The position numbers were made by a program, and so were the translations under genes. The notes beneath the pieces were generated by a model. The model had not been told where the DNA came from. It was given only the letters and a program-made list of their open reading frames with translations, and ran no database searches. From positions 558,001 through 622,000 of the forward strand of contig NZ_JADCJZ010000001.1 in assembly GCF_014982725.1 (NCBI RefSeq): a stretch of 64,000 nt of DNA. The letters are read 5' to 3'. Shown here in pieces: positions 1 to 64,000 of the stretch. The DNA comes from Thermophilibacter gallinarum. GTDB taxonomy: Bacteria; Actinomycetota; Coriobacteriia; Coriobacteriales; Atopobiaceae. How positions within the stretch are numbered: the stretch's first letter is position 1; the number at the start of each line of letters is the position of its first letter.

Positions 1-1025
1 GCGTGCTGGGCGCTCTTCTCGCCGTGCGCGGGCTTACGGACGTGGGCTCGCTCGCGAGCTACCTGGTCTTCGTGCGGCAGGCGGCCGCTCCGCTCAACCA
101 GTTCACCCAGCAGGGGAACTTCCTGCTCACGGCGCTCGCGGGTGCGGAGCGGATCTTCTCGGTCATGCGCCTTGCGCCCGAGGTGGACGAGGGCGAGGTG
201 CGCCTCGTGCACGCCGACGACGTGGAGGCCGCCCGCGCCGCCGCCGGTGCCGCGGGCTGGGCGTGGGAGATCTGCGGCGAGCACGTGCCGCTCCAGGGAG
301 ACGTGCAGTTCTACCACGTGGACTTTGGCTATGAGGAGGGGCAGACCGTGCTCGCGGACCTCTCGCTCTACGCCAAGCCGGGCCAGAAGATCGCCTTCGT
401 GGGCTCGACGGGCGCGGGCAAGACCACGATCACCAACCTCATCAACCGCTTCTACGAGGTGCGCTCCGGCGTGATCACCTACGACGGCATCGACGTGCGC
501 GACATCGAGAAGGCGTCCCTGCGCCGCTCGCTCGGCATCGTGCTGCAGGACACGCACCTCTTTGCGGGGACGATCGCGGACAACATCCGCTTCGGCAAGC
601 TGGACGCCACCGACGAGCAGGTGCGCGCGGCGGCCCGGCTTGCCTGCGCGGACGGCTTCATCTCGCGCCTGCCGCGCGGCTATGACACGCCCGTGGTGGC
701 GGACGGCGCCAACCTCTCCCAGGGACAGCGGCAGCTCCTGGCCATCGCGCGGGCGGCCGTGGCGGACCCGCCGGTGCTGATCCTCGACGAGGCCACCTCC
801 AGCATCGACACGCGCACCGAGGCGCTCATCCAGCGCGGCATGGACGCGCTCATGGCGGGACGCACGGTCTTCGTGATCGCGCACCGGCTGAGCACGGTCC
901 GCAACGCCGATGCGATTATGGTGCTGGAGCACGGGCGGATCGTGGAGCGCGGCACGCACGAGGAGCTTCTCGCCGCCCGCGGCGAGTACTGGCAGCTCTG
1001 GACCGGCGCCAAGGAGCTGGACTAG
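1..1025 (+). CDS. ABC exporter, fused permease/ATPase (5' partial)
   Basis: C-terminal part of an ABC-B type exporter half-transporter (multidrug/lipid exporter family). The window edge cuts off most of the membrane domain; the first ~60 visible residues are its last helices. The nucleotide-binding domain follows, with Walker A GSTGAGKTT (visible residues ~136-144), a Q-loop at VLQD, the signature LSQGQRQ (~238), Walker B VLILDEATSS (~258) and the switch histidine in IAHRLST. An insert of ~30 residues rich in Ala and Gly (about visible residues 62-95) separates the membrane domain from the ATPase. The substrate cannot be told. Such proteins usually work as heterodimers, so a partner gene is likely just upstream, outside the window. 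Confidence 0.93.
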   Translation, partial: VLGALLAVRGLTDVGSLASYLVFVRQAAAPLNQFTQQGNFLLTALAGAERIFSVMRLAPEVDEGEVRLVHADDVEAARAAAGAAGWAWEICGEHVPLQGDVQFYHVDFGYEEGQTVLADLSLYAKPGQKIAFVGSTGAGKTTITNLINRFYEVRSGVITYDGIDVRDIEKASLRRSLGIVLQDTHLFAGTIADNIRFGKLDATDEQVRAAARLACADGFISRLPRGYDTPVVADGANLSQGQRQLLAIARAAVADPPVLILDEATSSIDTRTEALIQRGMDALMAGRTVFVIAHRLSTVRNADAIMVLEHGRIVERGTHEELLAARGEYWQLWTGAKELD

Positions 1026-1042
1026 GTGCGGGCGGCGGCTCT

Positions 1043-1193
1043 GGTTAGAAATACCGCGTCGCCCCCCTCTGGGAGCCCGTTCGGGTTAGAAATACCGCGT
1101 CGTCCCCCTCCAAACGTCTCAAAAAAGGGGGACGATGCGGTCGTTTTAACCCGCACGCCGAGAAGAACGGGGACGATGCGGTCGTTTTAACCC
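1043..1193. repeat. Private repeat cluster: two direct and two inverted copies
   Basis: An identical 19-mer starting GGTTAGAAATACCGCG occurs at 1043-1061 and 1084-1102. An identical 25-mer containing GACGATGCGGTCGTTTTAAC occurs at 1127-1152 (one extra G) and 1169-1193. The second word is the inverted form of the first, matching at 21 of 25 positions. Order: forward, forward, A-rich spacer, reverse, reverse. It lies in the convergent gap between the exporter and the phospholipase-like gene, so transcripts from both sides could fold here. I did not find this word elsewhere in the window. Confidence 0.9.
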
Positions 1194-1205
1194 ACGCGCG
1201 CCGCG

Positions 1206-2138
1206 TCAGTCGTCGGAGCCGGGGCGCCCCTCGTAGTTGACGCCGCCCACGAGCTCGCGCAGCCGGGCCTCGTCGCCGCGCACGAACGCCTCGGCGAGCG
1301 CCGGGTAGGCGAGGCGCGCCTCGTCGAAGAGGTCGGCGAAGGTGTCGGTGCGGGCCTCGCCCGTGAAGGGGTGGCGCCACGCGCGGCGCTCGAGGTTGGC
1401 GGCGGCGCACTCGTCCGTGCGGCGCACGTAGTGGGCCGACGCCTCCAGGAGGGAGTGCGGGCGCACGAGCCGCTCGGCCGCGCCCAGGAGCCGCGCGCGC
1501 ACCGAGCCCGCCGGCTCGACCGCGCGGTAGAGGAGCTCGTAGTCGCGCACCGCCGCGCCGTACTCGCGCGGCCCGACGACCGTGCCGTACACCGACAGCG
1601 CGACCTGCGAGAGCAGGGCCCCGGCGACGCGCTCGGTGCGCGGCGTGCGCATGAGGTTGCCGGCGGCGGGCCGCTCCTCGGTCGTGGCGCGGCGCTTCTC
1701 CCACAGGATCCAGGAGTCCAGGTCGGACTCGATCACCGCGTGCACCTCGCGCTCGCTGCCCGCGAGGCCAGTCCCGGCCGCCGCGATCGCCCGCTCCTGC
1801 GCGATCACGAAGGGGTGCGTCGCGCGGTCGAGCGCGTAGTGCCCCAGCAGGCCGAGCGCGAATGCCCGCCCGATCCGCCCGTCGGTGACGGGGAGGTGGC
1901 CGACGCCCTCGCGCACGGCGAGAAACGTCCTCGTGACGCGACCCGACTGGATCCTCTCCGCGAGCTCGCGGCACGCGGCGACGCGGCCGGGCAGCGTCGA
2001 GAAGCGCGCGAAGAGCGGGTCGGGCCCCTGGTTGCCCAGCAAAAACGCGATCAGCTCCTCCTCGCCGGTGACGAGGCCGGCGGGCAGCTCGGAGGCGATG
2101 TCCTCGCCGAATATGTGGTGCGTGATGAGCGCGGGCAT
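1206..2138 (-). CDS. Zinc-dependent phospholipase C-like protein
   Basis: 310 residues starting MPALITHH. The pattern of spaced His and Asp residues (THHIFGEDI near the N-terminus, GNQGPDPL, then GLLGHYALDRATHPFV around residues 95-110) matches the zinc-dependent phospholipase C superfamily, whose members hydrolyse phospholipids or are uncharacterised zinc proteins. There is no signal peptide, so a cytoplasmic location is inferred. The start at 2138 was chosen over an upstream in-frame ATG because GGAAGGG lies just before it and the extra N-terminal stretch is low-complexity. It is transcribed divergently from the iron-type ABC operon. The substrate is unknown. Confidence 0.75.
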   Translation of the reverse strand: MPALITHHIFGEDIASELPAGLVTGEEELIAFLLGNQGPDPLFARFSTLPGRVAACRELAERIQSGRVTRTFLAVREGVGHLPVTDGRIGRAFALGLLGHYALDRATHPFVIAQERAIAAAGTGLAGSEREVHAVIESDLDSWILWEKRRATTEERPAAGNLMRTPRTERVAGALLSQVALSVYGTVVGPREYGAAVRDYELLYRAVEPAGSVRARLLGAAERLVRPHSLLEASAHYVRRTDECAAANLERRAWRHPFTGEARTDTFADLFDEARLAYPALAEAFVRGDEARLRELVGGVNYEGRPGSDD

Positions 2139-2302
2139 GGGCTTCCCTTCCGACGCGCGGTGCTTCTCGGCAGTACCACTAGGGTAGCGCATCGCCGGGT
2201 TGGGGGAGCGCCGAGAAGGGCCGCGCCCCGCGGTCCGCACGGGCAACGATGCCCACGTGAGGCGCACCGTCCGCCCATTACATCCGCCGCTTGCCGGAAA
2301 CG

Positions 2303-2333
2303 TTGTGTAAGCAATCCGTAAGCGCACTATAAA
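2303..2333 (+). promoter_or_regulatory. Candidate promoter of the iron-type ABC operon
   Basis: TTGTGT at 2303-2308 and TATAAA at 2328-2333, spacing 19 nt (longer than ideal), in a locally AT-rich patch of an otherwise GC-rich gap. A short GC hairpin (about 2347-2371) follows in the leader before the ribosome site GAAGGGAAGGAA at 2372-2383. Confidence 0.45.
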
Positions 2334-2389
2334 GAAAGACGGGAATGAGCCCCGCGTCCGCGGGGCGGCTCGAAGGGAAGGAACAAGCT

Positions 2390-3532
2390 ATGGCTAACGT
2401 CTCTCGTAGGAACTTCATCGCCGCAAGCGCTGCCACGGTCGCCGGTCTGGGCCTCGTCGGCTGCGGCGGTGGCGGCGGCGAGCAGCAGGCCGCCGACGGC
2501 CAGGTCGCCGAGAACAGCGTCGGTGCCTCCGAGGACCTCATCAAGGCCGCCCAGGAGGAGGGCACCCTCGTCGTCTACGGCTCCTGCGAGGAGGACTACC
2601 TCGCGGCCGCCTGCAACCACTTCAGCGAGCTCTTCGGCATCGAGGTCCAACAGCAGCGCCTCTCGACGGGCGAGGTCCAGGCCAAGATCGAGGAGGAGAA
2701 CGGCAACCCCTCCGGCGACGTCTGGTTCGGCGGCACCACCGACCCGTACAACGTCGTGACCGCCGAGGGCCTGCTCGAGCCCTACGCCGCCGCCAACGCC
2801 AGCCACATCACCGACCCCAAGTACCAGGACGCCGACGGCAACTGGTACGGCATCTACACCGGCCTGCTGGGCATCATGTACAACAAGGACGAGGTCGAGC
2901 GCCTGGGCGTCACCCCGCCGGCTGACTTCGCGGACCTCACCGACCCGCAGTACAAGGGTCTGATCTGGTCCTCCAACTACAACACTGCCGGCACCGCTAA
3001 GCTGATCGTCAACACGATGATCCAGAAGTACGGCCACGACGAGGGCATCCAGTTCCTCGTCGACCTCGACAAGAACGTCCAGGTCTACACCAAGTCCGGC
3101 TCCGGCCCGTCCAAGAACATCGGCACCGGCGAGTGCACGATCGGCCTCGGCTTCCTCCACGACGGCATCTTCCAGATCGTGGACCAGGGCTACGAGAACA
3201 TCGAGCTCGTCGTCCCGTCCTCCGGCACCTCCTGCGAGGTCGGCGCCACGGCCATCTTCAAGGGCTGCAAGCACCCCAACGCCGCCAAGCTCTGGATCGA
3301 GTACGCCCTCTCGCCCGAGTGCGTCGAGCTCGCGGCCCAGAACGGCTCCTACCAGTTCCTGGTCATCGACAACGCCGAGCAGCCCGAGATCGCCACTGAG
3401 TTCGGCCTCGACCCGAACAACACGATGGACTACGACTTCGAGGATGCCAAGGCCAACACCGACACCTACGTCGCTGAGGTCATGGAGGCCCTCGGCGGCG
3501 GCGACGACCGCTTCGAGACCGAGGACGCGTAA
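2390..3532 (+). CDS. ABC transporter substrate-binding lipoprotein, iron(III)/AfuA type
   Basis: 380 residues. The N-terminus has a twin-arginine motif SRRNFI (residues 5-10) followed by a lipobox ending at Cys25 (LVGC), so it is probably Tat-exported and lipid-anchored. The body resembles AfuA/FbpA-like binding proteins (COG1840): an early EGTLVVYGS strand, DVWFGG, a hinge near YNKDEV, and GECTIGLGFLHDG. The two following genes encode a double-domain permease and a Fbp/Pot-type ATPase, making a complete importer. Ferric iron is the usual substrate; other small anions or phosphonates are possible within the family. Strong ribosome site GAAGGGAAGGAA precedes the ATG at 2390. Confidence 0.85.
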   Translation: MANVSRRNFIAASAATVAGLGLVGCGGGGGEQQAADGQVAENSVGASEDLIKAAQEEGTLVVYGSCEEDYLAAACNHFSELFGIEVQQQRLSTGEVQAKIEEENGNPSGDVWFGGTTDPYNVVTAEGLLEPYAAANASHITDPKYQDADGNWYGIYTGLLGIMYNKDEVERLGVTPPADFADLTDPQYKGLIWSSNYNTAGTAKLIVNTMIQKYGHDEGIQFLVDLDKNVQVYTKSGSGPSKNIGTGECTIGLGFLHDGIFQIVDQGYENIELVVPSSGTSCEVGATAIFKGCKHPNAAKLWIEYALSPECVELAAQNGSYQFLVIDNAEQPEIATEFGLDPNNTMDYDFEDAKANTDTYVAEVMEALGGGDDRFETEDA

Positions 3533-3582
3533 GGCCTGAGGTTCTTCTCGTCCCACGTTGACGCGGTCACGTGAGCAACAGC

Positions 3583-3616
3583 GCGCCGGGCGGGTGCACA
3601 ATCATCCGCCCGGCGC
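3583..3616 (+). promoter_or_regulatory. Intra-operon hairpin after the binding-protein gene
   Basis: Perfect 11-bp stem GCGCCGGGCGG (3583-3593) / CCGCCCGGCGC (3606-3616) with a 12-nt loop and no T run, between the binding-protein and permease genes. Position and lack of a T tract fit a transcript-stabilising or partial-termination hairpin that lets the binding protein be made in excess over the permease, as is common in binding-protein operons. Confidence 0.6.
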
Positions 3617-3650
3617 TCGCACGTCGGAACCACACGAGGAAGGCCCGCTT

Positions 3651-5360
3651 ATGGCAAGATCGCAAAGTGCCTCTCTTGACAGGAAGAAGCTCCTGGCAGA
3701 TCCCATCATGGTCACCACGATCGTGGTGCTGATCGCGTTCCTCACGCTGTTCATCCTCTACCCGCTGGCGATCCTTCTGGTGGACAGCTTCATCACCGAG
3801 CGCGGGCCGAGCCTGGAGGTCTTCCAGCGCATCTTCGAGATGCACACCTTCACCACGGCCATCACCAACACGCTCTCCGTCGGCCTGCTCGTGAGCGTAG
3901 CCTCTGCGCTGGTGGGCCTGCTGTTCGCCTACGTCGAGGTCTACGTGAAGCTGCGCACGCGCTTCCTCTCGGGCCTCTTCAAGGTCGTCTCGATGCTGCC
4001 GGTGGTCTCGCCGCCGTTCGTGCTCTCCCTCTCGGTGATCATGCTCTTCGGCAAGGCCGGCATCATCACGCGCTACCTGCTTGGCATCTACGACAACTCG
4101 GTCTACGGCTTCTGGGGCATCTTCGTGGTCCAGACGCTCACGTTCTTCCCCGTGTGCTACATGATGCTGCGCGGCCTGCTCAAGAACATCGACCCGTCGC
4201 TCGAGGAGGCGGCGCGCGACATGGGCGCCTCCCGCTGGAAGGTCTTCACGTCCGTCACGCTGCCGCTCGTGCTCCCGGGCCTGGGCAACGCGTTTCTCGT
4301 CACCTTCATCGAGTCGATCGCCGACTTCGCCAACCCCATGATCATCGGCGGCTCCTACGACACGCTCGCCACGACGATCTACCTGCAGATCACGGGCGCC
4401 TACGACAAGGAGGGCGCGGCCGCGATGGCCGTCGTGCTCCTGTGCATCACGCTGCTCATGTTCATCGTGCAGAAGTACGTGCTCGAGGCCAAGAGCACGG
4501 CCACCCTCACCGGCAAGGCCTCGCGCGCCCGCATGCTGATTACCGACCGCTCCGTGACGCTGCCGCTCACCATCCTGTGCGGCGTCATCGCCCTGTTCGT
4601 CGTGATCATGTACATCTGCGTGCCCTTCGGCGCCCTGTTCAAGACCTGGGGCTACGACTTCACGCTCACGCCCAAGTGGTTCATCCAGGTCTTCGAGCGC
4701 TACCACGGCCTCGAGGCGTTCCGCGACTCCTTCGTGCTGTCGCTCATAGCCTCGCCGCTCACGGCGCTGCTCTCGATGATTATCTCCTACCTGGTGGTCA
4801 AGCGGAACTTCCGCAGCAAGGGCTTCATCGAGTTCGTCTCGATGCTCGCGATGGCCGTCCCCGGCACGGTCCTGGGCGTCGGCTTCATCCGCGGCTTCTC
4901 CGCTGGCGTCTTCCGCACCGGGTTCCTCCAGGGCCTCTACGGCTCGGCGGCCATCCTGGTGATCGTCTTCATCGTGCGCTCCCTGCCCACGGGCACGCGC
5001 TCGGGCATCTCGGCGCTGCGCCAGATCGACAAGTCGATCGAGGAGAGCGCCTACGACATGGGCGCGGACAGCTTCACGGTCTTCCGCACGGTGACGCTGC
5101 CGCTCATCAAGGACTCGTTCCTCTCCGGCCTCGTGACCGCGTTCGTGCGCTCGATCACGGCCATCTCCGCGATCATCCTGCTCGTGACCCCGCAGTTCTT
5201 CCTCATTACGGTGCAGATCAACGAGTTCGCCGAGAAGGGCTCCTACGGCATCGCGTGCGCGTTCGCCACGATTCTTATCGCCATCACCTACGGCTCGGTT
5301 CTGCTCATGAACCTCGCCATCAAGCACTTTGGAACCAGCAAGTACACCGAGGAGGCATAA
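3651..5360 (+). CDS. ABC transporter permease, duplicated (FbpB type)
   Basis: 569-residue membrane protein with two binding-protein-dependent transport domains in one chain, about 12 helices in all. Each half has its EAA loop that docks to the ATPase: EEAARDMGASRWKVF (~residue 184) and EESAYDMGADSFTVF (~463), both followed by a TLPL segment. This fused architecture is typical of ferric-iron permeases (FbpB/AfuB). The start at 3651 is preceded by GAGGAAGG; the longer in-frame extension begins inside the intergenic hairpin and was rejected. It is the middle gene of a three-gene importer. Confidence 0.9.
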   Translation: MARSQSASLDRKKLLADPIMVTTIVVLIAFLTLFILYPLAILLVDSFITERGPSLEVFQRIFEMHTFTTAITNTLSVGLLVSVASALVGLLFAYVEVYVKLRTRFLSGLFKVVSMLPVVSPPFVLSLSVIMLFGKAGIITRYLLGIYDNSVYGFWGIFVVQTLTFFPVCYMMLRGLLKNIDPSLEEAARDMGASRWKVFTSVTLPLVLPGLGNAFLVTFIESIADFANPMIIGGSYDTLATTIYLQITGAYDKEGAAAMAVVLLCITLLMFIVQKYVLEAKSTATLTGKASRARMLITDRSVTLPLTILCGVIALFVVIMYICVPFGALFKTWGYDFTLTPKWFIQVFERYHGLEAFRDSFVLSLIASPLTALLSMIISYLVVKRNFRSKGFIEFVSMLAMAVPGTVLGVGFIRGFSAGVFRTGFLQGLYGSAAILVIVFIVRSLPTGTRSGISALRQIDKSIEESAYDMGADSFTVFRTVTLPLIKDSFLSGLVTAFVRSITAISAIILLVTPQFFLITVQINEFAEKGSYGIACAFATILIAITYGSVLLMNLAIKHFGTSKYTEEA

Positions 5361-5364
5361 CGTC

Positions 5365-6441
<1,077 letters not shown>

Positions 6442-6473
6442 GCACCGCGTCAGGCGAGAAGAGCGTGCGGCAG

Positions 6474-6512
6474 CGGGCCGTCCCGGAAGCGTCCGGGGCG
6501 GCCCGTTCTTCT
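6474..6512 (+). terminator. Rho-independent terminator after the iron-type ABC operon
   Basis: 14-bp stem CGGGCCGTCCCGGA (6474-6487) / TCCGGGGCGGCCCG (6492-6505), one imperfect pair, 4-nt loop, followed by TTCTTCT. Confidence 0.75.
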
Positions 6513-6528
6513 CGCCGGGCGAAAAAGG

Positions 6529-6600
6529 CGCCGAGAAAGACATTTCGCCCAAAACGAGGCCCCTGGGGGCCCGATTTTGGTCAGGTTGTCTTTCTCGGCG
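6529..6600. repeat. Nested palindrome between convergent operons
   Basis: Outer arms CGCCGAGAAAGACA (6529-6542) / TGTCTTTCTCGGCG (6587-6600) are perfectly complementary over 14 bp. Inside lies a second, shorter pair, CCAAAA..GGCCC (6549-6562) / GGGCC..TTTTGG (6567-6580), around a CCCCTGGGGG centre. This double-stem layout recurs at other gaps in the window with different sequences. Confidence 0.85.
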
Positions 6601-6628
6601 TGACCGGGGCGCGGGGAGGCGAGAAGAA

Positions 6629-7171
6629 CTATCCCTCGAAGCCGGCGTCCTCCAGCAGGTCCGCGCCGTCGGCGGCGGCCGTGGCCAGCTCGTCGCAGCG
6701 CTCGTTCTCGGGGTGGCCGGCGTGGCCCTTCACCCAGACCCACGCGACCTCGTGCGGCTCGCAGGCCGCGATCAGGCGCTGCCAGAGGTCCACGTTCTTC
6801 ACGGGCTGCTTGCTCGCGGTCTTCCAGCCGCGCCGCTGCCAGCCCGCGATCCAGTGCTGGTTGAAGGCGTTGACCACGTACTGCGAGTCCGTCGTCATCG
6901 TGACCGCGCACGGGCGGCGCAGCGCCTCGAGCGCGACGATCGCGCCCAGGAGCTCCATGCGGTTGTTGGTCGTGCGCCGGTAGCCGGCGGAGAGCTCGCG
7001 CTCGTGCGCGACGCCGTCGGGACCGGTGTAGCGCAGGACCGCGCCGTAGCCGCCCGGCCCCGGGTTGCCGCGCGACGAGCCGTCCGACCACGCCTCCACG
7101 CGCATGAGCGCGCCATCCGCGCCCTTCTCGCCAGCTCCGCCGGCGGCAGCGAACTCTGCCCAGCTTGCCAC
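6629..7171 (-). CDS. rnhA: Ribonuclease HI
   Basis: 180 residues. Degrades the RNA strand of RNA:DNA hybrids. The catalytic acidic residues are visible: Asp in [17 protein letters not shown] (~residue 30), Glu in NRMELLGAI, Asp in TTDSQYV, and the final Asp in the [16 protein letters not shown] segment. The GTG start shares its first base with the TAG stop of polA (TAGTG), so translation is probably coupled; a later in-frame ATG (MRVEAW, residue 23) is an alternative start that keeps the whole fold. The pairing with DNA polymerase I suits joint removal of RNA primers. Confidence 0.93.
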
Positions 7172-9852
7172 TACTTTGCCTCCGCCCAGTTGGCGCCGTA
7201 GGAGACCTCGGCCACCAGCGGCACGGAGAGCGTGACCACGCCCTCCATTGTCTCGCGTACGAGCGCGCTCACGGCCTCGACCTCGGACTCGGGGACCTCG
7301 AGGTCCAGCTCGTCGTGGATCTGCAGCACGAGCTTGGACGCCAGGCCCTCCTCGTGCAGGCGCCGCTCCACCTGGACCATGGCGAGCTTGATGATGTCGG
7401 CGGCGGTGCCCTGCATGGGGTGGTTCATCGCCGTGCGCTCGCCGAAGGCCACGAGCTGGCGGTTGCGCTGCTGGAACTCGCGGATGTGGCGCTTGCGCCC
7501 GTAGAGCGTCTCGGCGTAGCCGCGCTCGTGGGCCACGCGAACGGCCTCGTCGAGGAAGGCGCGCACGCCGGGGTAGGCGGCAAAGTAGCGGTCGATCATC
7601 TCCTGCGCCTCGGCGCGGCCGATCTTGAGCGAGCTCGCCAGGCCGAAGGCCTGCTGGCCGTAGACGATGCCGAAGTTCACGGCCTTGGCGCGGCTGCGCA
7701 GCTGCGGCGTGACCTCGTCGATGGCCACGCCGAAGACGCGCGCCGCGGTGGCGGCGTGGAAGTCCGCGCCCTCGCAGAAGGCCGCGATCAGGTGCTCGTC
7801 GCCGGAGAGGTGCGCGAGCAGGCGCAGCTCGATCTGCGAGTAGTCGCAGGCGAGAAACACGTGGCCCTCGGGCACCGTGAACGCCTGGCGCACGCGGTGG
7901 CCGAGCTCCGAGCGCGTGGGGATGTTCTGCAGGTTGGGGTCGGAGCTCGAGAGGCGCCCGGTGGCGGTGACCGTCTGGTTGAGCGTGGTGTGGATGCGGC
8001 CGTCGCCGCGCACGAGCGCGGGCAGGGCGTCGAGGTAGGTGCTCTTGATCTTGGAGCGCTCGCGGTACTCCAGCACGTCGGCCACGATCTCGTGCTCCGC
8101 GGCGAGGTCGGCGAGGACTTTGGCGTTGGTGGAGTAGTAGCCGCGCTTGGTGCGCTTGAGCCCGTAGGTGGGCAGGCCCAGCACGTCGAAGAGGACGTGG
8201 GAGAGCTGCATGGGGGAGTCGATGTTGAACTTTTCGCCGGCGGCCGCGTGGATCTTCTCGACCATGCCGGCGATCTCGCCGCCGAGCTCGGCCGACTGCG
8301 CGGCGAGCACGCTCGTGTCCACGCCGAGGCCCGCGCGCTCCATCTGCGCCAGTACCGGCAGCAGCGGCATCTCCATGTCGTCGAACAGGCCGGCGGAGCC
8401 GTCCTTCTCGAGGCGCTCGCGCAGCACGCCCATGAGGCGCAGCGCGCAGACCGCGTCGAGTGCGGCCGTGGGGAGCTCGTCGGTGGGGGCGGGGAGGGGC
8501 TCGGTCAGGAAGGCCTCGCCGAGCTCGGGGAGCTCGAAGCTGCTCCGCTCGGAGTCAAGCAGGTAGGCCGCGACGGCGACGTCGAAGATCCGCGCGGGGT
8601 CGACCTCGTGCGGGTCCACGGCGGCGGGCTCGGAGGAGTCCGCGGGGCAGACCACGTGGAGCAGCGCCTTGACGTCGCCCGAGACCACGCGCCCCTCGCG
8701 GAAGAGGCGGGCGAGAAGGGCGTCCGCGGCGTCGCCCTCGACGCGCATGACCTTCTCGTCCGTCGCGCACCAGAGCACGTGGGAGAGGCCGAAGAGCGCC
8801 CCCTCGGCGCGGTCGTCGTCGACGGCGCAGCCGACCCACGCCCCGGCGGAGAGGGCCGCCTCCAGGGCCGCGACGGCGTCGTCGCCGGCGAGGGGCGCGG
8901 GGAGCTCCGCGGTTGCGGAGGGCGTCGTGCCCGCGCCGAGCGCTTCGTTCGCCGCGGCCACGGCGTCCGAGCCGGCCAGGCGAACGAGGCGCGTGGTCAT
9001 GCCGGTGAAGCCCAGGGCGGAGAAGGCGCGGGCCACCTCGGCCGGGTCGAAGGTGGGGAAGCGCGCGTCGGAGAGGTCAAGATCGATCGGCGCGTCGGTG
9101 CGGATCGTGGCCACGCGGCGGCTGAGCAGGGCGTCGTCGATGTGGGCGCGGAGGTTCTCGCCCATCTTGCCCTTGACCTCGTCCGCGTGGGCGATGACCT
9201 CGTCGAGACTGCCGTACTGCACGATCAGCGCCGCGGCCTTCTTGGGGCCGATGCCGGGAACGCCGGGGATGTTGTCGGAGGTGTCGCCCTTGAGGCCGTA
9301 GAAGTCCGGCACGAGCTCCGGCGTGATGCCGTGGTAGAGGTCCTCGACCGTGGCGGGGTCCATGATCATGACCTCGCTCACGCCCTTCTGGGTGGAGACG
9401 ATCTTGACGTGCTCGGTGGAGAGCTGGTACATGTCGCGGTCGCCGGTGAACAGCAGCATCTCGTAGCCGGCCGCCTCGCCGCGGCGCGCCAGGGTGCCGA
9501 GGATGTCGTCGCCCTCCCAGCCCTCGAGCTCGGCCACGGGGACGTCGAGCGTGCGCAGCAGGTCCTTCACCATGGGGAACTGCTCGTGCAGCGCCGGGTC
9601 CATCGGCGGGCGCTGGGCCTTGTACTGCGGCAGCATCTCCATGCGCACGCGCGGCTTGCCCTTGTCGAAGGCGCAGATCACGCCATCGGGGTGGAAGGTG
9701 TCCACCATCTTGATGAACATGTTGAAGAAGCCGAAGAGGGCGTTCGTGGAGCGCCCGTCCGGCGCGTTCATTGGCTGGCGGATCGCGTGGAACGCGCGGT
9801 GCATGAGCGAGTTGCCGTCGATGACGGCGATGGTGCGGGTGGCGTCAGACAT
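7171..9852 (-). CDS. polA: DNA polymerase I
   Basis: 893 residues. N-terminal 5'-3' exonuclease domain ([14 protein letters not shown], then GDRDMYQL and [18 protein letters not shown] around residues 145-205), a central domain in the place of the 3'-5' exonuclease that lacks an obvious full set of proofreading acidic residues, and a C-terminal polymerase with motif [18 protein letters not shown] (~667), motif [16 protein letters not shown] and motif [12 protein letters not shown]. Works in primer replacement and repair. The start at 9852 follows AAGGAGG; the longer in-frame extension was dropped. Confidence 0.96.
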
Positions 9853-10169
9853 GGGGGCCTCCTTGTGGTTGCCCCTCGATTGTAGGCGAGAAGGGCGACG
9901 GAAACCTGTGAGGCGGAGTTGCGTCGTCGCCGGCGGCAAGGTCCGCCGCGAGTTCTTGGCGCGTCCTCTGCGCCAAGATGTCTGAGCGCCGGACCTTGCC
10001 GCCGGCGGCGGGGCGAGCCGTGCGTTTCGCGACCGTTTCCGGCGCGCGTCGCGCGGATGGCGGGCGAGAAACGGGCGCGTGGCGAGCGCGTAGCGAGTTC
10101 GTCTCGCTTTTCCCGGTGCCCGCCCTCACGGCCGTAGACTGCCCCTTGGAGTCGAACGAGGGGAGTCCC
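9853..10169. other. Divergent gap between polA and gltB
   Basis: 317-bp region without a credible gene. It must hold the promoters of polA (leftward) and gltB (rightward). Its main visible feature is the long hairpin at 9928-10007. An open frame continuing upstream from gltB crosses the hairpin but has no ribosome site and no conserved content. Confidence 0.6.
9928..10007 (+). repeat. Core-type hairpin element, copy 1
   Basis: Perfect 18-bp outer arms, CGCCGGCGGCAAGGTCCG at 9928-9945 and its complement at 9990-10007. Between them is a 44-nt core: CGCGAGTTCT, an inner stem TTGGCGC/GCGCCAA, then TGTCTGAGCG. Three further copies of this core (11.5, 24.8 and 24.9 kb) have different outer arms. 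No T run follows, so it is not a standard terminator. Confidence 0.9.
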
Positions 10170-14825
<4,656 letters not shown>

Positions 14826-14826
14826 C

Positions 14827-16296
14827 ATGGGCAGGCCGGGAGCGTTTCTGACGGTGGGCCGGCGCGCCCACGAGCTGCGCCCGATCGAGGAGCGGGTGCG
14901 CGACTACGAGGAGCTCTACGAGGAGCCGGGTGCGGACGTCCGGCGCGCGCAGGCGAGCCGCTGCATGCACTGCGGCGTCGCGTTCTGCCAGGCGGGCGTC
15001 TCGTTCGGCGGGGCGCGCCCGAGCGGCTGCCCGCTCCACAACCTCATCCCCGAGTGGAACGACCTCGTCTACCGGGGGCTCTGGCGCGAGGCGGCGGAGC
15101 GGCTGGCGCTCACCTCCCCGCTGCCGGAGTTCACGAGCCGCGTGTGCCCGGCGCTCTGCGAGGCTGCCTGCAACCTGGGGTGCCACGGAGAGCCCGAGAC
15201 GATCCACGACAACGAGCGCGCGATCTCGGACTGGGAGTGGGCGCACGGCGGGCCACGGCGCTTCTCGCCCGCCGCCCCGGATGCCCCGCGCGTGGCGGTG
15301 GTGGGCTCCGGCCCCGCCGGGCTCGCGGCCGCCTGGGAGCTCGCCCGCCGAGGGGCCCGCGTGACGGTCGTGGAGCGGGCGGACCGCGCGGGAGGCCTGC
15401 TCACGTACGGCATCCCCAACATGAAGCTCCCCAAGGAGGTGGTCGCGCGCCGCGTGGCGCTCATGGAGGAGCTGGGCATCGAGTTTCGCCTGAACACGGA
15501 CGCGGCCGAGAAGGACGTGGCGCGGGAGCTGCTCGCGGAATCCGACGCGGTGGTCCTGGCCGCCGGCGCGCGCGTGCCGCGCGGTCTTTCGGCGGCGGGC
15601 TTCGAGGAGGGTCTCGCCTCGGGTGGCGTGGTCTGGGCCGTGGACTACCTCACGGCCTCTACGCGCTCGCTGCTCGACGGAGGCGAGCCCGCGGTGAGCG
15701 CCGAGGGGCTCGACGTCGTGGTGATCGGCGGCGGCGACACGGGCAACGACTGCCTCGGCACCGCCGTGCGCCAGGGCGCGCGCTCGGTGCGGCAGATCGA
15801 GTTCCTGCCGCGTCCCGCCGAGCCGGGGCCGGGTGCCACGCGCTGGCCCGAGTGGCCCGCCACGCTCAAGACGGACTACGGCCAGCAGGAGGCCATCGAG
15901 CTCATGGGCGGCGAGATGCGCTCCTGGGGCGTGGACACGCTCGAGGTCCTTCTCGACGAGGCGGGCGCGGTGCGCGGCCTCACCGTCGCCGACCTCGACT
16001 GGTCGGGCGGCCGTCCCGAGCGCGTGGCGGGCAGCGAGCGGGAGATCCCCGCGCAGCTCGTGCTCGTGGCCTGCGGCTTCACGGGCCCGGAGCGCGGCGT
16101 GCTGGACGCCCTGGGCGTGGGCGTGGGGGAGCGCGGGCTGCCGGCGCCGGGTCAGAGCGCGCATCGCGCGGCGTCTGCCGGCGACACGCCGGTCTTTCTC
16201 GCCGGCGACGTGCGCAGCGGGTCCTCGCTCGTGGTGAGCGCGATCGCCGATGCGCTGGCCTGCGTGGATGAGGTTGCCGACGCGCTGGGGCTCTGA
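14827..16296 (+). CDS. gltD: Glutamate synthase, small subunit
   Basis: 489 residues. Supplies electrons from NAD(P)H to GltB. N-terminal cysteine clusters for 4Fe-4S centres (RCMHCGVAFCQ at ~45-55, RVCPALCEAACNLGC at ~103-117), FAD-binding VVGSGPAGLAAAWELARRG (~158-176), the IPNMKLPK loop, and NAD(P)-binding VVIGGGDTGNDCLGTAVRQG. C-terminal FLAGDVRSGSSLVVSAIADA completes the FAD site. It starts one base after the gltB stop, so the subunits are co-translated. Confidence 0.95.
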   Translation: MGRPGAFLTVGRRAHELRPIEERVRDYEELYEEPGADVRRAQASRCMHCGVAFCQAGVSFGGARPSGCPLHNLIPEWNDLVYRGLWREAAERLALTSPLPEFTSRVCPALCEAACNLGCHGEPETIHDNERAISDWEWAHGGPRRFSPAAPDAPRVAVVGSGPAGLAAAWELARRGARVTVVERADRAGGLLTYGIPNMKLPKEVVARRVALMEELGIEFRLNTDAAEKDVARELLAESDAVVLAAGARVPRGLSAAGFEEGLASGGVVWAVDYLTASTRSLLDGGEPAVSAEGLDVVVIGGGDTGNDCLGTAVRQGARSVRQIEFLPRPAEPGPGATRWPEWPATLKTDYGQQEAIELMGGEMRSWGVDTLEVLLDEAGAVRGLTVADLDWSGGRPERVAGSEREIPAQLVLVACGFTGPERGVLDALGVGVGERGLPAPGQSAHRAASAGDTPVFLAGDVRSGSSLVVSAIADALACVDEVADALGL

Positions 16297-16297
16297 C

Positions 16298-16477
16298 ATG
16301 GGCGGACCGGACGACAGGAACGGCATCGTGTGGCTTGAGGACGGCCATGAGGCCGCCTTCGAGCCCGCGACGCCCCCGCGCCCGTGGCTCGAGGAGTCGC
16401 TGGAGTGGGGCGCGAAGAGCGACGACTCCCCGCCGGAGCCCGCCGGGGACGGTCCCGCCGAGCTCGTCTGGCTGTGA
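16298..16477 (+). CDS. Small acidic protein downstream of gltD
   Basis: 59 residues, rich in Glu, Asp, Pro and Trp. Its ATG follows the gltD stop by one base (TGACATG), which argues for a real, coupled gene. There is no membrane segment, cysteine pair or recognised motif. It sits between glutamate synthase and glutamine synthetase, so a link to nitrogen assimilation is possible, but no function can be assigned. Confidence 0.5.
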   Translation: MGGPDDRNGIVWLEDGHEAAFEPATPPRPWLEESLEWGAKSDDSPPEPAGDGPAELVWL

Positions 16478-16619
16478 GGCCCGTGCCCTTCTCGCCATGA
16501 AATGGCCCTGAAGATGCAACCAAACCATGCGCCGCGCTTCACGTTGGCGCAACGGCTGTGAAACAATGGGCCCGTAGAGTATTCGGCCGTAAGCCACACC
16601 GCCGAGAGAAGGGGCGCAC

Positions 16620-18710
16620 ATGGGCAAGGACAGGGTCTCGCAGGAGTACGGCAGCCTGCTGTTCACCGACGCGGTGATGCAGGAGCGGCTCCCCAAGCCG
16701 ACGTACAAGGAGCTCCGCCAGGTCATCGACGACGGCAAGCCGCTCGACCTCGACATCGCCAACGAGGTCGCGCACGCGATGAAGGAGTGGGCGCTCGAGA
16801 AGGGCGCCACGCACTTCGCGCACTGGTTCCAGCCGCTCACGGGCATCACGTCCGAGAAGCACGACAGCTTCCTCACGCCGATCAACGACGGCACGATCCT
16901 CATGTCCTTCTCGGGCAAGGAGCTCGTTCAGGGCGAGCCGGACGCCTCGAGCTTCCCGAGCGGCGGCCTGCGCGCCACCTTCGAGGCCCGCGGCTACACC
17001 GCCTGGGATCCCACGAGCCCGGCCTTCATCAAGGACGAGGTCCTCTGCATCCCCACCGCCTTCGTCTCCTACACCGGCGAGGCGCTCGACAAGAAGACGC
17101 CGCTTTTGCGCTCGCAGGTGGTGCTCGAGCAGCAGGCCAAGCGCGTGCTCGCGCTCTTTGGCCGCGAGCCCAAGCGCGTCTTCACCACGATCGGCCCCGA
17201 GCAGGAGTACTTCCTCGTGAAGGAGGAGGACTACGAGGCGCGCCCCGACCTCGTCTACTGCGGCCGCACGCTCTTCGGCTGCGAGCCGGTCAAGGGCCAG
17301 GAGCTGGAGGAGCACTACTTCGGCGCCATCCGCCCGACCGTCAACGACTTCATGAAGGAGGTCGACGACGAGCTCTGGAAGCTCGGCGTCCCGGTCAAGA
17401 CCAAGCACAACGAGGTCGCGCCGTCCCAGCACGAGCTGGCGCCGATCTTCGAGCAGGGGTCGCTGGCCATCGACGACAACCTCCTCACGATGGAGAAGCT
17501 CAAGCTCATGGCCACCCGTCACGGTCTGGCCTGCCTCGAGCACGAGAAGCCCTTCGAGTACGTGAACGGCTCCGGCAAGCACAACAACTGGTCCATCTGC
17601 GCCGACGGCAAGAACCTGCTCGAGCCGGGCGCGGTGCCGAGCGAGAACCTGCAGTTCCTGGTGTTTCTCGCCGCGCTCGTGGCGGCCGTCGACGAGCACG
17701 CCGACCTGCTGCGCGCCTCCGTGGCCTCCGCGGGCAACGACCACCGTCTCGGCGCCAACGAGGCGCCCCCGGCGATCATCTCGGTTTTCCTGGGCGACCA
17801 GCTCCACGCCATCGTGGAGGCCCTCATCAACAAGGAAGAGCCCGAGGTCCACGAGGCCGAGGTCATGGACCTGGGCGTGCCCGCCCTGCCCGACCTCCTG
17901 CGCGACTCCACCGACCGCAACCGCACCTCGCCCTTCGCCTTCACCGGCAACAAGTTCGAGTTCCGCATGTGCGGCAGCCAGCAGAACCTGGCCGATCCCA
18001 ACGTGGTCCTCAACACCGCAGTGGCCGAGCAGTGCGACCGCTTCGCCACCAAGCTCGAGGGCAAGACCGGCGACGAGTTCACCAACCTCGCCCTGCGCTG
18101 GGTGCGCCACACCCTGCGCGACCACCAGCGCGTGCTCTTCGAGGGTAACGGCTACTCCGAGGAGTGGGAGGTCGAGGCCGCCCGGCGCGGGCTGCCCAAC
18201 CTCAAGACCACGCCGGACGCGCTGCCGTGCATGACCAAGCCCGAGAACGTGGCGTTCTACGAGAAGTACCACGTGCTCGACGAGGCCGAGATCCACGCGC
18301 GCTACGTCTCCAAGGCCGAGCAGTACGCCAAGCTCCTCAACATCGAGGCCAACACGATGGTCTACATGGCGCGCCACCTCTACGTGCCCGCGCTCTCCGA
18401 CTACTCGGGCGACCTCGCCACGAGCGTGGCCACCAAGGCCGAGATCGGCATCGACGCCAAGGTCGAGAAGGACCTCGTGCGGACGCTCACCGCGGGGATC
18501 GCGCAGATCGACGAGGCGGCGCGCGCGCTCGAGGAGGCGAACGTCGCCGCGCGCGAGGTCGCCGACCCGCAGGCGCGCTGTGACGCCTACCGCGACGAGG
18601 TGCTCCCCGCCATGGACGCGCTGCGCGCCCCGGTCGACGCGATGGAGCGCATCTGCGGCGCCGACTACTGGCCCGTGCCCACCTACAACAAGATGCTCTT
18701 CTGGGTGTAG
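16620..18710 (+). CDS. glnA: Glutamine synthetase, type III
   Basis: 696 residues, the length typical of the large type III enzyme (GlnN) rather than the ~450-residue type I. Makes glutamine from glutamate, ammonia and ATP. Type III hallmarks are visible: [12 protein letters not shown] near the N-terminus, [19 protein letters not shown], the Glu-containing metal site GPEQEYFLV, then [16 protein letters not shown], the substrate site [11 protein letters not shown] and [17 protein letters not shown]. It follows gltBD, so glutamine synthesis and use are encoded side by side. ATG at 16620; a 140-bp gap before it suggests its own promoter, which I could not define. Confidence 0.95.
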
Positions 18711-18733
18711 GGACGGCTCACAGCCTCTGACGG

Positions 18734-18775
18734 GCGCCCGGCACGTCGCGCATGACGTGCCGGGCGCCGCCTTTG
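18734..18775 (+). terminator. Terminator after glnA
   Basis: Perfect 13-bp stem GCGCCCGGCACGT (18734-18746) / ACGTGCCGGGCGC (18755-18767), 8-nt loop, with a weak CTTT tail. Confidence 0.65.
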
Positions 18776-19229
18776 GGGTGGTTGCGGCCGCCGATTCCTC
18801 CTCGGAGCCGTCCCGCCGCTCCTACCTGGCTTTGAGAAACGGGTTTTATGTCTGCGCGTCAAGAAGGGCTCGTATGCAGCCGGTTCAGCGCACTCTCGCG
18901 AACTGTGGGAAAATATTTTATCTCAAAACGCCGGGATTCCCGCTACCGCATAAACTTGTTTCCCAAAACCGAGAAGGTTTGCGCGAGAGGGGTCCCTCCG
19001 GGATGCGGAAGTCACCCGGAAGCGCATGACCCGCCGAACCCGGCGCTTTGCGCCCATGCAATATCGAAGATTGCCGGAAACGCACGATGTTGCGTTCTCC
19101 CGCGGGCTCACAAGAACGCATTAGCGAGAAGAGACGTCCTTTTTAGGCGTCTCGGCCAGAGATCTGCGATGCTGCGTTCCAGAGGACCCCTGGGGGAACG
19201 CAGCATCGCAATTTGTTGGAAATGCGCGG
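18776..19229. other. Convergent gap between glnA and a HAD gene
   Basis: About 450 bp with no convincing gene. The part at 18835-18970 is clearly more AT-rich than its surroundings (for example GAAAATATTTTATCTC near 18907), and the right half carries the repeats described at 19085-19210. An open frame spans the region, but it has no ribosome site and an amino-acid content unlike real proteins. Confidence 0.5.
19085..19210. repeat. Private repeat cluster with a perfect 16-bp hairpin
   Basis: TGCGATGCTGCGTTCC (19165-19180) pairs perfectly with GGAACGCAGCATCGCA (19195-19210) around a spacer containing GGACCCCTGGG. A related direct copy, CGATGTTGCGTTCTC, lies at 19085-19099 and a related inverted copy, AAGAACGCATTAGCG, at 19112-19126. 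Order: forward, reverse, forward, reverse. Confidence 0.82.
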
Positions 19230-19967
19230 CTACGCGTCCTGCTCGTCCAGGCGGGCGACGAGGTCGGGCAGCTCGCGGGCCAGGCGCTCCATGGGGCCGC
19301 GCCAGACGGCGCCGCGCGGGCGCCCGTGACCGACGTAGGCGGTGCGCAGGCCGCAGCCGTCGCGCACGATGTCGCGAACGGCGTCGTTGCCCACCATCAG
19401 GCACTCCTCGAGCCGCACGCCCAGCTGGTTGGCGAACTCCTGGTAGTAGCGCGTGCTCGGCTTGCAGCGCGTGGAGTTCGAGTACGTCGAGACGAGCGCG
19501 AAGTCCTTCTCGTCCACGCCGGCCCAGCCCATCCGGGCGCGGTCGCACGCGAGCGAGAACGTGGGGTTGGTGGCGAGCGCGCAGATCAGGCCCGCGTCGT
19601 GCACGGCCTCGATGGCCTCGCGGGCGCCGGGCACGGGGCGTGCCGCCACGACGCCGCTCGAGAAGCCGGGGACGATCCGCTCCTCGTAGTAGGTCATGAG
19701 GTCGGCGATCACCGGGTCGTCGAGCGGGATGCCGCAGGCCTCGAGCATGGTCTTGTTGAAGAGCTGCTCGTTGGTGAGGGAGTCCTCGCGGTCCTGCGCG
19801 TCCATGGCGAGAAACGCGCGGACGTAGGGGACGCCGAGCGCGACGGGGGTCGTCCGGGCGACGCTGGCGAGCAGGCGGGAGGCACCGGCCACGTAGCGGG
19901 CGATGAACGCCGTGAGGTTGAGCCTCAGCAGCGTGTCGTCCAGGTCGAAGAGCACCGCTCTGATCAC
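19230..19967 (-). CDS. HAD-superfamily hydrolase
   Basis: 245 residues. Motif I LFDLDDT (Asp8 nucleophile, Asp10 acid/base), motif II in ALATNPTFS, motif III lysine in RCKPSTRYY and motif IV GNDAVRDI are all present, so it should be an active phosphatase-type enzyme. A helical cap (residues ~15-95) lies between motifs I and II. The substrate is unknown; small phosphorylated metabolites are usual. GTG start at 19967 with GGGAGGTGG upstream. It is divergent from rpsA. Confidence 0.85.
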   Translation of the reverse strand: MIRAVLFDLDDTLLRLNLTAFIARYVAGASRLLASVARTTPVALGVPYVRAFLAMDAQDREDSLTNEQLFNKTMLEACGIPLDDPVIADLMTYYEERIVPGFSSGVVAARPVPGAREAIEAVHDAGLICALATNPTFSLACDRARMGWAGVDEKDFALVSTYSNSTRCKPSTRYYQEFANQLGVRLEECLMVGNDAVRDIVRDGCGLRTAYVGHGRPRGAVWRGPMERLARELPDLVARLDEQDA

Positions 19968-20033
19968 GCGCGCACCACCTCCCGTCCCTTTGCCGACGTC
20001 TTGCGGAAATTAGAGAATACCCGTTCTCCGCGC

Positions 20034-20063
20034 TTGAAAATCATACGCGAAAAACGCTACTCT
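20034..20063 (+). promoter_or_regulatory. Promoter of rpsA
   Basis: TTGAAA (20034-20039) and TACTCT (20058-20063), spacing 18 nt, in an AT-rich patch. A ~140-nt leader to the start at 20206 leaves room for translational control, as is common for S1, but no known structure was recognised. Confidence 0.6.
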
Positions 20064-20205
20064 ATCGTTCGTGTGGGCATAGGGCCCGCACAACCGTATC
20101 TGTCGGCCCCCGAGAGCATGTAAGTTTCCACGTAGACGCCGCGACTTGGCACTGCAGGCAGCGACCATGACGACCGGGGCCCCGAAGTTCGAAAGGGGTC
20201 CACTT

Positions 20206-21411
20206 TTGAGTGAGATTCAGAACTCGTCCATCTTCGCGCTGGACGACATCTCCGACGAGGAGATGAGCAACCTCATCGACGGCACCGTGACCGACTTTGA
20301 CGAGGGCGGCCTCGTCACCGGCACCGTCGTGAAGATCGAGCGCGACGAGGTCCTGCTTGACATCGGCTACAAGTCCGAGGGCGTCATCCCCTCCCGCGAG
20401 CTCTCCATCCGCAAGGACGTCAACCCCGCCGACGTCGTCGCCATGGGCGACGAGATCGAGGCTCTCGTTCTCCAGAAGGAGGACAAGGAGGGTCGTCTGG
20501 TCCTCTCCAAGAAGCGTGCCGAGTACGAGCGCGCCTGGAACGCCGTCGAGGAGAAGTTCAACTCCGGCGAGACCGTCGAGGGCGAGGTCATCGAGGTCGT
20601 CAAGGGCGGCCTGATCCTCGACATCGGCCTGCGCGGCTTCCTGCCCGCCTCCCTCGTCGACCTCCGTCGCGTCAAGGACCTCAACGCCTACCTCGGCACC
20701 CGCATCGAGGCCCGCGTCATCGAGATGGACCGCAACCGCAACAACGTCGTCCTCTCCCGTCGCGTCGTCCTCGAGGAGGCCCGCAAGGCCGAGCGCCAGG
20801 AGATCCTCTCCAAGCTCCAGGTCGGCATGCGCCTCAAGGGCACCGTCTCCTCGATCGTCGACTTCGGCGCCTTCGTCGACCTCGGCGGCATCGACGGCCT
20901 CGTGCACATCTCCGAGCTCTCCTGGAACCACGTCAACCACCCCTCCGAGGTCGTCAAGGTCGGCCAGGAGGTCGAGGTCCAGGTGCTCGACGTCGATCTC
21001 AACCGCGAGCGCATCTCCCTCGGTCTCAAGCAGACCACCGAGGACCCCTGGCGCTCCCTCGTCAAGAAGTACCCGGTCGACGCCATCGTCGAGGGTACCG
21101 TCACCAAGCTCGTCACCTTCGGTGCGTTCGTCGACCTCGGTGAGGGCGTCGAGGGCCTCGTGCACATCTCCGAGATGGCCAAGACCCACGTCGACCAGCC
21201 GTCCCAGGTCTGCGCCGTGGGCGACACCGTCCAGGTGAAGGTCATGGAGATCGACCTCGACCGTCGTCGCATCTCCCTCTCCATGAAGGCCGCCGCCGAG
21301 ACCCTCGGTACCGAGGTCGAGGTCAAGCCGCTCCCCGAGAGCGAGCAGGCCGAGGCTGAGGTTGAGGCCGAGCCCGAGGCCGTCGAGGCCGAGGAGACCG
21401 TCGAGGAGTAG
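20206..21411 (+). CDS. rpsA: 30S ribosomal protein S1
   Basis: 401 residues from the TTG start. Four S1 RNA-binding domains follow a short N-terminus: the first contains VEIERDEVLLDIGYKSEGVIP-like sequence, the second VVKGGLILDIGLRGFLPASLV, the third VDFGAFVDLGGIDGLVHISELSW and the fourth VTFGAFVDLGEGVEGLVHISEM. The C-terminal tail is highly acidic (Glu/Val/Ala repeats). Four domains are typical of actinobacterial S1, against six in E. coli. Start choice: AAAGGGG at 20192-20198 fits TTG 20206; an in-frame ATG at 20167 has no good ribosome site. Codon use is strongly biased, as expected of a highly expressed gene. Confidence 0.93.
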   Translation: MSEIQNSSIFALDDISDEEMSNLIDGTVTDFDEGGLVTGTVVKIERDEVLLDIGYKSEGVIPSRELSIRKDVNPADVVAMGDEIEALVLQKEDKEGRLVLSKKRAEYERAWNAVEEKFNSGETVEGEVIEVVKGGLILDIGLRGFLPASLVDLRRVKDLNAYLGTRIEARVIEMDRNRNNVVLSRRVVLEEARKAERQEILSKLQVGMRLKGTVSSIVDFGAFVDLGGIDGLVHISELSWNHVNHPSEVVKVGQEVEVQVLDVDLNRERISLGLKQTTEDPWRSLVKKYPVDAIVEGTVTKLVTFGAFVDLGEGVEGLVHISEMAKTHVDQPSQVCAVGDTVQVKVMEIDLDRRRISLSMKAAAETLGTEVEVKPLPESEQAEAEVEAEPEAVEAEETVEE

Positions 21412-21433
21412 CCCTTCTCGCCAACGCGTCTAG

Positions 21434-21466
21434 GAGCGGGGTCACCTGAGGGTGGCCCCGCTTTTT
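21434..21466 (+). terminator. Terminator after rpsA
   Basis: Stem AGCGGGGTCACC / GGTGGCCCCGCT with a 4-nt loop, followed by TTTTT at 21462-21466; a classical intrinsic terminator. Confidence 0.88.
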
Positions 21467-21742
21467 GCGTCGCCCCTCGCCCTCTGCCGCTGCCCCCCTT
21501 TGAGGGTATGTACACTGTTGCAACTTTGATTTTGTGCGTGGTAAGCGCAAACCAGCAGGTAGAGCGCTTGTCGAGAAGAACATCAATTTTGAAGCAGTGT
21601 ACATACCCGGAAGGGGAAGGGGGGGACAAAAGGAGGGGCAAAGGAGGGCGCGGCAGGGGTTTGCGGGCGCTCGGAGCCGCGGTATCGTTCATGCCCGAAC
21701 GGGGTACGTTTACAACCGTTGACCAACGAGAGGGGAGCGGAG
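21467..21742. other. Gap after rpsA
   Basis: About 275 bp without a gene. It is dominated by the nested palindrome at 21495-21616, then G-rich sequence leading to the start of the next gene. AT-richer sequence at 21700-21720 (GTACGTTTACAACC) may hold that gene's promoter. Confidence 0.5.
21495..21616. repeat. Nested palindrome with long private arms
   Basis: The left arm (21495-21531) and right arm (21580-21616) are complementary over ~37 bp with several mismatches; the best block is GGGTATGTACACTG (21504-21517) against CAGTGTACATACCC. The interior holds a second stem, AAGCGC/GCGCTT. The arm also contains TACACTGTTGCAAC, an exact 14-nt match to the uvrB promoter region. Confidence 0.85.
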
Positions 21743-22153
21743 ATGGCGTCGGGTGACTGGCAACGCAAGGTGGCGGAGTGGCTTCGCGGGAGGCAGGGGC
21801 CGGACGACCTCGCCGTCTTCTGCGTGAACCTGGCCATCGTGGTCCTGCTGGTGAACGCGCTGCTGCGCACGGGCTGGCTCGGCTGGGCGGCGCTTCTGCT
21901 CGTGGCGTACTCGATGTTCCGGATCCAGTCCAGGAACCTCGGTACCCGCGCCCATGAGAACGAGGCGTTCCTGAAGGCGCTCGGCCCCGCGCGCCCCTGG
22001 GTACAGAACCCGCGCGCCGCCTGGGGCGAGCTGCGCGCCTACAAGCACGTGCGCTGCGGCTCGTGCCGCCAGAAGGTCCGCGTGCCGCGCGGCAAGGGCC
22101 GACTGCGCGTGACGTGTCCCAAGTGCGGGACCAAGTTCGAGGTCCGCTCGTAG
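21743..22153 (+). CDS. Membrane protein with C-terminal zinc ribbon
   Basis: 136 residues. Two adjacent hydrophobic segments (VFCVNLAIVVLLVNALL at ~28-45 and LGWAALLLVAYSMF at ~50-64) form a hairpin in the membrane, and the C-terminus has CGSC and CPKC knuckles spaced 21 residues apart, as in MJ0042-type zinc ribbons. GAGGGGAGCGGAG precedes the ATG. The family is uncharacterised; a role in sensing or in assembling a membrane complex is only a guess. Confidence 0.7.
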   Translation: MASGDWQRKVAEWLRGRQGPDDLAVFCVNLAIVVLLVNALLRTGWLGWAALLLVAYSMFRIQSRNLGTRAHENEAFLKALGPARPWVQNPRAAWGELRAYKHVRCGSCRQKVRVPRGKGRLRVTCPKCGTKFEVRS

Positions 22154-22205
22154 GGCCGCTCGGCGCCCCCAGCCCCGACCAGCGGTCGGCGTCAGCCTCG
22201 TAGTG

Positions 22206-22234
22206 CTATCGTTTTAATCGCATATCAACGATAG
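22206..22234. promoter_or_regulatory. Inverted repeat upstream of the NitT/TauT-type ABC operon
   Basis: Perfect 8-bp arms CTATCGTT (22206-22213) / AACGATAG (22227-22234) around 13 AT-rich bases, ending at the ribosome site. Its position over the likely promoter suggests an operator for an unidentified regulator. Confidence 0.5.
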
Positions 22235-22245
22235 GGAGGCTCACC

Positions 22246-23277
22246 ATGAGAGTTGACAGAAGGACGTTCCTGAAGATCGCCGGCGCCGGCTCGGCGTCGC
22301 TCGCGCTCGCGGCCTGCGGCACGACCGCCCAGGAGCCCGCGGCCGAGGAGGAGCCCGCAGCCGACGCCGAACCCGTCGCCGTGCGCACCGCGGCCCTCAA
22401 GGGCCCGACCGCCATGGGCCTCGTGCGCTTCATGAGCGAGGTCGACGCCGGCAACCTCGCGGACAACGACTACACCTTCGAGATCTACGCCGCCCCGGAC
22501 GAGATCACCCCGCTCATCGCCAAGGAGGGCGTCGACATCGCCGCCGTGCCCGCCAACCTCGCGGCAACGCTCTACAACAAGACCGAGGGCGGCGTCCGCG
22601 TCATCGCGATCAACACGCTCGGCGTGCTCTACATCTGCGAGCTGGGCGACACCGTCAGAAGCGTCGAGGACCTGCGCGGCAAGACGATCTACGCCTCCGG
22701 CAAGGGCTCCACGCCCGAGTACGGCCTCCAGTACGTGCTCGAGAAGAACGGGCTCACCGTCGGCGAGGACGTGACCATCGAGTGGAAGAGCGAGCACGCC
22801 GAGTGCGTCCAGGCGCTCGCGACCGCCGAGGGCGAGGCCGTGGCGATGCTGCCGCAGCCCTTCGTGACCACCGCCCAGGCGCAGAACGACAAGATCCGCG
22901 TGGCGCTCGACCTCACCGAGGAGTGGGACCGCGTCCAGACCGGTGACGAGACGAGCTCCATGATCACCGGCGTCGCCGTCGTCCGCTCCGCCTTCGCCGA
23001 CGAGAACCCCGCCGCCGTCGACGCGTTCCTGGCGCACTACGCCGAGTCCGTCGACTTCGTGAACGAGAACGTGGCGGACGCCGCGCAGCTCGTGGGCGAC
23101 TACGACATCGTGCCGGCCCACGTGGCCGAGAAGGCCCTGCCCGAGTGCAACATCGTCTGCGTGACCGGCGAGGACATGAAGGAGCGCCTCTCCGGCTACC
23201 TCGCGGTCCTCGCCGACCAGAACGCGGAGGCCGTGGGCGGCGCCGTTCCCGGCGACGACTTCTACTACGGCGCGTAG
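22246..23277 (+). CDS. ABC transporter substrate-binding lipoprotein, NitT/TauT-like
   Basis: 343 residues. Twin-arginine motif DRRTFLK (residues 4-10) then a lipobox with Cys24 (LAAC), so Tat-exported and membrane-anchored. A 20-residue Glu/Ala/Pro linker follows. The mature part starts KGPTAMGLVRFM and resembles COG0715-type binding proteins of nitrate, sulfonate, thiamine-precursor and related importers. Together with the next two genes it forms a full transporter. The substrate cannot be told. AGGGAGG lies before the ATG. Confidence 0.82.
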   Translation: MRVDRRTFLKIAGAGSASLALAACGTTAQEPAAEEEPAADAEPVAVRTAALKGPTAMGLVRFMSEVDAGNLADNDYTFEIYAAPDEITPLIAKEGVDIAAVPANLAATLYNKTEGGVRVIAINTLGVLYICELGDTVRSVEDLRGKTIYASGKGSTPEYGLQYVLEKNGLTVGEDVTIEWKSEHAECVQALATAEGEAVAMLPQPFVTTAQAQNDKIRVALDLTEEWDRVQTGDETSSMITGVAVVRSAFADENPAAVDAFLAHYAESVDFVNENVADAAQLVGDYDIVPAHVAEKALPECNIVCVTGEDMKERLSGYLAVLADQNAEAVGGAVPGDDFYYGA

Positions 23278-23279
23278 GC

Positions 23280-24071
23280 TTGGCGCGCGCGGGCGAGAGA
23301 GGCACCGAGAAGGACGGGCGGCTCCGGACGTGGGCCGCCCGTCTCGCCTGCGTCGCCTTCTGGCTCGTGGTCTGGGAGTTCGGCGCGCGGGCGATCGACG
23401 CGCGCATCATCCTCGTGGGTCCGCTCGAGGTCCTGGCCCGTCTCGCCGAGCTGGCGACGACCGGTGAGTTCTGGGCCTCGGTGGGCGTGTCGCTCGGGCG
23501 CATCGGCGTCGGGTTTCTCGCCGCGGTCGTCGCGGGGACGGCCCTCGCGGCGCTCGCGAGCCGCGCGACCGTGGTTCGCGAGCTGCTCGCCCCGGTGATG
23601 GGCGCCATGAAGGCCGTTCCGGTGGCGTCGTTCGTGATCCTCGTCTTGCTGTGGGTCTCGTCGAGCTACCTCTCGATGGTGATCGCGCTCGTCATGGCGC
23701 TGCCCGTCGTCTACGCCAACGTGCTCGAGGGCATCTCCCAGACCGACCCCAAGCTGCTCGAGATGTGCGACGTCTTCGGCGTGCGCGGCTGGGACCGCGT
23801 GCGCCTGGTCTACGCCTCCGAGGTGCTGCCGTACTTCCGCGTCGCGGTGACGCTCGCGCTCGGCCTCTCCTGGAAGGCGGGCATCGCGGCCGAGGTGATC
23901 GGCCTGCCGGACTTCACGATCGGCGAGCACCTCTACGACGCCAAGGTCTACCTGGACACCCCGGACCTCTTCGCCTGGACCGTGGCGATCGTGGCGGTGT
24001 CCGTCGCGCTGGAGGCGCTCGTCAAGCGCGTCATGGGGCGTCTGATGGAGCGATGGGAGGCACGGCCGTGA
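23280..24071 (+). CDS. ABC transporter permease, NitT/TauT-like
   Basis: 263 residues with six predicted helices and the EAA loop near VFGVRGWDRVRLVYASEVLPYF (only the ~20-residue loop is diagnostic). The GLSWKAGIAAEVIG segment near the C-terminus is typical of the nitrate/sulfonate/thiamine-precursor permease family. The start is uncertain: a TTG lies two bases after the upstream stop and gives the right length, but no strong ribosome site is visible, so translation may depend on re-initiation. Confidence 0.8.
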   Translation: MARAGERGTEKDGRLRTWAARLACVAFWLVVWEFGARAIDARIILVGPLEVLARLAELATTGEFWASVGVSLGRIGVGFLAAVVAGTALAALASRATVVRELLAPVMGAMKAVPVASFVILVLLWVSSSYLSMVIALVMALPVVYANVLEGISQTDPKLLEMCDVFGVRGWDRVRLVYASEVLPYFRVAVTLALGLSWKAGIAAEVIGLPDFTIGEHLYDAKVYLDTPDLFAWTVAIVAVSVALEALVKRVMGRLMERWEARP

Positions 24072-24712
24072 GCGCGGGATCGCAGACGGGCGGCGACCTC
24101 GCGCTCGCCCTCCGGGATGTCGAGAAGGACTACGGCGCCGTGCGCGTCCTCGAGGGCGCGAGCGCGAACTTCGAGCCGCTTCGCCCGCACGTGATCATGG
24201 GACCCTCCGGCGCGGGCAAGACTACGCTGCTGAGGCTGCTCGCCGGGCTCGAGCGGCCGGACGCGGGTGAGGTCATGCGGGGCGCGGACGTGCGGCTGGG
24301 CATGACGTTCCAGGAGGACCGACTCTGCGAGAACCTCACGGCCACCGCGAACATCCGCCTGCCGCACGGGTATCTTCCCGACGAGCTGCTCGAGCGCTTC
24401 CTCGCGGAGGAGCGGGCGGCGATGGAGGCCTGCGGCCTGCCCGTCGACGCGCGGCCCGTGCGCGAGCTCTCGGGCGGCCAGCGGCGGCGCGTGGCGATCC
24501 TGCGCTGCGTGCTGGCCGACGCGAACACCCTGCTCTTCGACGAGCCGCTCAAGGGCATGGACGAGAAGACCGTCGACGCCGTCATGGCCTTCGTCGGGCC
24601 GCTCGTCGCCGAGAGGACCGTCCTGTGGGCCACCCACGACGAGCGCGAACTCGCCTTCTTCGAGAACCCCGTCCTCTGGCGCGTCGAGGACGGCCACGTG
24701 TCCACCTGTTAG
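24068..24712 (+). CDS. ABC transporter ATP-binding protein, NitT/TauT-like
   Basis: 214 residues. Walker A GPSGAGKTT (~residue 41), signature LSGGQRRRVAILRC, Walker B TLLFDEPLKGMD, switch His in ATHDERE. It is shorter than most members and has no C-terminal regulatory domain. GTG at 24068 overlaps the permease TGA (GTGA) and is preceded by GGGAGG. Energises import with the two upstream gene products. Confidence 0.88.
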   Translation: MSAGSQTGGDLALALRDVEKDYGAVRVLEGASANFEPLRPHVIMGPSGAGKTTLLRLLAGLERPDAGEVMRGADVRLGMTFQEDRLCENLTATANIRLPHGYLPDELLERFLAEERAAMEACGLPVDARPVRELSGGQRRRVAILRCVLADANTLLFDEPLKGMDEKTVDAVMAFVGPLVAERTVLWATHDERELAFFENPVLWRVEDGHVSTC

Positions 24713-24716
24713 GTCC

Positions 24717-24942
24717 GGCGGGGCAACATACCCCATCTGCTCACCTGCGGCCCACGCGCGCCGACATACCCTCCCCGCTCGAACAGCTTCTCCGCACCTT
24801 CGGATGCGGAGAAGAACTCGCGGATGAGGGTATGCCGGCGCGCTTTCGAGCTCGTGGCGGGGCAACATACCCCAGATGCGAGTTCTGCAGGCGCGTCCTT
24901 TGCGCCGAAGCTGTCCGAGCAGATGGGGTATGTTGCCCCGCC
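24717..24942. repeat. Composite array of two core-type hairpins (copies 3 and 4)
   Basis: A 24-mer containing GGCGGGGCAACATACCCC occurs at 24717-24740, again with a 2-base swap near its end at 24856-24879, and as a perfect inverted copy at 24919-24942. Core copy 3 (GCGAGTTCTGCAGGCGCG.. at 24877-24920) sits in the second hairpin. A first hairpin, arms GCGCGCCGACATACCCTC (24756-24773) / complement (24826-24843, one mismatch), carries core copy 4 in the opposite direction, with inner stem CTTCTCCGCA/TGCGGAGAAG. Confidence 0.92.
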
Positions 24943-25008
24943 GCATCGCCGATCCGCCGCGCCGGCGCATGTGCGATGATGGGTCAACGGTCTAGGAAGG
25001 GGGTCGGG

Positions 25009-25614
25009 GTGTACACGGTGTTTCTCGCTGGGGGGACGGCGTCGGGGAAGTCGACGGTCGCGCGCGAGCTGGAGCGGCTTGGGGCGTGGCGCATCGACCT
25101 CGACGAGCTCTCGCGCGCCGTGCTCGCGCCCGGGGAGCCCTGCGTGACGGAGGTCTGCGCCGCGTTTGGCGACGACCTCGTCGACCCCGAGACCGGGGTG
25201 CTCGACCGCGCCCTTCTCGCCCGTCGCGCCTTTGCCGACGAGTCCTCCGCCGAGCTGCTCGAGGAGATCGAGCTCCCGCACATCCGCGCCATGCTCGCCC
25301 GCATGCTCACGTCCGGCATCTGCGGGCAGCACGAGCCGGCGTGCTGCGTGGTGGAGGTGCCGCTGCTCGACCGGGTGGAGTCGATGGTCGACCTCGCCGA
25401 CGAGGTCGTGGTGGTGGCCTGCCCGCTCGAGGTGCGTCGCGAGCGGGCGCGTGGGCGCGGCATGGACGTGGGGGACTTCGACCGGCGCGTGGCGCGCCAG
25501 CCCTCCGACGAGTACCTGCGCTCCCACGCGACGACCGTGATCGACAACACGGGGGACGAGAGGGACCTGGTCGCGCGGGTCCGCGCCTGGTGGGACGCGC
25601 ATGGCTGGGCGTAG
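25009..25614 (+). CDS. coaE: Dephospho-CoA kinase
   Basis: 201 residues. Last step of coenzyme A synthesis, phosphorylating the 3'-hydroxyl of dephospho-CoA. P-loop AGGTASGKST (residues ~7-16), the acceptor region IDLDELSRAVL, and CoaE-like ELPHIR and VVEVPLLDRVESMVDLADEVVVV segments, then the lid RRERARGRGM. The GTG at 25009 follows AGGAAGGGGG. The next gene starts within its last codons. Confidence 0.9.
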   Translation: MYTVFLAGGTASGKSTVARELERLGAWRIDLDELSRAVLAPGEPCVTEVCAAFGDDLVDPETGVLDRALLARRAFADESSAELLEEIELPHIRAMLARMLTSGICGQHEPACCVVEVPLLDRVESMVDLADEVVVVACPLEVRRERARGRGMDVGDFDRRVARQPSDEYLRSHATTVIDNTGDERDLVARVRAWWDAHGWA

Positions 25615-26254
25615 GCCGACGCCGCGGCATGCGACCAGGCGCCCGACGCCGCGCTCGGGTGCCGCCCCGCGCGGAGGGGAGCGCTTCGCCCGCTGGTACC
25701 GGGTGGTGCCCGTGGTCGTCCTCGTCATGGTGCTCGCGGTGGTCGCCGTGGTGGTGGCCCTGCCGACCTCGCTCGGTCGCGCGCTGCACCCCGTACGTCA
25801 CGCTGACCAGATAGAGGCGTCGTGCGAGCGCCACGGCGTCGACCCGCTGCTCGCCTGTGCGGTGATAGAGTGCGAGTCCGGCTGGGACGAGGGCGCGGTC
25901 TCGCCCGTCGGGGCCGTCGGGCTCATGCAGGTCATGCCGGACACGGCGCGCAGCCTCGTGTCGCTCGGCCTCGTCGACGACGACGCCTATGACCCGGACG
26001 ACCTTGCTGACCCGGCGACGAACATCGAGTACGGCTGCGCCTACCTGGGCTACCTCCAGGAGCACCTCTCCGGGCTGGAGGAGGTCATCGCGGCCTACAA
26101 CGCCGGCATCGGGGCCGTGCAGGGATGGATCTCGGAGGGCGGCACGATCCCGGAGGACGTCGAGTACGCCGAGACGCGTGCGTACCTGGACCGCGTGCTC
26201 GCGGCCTACGAGGCCTACCAGGACAGCTATCCGAACGGCATCACGGGCACGTGA
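25601..26254 (+). CDS. Lytic transglycosylase, membrane-anchored
   Basis: 217 residues. Basic, disordered N-terminus, one membrane helix (~residues 36-54), then an SLT domain: catalytic Glu92 in ECESGWD, SPVGAVGLMQVMPDTA, and AYNAG. It should cleave peptidoglycan glycan strands outside the cell. The ATG lies within coaE, overlapping by 14 nt, so the two are translated together. Its end overlaps the end of the converging TPR-like gene by 14 nt. Confidence 0.9.
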   Translation: MAGRRPTPRHATRRPTPRSGAAPRGGERFARWYRVVPVVVLVMVLAVVAVVVALPTSLGRALHPVRHADQIEASCERHGVDPLLACAVIECESGWDEGAVSPVGAVGLMQVMPDTARSLVSLGLVDDDAYDPDDLADPATNIEYGCAYLGYLQEHLSGLEEVIAAYNAGIGAVQGWISEGGTIPEDVEYAETRAYLDRVLAAYEAYQDSYPNGITGT

Positions 26255-28526
26255 GCGAGCGGCGGACGTCGAGAAGGGCGTCGTCGCTGATGAGCTCGTG
26301 AAGGCTCCCCGCAAGCGCGTGAGCGACGGAGAAGATTCCGGCGTCGGTGGTGGCGACGAGGGCGTCGCGCGTCTGCCGGCGCATCTTGGACACCTCGCCC
26401 GTCGGCAGTCCGGCCTGGGAGAGCGCCTCAACGATCTCGTCATCAGGCAACAGCTTGAGCTCGCTGTTTGCCGAGAGGAGGTCGTCCAGCTCCTCCCGCG
26501 CCAGCTTGGCGACCTCCGGGTGCAGGCTGATGGCGCGCTGGTAGCAGATCACCGTGAGGTCCTCGCGGCCGAGCTTCCATTCCATGAAGGCCAGGCGATA
26601 GAAGCAGATGGCGAGGTCGCGCACCATCGAGGCGTAGCCGATCGTCTCCTTGAGAAGGTCGGCGGCCTCGAAGATGCGCGACTGGTCCTCCAGGACACGG
26701 ACCTTCATGAGTGCCGCGTCGGGGGTGAGGGGGGCGATGCGCATGAGCTCCTCGGCGTGGGGCAGGGCCTCCCCGGGGCGTCCGAGCAGGTTGAGCATGC
26801 GTGCGGCGAGCGAGTGCGCCGCATAGTACTCGTCGGGCACGAGCCGTACGGTGCGCCCGTCGTCCCGGAATGCGAGGTTGTAGCGGATCCGCTCGGGGAA
26901 CGAGTTGAAGTAGCGGTACACCGAAGCGGTGTCGTCGAGGTAGATGCCCATGCTCGTGATGGGGGAGAGTGCTGCCTCGAGCTCGGCGAGAAGCTCCTCG
27001 AGCTGCTCGGGCGGGCACTCCTGCCCGAGCGCGGCGCGTGCCCGGTCGGTCACCGCGACGAGGTCGCCCCCGTCGACGAAGAGCCGCTCGAGCTCATCCG
27101 TTGCGGAGACGTCAGTCGTGCCCGCGACGAGCGCCCTGCTCGTGCGCTCACACGCCTCGGCGACCGTGACGTCGTCCGTCCGGTCGCGCAGGTCAACGAG
27201 GAGCGCGACGGCGCCCTGTGTGGTGTCGCCGAGCCGCGGGGCCAGCTCCCGCCAAGCGTGGGTCCGCCCCGCCTTCTCCATGATGCCGAGGTCGGCCGCG
27301 CGTCGTGCCCCGCAGGCCGTGGCAAGCGGCTCCCCGACGGGCGAGACGTCGAGCTCGATCTCCTGGTAGCGCTCCGGGGGGCAGAGCCGCTCGTCATCGA
27401 GGGCGAGGTGGGGCTTCAGGGGCTCGGATGCCGACCCCTCGCACCCACGAGCTCGCAGCGCCGGGTCGGAGGGCAGGGCCTCGACGTCCGTGCCCATGAG
27501 GCGGTCGAGTCGCTCGAGCGCCTCGACGTCGAGGTCGAGCGAGACGAGCGTCTCCCCGGTCCCGTGACCGCAGCTCACCACGACGCGCGCGAGCGCGGGG
27601 GACGACGCGAAGGCCGCCCGGGCGACCGCGAGCGCGGCACGCGCCGCATAGCCCGTGAGGATCCGCTCGCGCGCCGGCTCGTCCGAGCTCACGGCCGAGA
27701 GGCAGGTGGGGTACGGCACGGTCAGGCGCGCGCAGAGGAGGCCCCGTGCGACGTTTGCCCGGAAGGCCAGTCCCGCGCGGACCGGAAGCGGAAGGTTCTC
27801 GAACGCGTCCGCGAAGCGCGCCCGGCAGGACCACTCGCCACGCTCGTCAGTCTCGTCGGTCAGAAACTCCAGGAGCTGGGCGGCGGGGTCGTCCGCCTCG
27901 AACGTCCTGGGACGCAGGCGGTGGACGCCGGCGAGGACGGATCGGGCGCGCTCCTCGAGTGTGGCCCCGGGCGGGCACGGCCGGCCCATCAGGTCGTCGT
28001 TCAGATTGAGCGCCACCTCGAGCGCGACGATCCCGTCGTACGTCATCTCGTCGTCCATGGTGGCGCCCAGCCACCAGCGGCCGCTCCGATGGAGACGGTG
28101 GGCGCGTGTGGCCGGCGGGTCCGGCCAGTCCATGAGGCCCGTGCGACGTAGCAGGTCCGGGAGGTCGCCGAAGCCGTTCCCGCCATGGGCCACGATGTCG
28201 CGCAGCGTGGCCACCACGTCCTCGCTGTGTGAGATCATGCCCTCGAGCGCGGCGTTTCCGGGGGAGGGGCGGGCGCCCGGGACCCGGGCGGCGCCAGGCT
28301 GCGAGGCTCGCGCGCCGGGCCCCGGCTTGGCGGCGAAGATTCCCGTGCCGAAGATCACGGCGGTCACCCCGGCGAGACATCCCTGCCAGGCGGTGCGCGC
28401 CTCGCCGCGCTCGCCAGTGCCGAACGCGATGAAGAAAAGTATCGAACAGGTCGCGAGCAGGGCTCCGACGACGATGACGATACCCCCAAAGACTTTCCAG
28501 CCCGTCGTTTTTCTCGGATGCGTCAC
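26241..28526 (-). CDS. Large TPR-like membrane protein, unknown function
   Basis: 761 residues. Two N-terminal membrane helices (~10-33 and ~46-64) are followed by a long cytoplasmic or extracytoplasmic region. The last ~230 residues are helical with repeat-like spacing (AARMLNLLGRPGEALPHAEE, then RDLAICFYRLAFMEWKLGRE), resembling tetratricopeptide repeats. The middle part (about 70-500) matches no family I recognise. GTG start at 28526 preceded by GAAGGGGG. It is divergent from uvrB with a short shared promoter region, which may only be coincidence of layout. Confidence 0.75.
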   Translation of the reverse strand: MTHPRKTTGWKVFGGIVIVVGALLATCSILFFIAFGTGERGEARTAWQGCLAGVTAVIFGTGIFAAKPGPGARASQPGAARVPGARPSPGNAALEGMISHSEDVVATLRDIVAHGGNGFGDLPDLLRRTGLMDWPDPPATRAHRLHRSGRWWLGATMDDEMTYDGIVALEVALNLNDDLMGRPCPPGATLEERARSVLAGVHRLRPRTFEADDPAAQLLEFLTDETDERGEWSCRARFADAFENLPLPVRAGLAFRANVARGLLCARLTVPYPTCLSAVSSDEPARERILTGYAARAALAVARAAFASSPALARVVVSCGHGTGETLVSLDLDVEALERLDRLMGTDVEALPSDPALRARGCEGSASEPLKPHLALDDERLCPPERYQEIELDVSPVGEPLATACGARRAADLGIMEKAGRTHAWRELAPRLGDTTQGAVALLVDLRDRTDDVTVAEACERTSRALVAGTTDVSATDELERLFVDGGDLVAVTDRARAALGQECPPEQLEELLAELEAALSPITSMGIYLDDTASVYRYFNSFPERIRYNLAFRDDGRTVRLVPDEYYAAHSLAARMLNLLGRPGEALPHAEELMRIAPLTPDAALMKVRVLEDQSRIFEAADLLKETIGYASMVRDLAICFYRLAFMEWKLGREDLTVICYQRAISLHPEVAKLAREELDDLLSANSELKLLPDDEIVEALSQAGLPTGEVSKMRRQTRDALVATTDAGIFSVAHALAGSLHELISDDALLDVRRSLTCP

Positions 28527-28579
28527 ATGACCCCCTTCGACTCTGGTCAGATTGTAGCCGAGCGTTCGGACAAAAATGA

Positions 28580-28592
28580 GAACACATGTTTG
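28580..28592 (+). promoter_or_regulatory. Candidate LexA (SOS) box before uvrB
   Basis: GAACACATGTTTG fits the Gram-positive LexA/DinR pattern GAAC-RNRY-GTTY. It lies 18 nt upstream of the TACACT candidate -10, well placed to repress uvrB, a classical SOS gene. Confidence 0.65.
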
Positions 28593-28609
28593 CGTTCTGG
28601 GAAATGGGG

Positions 28610-28615
28610 TACACT
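28610..28615 (+). promoter_or_regulatory. Candidate -10 element of uvrB
   Basis: TACACT preceded by a G-run (GGGG), followed by the palindrome GTTGCAAC. TTGCGTTC-like sequence near 28590 is a poor -35, so an extended or activator-independent promoter is uncertain. Confidence 0.45.
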
Positions 28616-28645
28616 GTTGCAACGGAGGCGGCGAAGGGGGAAGCG

Positions 28646-30886
28646 ATGGCAGGAGAGGGCGACGCCCGGGGCCCGGAGCGAGTCGGCGGCGAGCTCGTGC
28701 GCTTTGGGCGCGAGGGCGCCGGGGAGCCGCTTGCCGTGGTCTCCCCCTACGAGCCGGCGGGAGACCAGCCCCAGGCCATAGACAAGCTCGCCGACGGCGT
28801 GGAGCGGGGACTCCGCTACCAGACGCTCATGGGCGTCACGGGCTCGGGCAAGACCTACACCATGGCCAAGACCATCGAGCGCCTCAACCGCCCGACGCTC
28901 ATCATGGAGCCCAACAAGACCCTCGCCGCTCAGGTGGCGAGCGAGATGCGCGAGCTCTTCCCCAACAACGCCGTGGTCTACTTCGTCTCCTACTACGACT
29001 ACTACCAGCCCGAGGCCTACGTCCCGCAGACGGACACCTACATCGAGAAGGACGCGTCTATCAACGAGGAGGTCGAGAAGCTCCGCCACCAGGCGACCTC
29101 GAGCCTGCTCTCGCGCCGCGACGTCATCGTGGTGGCGTCCGTGAGCTGCATCTACGGCATCGGCAGCCCGCAGGACTACGCCGGGCTCGCCCCCAACGTG
29201 AGCAAGGACGAGCCGCTCGAGCGCGATGAGCTCATCCATAGCCTCATCGACATCCAGTACGACCGCAACGACTACGATCTCTCCCGCGGCACGTTCCGCG
29301 TGCGCGGGGACACCGTGGACGTCTACCCGCCCTACGCCGAGAACCCCCTGCGCATCTCGTTCTTCGGGGACGAGGTGGAGCTCATCGCCGAGGTGGACAA
29401 CGTCACCGGGGAGATCGTCCGCGAGTTCGACGCCATCCCGATCTGGCCCGCCTCGCACTACGTGACCGAGCGCCCGAAGGTGACGCACGCGCTCGAGACG
29501 ATAAACGAGGAGCTCGAGCAGCGCGTGGCCGAGCTCAAGGCCAACGACCTCCTGCTCGAGGCCCAGCGCCTCGCGCAGCGCACGAGCTACGACCTCGAGA
29601 TGCTCGAGACGATGGGCTACTGCAACGGCATCGAGAACTACTCGCGCCACCTCGACGGGCGCAAGGCGGGCGAGCCTCCCTACACGCTCATCGACTACTT
29701 CCCCAAGGACATGGTCTGCATCATCGACGAGTCCCACGTCACGGTGCCGCAGATTCGCGGCATGTACGAGGGAGACCGCTCGCGCAAGGTCACGCTCGTG
29801 GAGCACGGCTTCCGCCTGCCCTCCGCGCTCGACAACCGCCCCTTGCGCTTCGACGAGTTCGAGGCGCGCGTTCCGCAGTTCATCTACGTCTCCGCCACGC
29901 CCGGCGACTACGAGGAGTCGGTCACCCAGCAGCAGGTCGAGCAGATCATCCGCCCCACCGGTCTTCTCGACCCCAAGGTCGACGTCCGCCCGGTGAACGG
30001 GCAGATCGACGACCTCATCTCAGAGATCAAGGAGCGCGTGGCCAAGAAGGAGCGCGTGCTCGTGACCACGCTCACCAAGCGCATGGCCGAGGACCTCACC
30101 GACCACCTGCTCGACGAGGGCGTGCGCGTGAACTACATGCACTCTGACACGGCCACGCTCGACCGCGTGGACATCATCCGCGACCTGCGCGTCGGCAAGA
30201 TCGACGTGCTCGTGGGCATCAACCTCCTGCGCGAGGGCCTGGACATCCCCGAGGTCTCGCTCGTGGCGATCCTGGACGCGGACAAGGAGGGGTTCCTCCG
30301 CAACCGCCGCTCGCTGATCCAGACCATGGGCCGCGCGGCGAGAAACGCGCAGGGCGAGGTCATCATGTACGCGGACACGATCACCGACTCCATGCGCGAG
30401 GCGATAGGGGAGACCAATCGCCGGCGCGCCCTGCAGGAGGCCTTCAACGAGGAGCACGGCATCGTCCCGCGCACGGTGAAGAAGTCGATTACGGACGTCT
30501 CGTCGTTCATCTCCGAGGCCGAGGCCACGCTCGAGGGCAAGACGCGCGACCGCCACGGCACGGGCAGCCACGGCGCCTTCGAGAGCCTGGCCGAGCCGTC
30601 CGGGGGCCAGGTCGACGAGGGGGTTGCGGACGCGCTGGCGGCGGAGCTGGCCGGCCTCTCGGAGCGCGAGCTCGCCGACGTGGTCGACGCGCTCGAGGAG
30701 GAGATGGCGGCCGCCTCGGAGGCCATGGACTTCGAGACCGCGGCGCGCCTGCGCGACCAGATCGTGGCCATACGCACCCGCGTGGAGGGCAGCTCGGCCG
30801 ACGCCGTCATGGAGCGCCTCAAGGCCGGCGCGCGCAAGGGCAGCGCGCACGCCACGCGCCGCCGCTACCGACCGAGGAGGAAGTAG
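28646..30886 (+). CDS. uvrB: Excinuclease ABC subunit B
   Basis: 746 residues. The damage-verifying helicase of nucleotide excision repair. Walker A GVTGSGKT (63-70), the beta-hairpin region [20 protein letters not shown] that clamps DNA (~117-136), helicase motifs [15 protein letters not shown], and [19 protein letters not shown], and a C-terminal UVR domain ([20 protein letters not shown]) that binds UvrC. The start at 28646 follows GAAGGGGGAAG. A LexA box lies upstream. uvrA and uvrC are elsewhere in the same window. Confidence 0.97.
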
Positions 30887-30890
30887 GGCC

Positions 30891-32123
30891 ATGGGAGCCA
30901 ACGCGTCACAGGATGAGAAGAACCTCTTCGGGTACCTCGCCCGGGAGTTCGACTCCCTCGGCGACCGCCCGCTGGGGGAGGTGGACAGCCTCGTGCTGTC
31001 GTGCCTCTCGTACTTCCGCCTGCCCGAGCAGGCCGCCGCGGCGCGCACCCCCGAGGGCATGCCCCTCGTCGACCTCTACCGCGCGGACTGGTTCGAGGCC
31101 ATGACGCGGGACCTCTGGGACCCCGAGGGCCTTGTGCGCCTGCTCGGCGCCGTCGCGGCGAGTCCGCGCCTGCGCGACCTGCGCGTGAGCGACTACGTCG
31201 ACGACTTCGACGAGTCGGCCGAGAAGCAGTTCTCCGCCTGCACGCTGCGGCTGCCGCGCGGCGCCGCCTACGTCTCCTTCCGCGGGACCGACAACTCGGT
31301 CGTGGGCTGGAAGGAGGACTTCAACATGGCCTTCGAGACGGGCGTCCCGTCCCAGCTCGCCGCCGTCTCGTACCTGGAGCGCGTTGCCTCCACCATAGAG
31401 GGGGGCATCTACCTGGGAGGCCACTCGAAGGGCGGCAACCTGGCGGCCTACGCCCTGGCGCGCTGCCCCGCCGACGTGGCCGGCCGGGTGGTCCGGGCGT
31501 TCTCCCACGACGGCCCGGGGTTCACCGAGGAGGCGCTGTCGGACGTGGCATGGCTGCGCCGCGCCCACCTGCTCTCTAAGACGGTGCCGCGCTCCTCCGT
31601 CATCGGGATGCTCTTCGAGCGGCAGGAGGACTACGCCGTGGTCGACTCGTCCACGAGCGGCCTTTTGCAGCACAACCCCTTCTCGTGGGTCGTCGAGGGT
31701 ACCGACTTCGTCTACGCGGAGGGCATCGGGCGCGGCGCGCGCTTCGTCGACCGTACGCTCAACGAGTGGATCGCGAGCATGCCCAACGAGGAGCGGGCCG
31801 CGCTGGTCGACACGCTCTTCTCGGTGATCGGCGCCGGCGGGAAGGACACCTTCGGGCAGCTGAGCGAGAACTGGCAGACCACGGTGCCCGCCATGCTGCG
31901 CGAGCTGGGCAAGCTGGAGCCGGGGGAGCGCGCCAAGATCACGCGGGCCCTGGCGCTCCTCGTCCGCACCGTCATGCCCGACTTCGAGCTGCCGCAGCTG
32001 CCGGAGTTCGAGATGCCGCAGTTCGAGCTCCCGGACTTCGCGGCGCTCGAGCAGGGGAGGATGGTCCCGCTCGAGGAGCGGATGGCGAGGCTCTCCAGCC
32101 CCGAGGGCGGGTTCCCGGCCTAG
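30891..32123 (+). CDS. Lipase-like alpha/beta hydrolase (DUF2974 type)
   Basis: 410 residues. The nucleophile elbow GHSKGGN (~residue 182) and the preceding AYVSFRGTDNSVVGWKEDF mark the Mbeg1/DUF2974 group of serine hydrolases, related to class 3 lipases. No signal peptide, so a cytoplasmic enzyme. The C-terminus has a short run of PDFELPQLPEFE-type repeats of Pro, Glu and Phe. It begins 4 bases after uvrB with GAGGAGG upstream, so it is probably co-transcribed. The substrate is unknown. Confidence 0.82.
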   Translation: MGANASQDEKNLFGYLAREFDSLGDRPLGEVDSLVLSCLSYFRLPEQAAAARTPEGMPLVDLYRADWFEAMTRDLWDPEGLVRLLGAVAASPRLRDLRVSDYVDDFDESAEKQFSACTLRLPRGAAYVSFRGTDNSVVGWKEDFNMAFETGVPSQLAAVSYLERVASTIEGGIYLGGHSKGGNLAAYALARCPADVAGRVVRAFSHDGPGFTEEALSDVAWLRRAHLLSKTVPRSSVIGMLFERQEDYAVVDSSTSGLLQHNPFSWVVEGTDFVYAEGIGRGARFVDRTLNEWIASMPNEERAALVDTLFSVIGAGGKDTFGQLSENWQTTVPAMLRELGKLEPGERAKITRALALLVRTVMPDFELPQLPEFEMPQFELPDFAALEQGRMVPLEERMARLSSPEGGFPA

Positions 32124-33190
32124 AGGGCCACGTAGCGGCTCGCGCCGGCGGCGTCGAGCTCGCGCCGCACGGCGCCGGTCGCCACGAGGTGGTCGAGGTG
32201 GGCGATGCTCTCCGAGACGAGGAACCAGCGCGTGAGCGCGGGGGTCTCGCCCCAGCGCTCGAACGGTGCGCGCCAGCCCATCGCCGGCACCAGCTCGAAG
32301 CCCGTCTGGCCGGGGGTCTCCCGGATCGCCGCGAGCGCGCGGGCGCTACGGCGCTCGTGGTGGGCGGCGTTGGCGAGGCAGCGCTCCGCGACGTCGCCCT
32401 CCTGCAGGCCGTGGCCCATGAGCGCGTGCTCGATGCCCCGGTCGGCGAGCCGGCGCAGCGTCGCCAGCTGCTCGCCGATCGGGTCCTCCCCCTCGCCCCA
32501 GAAGCCGATGCAGGTGGAGCAGAGGAAGAGCACCGCGTCGCCGAGAAACGCCGTGCGCGTGCGCGGCTCCCAGAGGGCGCACTGCCCGGGCGTGTGGCCA
32601 GGCGTCGCAACGACCTCGAAGGCCCAGCGCCCGCAGCGCAGCACGTCGCCCTCCGCGAGCGTCTCGAAGGGTATGCCCTCGCGCGTGAAGTCGCGCGCGT
32701 GGTCCCAGATCACGTCGGCGAGCTCGACGGCCTCCGCCTCGCCCACGCCCTCGGCGCGCATGCGGGCGACCATCTCGTCTCGCCACGCGTGCGCGGCGAG
32801 ACGCGTCATGTCGCCGGCCACGCCCTCGCCCACCACCACGCGGGCGCCCGCCTCGGAGAGCTCGCGGGCCAGGCCGGTGTGGTCGATGTGGGCGTGCGTG
32901 CAGAAGAGCGTGACGCGCTCGGGGTCGACGCCGAGGCCGACCAGGGCGCGCATGAGGCGCGTGTCGTTGAACTCGTCCGGGGTGCCGGCGTCCACGACGA
33001 GCGTCTCGGCGCCGTCGCGCACGACGAAGGCGTTCACCGAGGGGAGGAACGTGTCGTGCATGAGGAGCTCGACGCGCCACACCTCCGGCTCGTCGAGCAC
33101 CTGGCTGCAGGTGAAGCCGTCGCCGTCGAGCGTGAAGCAGTTGGCCCCGCAGCCCTGGCCCCAGTCCTCGCCCTGCGCGCCGCTCGTCAT
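32120..33190 (-). CDS. MBL-fold metallohydrolase
   Basis: 356 residues. Metal site THAHIDHTG (~residue 100), with further ligands in ATPGHTPGQ and FLGDAV, and a late MGHG, as in glyoxalase II/beta-lactamase fold enzymes. The C-terminal ~90 residues (HERRSARALAAIRE...) resemble the helical tail that often follows this fold in LACTB2-like proteins. Stop codons of this gene and the converging lipase-like gene interlock (CTAG). ATG at 33190 follows GGGAGG. The substrate is unknown. Confidence 0.85.
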   Translation of the reverse strand: MTSGAQGEDWGQGCGANCFTLDGDGFTCSQVLDEPEVWRVELLMHDTFLPSVNAFVVRDGAETLVVDAGTPDEFNDTRLMRALVGLGVDPERVTLFCTHAHIDHTGLARELSEAGARVVVGEGVAGDMTRLAAHAWRDEMVARMRAEGVGEAEAVELADVIWDHARDFTREGIPFETLAEGDVLRCGRWAFEVVATPGHTPGQCALWEPRTRTAFLGDAVLFLCSTCIGFWGEGEDPIGEQLATLRRLADRGIEHALMGHGLQEGDVAERCLANAAHHERRSARALAAIRETPGQTGFELVPAMGWRAPFERWGETPALTRWFLVSESIAHLDHLVATGAVRRELDAAGASRYVAL

Positions 33191-33253
33191 GTGCGCCTCC
33201 CTCGATGTCGTCGCTCTTCTCGCCAGTATGAACCATCCGGATGTCGCTCGGGG

Positions 33254-33259
33254 TAGAAT
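33254..33259 (+). promoter_or_regulatory. Candidate -10 element of mrp
   Basis: TAGAAT after GGGG, about 50 nt before the ATG. No clear -35. The early transcribed sequence ACACTGTTGC matches 10 nt of the uvrB promoter region. Confidence 0.45.
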
Positions 33260-33307
33260 CAACACTGTTGCCAAACTCCGCCCGCCGGGCGCGTCGAGAG
33301 GAAGAGC

Positions 33308-34183
33308 ATGGACCAGAACGAGCAGGACAAGCTCCGCCAGGAGGTCGACGAGGTGCTGCACGGCCAGAGGCAGCCCGAGCCCCCCGCCGGCTTCCAGCAG
33401 AACGACTACTCCAACATCCACCACGTGGTGGGCGTCGTGTCCGGCAAGGGCGGCGTGGGCAAGTCGCTCGTGTGCGGCATCCTGGCCGTGGAGCTGGCGC
33501 GCCGCGGCGCCCGCGTGGGCATCCTCGACGCGGACATCACCGGCCCCTCGATCCCGCGCATGATGGGCCTCGCCGACGTGCGCGCCCGCGGCGTGGACAA
33601 CCTGCTCGTCCCCGTGCTGACGAAGGGCGGCATCGAGGTCATGAGCGCCAACCTCGTGCTCGAGAACGAGACCGACCCGGTGCTCTGGCGCGGCCCGGTG
33701 GTCGCCGGCGCGATCAAGCAGTTCTGGGAGGACACCGCCTGGGGCGAGCTGGACTACCTGCTCGTCGACATGCCCCCGGGAACGAGCGACGTGGCGCTCA
33801 CCGTGTTCCAGTCCCTGCCGGTGGACGGCGTGGTGATCGTGAGCTCGCCGCAGGACCTGGTGCAGATGGTCGTCGGCAAGGCCGTGAACATGGCCAACAT
33901 GATGAACGTGCCGGTGCTCGGCCTCGTTGAGAACATGGCCTACGTCGAGTGCCCGCACTGCGGCGAGAGGATCTACCCCTACGGCCCGAGCCGCCTGGAG
34001 GAGACCGCCAAGGCCTTCGACGTGGAGGCGTTGGGGCAGCTCCCGATGGACGCCGCGATCGCGACCGCCTGCGACGAGGGCACCTTCGAGGGCAAGCTCC
34101 CCGAGGGGCTGCTCCCCGACGCCGTGGACGCGGTCGTGCGCACGGCGGAGTTCATGGACGCGCTGCGGGGCCAGGGCGAGTAG
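33308..34183 (+). CDS. mrp: Mrp/NBP35-type iron-sulfur carrier ATPase
   Basis: 291 residues. Deviant Walker A GKGGVGKS (~residue 46), DADITGPSIPRMMG, LLVDMPPGTSD, and the CPHC cysteine pair (~217-220) that binds the transferable 4Fe-4S cluster in a dimer. Members move Fe-S clusters to target enzymes. The N-terminal ~35 residues are charged, without the DUF59 domain found in some homologues. Could supply clusters to GltBD and other Fe-S proteins. Confidence 0.9.
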   Translation: MDQNEQDKLRQEVDEVLHGQRQPEPPAGFQQNDYSNIHHVVGVVSGKGGVGKSLVCGILAVELARRGARVGILDADITGPSIPRMMGLADVRARGVDNLLVPVLTKGGIEVMSANLVLENETDPVLWRGPVVAGAIKQFWEDTAWGELDYLLVDMPPGTSDVALTVFQSLPVDGVVIVSSPQDLVQMVVGKAVNMANMMNVPVLGLVENMAYVECPHCGERIYPYGPSRLEETAKAFDVEALGQLPMDAAIATACDEGTFEGKLPEGLLPDAVDAVVRTAEFMDALRGQGE

Positions 34184-34184
34184 C

Positions 34185-35366
34185 TTGGCGCGCAAGCCGA
34201 GAAGGACCTCCAGGTCGCAGGCGCGCGAGGTGGCGCTCGCCGCCGCGGCCGCCGTGAGCGTGCCGGGGCGCTGCGACGTGTGCGTGGTCGGCGGCGGCGC
34301 GGCGGGCCTTGCCGCGGCGATCGCGGCCGCCGAGGCCGGCGCGTCCGTGGTGGTGCTCGAGCGCGCGCCCGAGTGCGGGCGGACGATCCTCGCCACCGGC
34401 AACGGGCGCTGCAACCTCTCGAACGCGCGGCTGGCGTGGGGGCGCTACAACGACCCGGGCTTCGTCGAGGCGGTCTGCGGCGAGCGGTTCGGCGCGGACG
34501 TGCTCGACTTCTTCGAGGGCTGCGGGCTCGCCGTGGCCGAGGAGGGGGACGGGCGCCTCTACCCGCTCTCGCGCCAGGCGTCCTCGGTGCGCGAGGTGCT
34601 TCTCGCCCGCGCGGAGAGGGCCGGCGCCGTGCTGGCCCCCGCGCGCGAGGTCACGGGCGTCGAGCGGGGCGGCGACGGCTGGCGCGTGACGTACGGGGGC
34701 GTGGGGTCGGGCACGGTCGCCGCACGCTCCGTGGTGCTCTCGGTGGGGGGCGGCGAGGGGCTCCTGCGCTCGCTGGGGCTCGCCTGCACACCCTTCGAGC
34801 CGGTGCTCTGCTCGCTCGCGTGTGAGGCGCCCGCGGGGGTCTCCCTCGACGAGCTCGACGGCCGCCGCGCGCATGCGACGGCGCGGCTCCTGCGCGACGG
34901 TGCCGAGGTCGCCCGCGAGACGGGCGAGGTGCTCTTCCGTCCCTACGGGATCTCGGGCATCGCGGTCTTCGACCTCTCGCGCTCCGCGCGGCCCGGCGAC
35001 GTGGTCTCGCTCGACCTCACGTGCGGCCTCGAGGCCGAGCGCGCCTCGCGGCTCTTCGCTCGGGCGGGCGGCTGCGCGGGGCTTCTCGACCCCGTGGTCG
35101 CCCGGGCGCTGGGCGACTCGCTCGAGACGGCCCGCGACCTGCGCCTCGTGGTCCTCGGGCCGGCGGAGCCCGAGCGCGCCCAGGTCACGCGCGGCGGCCT
35201 GCTGACGGGCCAGTTCGACCCCGCCACGCTGGGGGCCCGCGACCTGCCCGGCCTCTTCGCCTGCGGCGAGGCGCTCGACGTCGACGGCGCCTGCGGCGGC
35301 TTCAACCTCGCCTGGGCCTGGAAGAGCGGCCTGGTGGCCGGCTCCGCGGCGGCATCTACACCATGA
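34185..35366 (+). CDS. BaiN/HI0933-family flavoprotein
   Basis: 393 residues. FAD-binding GGGAAGLAAAIAAAEAGA (~residue 34), TGNGRCNLSN just after, and the C-terminal FACGEALDVDGACGGFNLAWAW that closes the FAD site, all hallmarks of the HI0933/BaiN (COG2081) oxidoreductases. Substrates in this family are mostly unknown; BaiN acts in bile-acid reduction in gut clostridia, but that cannot be carried over. The TTG at 34185, one base after the mrp stop, gives the fullest frame, though its ribosome site is weak; a GTG ~45 bases downstream is possible. Confidence 0.85.
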   Translation: MARKPRRTSRSQAREVALAAAAAVSVPGRCDVCVVGGGAAGLAAAIAAAEAGASVVVLERAPECGRTILATGNGRCNLSNARLAWGRYNDPGFVEAVCGERFGADVLDFFEGCGLAVAEEGDGRLYPLSRQASSVREVLLARAERAGAVLAPAREVTGVERGGDGWRVTYGGVGSGTVAARSVVLSVGGGEGLLRSLGLACTPFEPVLCSLACEAPAGVSLDELDGRRAHATARLLRDGAEVARETGEVLFRPYGISGIAVFDLSRSARPGDVVSLDLTCGLEAERASRLFARAGGCAGLLDPVVARALGDSLETARDLRLVVLGPAEPERAQVTRGGLLTGQFDPATLGARDLPGLFACGEALDVDGACGGFNLAWAWKSGLVAGSAAASTP

Positions 35367-35430
35367 CCAACCACGCACGCCTCCCCGTTTTGGCCCGCAG
35401 ATGCGTCAGAATGGTGAGGCGTGCATGGTC
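35365..35430. repeat. Hairpin between two FAD-protein genes
   Basis: CACGCACGCCTC (35372-35383) and GAGGCGTGCATGGTC (35416-35430) pair over about 15 bp with a small bulge on the left, 32-nt loop, no T run. It overlaps the stop of the upstream gene. Confidence 0.65.
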
Positions 35431-35448
35431 TCTTGAGATGGGACACCC

Positions 35449-37068
35449 ATGATTGAGGTCTCCGGCATACGAATCCCGCTCTCCGCGCTGGACGGCACCG
35501 ACGGTCGCGAGCTCGCGGCATGCCGGCGCGCGCTCGCGCGCAGGCTGGGGGTCCGCGAGGGGGACGTCGTCTCCCTGGAGCGGCGCCGGCGCTCGATCGA
35601 CGCGCGCAAGCGCGGAAACGTGCAGCTCACGTTCACGCTGCGCGCCGAGCTCGCGCCGGGCGCCCGTCCGCGCGCGGACAAGGGCGTAAAGATCGTGGGC
35701 GAGCGACCCTTCTCCTTCCCCGCGCCCGTCGCGCACCCCTCTGCCCGGCCCGTCGTCGTGGGCGCCGGCTGCGCCGGGCTCTTCTGCGCCCTCTCGCTCG
35801 CCCTCGCCGGGCTGGAGCCCCTGCTCGTGGAGCGCGGGGACGACGCCGCGCGCCGCGCAGAGGTCGTGCGCCGCCACGACGAGACCGGTGAGCTCGACCC
35901 CGAGAGCAACATCCAGTTCGGCGTCGGCGGCGCCGGGACCTTCTCGGACGGCAAGCTCCAGACCGGCACCAAGAGTCCCGCGCACCGCCTGATCCTGGAG
36001 ACCCTCGTCGCCGCAGGTGCCCAGCGCCAGATCCTCTGGGACGCGAAGCCCCACGTCGGCAGCGACGTGCTGCCCGGCGTCGTCACCGAGGTCGTCCGCC
36101 AGATAGAGGCGGCGGGCGGTGAGGTGCGGACCCGCTGCCGCATGACCGACCTCGAGGTCGCCGACGGTGCCGTCCGGGGCGTCACGCTCGCGACGCGCGC
36201 GGACGACGGGACGGAGCGCGAGGAGCGCGTTGCCGCAAGCTGCGTCGTCCTCGCCTGCGGCCACTCCGCGCGCGACGTCTTCGAGCTGCTGCGCGAGCGG
36301 GGCGTCGCCCTGGAGCGCAAGACCTTCGCGATGGGCGTGCGCATCGAGCACCTCCAGGCGGACGTCGACCGGGCGCTCTACGGCAGCGCCGCCGGCCACC
36401 CCGCGCTCGGCGCCGCCCCCTACAGCTTCTCGTGCCACCTTCCCTCCGGCCGCAGCGCGTTCTCGTTCTGCATGTGCCCCGGCGGCTACGTGGTCTCCGC
36501 CGCGAGCGAGCCGGGCGGCGTCTGCACGAACGGCATGAGCCTCTCGGACCGCGCGGGGACGAACGCGAACTCCGGGCTTCTCGCCAACGTCTTCCCCGAG
36601 GACCTGCCCGGTGACGACGCCCTCGCCGGCGTGGAGCTGCAGCGCGCCTGCGAGCGGGCGGCGTTCGCGGCGGGCGGCGGCGCCTACGTCGCCCCGGCGC
36701 AGCTCGTCGGGGACTTCCTCGCGGGCGTGCCCTCGAGCGCGGGCGGTCGCGTGCGGCCCACCTACCCGCGCGGCGTGGCCTGGGGCGACGTCGCGCCCTG
36801 TCTGCCCCCCTACATCGTCGAGACCCTGCGCGCCGCCGTCCCCGTCCTCGGGCGCAGGCTGCGCGGCTTCGACGCGGCCGACGCCGTGCTCACGGGCGTG
36901 GAGACGCGCTCGAGCTCCCCGGTCCGCGTGACGCGCGGCGCCGACGGGCAGAGCGTCTCCACGCGCGGCCTCTGGCCCGTGGGCGAGGGCGCGGGCTACG
37001 CGGGCGGGATCATGAGCGCCGCCACCGACGGCATCCTCGCCGCCGAGAAGATCGTGGCGAGCCTCTAG
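35449..37068 (+). CDS. FAD-dependent dehydrogenase, COG2509 family
   Basis: 539 residues. An N-terminal ~75-residue domain precedes the FAD-binding VVVGAGCAGLFCALSLALAG (~102). The family-specific stretches DPESNIQFGVGGAGTFSDGK and CMCPGG are visible, and the C-terminus has GLWPVGEGAGYAGGIMSAA. The family is widespread but uncharacterised. It follows another FAD protein after a hairpin of ~80 bp and may be in the same transcript. Confidence 0.85.
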   Translation: MIEVSGIRIPLSALDGTDGRELAACRRALARRLGVREGDVVSLERRRRSIDARKRGNVQLTFTLRAELAPGARPRADKGVKIVGERPFSFPAPVAHPSARPVVVGAGCAGLFCALSLALAGLEPLLVERGDDAARRAEVVRRHDETGELDPESNIQFGVGGAGTFSDGKLQTGTKSPAHRLILETLVAAGAQRQILWDAKPHVGSDVLPGVVTEVVRQIEAAGGEVRTRCRMTDLEVADGAVRGVTLATRADDGTEREERVAASCVVLACGHSARDVFELLRERGVALERKTFAMGVRIEHLQADVDRALYGSAAGHPALGAAPYSFSCHLPSGRSAFSFCMCPGGYVVSAASEPGGVCTNGMSLSDRAGTNANSGLLANVFPEDLPGDDALAGVELQRACERAAFAAGGGAYVAPAQLVGDFLAGVPSSAGGRVRPTYPRGVAWGDVAPCLPPYIVETLRAAVPVLGRRLRGFDAADAVLTGVETRSSSPVRVTRGADGQSVSTRGLWPVGEGAGYAGGIMSAATDGILAAEKIVASL

Positions 37069-37087
37069 CCCCCGTCGCCGTTCGGAG

Positions 37088-37182
37088 AACCCGTCCCGTG
37101 TACCGGTCCGCAGCCGCGAAACCGGTACACGGGGCGCAATCTCTCAGCCCATACATCAGCCCACCGGTACACGGGGCGGGTT
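37088..37182. repeat. Private repeat cluster before uvrA
   Basis: AACCCGTCCCGTGTACCGGT (37088-37107) matches the reverse complement of 37163-37182 at 19 of 20 positions; a second inverted copy ACCGGTACACGGGG lies at 37121-37134. One forward and two inverted copies of a word not seen elsewhere in the window. Confidence 0.85.
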
Positions 37183-37217
37183 TTCCCGGACGGGCCGCCC
37201 GACCCTAAGATCGTCCT

Positions 37218-37281
37218 GGCCCGGCGGTGTTCTGTAGAGAAGTTCCGCGGAGCGCACTTCTCGGAAGAACACCGCCGGGCC
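37218..37281. repeat. Nested palindrome at the uvrA promoter
   Basis: Perfect 16-bp outer arms GGCCCGGCGGTGTTCT (37218-37233) / AGAACACCGCCGGGCC (37266-37281), and a perfect inner 7-bp stem GAGAAGT/ACTTCTC. It ends 8 nt before the candidate -10 at 37289. The GTTCT at the inner edge of the arm recalls the GAGTTCT of the core-type elements. Confidence 0.88.
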
Positions 37282-37288
37282 GCCCCGG

Positions 37289-37294
37289 TACAAT
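37289..37294 (+). promoter_or_regulatory. Candidate -10 element of uvrA
   Basis: TACAAT about 40 nt before the uvrA start, directly downstream of a long hairpin that occupies the -35 position. No LexA box of the type seen at uvrB was found here. Confidence 0.5.
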
Positions 37295-37333
37295 CAAAAG
37301 GTTGGTTCACCCAGCACTTCCGAGGAGGGTCCC

Positions 37334-40207
<2,874 letters not shown>

Positions 40208-40213
40208 CCGGCC

Positions 40214-40714
40214 GTGGCGCGCCGCGAGAAGTTCCAGAAGACCAACGCCATGCGCGAGCTCGAGACCGCGGGCGTGCCCTTCGCCTACGAGACCTACGAG
40301 GTCGACGAGACGGACACGTCGAGCGAGCTCGGCCTCCACATCGCGCAGATGCTCGGCGAGGACCCCGCGGCGAGCTTCAAGACGCTCGTCTGCGTGACCC
40401 CGGGTGGCGGTCACGTGGTCTGCTGCATCCCCGTCGCGGACGAGCTGGACCTCAAGAAGGCCGCCGCGGCGGCGGGCGAGAAGAGCCTCAGCCTGATGCA
40501 CGTGCGCGACCTCGAGCCGGTCACCGGCTACGTCCGCGGCGGCTGCTCGCCCGTCGGCATGAGGAAGCGCTTCCCCACGCTGATCGACGAGACGGCGCAG
40601 CTCTTCGACGAGATCCACGTCTCGGGCGGCCGGCGCGGCCTCAGTCTCGTGCTCGCCCCCGACGACCTCGTCCGCTTCTGCGAGGCGACCCTCGCCGACA
40701 TCGTGCGGGGCTAG
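40214..40714 (+). CDS. ybaK: Cys-tRNA(Pro)/Cys-tRNA(Cys) deacylase, YbaK/EbsC type
   Basis: 166 residues. KTNAMRELE near the N-terminus, FKTLVCVTPGG, GEKSLSLM, GYVRGGCSPVG and KRFPTLIDE match the YbaK family, which hydrolyses mischarged Cys-tRNA(Pro). GTG start 6 bases after uvrA, so it likely shares the transcript. Its stop interlocks with that of the converging antitoxin-like gene (CTAG). Confidence 0.88.
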   Translation: MARREKFQKTNAMRELETAGVPFAYETYEVDETDTSSELGLHIAQMLGEDPAASFKTLVCVTPGGGHVVCCIPVADELDLKKAAAAAGEKSLSLMHVRDLEPVTGYVRGGCSPVGMRKRFPTLIDETAQLFDEIHVSGGRRGLSLVLAPDDLVRFCEATLADIVRG

Positions 40715-40983
40715 GCGCCGTCCTCGTTGAGGTCACGCTCGATGAGCTGGCGCAGCCGTTGCGAGCGCGTCTGCCCGTTCCGGGCGGCCTTCTCGTCAAA
40801 GGCGCGCACCGTCGACTCGGGCACCTTGACTCCGATGAGCTTGAGCTGCTCGGAGCTTATGCGCGGTCGTCCGACCAGGATGCGACCCCATTTTCCGGGA
40901 AGCTCGCCGCGTTCGAGACGCTCAGCGATCTCTTCGATGTCCCGGTCGGTGAGGACGCCGCCTTCCCGTGTGACGTATTGCAC
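40711..40983 (-). CDS. Ribbon-helix-helix-type putative antitoxin
   Basis: 90 residues. The C-terminal half (IGVKVPESTVRAFDEKAARN then TRSQRLRQLIERDL) has the strand-helix-helix pattern of CopG/MetJ-like DNA-binding proteins; the N-terminal half is charged and could bind a partner. GTG at 40983 with GGGAGG upstream, inside the end of the preceding gene (overlap 62 nt). Order toxin-like first, antitoxin-like second, overlapping frames. Assignment as an antitoxin is inferred from this layout. Confidence 0.65.
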   Translation of the reverse strand: MQYVTREGGVLTDRDIEEIAERLERGELPGKWGRILVGRPRISSEQLKLIGVKVPESTVRAFDEKAARNGQTRSQRLRQLIERDLNEDGA

Positions 40984-41260
40984 GCTGTGCCTCCCATAGC
41001 TCACGCAGCACCTTTTTCGTTGGAGGGGCCTGGGCATGGAAAACGAGGACGGACCCATCCTCCAAAACGGTTCCTATCAGCTCCAGAGCCCTTCCTCGTC
41101 CGTCATGCCCAAGGGCGACGAGCGTGGAACGGGGCAGGTCGTCGTCGACGCGCTCGGCGACGACGAAGGCGTTGCCCCATGCTTTCAGTACGTCGGTCGC
41201 CAAGAGTTCCGGATGTCGGCGGTGGATGCGTTCATGGATCCGGATGAGGTCCTTCCTCAT
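40922..41260 (-). CDS. Putative toxin of a type II toxin-antitoxin pair
   Basis: 112 residues, basic at the C-terminus. Pattern: a helical start (RIHERIHRRHPELLATDVLK), a strand with LVALGHDGRGRALELIGT, then LVFHAQAPPTKKVLREL. Its size, compact alpha/beta look and overlap with a ribbon-helix-helix gene suggest a toxin of the BrnT/DUF4258 kind, but I cannot assign a family. ATG at 41260 follows GGAAGG; the 17-residue in-frame extension lacks a ribosome site. An AT-rich promoter lies just upstream. Confidence 0.6.
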   Translation of the reverse strand: MRKDLIRIHERIHRRHPELLATDVLKAWGNAFVVAERVDDDLPRSTLVALGHDGRGRALELIGTVLEDGSVLVFHAQAPPTKKVLRELWEAQRAIRHTGRRRPHRPGHRRDR

Positions 41261-41270
41261 GGCGCACCTT

Positions 41271-41291
41271 CCGTTAAACGAAACGTTATAC
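41271..41291 (-). promoter_or_regulatory. Promoter/operator of the toxin-antitoxin-like pair
   Basis: On the minus strand TATAAC (41290-41285) lies ~25 nt before the toxin start. The overlapping sequence CGTTAAACGAAACG is an imperfect dyad, a plausible self-regulation site for the ribbon-helix-helix protein. Confidence 0.45.
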
Positions 41292-41356
41292 AAAAATAAG
41301 GGGAGGAGCAAGAAGCGGATGGGCGGGCGGCGAGTCGCCGCCGCCCGCCGCGCCGC

Positions 41357-41806
41357 TCAGTTGTTCACCACGAGCTCCTCCACGCGCCCGATGAAGATGC
41401 GGACGCCCGAGCCGGCGGCGCCGCCGAGCATGAGGCCGTGCTCGACGGGGTCGAGCGCCGGGCCCGCCCAGCCTTCCTCATCGTCCCTCTCGCCGCGCTC
41501 CGCCTCGAGCTCGAGCAGGCTCTTCAGGAGCTCGCGCTCCGCGGCGGTGGCGTCGTCGTCGCGGTCCTCGTCCTCGAACGTGGGCTCGGGCAGGGAGGTT
41601 CCGAGCTCGTAGACCTCGTTCAGCGTCTGGCGCCGTCGCTCGATCGTGCGGTCGAGCACGAGGTTGCGAACCGCCTCTGCCGACTCGGGCTGGCGCGCCT
41701 CGTCGGGCGTGAGCGTGACGACGATCGCGTCGCTCGCCACCTCCCCGAGCTCGCGCAGGTCGCGACAGGTCACGATCACCCTTGCCTCTTCCCAGTTCAG
41801 TGCCAT
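41357..41806 (-). CDS. Acidic protein of unknown function
   Basis: 149 residues, very acidic in the middle (FEDEDRDDDATAAEREL), starting MALNWEEARVIVTCRDL. No membrane segment or signal peptide, one Cys. A GAAGGGAG ribosome site precedes the ATG. It is followed downstream, after ~100 bp, by the toxin-like gene on the same strand. I recognise no family. Confidence 0.65.
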   Translation of the reverse strand: MALNWEEARVIVTCRDLRELGEVASDAIVVTLTPDEARQPESAEAVRNLVLDRTIERRRQTLNEVYELGTSLPEPTFEDEDRDDDATAAERELLKSLLELEAERGERDDEEGWAGPALDPVEHGLMLGGAAGSGVRIFIGRVEELVVNN

Positions 41807-42112
41807 GCTTGCTCCCTTCTCTCGGATGTGGGGGCGCCAGCGTAGCAGGGCGTCCCTGACGGCTGCCCGACGCGTGGCTTGCGGCAGGCTGACGCCGCAG
41901 CTCGTCGCCTACGCCCGGTCCGGATGGTTCGACCCTTTGTCGGCGAGAGGGTCCTTCTCGCCCGCGGGAGAGCTCTCGCCGGCCCGTCCCGTGCGGGGAC
42001 GATGACGACGGCGTGCGATCGCGAACAAACCGGTCGGTCCTTGCGCGAGCGCTTTAGTGTGCTAAAGTGATGGGGCACGGAACGCGAGGGACGCGGCAGG
42101 AAGGGAACGGAC
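41807..42112. other. Divergent gap before the histidine operon
   Basis: 306 bp. No gene seen. The right end holds the his promoter (42041-42068). No T-box or leader-peptide His run was found, so his control probably acts at initiation or by feedback on HisG. Confidence 0.5.
42041..42068 (+). promoter_or_regulatory. Candidate his operon promoter with overlapping dyad
   Basis: TTGCGC (42041-42046) and TAAAGT (42063-42068), spacing 16 nt. The dyad CTTTAG-TGTG-CTAAAG (42052-42067) covers the -10 and could be an operator. Confidence 0.5.
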
Positions 42113-43780
42113 GTGACGGCAGCAACGCCCCGTGGCTTCAGGGACATCCTCCCGAGGGAGGCGCTCGCCCGCGAGCGCATCACGGACGTGGTGCGCGGGT
42201 GCTTCTCGGAGCACGGCTACCTCCCGGTGGAGACGCCGCTTCTGGAGGAGCGCGCCGCGCTCGAGCGGGGCGGCCGGATAAAGGACAGCGCCTTCCAGCT
42301 CTTCGACACCGACCAGACCCTCCTCACGCTGCGGCCCGACCTCACGCTGCCGGCGGCGCGCCTCGTCGCCGGCCGCATGGGCGAGGCCGACCTGCCCGTC
42401 CGCCTGCGCTACAGCGCACCGGTGGTGCGTGAGGAGCCGAGCCTGCGCGGCCAGCCGCGCCAGTTCACGCAGCTCGGGGTCGAGCTCGTGGCGCGTGACG
42501 GCATCGCCTCCGAGGCCGAGGTCGTGCGCCTGCTCGCGGAGACCCTCGAGCGGCTGGAGGTGCCGGCCTGGCGCATCGTCTTCGGCTCCCCGGTGCCCGT
42601 GACGGCGCTGCTCGACGCCTGCTCGCCGAGCCCGGCCTTCTCCGAGCGCGTGCGGGCGCTGGTCCACGACTCGGACCTCGTCACGCTCGACGAGGTGCTG
42701 GGCGCCGAGAAGGGCCTCGCGCCCGCCGCCGCCCGCGCCCTCTCCGAGGCCTGCCGCATGGGCGGCGGCGTCGACGTGATCGCGCGGCTCGACGGGCTTC
42801 TCGCCGACGCGGGCGTGCCCGAGACGCGGCGCGGGACCGCCGAGCTCTCCGCGCTCGCCGAGGAGCTCGCCGACCTCTTCGAGGCGGGTCGCGTGTCCTT
42901 TGACTTCTCGATCATCAACTCGTTCGACTACTACACCGGCATCATCTTCAAGGGCTACGCCGAGGGCATCGCCGCGAGCCTCGCCTCGGGCGGCCGCTAC
43001 GACGCGGTGCTCGCCAACTACGGTCGGCCGGACCTCGTGGCCTGCGGCTTCGCGCTCTCGCTCGAGCGCCTGCAGGAGGTGCTCGGCGAGCCGGGCGAGT
43101 CCGGCGTGGTGACGCCGGGGGTGCGCCTTGCGGAGCGGCCGCTGCGCGTCGCGGTGCCCAAGGGGTCGCTCTTCAAGGACACGGTGCGCGTGCTCGCCGC
43201 GGCGGGGCTCCCCACGGCAGAGCTGGAAAACCCCGGGCGTCGCCTCGTGGTGCGCGAGGGCGACGTGGAGTACGTGATCGTGCGCGCCCAGGACGCCCCG
43301 GCCTTCGTGGGCCACGGCGGAGCCGACTGCGGCTTCTGTGGCACGGACTCGCTCGTGGAGGCGGACCTCGACCTGCTGCAGCTCGTGGACATGGGCTACG
43401 GGGCGTGCCGCTTCGTCGTGGCGGAGCCTGCGGGGCGCGCGGGCGAGGCCGAGCGCAACTACGCCTGGCGCGGCACGGTGCGCGTGGCCACCAAGTACCC
43501 GCGCATCACGCAGCGCTACTACGACTCCATCGGCCAGCAGGTGGACATCGTCACGCTGCATGGCAACATCGAGCTGGGTCCGATCGTGGGCATGACGGAC
43601 CGCATCGTGGACATCACGGCCACCGGCACCACGCTCGCCGAGAACGACCTCGTGATCGTCGACCAGATCATGGAGTGCTCGGCCCGCTTCTTCGCGGGGC
43701 CGGCGGCGTATCGCTGCGACAGGAGGATTCGCGACCTCGCGGCTCGTCTCGCCGAGGTCAGGAAGGGGAGTGCGTCATGA
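42113..43780 (+). CDS. hisZG: HisZ-HisG fusion: ATP phosphoribosyltransferase regulatory + catalytic subunits
   Basis: 555 residues. Residues 1 to ~335 are HisZ, a class II aminoacyl-tRNA-synthetase-like regulator (TPRGFRDILPREA, TLRPDLTLPAARLVA, FDYYTGIIFKGY, ASGGRYD). Residues ~343-550 are the short-form HisG: RVAVPKGSLFKDTVR, GADCGFCGTDSL, and the PRPP loop DITATGTTLAEN (~501). Short HisG enzymes need HisZ for feedback control, normally as a separate protein. There is no stop or frameshift between the halves, joined by ~10 residues. GTG at 42113 with GGAAGGGAACGG upstream. First step of histidine synthesis. Confidence 0.92.
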   Translation: MTAATPRGFRDILPREALARERITDVVRGCFSEHGYLPVETPLLEERAALERGGRIKDSAFQLFDTDQTLLTLRPDLTLPAARLVAGRMGEADLPVRLRYSAPVVREEPSLRGQPRQFTQLGVELVARDGIASEAEVVRLLAETLERLEVPAWRIVFGSPVPVTALLDACSPSPAFSERVRALVHDSDLVTLDEVLGAEKGLAPAAARALSEACRMGGGVDVIARLDGLLADAGVPETRRGTAELSALAEELADLFEAGRVSFDFSIINSFDYYTGIIFKGYAEGIAASLASGGRYDAVLANYGRPDLVACGFALSLERLQEVLGEPGESGVVTPGVRLAERPLRVAVPKGSLFKDTVRVLAAAGLPTAELENPGRRLVVREGDVEYVIVRAQDAPAFVGHGGADCGFCGTDSLVEADLDLLQLVDMGYGACRFVVAEPAGRAGEAERNYAWRGTVRVATKYPRITQRYYDSIGQQVDIVTLHGNIELGPIVGMTDRIVDITATGTTLAENDLVIVDQIMECSARFFAGPAAYRCDRRIRDLAARLAEVRKGSAS

Positions 43781-45195
43781 GGACGGTAACGCTCGAAGGG
43801 GGCGCGCGCCTCACGCAGGCCGACCTCAACCGCTCCGGGGTCCTTCCCGCCGAGGTCATGGCCGCGGCCGAGAAGATCGTGGACGACGTGCGCGAGCGCG
43901 GCGACGCCGCGGTGCGCGAGTTTTGCCTGCGCTTTGACGGGGCGTGCCCGCGGGACTTCCGCGTGCCGGACGAGCTGGTCGCCGGCGCGCTCGACCTCGT
44001 GCCGCCCGAGTTCCTCGCCGCGCTCACACGGGCGCGCGACCAGATCCGCGACTTCCACGAGCGCGAGCGCGAGCAGTCCTGGTTCACCACCCGCGCGGAC
44101 GGCACGATGCTTGGCGTGAAGGTGACCCCCGTGGCCTCCGCCGCGGTCTACGTGCCCGGCGGCCGCGCGCAGTATCCCTCTACCGTCCTCATGGACACCA
44201 TCCCGGCCAAGGTCGCCGGCGTGGAGCGCGTGGTCATGGTCACGCCGCCGCAGGCAGACGGCACGCTCTCCGCCTACACGCTCGCCGCCGCGGCGCTCGC
44301 GGGCGTGGACGAGGTCTACGCCGTGGGCGGCGCCCAGGCGATCGGCGCCGTGGCCTACGGCACCGAGTCGATCCCGGCGGTCGAGAAGATCGTGGGGCCG
44401 GGCAACGCCTACGTGGCCGCCGCCAAGCGCTACGTCTCCGGCGACGTGGGCATCGACATGGTGGCCGGACCCTCCGAGGTCTGCGTGCTCGCGGACCTCG
44501 CGGCGGCGCCCGAGGTGGTGGCCGCCGACCTCATGGCCCAGGCCGAGCACGACCCGATGGCGAGCTGCTACCTCGTGACCTGTGACGCCCTCATCGCCGA
44601 GCGCGTCCTGGCCGCCATAGAGCTTCTCGTCTCCCAGAGCCCGCGCGAGGAGATTACCCGCGCGAGCCTGGACCAGCGCGGCGTGGTCGTGGTCTGCGAC
44701 ACGCTCGACGTTGCCGTGGACGCGATCAACGTGATCGCCCCCGAGCACCTGGAGCTCCACTGCGCGGACGCGCTCGGGCTCCTCGGCCGCGTGCGCAACG
44801 CGGGCGCGATCTTCGTGGGCCCCTGGAGCTCCGAGCCCCTGGGCGACTACGTGGCCGGCCCCAACCACACGCTGCCCACGGGCGGCACCGCGCGCTGGGC
44901 CAACCCGCTCGGCGTCTACGACTTCCAGAAGCGCTCAAGCGTGATCTGCTACACGCCCGAGGGCCTGCTCGCGGATGCCCCCGCCACGCAGACCATCGCC
45001 CAGGCCGAGGGCCTCTGGGCCCACGCCCTCTCCGTCGGCATTCGCCGGGTGATCGCGGAGGCTCTCGCCGACGCGCCGGAGGGCACGTTCGGCGTCGCGC
45101 TCGACCTCGCGGGGTGCGCCGGCGAGGTGGCATGGCCTGAGGCGCTGCCCGCGCCGGCCGGTGTCCCGCTGCCCGGCTTCGAGCGGAGGGGCTAG
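43777..45195 (+). CDS. hisD: Histidinol dehydrogenase
   Basis: 472 residues, somewhat longer than the usual ~430. Oxidises histidinol to histidine in two NAD-dependent steps. Visible: [66 protein letters not shown], and [14 protein letters not shown], which include the zinc ligands. The ATG overlaps the stop of the fused gene (ATGA). Confidence 0.96.
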
Positions 45196-45197
45196 CC

Positions 45198-46289
45198 ATG
45201 GCAAAGAAGTGCCTCGACGTCACGGCGCGCCTGCGCCCCGCGCTGCGCGCCTTCGAGCCCTACGACCCGCGCTTCTCGCCCGTGCGCGTGAACCTCTCCG
45301 CGAACGAGAACACGCACCCGCTGCCGGCGGGGCTCGCCGAGGCCGTGCTCGATGCCGTGCGGGCCACGTCGCTCAACCGCTACCCCGACCCCATGGCAAA
45401 CGCCCTGCGCGACGCGCTAGCCGAGCGTCACGGCACGGACCGCGCCCACGTGATCGTGGGCAACGGCGGCGACGAGCTTCTCTTCAACCTGCTCTTTGCC
45501 TTCGGCGGGCCCGGGCGCACCGTCGTGACCTGCCCGCCGGACTTTGCCGAGTACGCCAACTTCGCCGCGATGTGCGAGACGCCGGTCGTCGCCGTCCCGC
45601 GCGACGCGGAGGACTTCTCGGTGGACGCCGAGGCCCTTCTCGCCGCCGCGGCGGACGCGGCCCTCGTGATCCTCACCTCTCCCAACAACCCTACGGGCGG
45701 CCTCGTCGACCGTGCGCTCGTGGGGCGGCTGCTCGCCGAGACCGAGGCGCTCGTGCTCGTGGACGAGGCGTACGTGGAGTTCGCCGGCGAGGACGAGAGC
45801 CTCGCGCCGCTCGTCCCGGGCAACCCGCGCCTCATCGTGCTGCGGACGCTCTCCAAGGCCTTCGCGCTCGCCGGCCTTCGCGTGGGCTACCTCATTGCCG
45901 ACCCCCAGGTCGTGGACGCCCTCGGCGCCGTGCGCCAGATATACTCGGTAGACGTGCTCGCCCAGGCGGTCGCGCTCACCTTCGTGGAGCGCCGCGCGCT
46001 TCTCGCCCCCGTCGTCGCCGACATCGTGGCGGAGCGGGAGCGTCTGGCCGCAGGACTCTCCGCGCTGCCCGGCGTGCGTACGTGGCCCTCTGCCGCCAAC
46101 TTCGTGCTGGCGCGCGTGCCGAACGCCCACCGCACGTGGGAGCGGCTGCGCGACGAGCACTCGATCCTGGTGCGCGACTTCAGCTCCACGCCGGGGCTCG
46201 ACGACTGTCTCAGGCTCACCGTGGGAACGCGGGAGGAGAACGACGCCCTCCTCGACGCGCTCTCGGTGCTCACAAGGGAGGAATCATGA
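45198..46289 (+). CDS. hisC: Histidinol-phosphate aminotransferase
   Basis: 363 residues. PLP enzyme of fold type [13 protein letters not shown] at the N-terminus, [26 protein letters not shown], and the PLP lysine in [15 protein letters not shown] (~residue 219). Starts 2 bases after the hisD stop. Confidence 0.95.
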
Positions 46290-46873
46290 CAAGGACCGCC
46301 AAGGTCGTCCGCGCCACCGCGGAGACGGACATCGGGATCTCCGTGGACCTGGACGGCACCGGAGCCGCCGACGTCGAGACGGGCGTGGGCTTCTTCGACC
46401 ACATGCTCTGCGCCCTCGCGCGCCACTCGCTCGTTGACCTCACGGTGCGCGCCAAGGGCGACACCGAGGTGGACGACCACCACACCGTCGAGGATACGGG
46501 CATCGTGCTCGGCCAGGCGCTGCGCGAGGCGCTCGGTGACAAGCGCGGCATCCGCCGCTTCGGCTCCGTGATGGTGCCGCTCGACGAGGCGCTCGTCATG
46601 GCGGCCGTGGACATCTCCGGCCGCGGCGGGCTCTACTGGGACGTACCGATCGCCCCCTCCAAGGTGGGGACCTTCGACACCGAGCTCGCGAAGGAGTTCT
46701 TCGTCGGGCTCGCGCGCGAGGCCGGCATCACGCTGCACCTGCGGCTCGTCGCCGGCGAGAACGCCCACCACATCATCGAGGCCACGTTCAAGGCGGCGGC
46801 GCGCGCCCTGCGCGAGGCCGTCGAGGGCGACCCGCGCGTCGACGGCGTGCCCTCCACGAAGGGCTCGCTGTGA
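46286..46873 (+). CDS. hisB: Imidazoleglycerol-phosphate dehydratase
   Basis: 195 residues, the single-function form without the histidinol-phosphatase domain. [16 protein letters not shown] and [11 protein letters not shown] carry the manganese ligands; [20 protein letters not shown] is the second site. The ATG overlaps the hisC stop (ATGA). The histidinol-phosphate phosphatase must be encoded elsewhere. Confidence 0.95.
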
Positions 46874-47523
46874 CGGCGCGCCCGATCGTCATCGTCGACT
46901 ACCACAAGGGCAACCTGCGCTCGGTGGAGCGGGGGCTGGTCGAGGCCGGCGGCACGGCGGTCGTGACGGACGACCCGGTGGCGATCGCCGCCGCCGACGC
47001 GCTGGTGCTCCCCGGGGTGGGCAGCTTCGGCGACGCGGCGGCCTACCTGGGGGAGAGCGGCCAGCGCGAGGCCCTTCTCGCCGCACTTGGCCGCGGTGTG
47101 CCGTTCCTGGGCATCTGCCTGGGCCTCCAGCTGCTCTTCGAGCGCGGGAGCGAGACGGACGACGGCTCGTGGGCGGAGGGCCTGGGTGTCATGGCGGGCT
47201 CCGCCACGCGCTTGGAGTCCTCGCGGCTCAAGGTGCCGCACGTGGGCTGGGACCAGCTCGACCTCACGCCGCTCGGCCGCTCCTGCCCGCTCTTCGCGGG
47301 CGTCGCCGAGGGCGCGCACGTCTACTTCACCCACTCGTACGCGCTCGCGGACGACGTGCCGGCGGGGCTCGTGACCGCGCGCACGCACTACGCGCGCAGC
47401 TTCGCCTCCGCGGCCTGGGACGGCTCCAGCACCTACGGCGTGCAGTTCCACCCCGAGAAGAGCTCGGCGGTGGGCCTTCAGATCCTGCGCAACTTCGTGC
47501 GTCTGGCGGGGGGTGCCGCATGA
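46870..47523 (+). CDS. hisH: Imidazole glycerol phosphate synthase, glutaminase subunit
   Basis: 217 residues. Class I amidotransferase: catalytic Cys in [10 protein letters not shown] (~residue 82), His and Glu in [10 protein letters not shown], oxyanion region [13 protein letters not shown] start overlapping the hisB stop (GTGA). Supplies ammonia to HisF. Confidence 0.95.
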
Positions 47524-48269
47524 TCCTCTTCCCGGCGATCGACCTGGTGGGCGGGCGTGTGGTGCGGCTCGCGAACGGCGAGCGCTCCCGCATGGACGTC
47601 TACTCCGACGACCCGGCGGCGGTGGCCGAGTCCTTCCGCGACGCCGGCACGCGCTGGGTCCATGTGGTCGACCTCTCCGCCACGCTCGAGGAGGACGAGG
47701 CCGCCCGCGCGGCCAACGACGCCGCGATCCGCGCGATCTGCGCCGTGGACGGCATCTCGGTGGACGCCGGGGGCGGCGTGCGCTCTATGGCCGCGGTGGA
47801 GCGCCTGGTGGGCCTGGGCGTGCGGCGCATCGCGATCGGGACGGCGCTCGTACGCGACCCCGCCTTCGCGGAGGCGGCGGCCCGCGAGTTCGGCGAGCTC
47901 GTCGTCGCCGACGTGGCCGCGCGCAGCGGGGAGGTGCGCGTGAACGGCTGGCGCGAGGGCGCGTCGCTCTCAGCCGACGAGCTCGTCGCCCGTCTCGCCG
48001 AGCTGGGCTATCGCCACCTGGTCTTCACCGACGTGGCCCGTGACGGCATGCGCTGCGGCATCGACGCCGAGGCGTACCGTCACGTCGCAGGGGTGGCGGG
48101 CTTTCCGGTGGTCGCCTCGGGCGGCATCGCGAGCCTGGACGACCTGCGGGCGCTTGCGGCCCTCGGCCCGGACGTCATCGAGGGAGCCATCACCGGGCGC
48201 GCCCTCTACGAGGGGTCCTTCTCGCTCGAGGACGCCCTCGCCGCGTGTGCGCGGGATGCCGGCGATTAA
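47520..48269 (+). CDS. hisA: ProFAR isomerase
   Basis: 249-residue TIM barrel. [17 protein letters not shown] with the catalytic Asp8, VVDLSATLEE, DAGGGVRSM, FTDVARDGMRCG with the second Asp, and VVASGGIASLDDL. In Actinobacteria this position may be filled by the bifunctional PriA, which also does the TrpF reaction; I cannot separate the two from sequence alone. Overlaps hisH by 4 nt. Confidence 0.93.
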   Translation: MILFPAIDLVGGRVVRLANGERSRMDVYSDDPAAVAESFRDAGTRWVHVVDLSATLEEDEAARAANDAAIRAICAVDGISVDAGGGVRSMAAVERLVGLGVRRIAIGTALVRDPAFAEAAAREFGELVVADVAARSGEVRVNGWREGASLSADELVARLAELGYRHLVFTDVARDGMRCGIDAEAYRHVAGVAGFPVVASGGIASLDDLRALAALGPDVIEGAITGRALYEGSFSLEDALAACARDAGD

Positions 48270-48490
48270 GAACTCGGGGTAGTTGCATCCCGTGCGCCGT
48301 CTGCCGCTTACGAATTCGAGGTAAGTGCAGGCCCTTCTCGCCCGATTGCCGGGCCCTGGGCGTGCTGGCGTCGCGCGACCTGCGCTTTTCTGTCGCAGGT
48401 GTCGACGCATGGCGCCTCGAGCCTACAACGACCTCGATTTCTTAAGCACCGGCTCAACTCGTCCCTACACTCAGCGCGATTTCGTAAGCA
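48265..48490. repeat. Private repeat cluster splitting the his operon
   Basis: TTAAGAACTCGGGGTAGTTG (from 48266) and TTACGAATTCGAGGTAAGTG (from 48308) are related direct copies (17 of 22 nt). Two related inverted copies follow: ACCTCGATTTCTTAAGCA (ending 48448) and GCGCGATTTCGTAAGCA (ending 48490). Order forward, forward, reverse, reverse. They fill the 414-bp gap between hisA and hisF, which holds no gene; TTCTCGCC octamers at about 48335 and 48590 are also present. Confidence 0.85.
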
Positions 48491-48683
48491 TCCTCGTGTT
48501 ACGACCCGGATGCGAGGCGTGTTCTCACCGCCAGCCTCCGGTAAGCTTTGCAACATGGACCCTTCGCCCGGGCCAGCGAGCCGCCGCCCTTCTCGCCAAG
48601 CGATTTCGCGCAGCGAGCGAGCGGGGCGAGCGCTGAGCTGGGCGAGAAGGGCGGTGGCTCGCCGGCATCGACGAAAGGAAGCC

Positions 48684-49451
48684 ATGCTGACCAAGCGCGT
48701 CATTCCGTGCCTGGACGTACACGACGGCCGTGTGGTGAAGGGCGTCAACTTCGTGGACCTGCGCGACGCCGGCGACCCCGTGGAGCTGGCGCGCAAGTAC
48801 GACCGCGAGGGCGCCGACGAGGTCGTGTTCCTGGACATCACGGCCACTTCGGACGACCGCGCCACCACGATCGAGCTGGCCAGCCGCGCCGCCGCCGAGC
48901 TCCGCATCCCCTACACGGTGGGCGGCGGCTTCCGCGACGTCACGGGCTGCCGCACGATGATCGCGGCGGGCGCCGACAAGGTCTCGGTCAACTCCGCGGC
49001 CGTGCGCGACCCGGGCCTCATCACCGCCGCGGCCACGGCCTTCGGCTCGCAGGCCGTCATCTGCGCGATCGACGCCAAGCGCGTGGGCCGCGAGGACCGC
49101 TGGGAGGTCTACCTGGCCGGGGGTCGGCAGGCCACCGGCATCGACGCCGTGGCCTGGGCCGAGGAGGCCGCGCGCCGCGGCGCCGGCGAGATCCTGCTCA
49201 CGAGCATGGACCGCGACGGCACCAAGGACGGCTTCGACCTCGCGCTCACCCGTGCGGTGGCGCGCGCCGTGCCCATCCCCGTCATCGCGTCCGGCGGCGT
49301 GGGCACGCTCGAGCACTTCGCCGAGGGCATCCTGGAGGGCGAGGCCGACGCCGTGCTCGCGGCGAGCGTCTTCCACTTCGGCACGTTCACGATCCGCCAG
49401 GTCAAGGAGTACATGGCGAGCCAGGGCATCCCGGTGCGCCTGGACTTCTAG
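48684..49451 (+). CDS. hisF: Imidazole glycerol phosphate synthase, cyclase subunit
   Basis: 255-residue TIM barrel. [17 protein letters not shown] with catalytic Asp (~11), [36 protein letters not shown] with the second Asp, and [13 protein letters not shown]. Partner of HisH. It is separated from hisA by a 414-bp repeat-filled gap, so it may have its own promoter. GAAAGGAAGCC precedes the ATG. Confidence 0.96.
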
Positions 49452-49455
49452 GGCG

Positions 49456-49525
49456 GGCGACCATACACACCCGTCGGAACCTGCCCCCTCGAGGGCATAA
49501 AACCACTAGGTGTGCATGGTTCGCC
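49456..49525. repeat. Hairpin between hisF and hisI
   Basis: GGCGACCATACACACC (49456-49471) pairs with GGTGTGCATGGTTCGCC (49509-49525), one bulge and one mismatch, 37-nt loop, no T run. The ACCAT..CACRC arm resembles the 35.4-kb hairpin. Confidence 0.75.
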
Positions 49526-49552
49526 GAGACACGGGAAGGGAAGGGGAGGATC

Positions 49553-49909
49553 ATGGAGCTGATCTCGATCTCCGACGTACACTTCGACGACCGCGGCCTC
49601 GTTCCCGCGGTGGTTCAGCAGGAGGGCACCGGCGAGGTCCTCATGGTGGCGTGGATGAGCGCGGAGTCGCTGCGCCTGACCCTGGAGACGGGGACCACGT
49701 GGTTCTGGAGCCGCAGCAGGCAGGAGCTCTGGAACAAGGGGACCACCAGCGGAAACGTCCAGCGGGTGCGGCGCGTGCTCGTGGACTGCGACGCCGACAC
49801 GCTGCTCGTGGAGGTGGACTCGCCGGGCCCCGCGTGCCACACGGGGAACCGGAGCTGCTTCTTCAGGGAGCTCGGCAACGGGGCGGACGAGAAGAACGGA
49901 GAGATGTGA
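49553..49909 (+). CDS. hisI: Phosphoribosyl-AMP cyclohydrolase
   Basis: 118 residues. [29 protein letters not shown](T/E)TSGN and the metal-binding [10 protein letters not shown] and CHTGNRSCF segments identify it. Single-function form; HisE is a separate gene overlapping it by one base. GGAAGGGGAGG precedes the ATG. Confidence 0.95.
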
Positions 49910-50226
49910 TGGGCGAGCGTACGGAGAACGTCGTCGACGGGAACCTGGGGGAGACCATTGCCGGACTCGCGACCGTGATTCACGGCCGTCGCGACGCCTC
50001 GCCGGAGGCATCCTACACGGCCCGGCTGCTCCAGGGCAAGGAGGACAGCCTGCTCAAGAAGCTCACCGAGGAGGCAACCGAGGTCGTCATGGCCTGCAAG
50101 GACCGCGACCACGACCACATCCGCTACGAGGCCGCCGACCTCGTCTATCACCTGCTCGTCGCGCTCGAGCGCTACGGGGTGACGCTTGACGAGCTCGCCG
50201 GCGAGCTCGACGCGCGGCGGCGCTAG
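49909..50226 (+). CDS. hisE: Phosphoribosyl-ATP pyrophosphohydrolase
   Basis: 105 residues, MazG-like all-helical fold. SYTARLLQGKEDSLLKKL, EEATEVVMACKD and YEAADLVYHLLVALE carry the metal-binding Glu and Asp residues. TGATG overlap with hisI. Last gene of the his operon; its stop interlocks with the racemase stop on the other strand (CTAG). Confidence 0.94.
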   Translation: MGERTENVVDGNLGETIAGLATVIHGRRDASPEASYTARLLQGKEDSLLKKLTEEATEVVMACKDRDHDHIRYEAADLVYHLLVALERYGVTLDELAGELDARRR

Positions 50227-50924
50227 GCGCGATAGCGCGCCCCCGAGAGCAGGATCGACTTGCGCACGAGCACGTCCATGGCGTCGAGCACCGCCTCGGG
50301 AAGGCGGCGGTACTGCGAGACCACGGAGAGCTCGGTGCAGGCGAGGATCACGCTGTCGCAGGCGCCCTCGTCCAGGAACCACCCGATCACGCGGTCGAAC
50401 GCGTCGAGGTCGGGCTCCCGCCCCGCCTTGACGTCGTCGTAGATGATGGACATGACGCTGGCCTGGAGCTCGGCGGGGGGAGTGACGCACGTCGCGCCCA
50501 GCGCCTCGCACTCGCGGGCGTAGACGCCCGAGGCCACCGTGCCGTCCGTCCCCATGACGCCCACGCGGCGCGCGCCGCCCACGAGCACGGTCTCCCGGAC
50601 GGCCTCGCGCGGCATGTGGATGACGGGGATGCCGGTGAACGCCTGGATCTGGTCGTAGAAGAAGTGCGACGTGTTGCAGGGGATGGCGATGTGGGCGCAC
50701 CCCGCCTGCTCGAGCAGGCTCACGCACGAGCGCATCGTCGTGAGCAGCGAGCGGGCGTCCCCGGTCTGGATCGCGCGCGTGCGGTCGGGCATGGAGGCGC
50801 AGGAGAGGATGACCATGTCGATGTGGTCCTGGTCGGTCGCGGCCTGGGTGTGCCGCACCACCTGGTCATAGTAGTACGCGGTTGCCTCCGGGCCCATGCC
50901 CCCGATCACCCCGAGCTTCTCCAT
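50223..50924 (-). CDS. Aspartate/glutamate racemase family protein
   Basis: 233 residues. Both catalytic cysteines are present: IPCNTSHFF (~residue 83) and LACTELS (~195), with GVIGGMGPEATAYYY at the N-terminus typical of the aspartate racemase (RacD/YgeA) group. Probably makes D-aspartate. It follows the ATP-grasp gene after 8 bases on the same strand, so the two form an operon. Confidence 0.85.
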   Translation of the reverse strand: MEKLGVIGGMGPEATAYYYDQVVRHTQAATDQDHIDMVILSCASMPDRTRAIQTGDARSLLTTMRSCVSLLEQAGCAHIAIPCNTSHFFYDQIQAFTGIPVIHMPREAVRETVLVGGARRVGVMGTDGTVASGVYARECEALGATCVTPPAELQASVMSIIYDDVKAGREPDLDAFDRVIGWFLDEGACDSVILACTELSVVSQYRRLPEAVLDAMDVLVRKSILLSGARYRA

Positions 50925-50932
50925 GCCGCCCC

Positions 50933-52183
50933 CTAGTCGTGGTAGTACCGGCGCATCTGCGCGAGACAGCGGAAGTGCTGGCGCACCATGCGCAGCCAGC
51001 GGTGCGGGACGTTGTCGCCCCTCATGAAGACGGGGTTGACCGCCTTGCCCTCGCGGATGAGCCGGTGGGCGAGGTCGCGCAGCCCCGCGTCACGGACGAA
51101 CTCGTCAATCGCGCGGTAGGGCAGGACCGTCCAGAGGTGCTCCTCGCGCGCCGTCTCGAAGGCGGGCTCGAAGGGGCGGCGGTAGACGTACTCCTCGACG
51201 ACGTACTTGGCGACGTTGAAGCCGGAGCCCGTCACGTAGTAGTTGCTGCGGCCCTGGCGCGTGTTGAAGTCGAAGAACTTGAACGAGCCGTCGCGCTCGT
51301 CGTACTTGACGTCGAAGTTGGAGAAGCCCACGAAGTGCAGGTCCTCCAGAAGCGCGCGGACGCTCTCGCAGAGCTCGTCGTTCGGCTCGGTGATGATCAC
51401 GGCGTGGTTGCCCACCGCGTGGGGCTCGTGCTCCTCGAGAAGGACGTGGCCCAGGCACATCATGCGCACCGTGCCCGTCTGGTCGGAGTAGCTCGTGAGC
51501 ACGCGCATGCGCTCGTCGTTGCCGGGCACGCGGTCCTGGATGATGAGGTCGTCGGCATAGCCGGAGGCGTAGACGTCGCGGATGGTGGACTCCAGCTCCT
51601 CGCGCGAGGATATGGTGTAGGCCTTCTCCTGCGTGGCGAAGGGGTGCGCCCAGTACTCGATGCCGTCGGAGGGCTTGAGGATCATCGGGTAGGGGAAGTC
51701 GATGGCGTCGAGGGCGGCGAGCGGCTCGCCGTCGGGCGTCAGCATCTCTCGCGTGAAGGTGAGGGTGTGCGGGTAGGGCACCCCGTGCTTCTCGCAAAGC
51801 CGGTAGAAGACCTCCTTGCGCTGGGCGCTGTCCATGATCTCGAAGGGCCCGTACGGCGCGACGATGTTGTCGGCGAGCTCCCCGGCGTCCTTGGCCTGCG
51901 CCACGAGCGCGACGTAGCTGTCCCCGCAGCCCATGAGGACGACCGTCTTGTCGGCGTGCTCGCCGGCGATGGCGTTGACCGTGCGCAGGAAGGTGTCGTA
52001 GGTGTCGATTGCGGGGTCGTGCCGGTAGTCGGCTATGCGGCTGCGGTAGGAGGGGCCGGTCCCGTACTTGCCGATCACGATGCTCTTCACCTGGTACTGC
52101 TCGTAGAAGGCGCGTGCGACGGAGTAGGCGTTGATGTCTCCTCCCAGGAGCACGGGAACGAACTCACGGTCGACGAACTTCAT
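50933..52183 (-). CDS. ATP-grasp ligase, D-aspartate ligase-like
   Basis: 416 residues. VPVLLGGDINAYSVARAF at the N-terminus, ATP-grasp features MILKPSDGIEYW (ATP lysine), DLIIQDRVPG, and FVGFSNFDVKYDERDG..FKFFDFNTRQGRSNYYV (metal and phosphate ligands). The pairing with an aspartate racemase matches the D-aspartate ligase system (Aslfm-RacD) that builds a D-Asp cross-bridge onto peptidoglycan precursors; that role is inferred. Start at 52183 after GGAAGG. murJ, a lipid II flippase, is divergent. Confidence 0.78.
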   Translation of the reverse strand: MKFVDREFVPVLLGGDINAYSVARAFYEQYQVKSIVIGKYGTGPSYRSRIADYRHDPAIDTYDTFLRTVNAIAGEHADKTVVLMGCGDSYVALVAQAKDAGELADNIVAPYGPFEIMDSAQRKEVFYRLCEKHGVPYPHTLTFTREMLTPDGEPLAALDAIDFPYPMILKPSDGIEYWAHPFATQEKAYTISSREELESTIRDVYASGYADDLIIQDRVPGNDERMRVLTSYSDQTGTVRMMCLGHVLLEEHEPHAVGNHAVIITEPNDELCESVRALLEDLHFVGFSNFDVKYDERDGSFKFFDFNTRQGRSNYYVTGSGFNVAKYVVEEYVYRRPFEPAFETAREEHLWTVLPYRAIDEFVRDAGLRDLAHRLIREGKAVNPVFMRGDNVPHRWLRMVRQHFRCLAQMRRYYHD

Positions 52184-52249
52184 GGGGCGCCTTCCTACGC
52201 GGGGCATGGTTACCGGACGACCCGCACGCGGCGCGACGTCAGAAAAGAA

Positions 52250-52255
52250 AGTATA
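52250..52255 (-). promoter_or_regulatory. Candidate -10 of the ATP-grasp/racemase operon
   Basis: TATACT on the minus strand, ~70 nt before the start. A perfect 9-bp inverted repeat, CGCCGTTTC / GAAACGGCG (52285-52307), lies upstream between the two divergent promoters and may be a shared operator. Confidence 0.45.
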
Positions 52256-52337
52256 GCGCCCGCCCGAGACGCCGCGCGCATATGCGCCGTTTCTGCATGA
52301 AACGGCGGTAGAGGCAGCGTGGCCGGACGCGAGCCGA

Positions 52338-52343
52338 TACAAT
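52338..52343 (+). promoter_or_regulatory. Candidate -10 of murJ
   Basis: TACAAT. A transcript from here would begin near 52350, which rules out the GTG at 52347 and supports the GTG start at 52377. Confidence 0.5.
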
Positions 52344-52376
52344 CAGGTGACCGGAACGGAGACGAGGAGGGTGACG

Positions 52377-54065
52377 GTGTCGGAACACCAGCGTCCGCAG
52401 GGGCGGCACTTCGCTCAAAAGACGGGCGAGAAGGACGACGACTTCCAGGGGTCTGGCGACTACGAGAGCGTGGGCCGCTCGGCCAGCCTCATGACGGGCC
52501 TCATCATCGTGTCGCGCGTGACCGGATTCGCCCGAACGTGGGTCATGGGCATCGCCTTCGGCGTCTCCTACCTCGCCTCCTCCTACAACATAGCCAACAA
52601 CCTCCCCAACATGCTCTACGAGCTCGTCATGGGGGGCATGCTCGTCACGGCGTTTTTGCCCGTGTACATGGAGGCCCGCCGCAGCGGCGGGCGTGAGGCG
52701 GCCAACGCCTACGTCTCGAACCTCCTCTCGGTCCTGCTCGTCCTTCTCGGCGGCATATCGCTTCTCGCCATCGCCTTCGCCCCGGCCCTCATCTGGACGC
52801 AGTCGTTCATGAGCGGCGGGGAGGAGATGGAGGTCGCCGTCTACTTCTTCCGCTTCTTTGCGATCCAAGTGCTGTTCTACGGCCTGGGGTCCGTGTTCTC
52901 CGGCGTGCTCAACGCCCACCGCGACTACTTCTGGAGCAACTTCGCCCCCATCCTCAACAACGTGGTGGTCATCGCCAGCTTCGCGGCCTTCCCTGCCCTC
53001 GAGGCGATGAGCTCCGGCCTGGCGGTGACGGTGCTCGCCGTGGGCACGACGCTGGGCGTCTTCGTGCAGATGGCATGCCAGATCCCGGCGCTCGCCAAGT
53101 ACGGCCTGCGCCCGCGCTTCCACGTCGACCTCGCCGACAGGCGGCTGAGGAAGACCGTCTCGCTCGGCGTCCCCACGCTGGTCGCGACCGCGTGCACCTT
53201 CGTGACGGCGTCCGTGCAGAACTCGGCGGCGCTCGCGGTCCAGCCGGGCACGGGCGCCTCGGTGATCGCCTACGCGCGCCTGTGGTACACGCTTCCCTAC
53301 GCCCTGATCTCGGTGTCGCTCAACACGGCCCTCTACACCGAGCTCGCCCGAGACGCGGCGCGCGGCGATGACGACGCGGTGCGCGCGGGCTTCTCGCGCG
53401 GCGTGGCGGAGCAGCTCTTCTTCCTCATCCCGTTCGCGTTCTACCTCGTCGTGTTCGCGGAGCCCCTCAACATGATCTACAGCTCCGGCAGGTTCGACTA
53501 CGAGGGTGTCCGCCTGGTGAGCGAGTACCTGCGCTTCCTCGCGCCCGCGCTGCCGCTCTACGGCGTCTGCATGCTCGCGCAGAAGGGGTGCTCGGCGCTC
53601 ATGGACATGCGGCCCTATGCCGTCTTCATGGTGCTCGGCTCGCTCATGCAGGTCGTCTGGGCGCTCGTCGTGGGCGTGCAGCTCGGTGGGGGCATGCCCG
53701 CGATCGCGTTCTCGACGGTCGCGTTCTACCTGGTCGCCAACGCCGGCGCCGTCGTCTGGATGCGGCGGAGGCTGAGGGGGCTGCGGGTGCGGGCCATGCT
53801 GCACGGGGCGGTCCTCGGCCTGGCGCTCGGACTCGTCGGCGCGCTCGCCGGCGGCGCGGTCCTCCGGGCGCTCGAGACCCTCGTCGCGCCGCTGACCGTC
53901 GTCGGCGCGAGCGGGGCCACGGAAGTCGCGAGCCTGGGCCGTGCGCTGGCCTATGTTGTGGTCTCCGGCATCGTCTCGCTGGTCGTGACGTTCGTCCCTG
54001 CCGTCGCGCTCCGGATCCCCGAGGTCGGCATGCTCTCGTCGATCACGCGGCGGCTCAAGAGGTAG
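52377..54065 (+). CDS. murJ: Lipid II flippase MurJ (MviN family)
   Basis: 562 residues, about 14 membrane helices. MVSRVTGFARTWVMG-like first helix region (IIVSRVTGFARTWVMGIAFG), SYNIANNLPNMLYELVMGGM, VLNAHRDYFWSNFAPILNN and the MLAQKGCSALMDMRPY region are typical of the family that flips lipid-linked peptidoglycan precursors. A hydrophilic ~45-residue N-terminus precedes the first helix. GTG at 52377 with GAGGAGG 6 bases before. uvrC follows 2 bases after the stop. Confidence 0.92.
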   Translation: MSEHQRPQGRHFAQKTGEKDDDFQGSGDYESVGRSASLMTGLIIVSRVTGFARTWVMGIAFGVSYLASSYNIANNLPNMLYELVMGGMLVTAFLPVYMEARRSGGREAANAYVSNLLSVLLVLLGGISLLAIAFAPALIWTQSFMSGGEEMEVAVYFFRFFAIQVLFYGLGSVFSGVLNAHRDYFWSNFAPILNNVVVIASFAAFPALEAMSSGLAVTVLAVGTTLGVFVQMACQIPALAKYGLRPRFHVDLADRRLRKTVSLGVPTLVATACTFVTASVQNSAALAVQPGTGASVIAYARLWYTLPYALISVSLNTALYTELARDAARGDDDAVRAGFSRGVAEQLFFLIPFAFYLVVFAEPLNMIYSSGRFDYEGVRLVSEYLRFLAPALPLYGVCMLAQKGCSALMDMRPYAVFMVLGSLMQVVWALVVGVQLGGGMPAIAFSTVAFYLVANAGAVVWMRRRLRGLRVRAMLHGAVLGLALGLVGALAGGAVLRALETLVAPLTVVGASGATEVASLGRALAYVVVSGIVSLVVTFVPAVALRIPEVGMLSSITRRLKR

Positions 54066-54067
54066 CC

Positions 54068-56053
54068 ATGGCGGCCGACCTCAGACAGGCGGGCGCGGGC
54101 GGGCGGGGCGCGGACGAGCACCTCGCCCTTCTCGCCGCGCGCGTGGCGCAGGTCCCCACCGAGCCCGGCTGCTACCTGTGGAAGGACGGCAAGGGCGAGG
54201 TCGTCTACGTGGGCAAGGCCAAGAGCCTGCGCGCCCGCATGCGCCAGTACGTGACGCTCTCCGACGAGCGCGAGAAGATCCCGCTCATGATGCAGGTGGT
54301 GCAGGACTTCGACTACGTGGTCGTGGGGTCCGAGCACGAGGCGCTCGTGCTGGAGCGCAACCTCATCGCGCAGTACCACCCCTACTTCAACGTCGACTAC
54401 AAGGACGACAAGAGCTACCCGTTCATCGCCATCACCGAGTCCGACGTCTTTCCCGCGATCAAGTACACGCGCGAGAGGCACCGCAAGGGGACGCGCTACT
54501 TCGGGCCCTACACCGACGCGCGCGCCGCCCGCGAGACCATCGACACCCTGCGCAAGGTGGTGCCCATCTGCACGGCCACCTGCGCCGAGTGGAAGCGCGC
54601 CAAGCGCCTGCTGGACCGCGACCCCTCGCAGGCGGCCGTGGCCAACCTCGTGCTGGGCCAGCGCTGCCGCCCCTGCTTCGACTACCACGTGGGCCGGGGC
54701 CCCGGCGTGTGCGCGGGCATGATCGACACGGTCGAGTACGCCCGGCACGTGCGCCAGGTCGAGAGCTTCCTCGCCGGCAACCGCCGCGCCATCGTGGGCG
54801 AGCTCACCGAGCAGATGCGCGAGGCGGCCGCCAACCTCGACTTCGAGCGCGCGGGGCGCCTCAAGGCCCGGCTTGACGGCCTGGACGCCCTCGACGACCG
54901 CCAGCAGGTGGTCCTCTCGGGGAACGTGAGCGCCGACCTCGTGGGCTTCTATCGCGAGGAGACCATCAGCTGCGCCTGCGTCTTCGTGGTGCGCGAGGGC
55001 CGCACGGTGCGCTCGGTCGAGTTCATCCTCGACAAGGGGCTCGACGTGAGCGAGGAGGAGCTCGTCGGCGGCTTCGTGAAGCGCTACTACGACGAGACGG
55101 CGGACATTCCGGCCGAGGTCGACCTGGACTGCGAGCTCGCCGACGCGGAGGTCGTCGAGGGATGGCTCGCCGAGAAGCGCGGGCGCCCGGTGCACCTCCA
55201 CCGCCCGCGCCGCGGCGAGAAGCGCCACCTGCTGGACATGGCCGCCGAGAACGCCCGCCACGCCCTCATGCGCCACATGGTCAAGACTGGCTACGCCGAC
55301 GAGCGCACCAACCAGGCGCTGCTGCAGCTGGAGAGCGCGCTGGCGCTCGATGCGCCGCCGATGCGCATCGAGTGCTTCGACATCTCCACGCTGCACGGCC
55401 ACTTCACGGTGGCCTCGATGGTGGTCTTCACCAACGGGCGGCCCGACAAGTCCCAGTACCGCCGCTTCAAGATTCAGACCCCGCTCACCGAGGCGAACGA
55501 CTTCGTGAGCATGTCGGAGGTGCTCGGGCGGCGCTACGCGCCCGAGCGCATGGCCGACGAGCGCTTTGGCTCCCGCCCCGATCTTCTCGTCGTGGACGGC
55601 GGAAAGCCGCAGCTCACGGCTGCCATGGCGCAGCTCGAGGAGCTGGGGCTGGACATCCCGGTCTGCGGTCTGGCCAAGTCCGACGAGGAGATCTTCGTGC
55701 CGTGGGACGACACGCCGGTCGTGCTGCCGAGCGGGTCGCCCTCGCTCTACCTGATCAAGCAGGTGCGCGACGAGTCCCACCGCTTCGCGATCACGTTCCA
55801 CCGCGAGCTGCGCGACAAAGCCATGACGCGCTCGGTCATAGACGACGTCCCGGGCGTGGGGCCCAAGCGCCGCCGCGCGCTCATGAGGCGCTTCGGCTCG
55901 CTCAAGCGGCTGCGCGCCGCGAGCGAGGAGGAGATCGCCGCCACGCCGGGCGTGCCCGCCGAGGTGGCGCGCGCCGTCTGGCAGGCGCTGCACGAGCTGG
56001 GGCCGGAGGATCCGGCCGAGAAGGTCGCGGGCTCGCCCGCGGGAGGGGAGTAG
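54068..56053 (+). CDS. uvrC: Excinuclease ABC subunit C
   Basis: 661 residues. Makes both incisions in nucleotide excision repair. N-terminal GIY-YIG nuclease (PTEPGCYLWKDGKGEVVYVGKA, ~36-57; the GCY-L / VYVG variant), a UVR motif (REAAANLDFERAGRLKARL), an RNase H-like C-terminal nuclease (RIECFDISTLHG, FVSMSEVLGRRY, LLVVDGGKPQL) and two helix-hairpin-helix motifs (VPGVGPKRRRALMRRFGS, ATPGVPAEVA). Starts 2 bases after murJ. Confidence 0.96.
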   Translation: MAADLRQAGAGGRGADEHLALLAARVAQVPTEPGCYLWKDGKGEVVYVGKAKSLRARMRQYVTLSDEREKIPLMMQVVQDFDYVVVGSEHEALVLERNLIAQYHPYFNVDYKDDKSYPFIAITESDVFPAIKYTRERHRKGTRYFGPYTDARAARETIDTLRKVVPICTATCAEWKRAKRLLDRDPSQAAVANLVLGQRCRPCFDYHVGRGPGVCAGMIDTVEYARHVRQVESFLAGNRRAIVGELTEQMREAAANLDFERAGRLKARLDGLDALDDRQQVVLSGNVSADLVGFYREETISCACVFVVREGRTVRSVEFILDKGLDVSEEELVGGFVKRYYDETADIPAEVDLDCELADAEVVEGWLAEKRGRPVHLHRPRRGEKRHLLDMAAENARHALMRHMVKTGYADERTNQALLQLESALALDAPPMRIECFDISTLHGHFTVASMVVFTNGRPDKSQYRRFKIQTPLTEANDFVSMSEVLGRRYAPERMADERFGSRPDLLVVDGGKPQLTAAMAQLEELGLDIPVCGLAKSDEEIFVPWDDTPVVLPSGSPSLYLIKQVRDESHRFAITFHRELRDKAMTRSVIDDVPGVGPKRRRALMRRFGSLKRLRAASEEEIAATPGVPAEVARAVWQALHELGPEDPAEKVAGSPAGGE

Positions 56054-56054
56054 C

Positions 56055-56744
56055 ATGTCCGTCCATCCCGTCGCCGCCGTCCTGCGCGGGCGCGTCATTG
56101 CGAGCGTCCAGGCCTACCCCGGCGAGCCGCTGCGCCATCCCGAGACGATGGCCCAGATGGCCCGCGCCTGCGAGCTGGGCGGGGCCGCGGCCATCCGCTG
56201 CCAGGGCCTCGCCGACATCGCCGCGATCAAGGGCCGCGTGGAGGTGCCCGTGATCGGCCTGTGGAAGGAGGGCCACGACGGCGTCTTCATCACACCCACG
56301 CTGCGCCACGCGCTCGCCTGCGCGAGTGCCGGCGCCGACGTGGTGGCGCTCGACGCCACGGACCGCCCGCGCCCGGACGGCCGGACGTTCGAGGAGATCG
56401 TGGCGGGCGTGCGCGCGGCGAGCGACGTCGCCCTCATGGCCGACTGCGCCACGATCGAGGACATCCGCCGCGGCGTGGCCGCCGGCTGCGAGCTGGTCTC
56501 CACCACGCTCTCGCACGGGCGCGCGGCGGCGGGGACCGCGTTCGACGACGGTCCCGACCTGCCGCTCCTGCGCGCCGCGGTCGCGGAGTTCCCCGAGGTG
56601 CCCATCGTCTGCGAGGGTCACGTCCACACGCCGGCCGACGCGCGCGCCGCGCTCGACGCCGGCGCCTGGGCGGTCGTGGTGGGCACCGCGATCACGCACC
56701 CCACCACGATCACGAGCTGGTTCGTCGCCGCCGCGGGGGAGTGA
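56055..56744 (+). CDS. nanE: N-acetylmannosamine-6-phosphate 2-epimerase
   Basis: 229-residue TIM barrel. RGRVIASVQAYPGEPLRHPE, AAAIRCQGLADIAAIK, VPVIGLWK, ALDATDRPRPDG and LMADCATIEDIRRG are NanE hallmarks; converts ManNAc-6-P to GlcNAc-6-P in sialic acid breakdown. One base after uvrC. No other nan genes are nearby, except that the next gene encodes a sugar-type oxidoreductase. Confidence 0.9.
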   Translation: MSVHPVAAVLRGRVIASVQAYPGEPLRHPETMAQMARACELGGAAAIRCQGLADIAAIKGRVEVPVIGLWKEGHDGVFITPTLRHALACASAGADVVALDATDRPRPDGRTFEEIVAGVRAASDVALMADCATIEDIRRGVAAGCELVSTTLSHGRAAAGTAFDDGPDLPLLRAAVAEFPEVPIVCEGHVHTPADARAALDAGAWAVVVGTAITHPTTITSWFVAAAGE

Positions 56745-56790
56745 GGAGCGGGGGTCCTTCTCGCCGCGCGCCTCGTGCACGGAACTGCCG

Positions 56791-56859
56791 CTCGTGAATT
56801 CACGAGAGCCCCCTTTTCGCGCGTTCGGGCCCTAAGGTGCCCGCTCGTGAATTCACGAG
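56791..56859. repeat. Two copies of a perfect 16-bp palindrome
   Basis: CTCGTGAATTCACGAG at 56791-56806 and 56844-56859, each a complete palindrome; the second is extended outward by CCCG / CGGG. They lie in the 188-bp gap between nanE and the oxidoreductase. Two copies 53 bp apart, about five helical turns, suit a regulator binding two sites, but could also be another private repeat. Confidence 0.85.
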
Positions 56860-56932
56860 CGGGCCTTGGCGCGTCCGGGGCTTCGACTACCATGGGGGGC
56901 GAGAAGAGCCTCGCGCGAGAAAGGACCTCCCC

Positions 56933-57991
56933 ATGCCCGACGCCGCATCCGCCGCCGCTGCCGCCTACGAGGCCGCGAAGGACCGCCCGTTCCCCGACGA
57001 CGTCTTCACCGCGCCCCAGCTCACCTGGGCCGTCATCGGCTGCGGCGTGATCGCCAACCAGATGGCGGAGGCACTCGCCCTCGCCGGCCGCCGCATCCAC
57101 GGCGTGGCCAACCGCACCCGCGAGAAGGCCGTCGCCTTCGCGGAGCGTCACGGCGTCGAGCGCGTCTACGACACCGTCGAGGACCTCTACGCCGACCCCG
57201 AGGTGGACGCCGTCTACGTCACCACGCCGCACAACACCCACATCCGCTACCTGCGCGGCGCCCTTGCCGCGGGCAAGCACGTGCTCTGCGAGAAGTCCAT
57301 CACGCTCAACTCCGCCGAGCTCGACGAGGCCCGCGCGCTGGCCGAGAAGAACGGCGTGGTCCTCATGGACGCCACGACGATCCTGCACATGCCGCTCTAC
57401 GCCGAGCTGCTGCGGCGCGCCCGCGCCGGCGAGTTCGGCCGGATGAACCTCGCCCAGCTGAACTTCGGCAGCTACAAGGAGTACGGCGACCTCACCAACC
57501 GCTTCTACAACATCGAGCTCGCCGGCGGCGCGATGCTCGACATCGGCGTCTACGCGCTCAGCCTGATGCGCCTCTTCATGGCGAGCCAGCCCACCGAGGT
57601 CGTCTCGCTCGGCAACCTGGCCTCGACCGGCGTGGACGAGGCGGGCGGCGTCGTCTGCCGCAACGCCGAGGGACAGCTCGGCGTGGTCTCGCTCACCCTT
57701 CACTCCAAGCAGCCCAAGCGCGCCGTGCTCTCCTTCGACCGCTGCTACGTGGAGGTCGAGGAGTACCCGCGCGCCGACGAGGCCACGATCGTCTGGACCG
57801 AGGATGGCCGCCGCGAGACCGTGCGTGCGGGGGAGGAGGCCTACGCGCTCTGCTACGAGATGGCTGACCTCGAGGCCGCGGTCGCCGGGGACGCCGAGAA
57901 GCGCGCCCTTCTCGGCTACGCGGCCGACGTCATGGAGCTCATGACGCGCCTGCGCGCCGACTGGGGCGTCGTCTACCCCGAGGAGCGTTAG
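56933..57991 (+). CDS. Gfo/Idh/MocA-family oxidoreductase
   Basis: 352 residues. NAD(P)-binding WAVIGCGVIANQMAEAL (~32), YVTTPHNTH, and CEKSITLNSAE with the catalytic Lys of the EKP motif (here EKS), then GGAMLDIGVYALSLMRLF. Likely a dehydrogenase acting on a sugar, inositol or related polyol. Start at 56933 with GAGAAAGG upstream. It may be controlled through the paired palindromes 75-140 bp upstream. The substrate is unknown. Confidence 0.87.
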   Translation: MPDAASAAAAAYEAAKDRPFPDDVFTAPQLTWAVIGCGVIANQMAEALALAGRRIHGVANRTREKAVAFAERHGVERVYDTVEDLYADPEVDAVYVTTPHNTHIRYLRGALAAGKHVLCEKSITLNSAELDEARALAEKNGVVLMDATTILHMPLYAELLRRARAGEFGRMNLAQLNFGSYKEYGDLTNRFYNIELAGGAMLDIGVYALSLMRLFMASQPTEVVSLGNLASTGVDEAGGVVCRNAEGQLGVVSLTLHSKQPKRAVLSFDRCYVEVEEYPRADEATIVWTEDGRRETVRAGEEAYALCYEMADLEAAVAGDAEKRALLGYAADVMELMTRLRADWGVVYPEER

Positions 57992-58012
57992 GGTCCCGCG
58001 CCGGGCGCGGGT

Positions 58013-58018
58013 TATACT
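58013..58018 (+). promoter_or_regulatory. Candidate -10 of rapZ
   Basis: TATACT just downstream of a 7-bp GC hairpin CCCGCGC/GCGCGGG (57995-58011), which may end the upstream transcript. No good -35. Confidence 0.45.
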
Positions 58019-58041
58019 GACCTCAGCCGAGAGGAGGACCC

Positions 58042-58968
58042 ATGTCAGCAGACGGCCAGCAGATGCGCGCCGCGGAGGGTGCCGCGCGCGTGCCCGACGT
58101 CGTGGTGATTACGGGCATGAGCGGCTCCGGCCGCACGCAGGCCCTCCACGTCTTCGAGGACATGGGCTACTACTGCATCGACAACCTCCCGCCGCGACTG
58201 CTTCTGCAGCTCGCGGAGCTCGTGGGCATCAACTCGGGCGTGGGTCGCCACCTCGCCGTGACGTGCGACCTGCGCAGCCAGGGCCTCTTCGACGAGTTCG
58301 CGGAGTCGGTCACGCAGCTGCGCGAGCACGAGATGACCTGCAGCGTGGTGTTCCTCGACACCTCCGACGACGTCCTCATGCGCCGCTACGACGAGAACCG
58401 CCGGCGCCACCCGCTGGCCGCCCCCGGGGAGAGCATCTCGAACGCGATCGCCCGTGAGCGCGCACAGCTCGCGGCCGTCCGGGACGCCGCCGACCTCGTC
58501 ATAGACACGAGCAAGCTGCGCCCGCGCGACCTGCGCACCCGTCTGCGCCGCACCTTCTCCGAGCTCACGGACCAGCAGCTCATGGAGGTGTCGGTCTTCT
58601 CCTTCGGCTTCAAGCACGGCATGCCGGTCGAGGCCGACCTCATGATCGACGTGCGCTTCCTGCCCAACCCCTTCTACGACCCGGTGATGCGCACGCTCAC
58701 CGGCAAGGACCAGCTCGTCGCGGACTTCGTGCTGGAAAACCCCACCACGGAGCGGTTCATGGACGCCTGGCAGCAGCTGCTCGACGTCGCGATGCCGGGC
58801 TACGTCGCCGAGGGCAAGAGCCACCTGGCCATCGCGGTGGGCTGCACGGGCGGCCAGCACCGCAGCGTCGCCATCGCCGAGGCCACGGCCGCCTACCTCG
58901 AGAAGAGCGGCTACCACGTGAGCATCTCGCACCGCGACCTGGCCCTCGCCAACGTCCGGACGAGCTAG
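58042..58968 (+). CDS. rapZ: RNase adapter/nucleotide-binding protein RapZ (YvcJ)
   Basis: 308 residues. P-loop GMSGSGRT (25-32; Arg in place of the usual Lys, common in actinobacterial members), MGYYCIDNLPPRLL, FLDTSDDVLMRRYDENRRRHPL, SFGFKHGMPVEADLMIDVRFLPNPF and the C-terminal IAVGCTGGQHRSVAIAE. In E. coli RapZ controls glucosamine-6-P synthase RNA; in Gram-positives the YvcJ role is less clear. whiA starts 7 bases after its stop. Confidence 0.93.
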   Translation: MSADGQQMRAAEGAARVPDVVVITGMSGSGRTQALHVFEDMGYYCIDNLPPRLLLQLAELVGINSGVGRHLAVTCDLRSQGLFDEFAESVTQLREHEMTCSVVFLDTSDDVLMRRYDENRRRHPLAAPGESISNAIARERAQLAAVRDAADLVIDTSKLRPRDLRTRLRRTFSELTDQQLMEVSVFSFGFKHGMPVEADLMIDVRFLPNPFYDPVMRTLTGKDQLVADFVLENPTTERFMDAWQQLLDVAMPGYVAEGKSHLAIAVGCTGGQHRSVAIAEATAAYLEKSGYHVSISHRDLALANVRTS

Positions 58969-58975
58969 GGGCGCC

Positions 58976-59932
58976 ATGTCGTTCACCGCCGAGGTCAAAG
59001 ACGAGCTCTCCCGCGTCGAGGCACCCACGCGCGCGGCCGAGCTGGCGCAGCTCTCCGCGCTCGTGCGCATCTGCGGCACGCTCTCGTTCCATGGCTCGGG
59101 GCGCTACTCGATCCGCGTGGCAACGGAGACGGGCGCCGTGGCGCGCACGGTGATCAAGCTCACGCACAAGCTCTTCGACCTGGAGACCTCGCTCACGGTG
59201 CGCCGCTCCGTGCTGCACAAGACGCGCAACTACCTGATCGAGATGCCGGTCCAGGAGGGCCTGGACGCGGACCTGGTGCGCATGGGGATCCTGACCCCGG
59301 GCCGCGGCCTCACGCCGGGCGTGCCCGCCGCGCTCGTGTCCTCGCCCGAGGCGCGCGCAGCCTACGTGCGCGGGGCCTTCATGGCGGGCGGCTTCATCGC
59401 CGACCCGCGCGGCGAGTTCCACCTGGAGATAGCCGTGACGGGGGAGGACTACGCCGCTGACCTGGCGCGTCTCGTCGGCGCGCTCGGCGCCTCGGCGCGC
59501 CTCAACCGACGTCGCGGCGCCTTCGCGATCTACCTTAAGAGCTACGACGACGTGAGCGCGCTCCTGCGGGCGATGGGCGCGCGGCGCATGGCGCGCTTCG
59601 TCGAGGTGGCGCGCGCCAAGAAGTCCGTCAAGAACGACGTCAACCGACGCGTGAACGCCGAGATGGCGAACCAGGCTCGCTCCACGGGCGCCGCCGCCGA
59701 GCAGCTCGAGCTCATCGAGCGCGCCGAGCGGCTCCTGGGGTTCCCCTCGCTGCCGCCGGCGCTGCGCGACTTCTGCCGCGCCCGCCGCGCGCACCCCGAG
59801 CTCAGCCTCGCCGCCCTGGGCGAGATGCTCGACCCGCCCGCCTCAAAGTCGGCCATGTACCACCGCTTCCTGCGCCTCCAGGCCCTCGTGGACGAGGCCG
59901 AGGGCAGCGCCGAGAAGGACGAGCGACCCTGA
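58976..59932 (+). CDS. whiA: WhiA-family sporulation/cell-division regulator
   Basis: 318 residues. N-terminal homing-endonuclease-like domain (MSFTAEVKDELSRV, AELAQLSALVRICGTL, YVRGAFMAGGFIADP) and a C-terminal helix-turn-helix (ELSLAALGEMLDPPASKSAM, YHRFLRL). In other Actinobacteria it regulates cell division and differentiation. It directly follows rapZ; the yvcK gene normally found between them is absent. Confidence 0.94.
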   Translation: MSFTAEVKDELSRVEAPTRAAELAQLSALVRICGTLSFHGSGRYSIRVATETGAVARTVIKLTHKLFDLETSLTVRRSVLHKTRNYLIEMPVQEGLDADLVRMGILTPGRGLTPGVPAALVSSPEARAAYVRGAFMAGGFIADPRGEFHLEIAVTGEDYAADLARLVGALGASARLNRRRGAFAIYLKSYDDVSALLRAMGARRMARFVEVARAKKSVKNDVNRRVNAEMANQARSTGAAAEQLELIERAERLLGFPSLPPALRDFCRARRAHPELSLAALGEMLDPPASKSAMYHRFLRLQALVDEAEGSAEKDERP

Positions 59933-60003
59933 CGCCCCTCTCGTCTGCCGATCCCGCCTCGCGGTCGGTAATGTTTTCGGCCCCGTTTTCGTTAGCTTTC
60001 GCA

Positions 60004-60031
60004 AAGCCGTCCCCGCCCGCGGGGACGGCTT
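60004..60031 (+). terminator. Terminator after whiA
   Basis: 12-bp perfect stem AAGCCGTCCCCG / CGGGGACGGCTT with a 4-nt loop, followed by CCCTT; a weak T tail. Confidence 0.7.
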
Positions 60032-60142
60032 CCCTTGGTACGCCCTATGGGAACATTCTCACGTCGACGGCGGAAAACGGAGCGCCTGCGGCCGAAATGC
60101 CGCCGCATTCAGATTAAGCCGCCCACGCGCCCGCGCGTGGGG

Positions 60143-60148
60143 TACACT
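60143..60148 (+). promoter_or_regulatory. Candidate -10 of the gap operon
   Basis: TACACT after GGGG, 80 nt before the gap start. A GC hairpin, CCCACGCG/CGCGTGGG (60122-60140), lies immediately upstream where a -35 would be; TTAAGC at 60114 is too far. Could be an operator. Confidence 0.45.
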
Positions 60149-60227
60149 ATCGGATGGTTAGGGCATCGTGCCCGAATGCTTTGGGTCGTCGAGGGAGGTC
60201 CTTGGCGACACCGTGAAAGGAGAAAGC

Positions 60228-61253
60228 ATGGCAGTTAAGGTTGCAATCAACGGCTTTGGTCGTATCGGCCGTCTGGCTTTCCGTCAGATGTTCGGTCACG
60301 AGGGCTCCGAGATCGTCGCCATCAACGACCTCACCTCCCCCGACATGCTCGCGTACCTCCTGAAGTATGACTCCACGCAGGGCAACTACGGCCGCGACCA
60401 CGAGGTCACCTCCACCGAGGACGCCATCGTCGTCGACGGCAAGGAGATCAAGATCTACAAGGAGGCCAACGCCGCTGACCTGCCCTGGGGCGAGCTCGAC
60501 GTCGACGTCGTCCTCGAGTGCACCGGCTTCTACACCTCCAAGGCCAAGGCCCAGGCTCACATCGACGCCGGCGCCAAGAAGGTCGTCATCTCCGCTCCCG
60601 CGGGCAACGACCTCCCCACGATTGTCTACAACGTCAACCACGAGACGCTGACCGCCGATGACAACATCATCTCCGCGGCCTCCTGCACCACCAACTGCCT
60701 CGCCCCGATGGCCAAGGGCCTGAACGACTTCGCCCCCATCGTCTCCGGCATCATGACCACCATCCACGCCTTCACCGGCGACCAGATGACCCTCGACGGC
60801 CCGCAGCGCAAGGGTGACAAGCGTCGCTCCCGTGCGGCCTCCGAGAACATCGTCCCCAACTCCACTGGCGCCGCCAAGGCCATCGGCCTGGTCCTCCCGG
60901 AGCTCAACGGCAAGCTGATCGGTGCCGCCCAGCGCGTCCCGACGCCCACCGGCTCCCTCACCAACCTCTACGCCGTTGTTGACAAGGTCGTCACCAAGGA
61001 CGAGGTCAACGCTGCCATGAAGGCCTACGCCGAGACCATCCCCGACACCTTCGGCTACGTCACCGACGAGATCGTCTCCCGCGACATCATCGGCGAGACC
61101 CACGGCTCCATCTTCGACGCCACCCAGACCATGTGCTCTGACCTCGGCAACGGCCAGACGCTCGTCCAGGTCGTCTCCTGGTACGACAACGAGAACTCCT
61201 ACACCTCTCAGATGGTCCGCACCATCAAGTACTTCGAGAAGTTCGTCGCGTAG
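60228..61253 (+). CDS. gap: Glyceraldehyde-3-phosphate dehydrogenase
   Basis: 341 residues. [17 protein letters not shown]-binding start with Asp in [10 protein letters not shown] (NAD preference), the catalytic Cys in [12 protein letters not shown] (~152), [28 protein letters not shown], and the C-terminal [13 protein letters not shown]. Codon use is highly biased, fitting strong expression. AAAGGAGAAAGC precedes the ATG. First gene of a glycolytic operon with pgk and tpiA. Confidence 0.97.
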
Positions 61254-61279
61254 TCACTCGCTTCGCATCAGCTTCGCAG

Positions 61280-61323
61280 GGGGTGCGGTCGCAGCTCACA
61301 GGGCCGCGGCCGCGCCCCTTTTT
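61280..61323 (+). terminator. Partial terminator between gap and pgk
   Basis: Stem GGGGTGCGGTCGC (61280-61292) / GCGGCCGCGCCCC (61306-61318) with two imperfect pairs, followed by TTTTT. Within an operon it would lower pgk-tpi transcription relative to gap. Confidence 0.7.
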
Positions 61324-61349
61324 CGCAGGAACCCGTCAAAGGAGTGAAC

Positions 61350-62540
61350 ATGGCCTTCACCAAGAAGACCGTCCGCGACGCCGACGTCGCGGGCAAGCGC
61401 GTCCTCATGCGCGTGGACTTCAACGTCCCCCTGAAGGACGGCGTCGTCACGGACGACACCCGCGTCCGTGCCGCCATCCCCACGATCGAGTACCTCAAGG
61501 ACAAGGGCGCCAAGATCATCCTCATGAGCCACCTCGGCCGCCCCAAGGGCGACGGTCCCGAGCCCCAGTTCTCGCTCAAGCCGGCGGCCGACAAGCTCGC
61601 CGAGATCACCGGCTATGACGTGAAGTTCGTCGACGACACCTACGGCGAGAAGGCCAAGGCCGCCGTCGACGCCCTCGCCGACGGCGAGATCCTCGTCCTC
61701 GAGAACGTCCGCTTCGACAAGCGCGAGAAGAAGAACGACCCCGAGATCGCCAAGATCCTCGCCTCCTACGGCGACATCTTCGTCCTCGACGCCTTCGGCA
61801 CCGCACACCGCGCCCAGGGCTCCGTCGTGGGCCCCGCCGCGTATCTCCCCGCCTATGCCGGCTTCCTGCTCGAGAAGGAGGTCGACACCCTGACCTCGAT
61901 CTTCGCCGAGCCCGAGCGTCCCTTCGTCGCCATCGTCGGCGGCTCCAAGGTGTCCTCCAAGATCGGCGTCCTCGATCACCTGATCGACTCCGCCGACACC
62001 CTGATCATCGGCGGCGGCATGGCCTACACCTTCTTCCTCGCTCAGGGCATGAGCGTCGGCCTCTCCCTCAAGGAGGAGGACTGGGTCGAGCGCGCCGGCG
62101 AGATGCTGAAGAAGGCCGAGGAGAAGGGCGTCAAGATCCTCCTCCCGATCGACAACCGCGTCGCCGACCACTTCGGCGAGGACGCCGTGCCGGAGGTCGT
62201 CTCCTCCGACGCCATCCCCGACGACCGTGAGGGCATGGACATCGGCCCCGAGACCGAGAAGCTCTACGCCGATGCCGTCAAGGCCGCCAAGACCGTCTTC
62301 TGGAACGGCCCGATGGGCGTCTTCGAGTTCGACAACTTCGCCCACGGCACCGAGGCCGTCGCCCGCGCCATCGCGGACTCCGACTGCACCTCGATCATCG
62401 GCGGCGGCGACTCCGTCGCGGCCATCAACAAGTTCGGCCTGGCCGACAAGATGAGCTGGATCTCCACCGGCGGTGGCGCTTCCATGGAGCTCGTCGAGGG
62501 CAAGGCCCTTCCCGGAGTGGAGGCGCTTCTCGATGCGTAA
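61350..62540 (+). CDS. pgk: Phosphoglycerate kinase
   Basis: 396 residues. [69 protein letters not shown], and [13 protein letters not shown] are the standard substrate and ATP sites. ATG at 61350 with AAAGGAG seven bases before; an in-frame GTG at 61344 overlaps the ribosome site. Overlaps tpiA by 8 nt. Confidence 0.97.
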
Positions 62541-63300
62541 GAGGATGATTGCTGGCAACTGGAAGATGAACAAGACCTACAGCGAGGGCATCGTCCTCGC
62601 CCAGGGTCTTGCCGACGAGCTCAAGGACGGCACCGGCGACGTCGACGTCGTCGTCTGCCCGCCCGCCGTCGACCTCAAGGGCGTCTCTGAGGTCATCGAG
62701 CAGACGAGCGCCCCGTTCGCGCTCGGCGCGCAGAACGTCTACTGGGAGGAGTCCGGCGCCTACACCGGCGAGACCGCTCCCAACATGCTCGAGGCCGTGG
62801 GCGCCACCTACTGCGTGATCGGCCACTCCGAGCGCCGCGACTACTTCGGCGAGACGGACGAGGACGTGAACAAGAAGGCCAAGGCCCTCATGGCTCACGG
62901 CATCGTGCCGATCTCCTGCTGCGGCGAGTCCCTCGAGGTCCGCGAGGCCGGCAAGCACGTCGAGTTCGTCGTCGACCAGATCAAGAAGGACACCGAGGGC
63001 CTCGAGATCACCGACCCCTCCAAGTACGTGATCGCCTACGAGCCCATCTGGGCCATCGGCACCGGCAAGACCGCCACGGCCGACGACGCCCAGGAGGTCT
63101 GCGGCGCCATCCGCGCGACCCTCGTCGAGGTCTTCGGCGAGGAGATCGCCTCTGGCATCCGCGTCCTCTACGGCGGCTCCGCCAAGCCCGAGAACATCGC
63201 CGGCTTCCTCGAGAAGGAGGATGTCGACGGCGCGCTCGTCGGCGGCGCCTCCCTCGTGGCCGAGAGCTTCGCCGCGATGGTCAAGAGCGCCATGGCGTAG
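62533..63300 (+). CDS. tpiA: Triosephosphate isomerase
   Basis: 255 residues. [23 protein letters not shown] (catalytic His), [15 protein letters not shown] (catalytic Glu) and [11 protein letters not shown] all present. The ATG lies inside the end of pgk. Strong terminator follows. Confidence 0.97.
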
Positions 63301-63323
63301 TCCTTCTCGACATGCGTTGAGGC

Positions 63324-63352
63324 GGGGCCCGGATTCGTCCGGGCCCCTTTTC
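63324..63352 (+). terminator. Terminator of the gap-pgk-tpi operon
   Basis: Perfect 10-bp stem GGGGCCCGGA / TCCGGGCCCC around TTCG, followed by TTTTCT. Confidence 0.92.
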
Positions 63353-63370
63353 TGTCGGGCTCCTGCAGGT

Positions 63371-63602
63371 GTCCCGGAATCGGCGATGTTCCCTGCGAAG
63401 GCAGAGGGCGCGTCCTGGAATTGGCGATGTTCCCCGCCCGGAGACGCGTACGGGCGACCTCGGGGCGAGAACCCCGCCAATTCCGGGACGGTGGGGCGAG
63501 AAACCCCGTGTTTCTCGGACGGGTTCTTCTCGCCCGTGGAGAAGGTCGCCGATTCCGAGACGCACGCAGGTCGTTTACGGAGAACCTCGCCGATTTTGGG
63601 AC
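63371..63602. repeat. Private repeat cluster: two direct and three or four inverted copies
   Basis: Forward copies: GTCCCGGAATCGGCGATGTT (from 63371) and GTCCTGGAATTGGCGATGTT (from 63412). Inverted copies: CCCCGCCAATTCCGGGAC (ending 63489), GTCGCCGATTCCGAGAC (ending 63561) and CCTCGCCGATTTTGGGAC (ending 63602), plus a degenerate one ending 63519. They fill the ~370-bp gap between tpiA and secG, which holds no gene. GGCGAGAA octamers interrupt or flank several copies. Confidence 0.9.
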
Positions 63603-63718
63603 ACGGCCCACTCCCGGCGCCAGGCGAGAAGAACGTGGAGGACAGGCGAGAAGGACGTGCGCCCCAGAATCTGTGCTACCATTACCAACTGCTATGAATC
63701 TGTCCTGAAGGAGCCTCA

Positions 63719-63970
63719 GTGAACCCGCTCAACGTCATCCTCACCATCCTGCTGTTCCTCTCCGGTGCGCTCACCGTGATCCTCGTGCTCATGCACTCCG
63801 GCAAGGGCACCGGCGTCTCGGAGATGATCGCGTCGTCGCTCTACAACTCCGGCACCGGCTCGGGCGTGCTCGAGAAGAACCTCAACCGCCTCACCGTGAT
63901 CACCACGGTGGTCTTCGTCCTGTGCGTGGTCGTCATGGCCCTGACGTTCCCCACCGGCACGCTCGGCTAG
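63719..63970 (+). CDS. secG: Preprotein translocase subunit SecG
   Basis: 83 residues with two hydrophobic helices (NVILTILLFLSGALTVILVL and TVITTVVFVLCVVVMALTF) joined by a loop containing LMHSGKGTGVSEMI, as in SecG. Auxiliary part of the SecYEG export channel. GTG at 63719 after AAGGAG. The pairing with glycolytic genes is common in Gram-positives. secG is the last gene in the window. Confidence 0.92.
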   Translation: MNPLNVILTILLFLSGALTVILVLMHSGKGTGVSEMIASSLYNSGTGSGVLEKNLNRLTVITTVVFVLCVVVMALTFPTGTLG

Positions 63971-64000
63971 GGCGAGAGGACATAGAACCACCGCGCCCCC

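Follow-up and report, generated by a model that had tools for sequence, protein, structure and literature searches.

In the window (the whole 64,000-nt stretch of Thermophilibacter gallinarum DNA analysed here), an ABC-transporter ATPase gene, ending at 24712 (final part 24704-24712, stop TAG at 24710-24712), and coaE, encoding dephospho-CoA kinase (25009-25614; PF01121, E 2e-32), are both on the plus strand and flank a cassette of palindromic sequences. We detected a perfect inverted repeat, with 24716-24742 being the reverse complement of 24917-24943 (27 nt, with 174 nt between), which encloses two long hairpins, H1 and H2, with opposite cores. By estimate, a perfect 27-nt inverted repeat within 250 bp is expected by chance far less than once per 1e6 stretches as long as the window. 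Folding of 24710-24950 with RNA parameters gave -158.6 kcal/mol against -96.9 +/- 4.7 for shuffled sequences (z -13). Intrinsic terminators or T-runs and sigma-70 promoters were looked for in the ABC-coaE interval and none was recognised, and the Rfam search of the block returned no family at the gathering score and chance matches only below it.

H1 (24756-24843, plus strand; 51 bits, E 9e-9 with the covariance model R1 described below) has a B-type core with a paired CTTC/GAAG apical base. Its core, 24777-24821 on the plus strand, reads GCTCGAACAGCTTC...GAAGAACTCGC, and its arms (24756-24773 and 24826-24843) are complementary at 17 of 18 positions. H2 (24856-24942, minus strand; 79 bits, E 6e-15) has an A-type core (...CTTC-stem-TGCAG...), located at 24878-24920 on the minus strand and reading GCTCGGACAGCTTC...TGCAGAACTCGC. 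The two oppositely oriented cores of the original prediction were thus confirmed, as was the exact inverse relation of the two borders, over 27 nt instead of 24. The right border (24917-24943, minus strand) is the outer arm of H2. The left border had been taken as part of the first hairpin; it lies outside the H1 arms and is a free-standing third arm copy (24716-24742, plus strand), a partial one, carrying the H2 core-strand 5' arm up to ...CATCTGCTC and stopping four bases into the H2 core. It is followed on the plus strand by ACCTGCGGCCC (24743-24753), which resembles 24704-24712 (compare ACCTGCTAGGCCC in G003) and is a probable duplicate of the ABC gene end. The H2 left arm (24856-24879), predicted to be a copy with swapped bases, does differ from the left border at 2 of 24 positions (AGAT for ATCT); these two bases coincide with a mismatch bubble in the H2 stem kept in every H2 ortholog examined, so the difference is mostly structural and does not represent new mutations.

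Two further palindromic regions were observed in the window. At 37084-37186, between two genes, ACCGGTACACGGGGCG occurs three times in alternating orientation, as another hairpin-forming repeat. At 21496-21616, there is an imperfect 53-nt inverted repeat with GAGGGTATGTACACTG; GAGGGTATG is common to it and the H1 arm, and this may be chance.

H1 and H2 are members of a palindromic repeat family of Thermophilibacter (Atopobiaceae) that is apparently undescribed; a search of the accessible literature for papers on palindromes in Olsenella or Thermophilibacter found none. The apical core is conserved and asymmetric (GCTCRRACAG...AACTCGC). Its pattern has 8 exact copies in the genome of the window (G000), against 0 for a reversed control pattern, and is present in 27 of the 31 Thermophilibacter genomes compared, many of them drafts or assembled from metagenomes. 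When 84,980 species genomes were scanned, the core was detected almost only in records named Olsenella or Thermophilibacter and in unnamed Atopobiaceae. Five matches elsewhere, in an archaeon, Chloroflexi, Desulforhopalus, and two others, lack complementary arms (arm scores of 2-4 against 9-37 in the family) and are chance matches. Model R1, built from 23 copies, matched all 31 genus genomes (1-32 matches per genome, 26 in G000), with weak matches in 13 other genera at E no better than 6e-11. In the window it has four matches: H1, H2, a copy between the divergent genes polA and gltB (9922-10013, minus strand, 77 bits), and a copy in frame inside gltB (11520-11622, minus strand; model match 11524-11618, 90 bits).

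The copies are single or form facing pairs, several of them adjoining gene ends, and in each of the 22 pairs found within 260 nt the two copies are facing. By the two core classes of the script, and with loci gathered mostly via A-type cores, 17 of the 22 are A/B pairs, three are B/B (coaE of one clade), and two are A/A. Both A/A pairs involve a TCCT/TGCGG variant and, if this is counted as a third type, unlike pairs make up 19 of 22. A composite transposon was considered for copies that lie in inverted orientation at a distance of 3.3 kb in several genomes; the idea was dropped, since such copies occupy conserved gene loci, one example being the end of an anaerobic ribonucleotide reductase gene.

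The region upstream of coaE was compared across the genus, as the original prediction had proposed, and the 226-bp block did not behave as an intact invariant unit: its content and orientation vary. The order H1-H2' was detected in G000, G003, G011, G016, and G017, the inverted order H2-H1' in G015, G023, G008, and G021, and a one-hairpin form, H2, in G009. Most remaining genomes have neither hairpin or other repeat arrays, and in G018, G001, and G028 the spacer is only 42-60 bp. G003 and G015 are sisters on a well-supported branch, and the cassette of G003 is identical to that of G015, inverted, at 178 of 188 bases (score 344 inverted versus 93 direct). In another clade, G017 versus G021 scored 237 inverted and 146 direct, and G023 is the mirror image of G000, partial arm copy included (316 inverted versus 79 direct). 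Inverted scores were far above direct ones throughout the comparisons of G011/G016/G017 with G021 and of G000/G003 with G015/G023, and given the well-supported branches the inverted state needs at least four changes. The partial arm copy is absent at the orthologous place in G003 and G015 and inverted in G023. Since these two close relatives lack it, and since ACCTGCGGCCC beside it in G000 resembles the ABC gene end, 24716-24742 is an addition, probably made with the H2 arm as template. A nested insertion had been suggested for the arrangement, and nothing points to one element inside the arm of another; the template-switch product suggested as the other option fits the partial H2 arm copy, its absence in the close relatives, and its mirroring with the whole 226-bp arrangement in G023.

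Other repeat arrays were seen in the ABC-coaE spacer of G013 (L049), G024 (L050), and G030 (L051), of G026 (L054) and G019 (L055), and of G006 (L063). Their units are many GACAAGGGCGGCG in two opposed blocks, or TTCTTCTCGGC, or GCCACATATCCGG.

The part common to the copies is the core with about 7 inner arm bases, and the outer arms, 20-30 bp long, are copy-specific. In the arm alignment 94% of cells are paired, pairing collapses when the arms are slid by one column, and changes on both sides affect 201 cells, compared with 62 after shuffling. At arm positions 6-22 of 104 distinct copies, we counted 1685 Watson-Crick pairs, 23 G-T, and 60 other mismatches (95% paired). Between orthologs there were 644 double Watson-Crick versus 271 single changes, and runs of 4 adjacent double changes occurred 14 times against 3.2 expected, in comparisons that share ancestry and hence are not independent. 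At some loci, for instance downstream of the anaerobic ribonucleotide reductase gene, nearly the whole arm differs on both sides among species. At one locus the left arm in G030 is that of one relative while its right arm is that of a second; judging by these arms, G030 is a half-converted (unconverted) intermediate. Selection for a perfectly paired hairpin could be an alternative source of the double changes.

The fold is very stable and copies are next to gene ends at several loci, as would suit a structural RNA, a 3'-UTR stabiliser or bidirectional terminator under selection for base pairing in the transcript. Helices under selection as RNA would be expected to accept G-U much more readily than other mismatches. 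Here G-T accounts for just 1.3% of the arm pairs and for 28% of the cells that are not Watson-Crick, showing no such tolerance, and therefore the arm pairing points to DNA-level pairing or templated copying. With, in addition, no T-run terminator, no Rfam match at the gathering score, a copy in frame in gltB in both orientations, and another between divergent genes, we find the structural RNA explanation improbable.

The gltB element is located between the GATase_2 and central domains (residues about 515-550). It was detected in 11 of 28 genomes, in plus orientation in eight and in minus orientation in three (G000, G009, G019), with a half element in G011; linkers without the element in other genomes are 30-75 nt. 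Both orientations were likewise found at 5-6 of the compared single-hairpin loci. Because the gltB arms are not alike in the two orientations, separate arrivals at a single site may account for some of the flips. Empty sites were detected at three loci (A, B, and C; in G024 and G003), and at a fourth G030 is nearly empty. Neither arm is present at the three empty sites, so that a copy seems to arrive or leave whole, and no target-site duplication is apparent there; an empty site may be the loss of a whole hairpin instead of the pre-insertion state. This bears on a further explanation, in which the core was inserted into pre-existing palindromes, or the target flank was duplicated inverted on insertion, and the arms are host sequence. 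At gltB, conserved coding sequence left of the site is indeed complementary to the right arm's outermost 6-7 nt. The empty sites without either arm disfavour this reading, to which we give very little credence.

This gltB linker also holds, in frame, a second, unrelated palindrome (TGTCAGG/CCTGACA, TTGACA/TGTCAA) in G001 (L168), G013 (L155), G029 (L159), and G011 (L167), and in G011 this palindrome seems to replace the left half of the core element. With a second palindrome type at this place, the linker would be a hotspot.

Taken together, the locus holds a facing hairpin pair and a partial third arm copy of a REP/BIME-like family, and we consider it probable that template switching between inverted repeats lies behind the arm pattern, the inversions, and the extra arm copy. 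Inferring from the pattern, replication would meet a hairpin and the polymerase would switch template between the inverted arms. Copying of one arm onto the other would produce the coordinated arm changes; inversion of the loop or of the whole cassette would produce the flips at coaE, gltB, and other loci; and a stretch of arm left behind as an extra copy would account for 24716-24742. We prefer this explanation because it covers arms, flips, and third copy without a new enzyme. In yeast, template switching at inverted repeats makes the arms alike and turns the spacer around, coding sequence included (PMC8604942), and in RNA genes, Actinobacteria included, it yields multi-base compensated changes and loop inversions (PMC8794818). 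The same kinds of change are seen here, in the setting of a dispersed repeat family; the spacer inversions in yeast genes are of 2-5 bp only (PMC8604942), whereas here cassettes of about 190-226 bp flip repeatedly. Core conservation and the spread of copies to new loci fall outside template switching. Our best guess is that the family is mostly selfish or neutral and that its core is kept by a putative binding or mobilising factor.

In another explanation, the repeats are moved and flipped by an enzyme of their own (RAYT-like HUH transposase or site-specific recombinase), which would recognise the folded core, REPIN style, arm identity being secondary. It would agree with the facing pairs as in REPINs, the presence/absence polymorphism, the genus-wide conservation of the core, and the Y1 transposase (RAYT-like) genes in 28 of the 31 genus genomes (1-6 matches each). 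However, sequence and model searches of about 28 RAYT genes with about 1-1.5 kb of flank detected no family member nearby; G002, G004, and G013 are without a RAYT match yet have 10, 4, and 18 copies, and G020, with one RAYT, has 1 copy. The outer arms are also not common to the copies, and we regard this explanation as unlikely. It is doubtful, too, that the facing A/B pair is cut out, inverted, and put back by a putative dedicated enzyme recognising the asymmetric folded core, with both arms built anew at each new site; if true, the family would be a class of mobile elements whose centre is constant and whose ends are regenerated.

The sole Y1 transposase (RAYT-like) match in G000 (C2:479406-479639, L192) is short, covering model positions 7-84 in a 128-aa open frame, and is apparently truncated. 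RAYT neighbourhoods hold a different palindrome family. Beside RAYT-like genes, 27-bp inverted repeats CTTGACAAGGGGACAGTCCCTTTGTCA (L186:1024-1127 and L196:2225-2328) are a candidate cognate repeat of those transposases.

REP, BIME, and REPIN sequences are palindromes with a GTAG or CGTC tag (PMC3733652, PMC3116915), and REP heterodimers of unlike units have been described (PMC3733652). The family shares with them short dispersed palindromes, mostly outside genes, single or in inverted dimers, as in the 22 facing pairs; its copy number, to be set against theirs, is 1-32 per genome. It differs in that the core is conserved and the arms vary, instead of a conserved stem, and in arms of 20-30 bp, most GTAG-family REP stems being 6-9 bp. 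In the aligned copies no constant outer end was seen on which an unpaired GTAG or CGTC tag might sit, and none of the about 28 RAYT loci is flanked by a copy within about 1-1.5 kb, as a cognate RAYT would be.

MITEs have conserved terminal inverted repeats and a target-site duplication, while here the arms vary and no duplication is apparent. Rickettsia palindromic elements (RPE) are palindromic repeats found between genes and in frame within protein genes. The family is like them, by general description only, in occurring between genes and in frame in gltB, and unlike them in involving one protein gene so far, in its locus-specific arms, and in belonging to a different phylum. Intrinsic terminators (a hairpin followed by a T-run) and known structured RNAs (an Rfam model match) differ from it in these features. 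Phase-variable invertible segments are similar as short segments between inverted repeats in both orientations; here, however, the neighbours are ABC-transporter genes and coaE with no adjacent recombinase gene, no promoter was recognised inside, and the variation seen is between species only.

Known dispersed bacterial palindromes are recognised by their conserved stems, and the Thermophilibacter family reverses this rule with a conserved centre and rewritten stems; REP motif searches would therefore miss it, and families with a constant core and free arms may be common. In gltB the copies represent a dispersed repeat in frame in a protein gene, in either orientation. Across 31 species, several dozen orthologous hairpins preserve traces of arms made alike, of arms converted by half, and of loops or cassettes turned around, and they would permit a quantitative test of template-switch hairpin evolution in bacteria.
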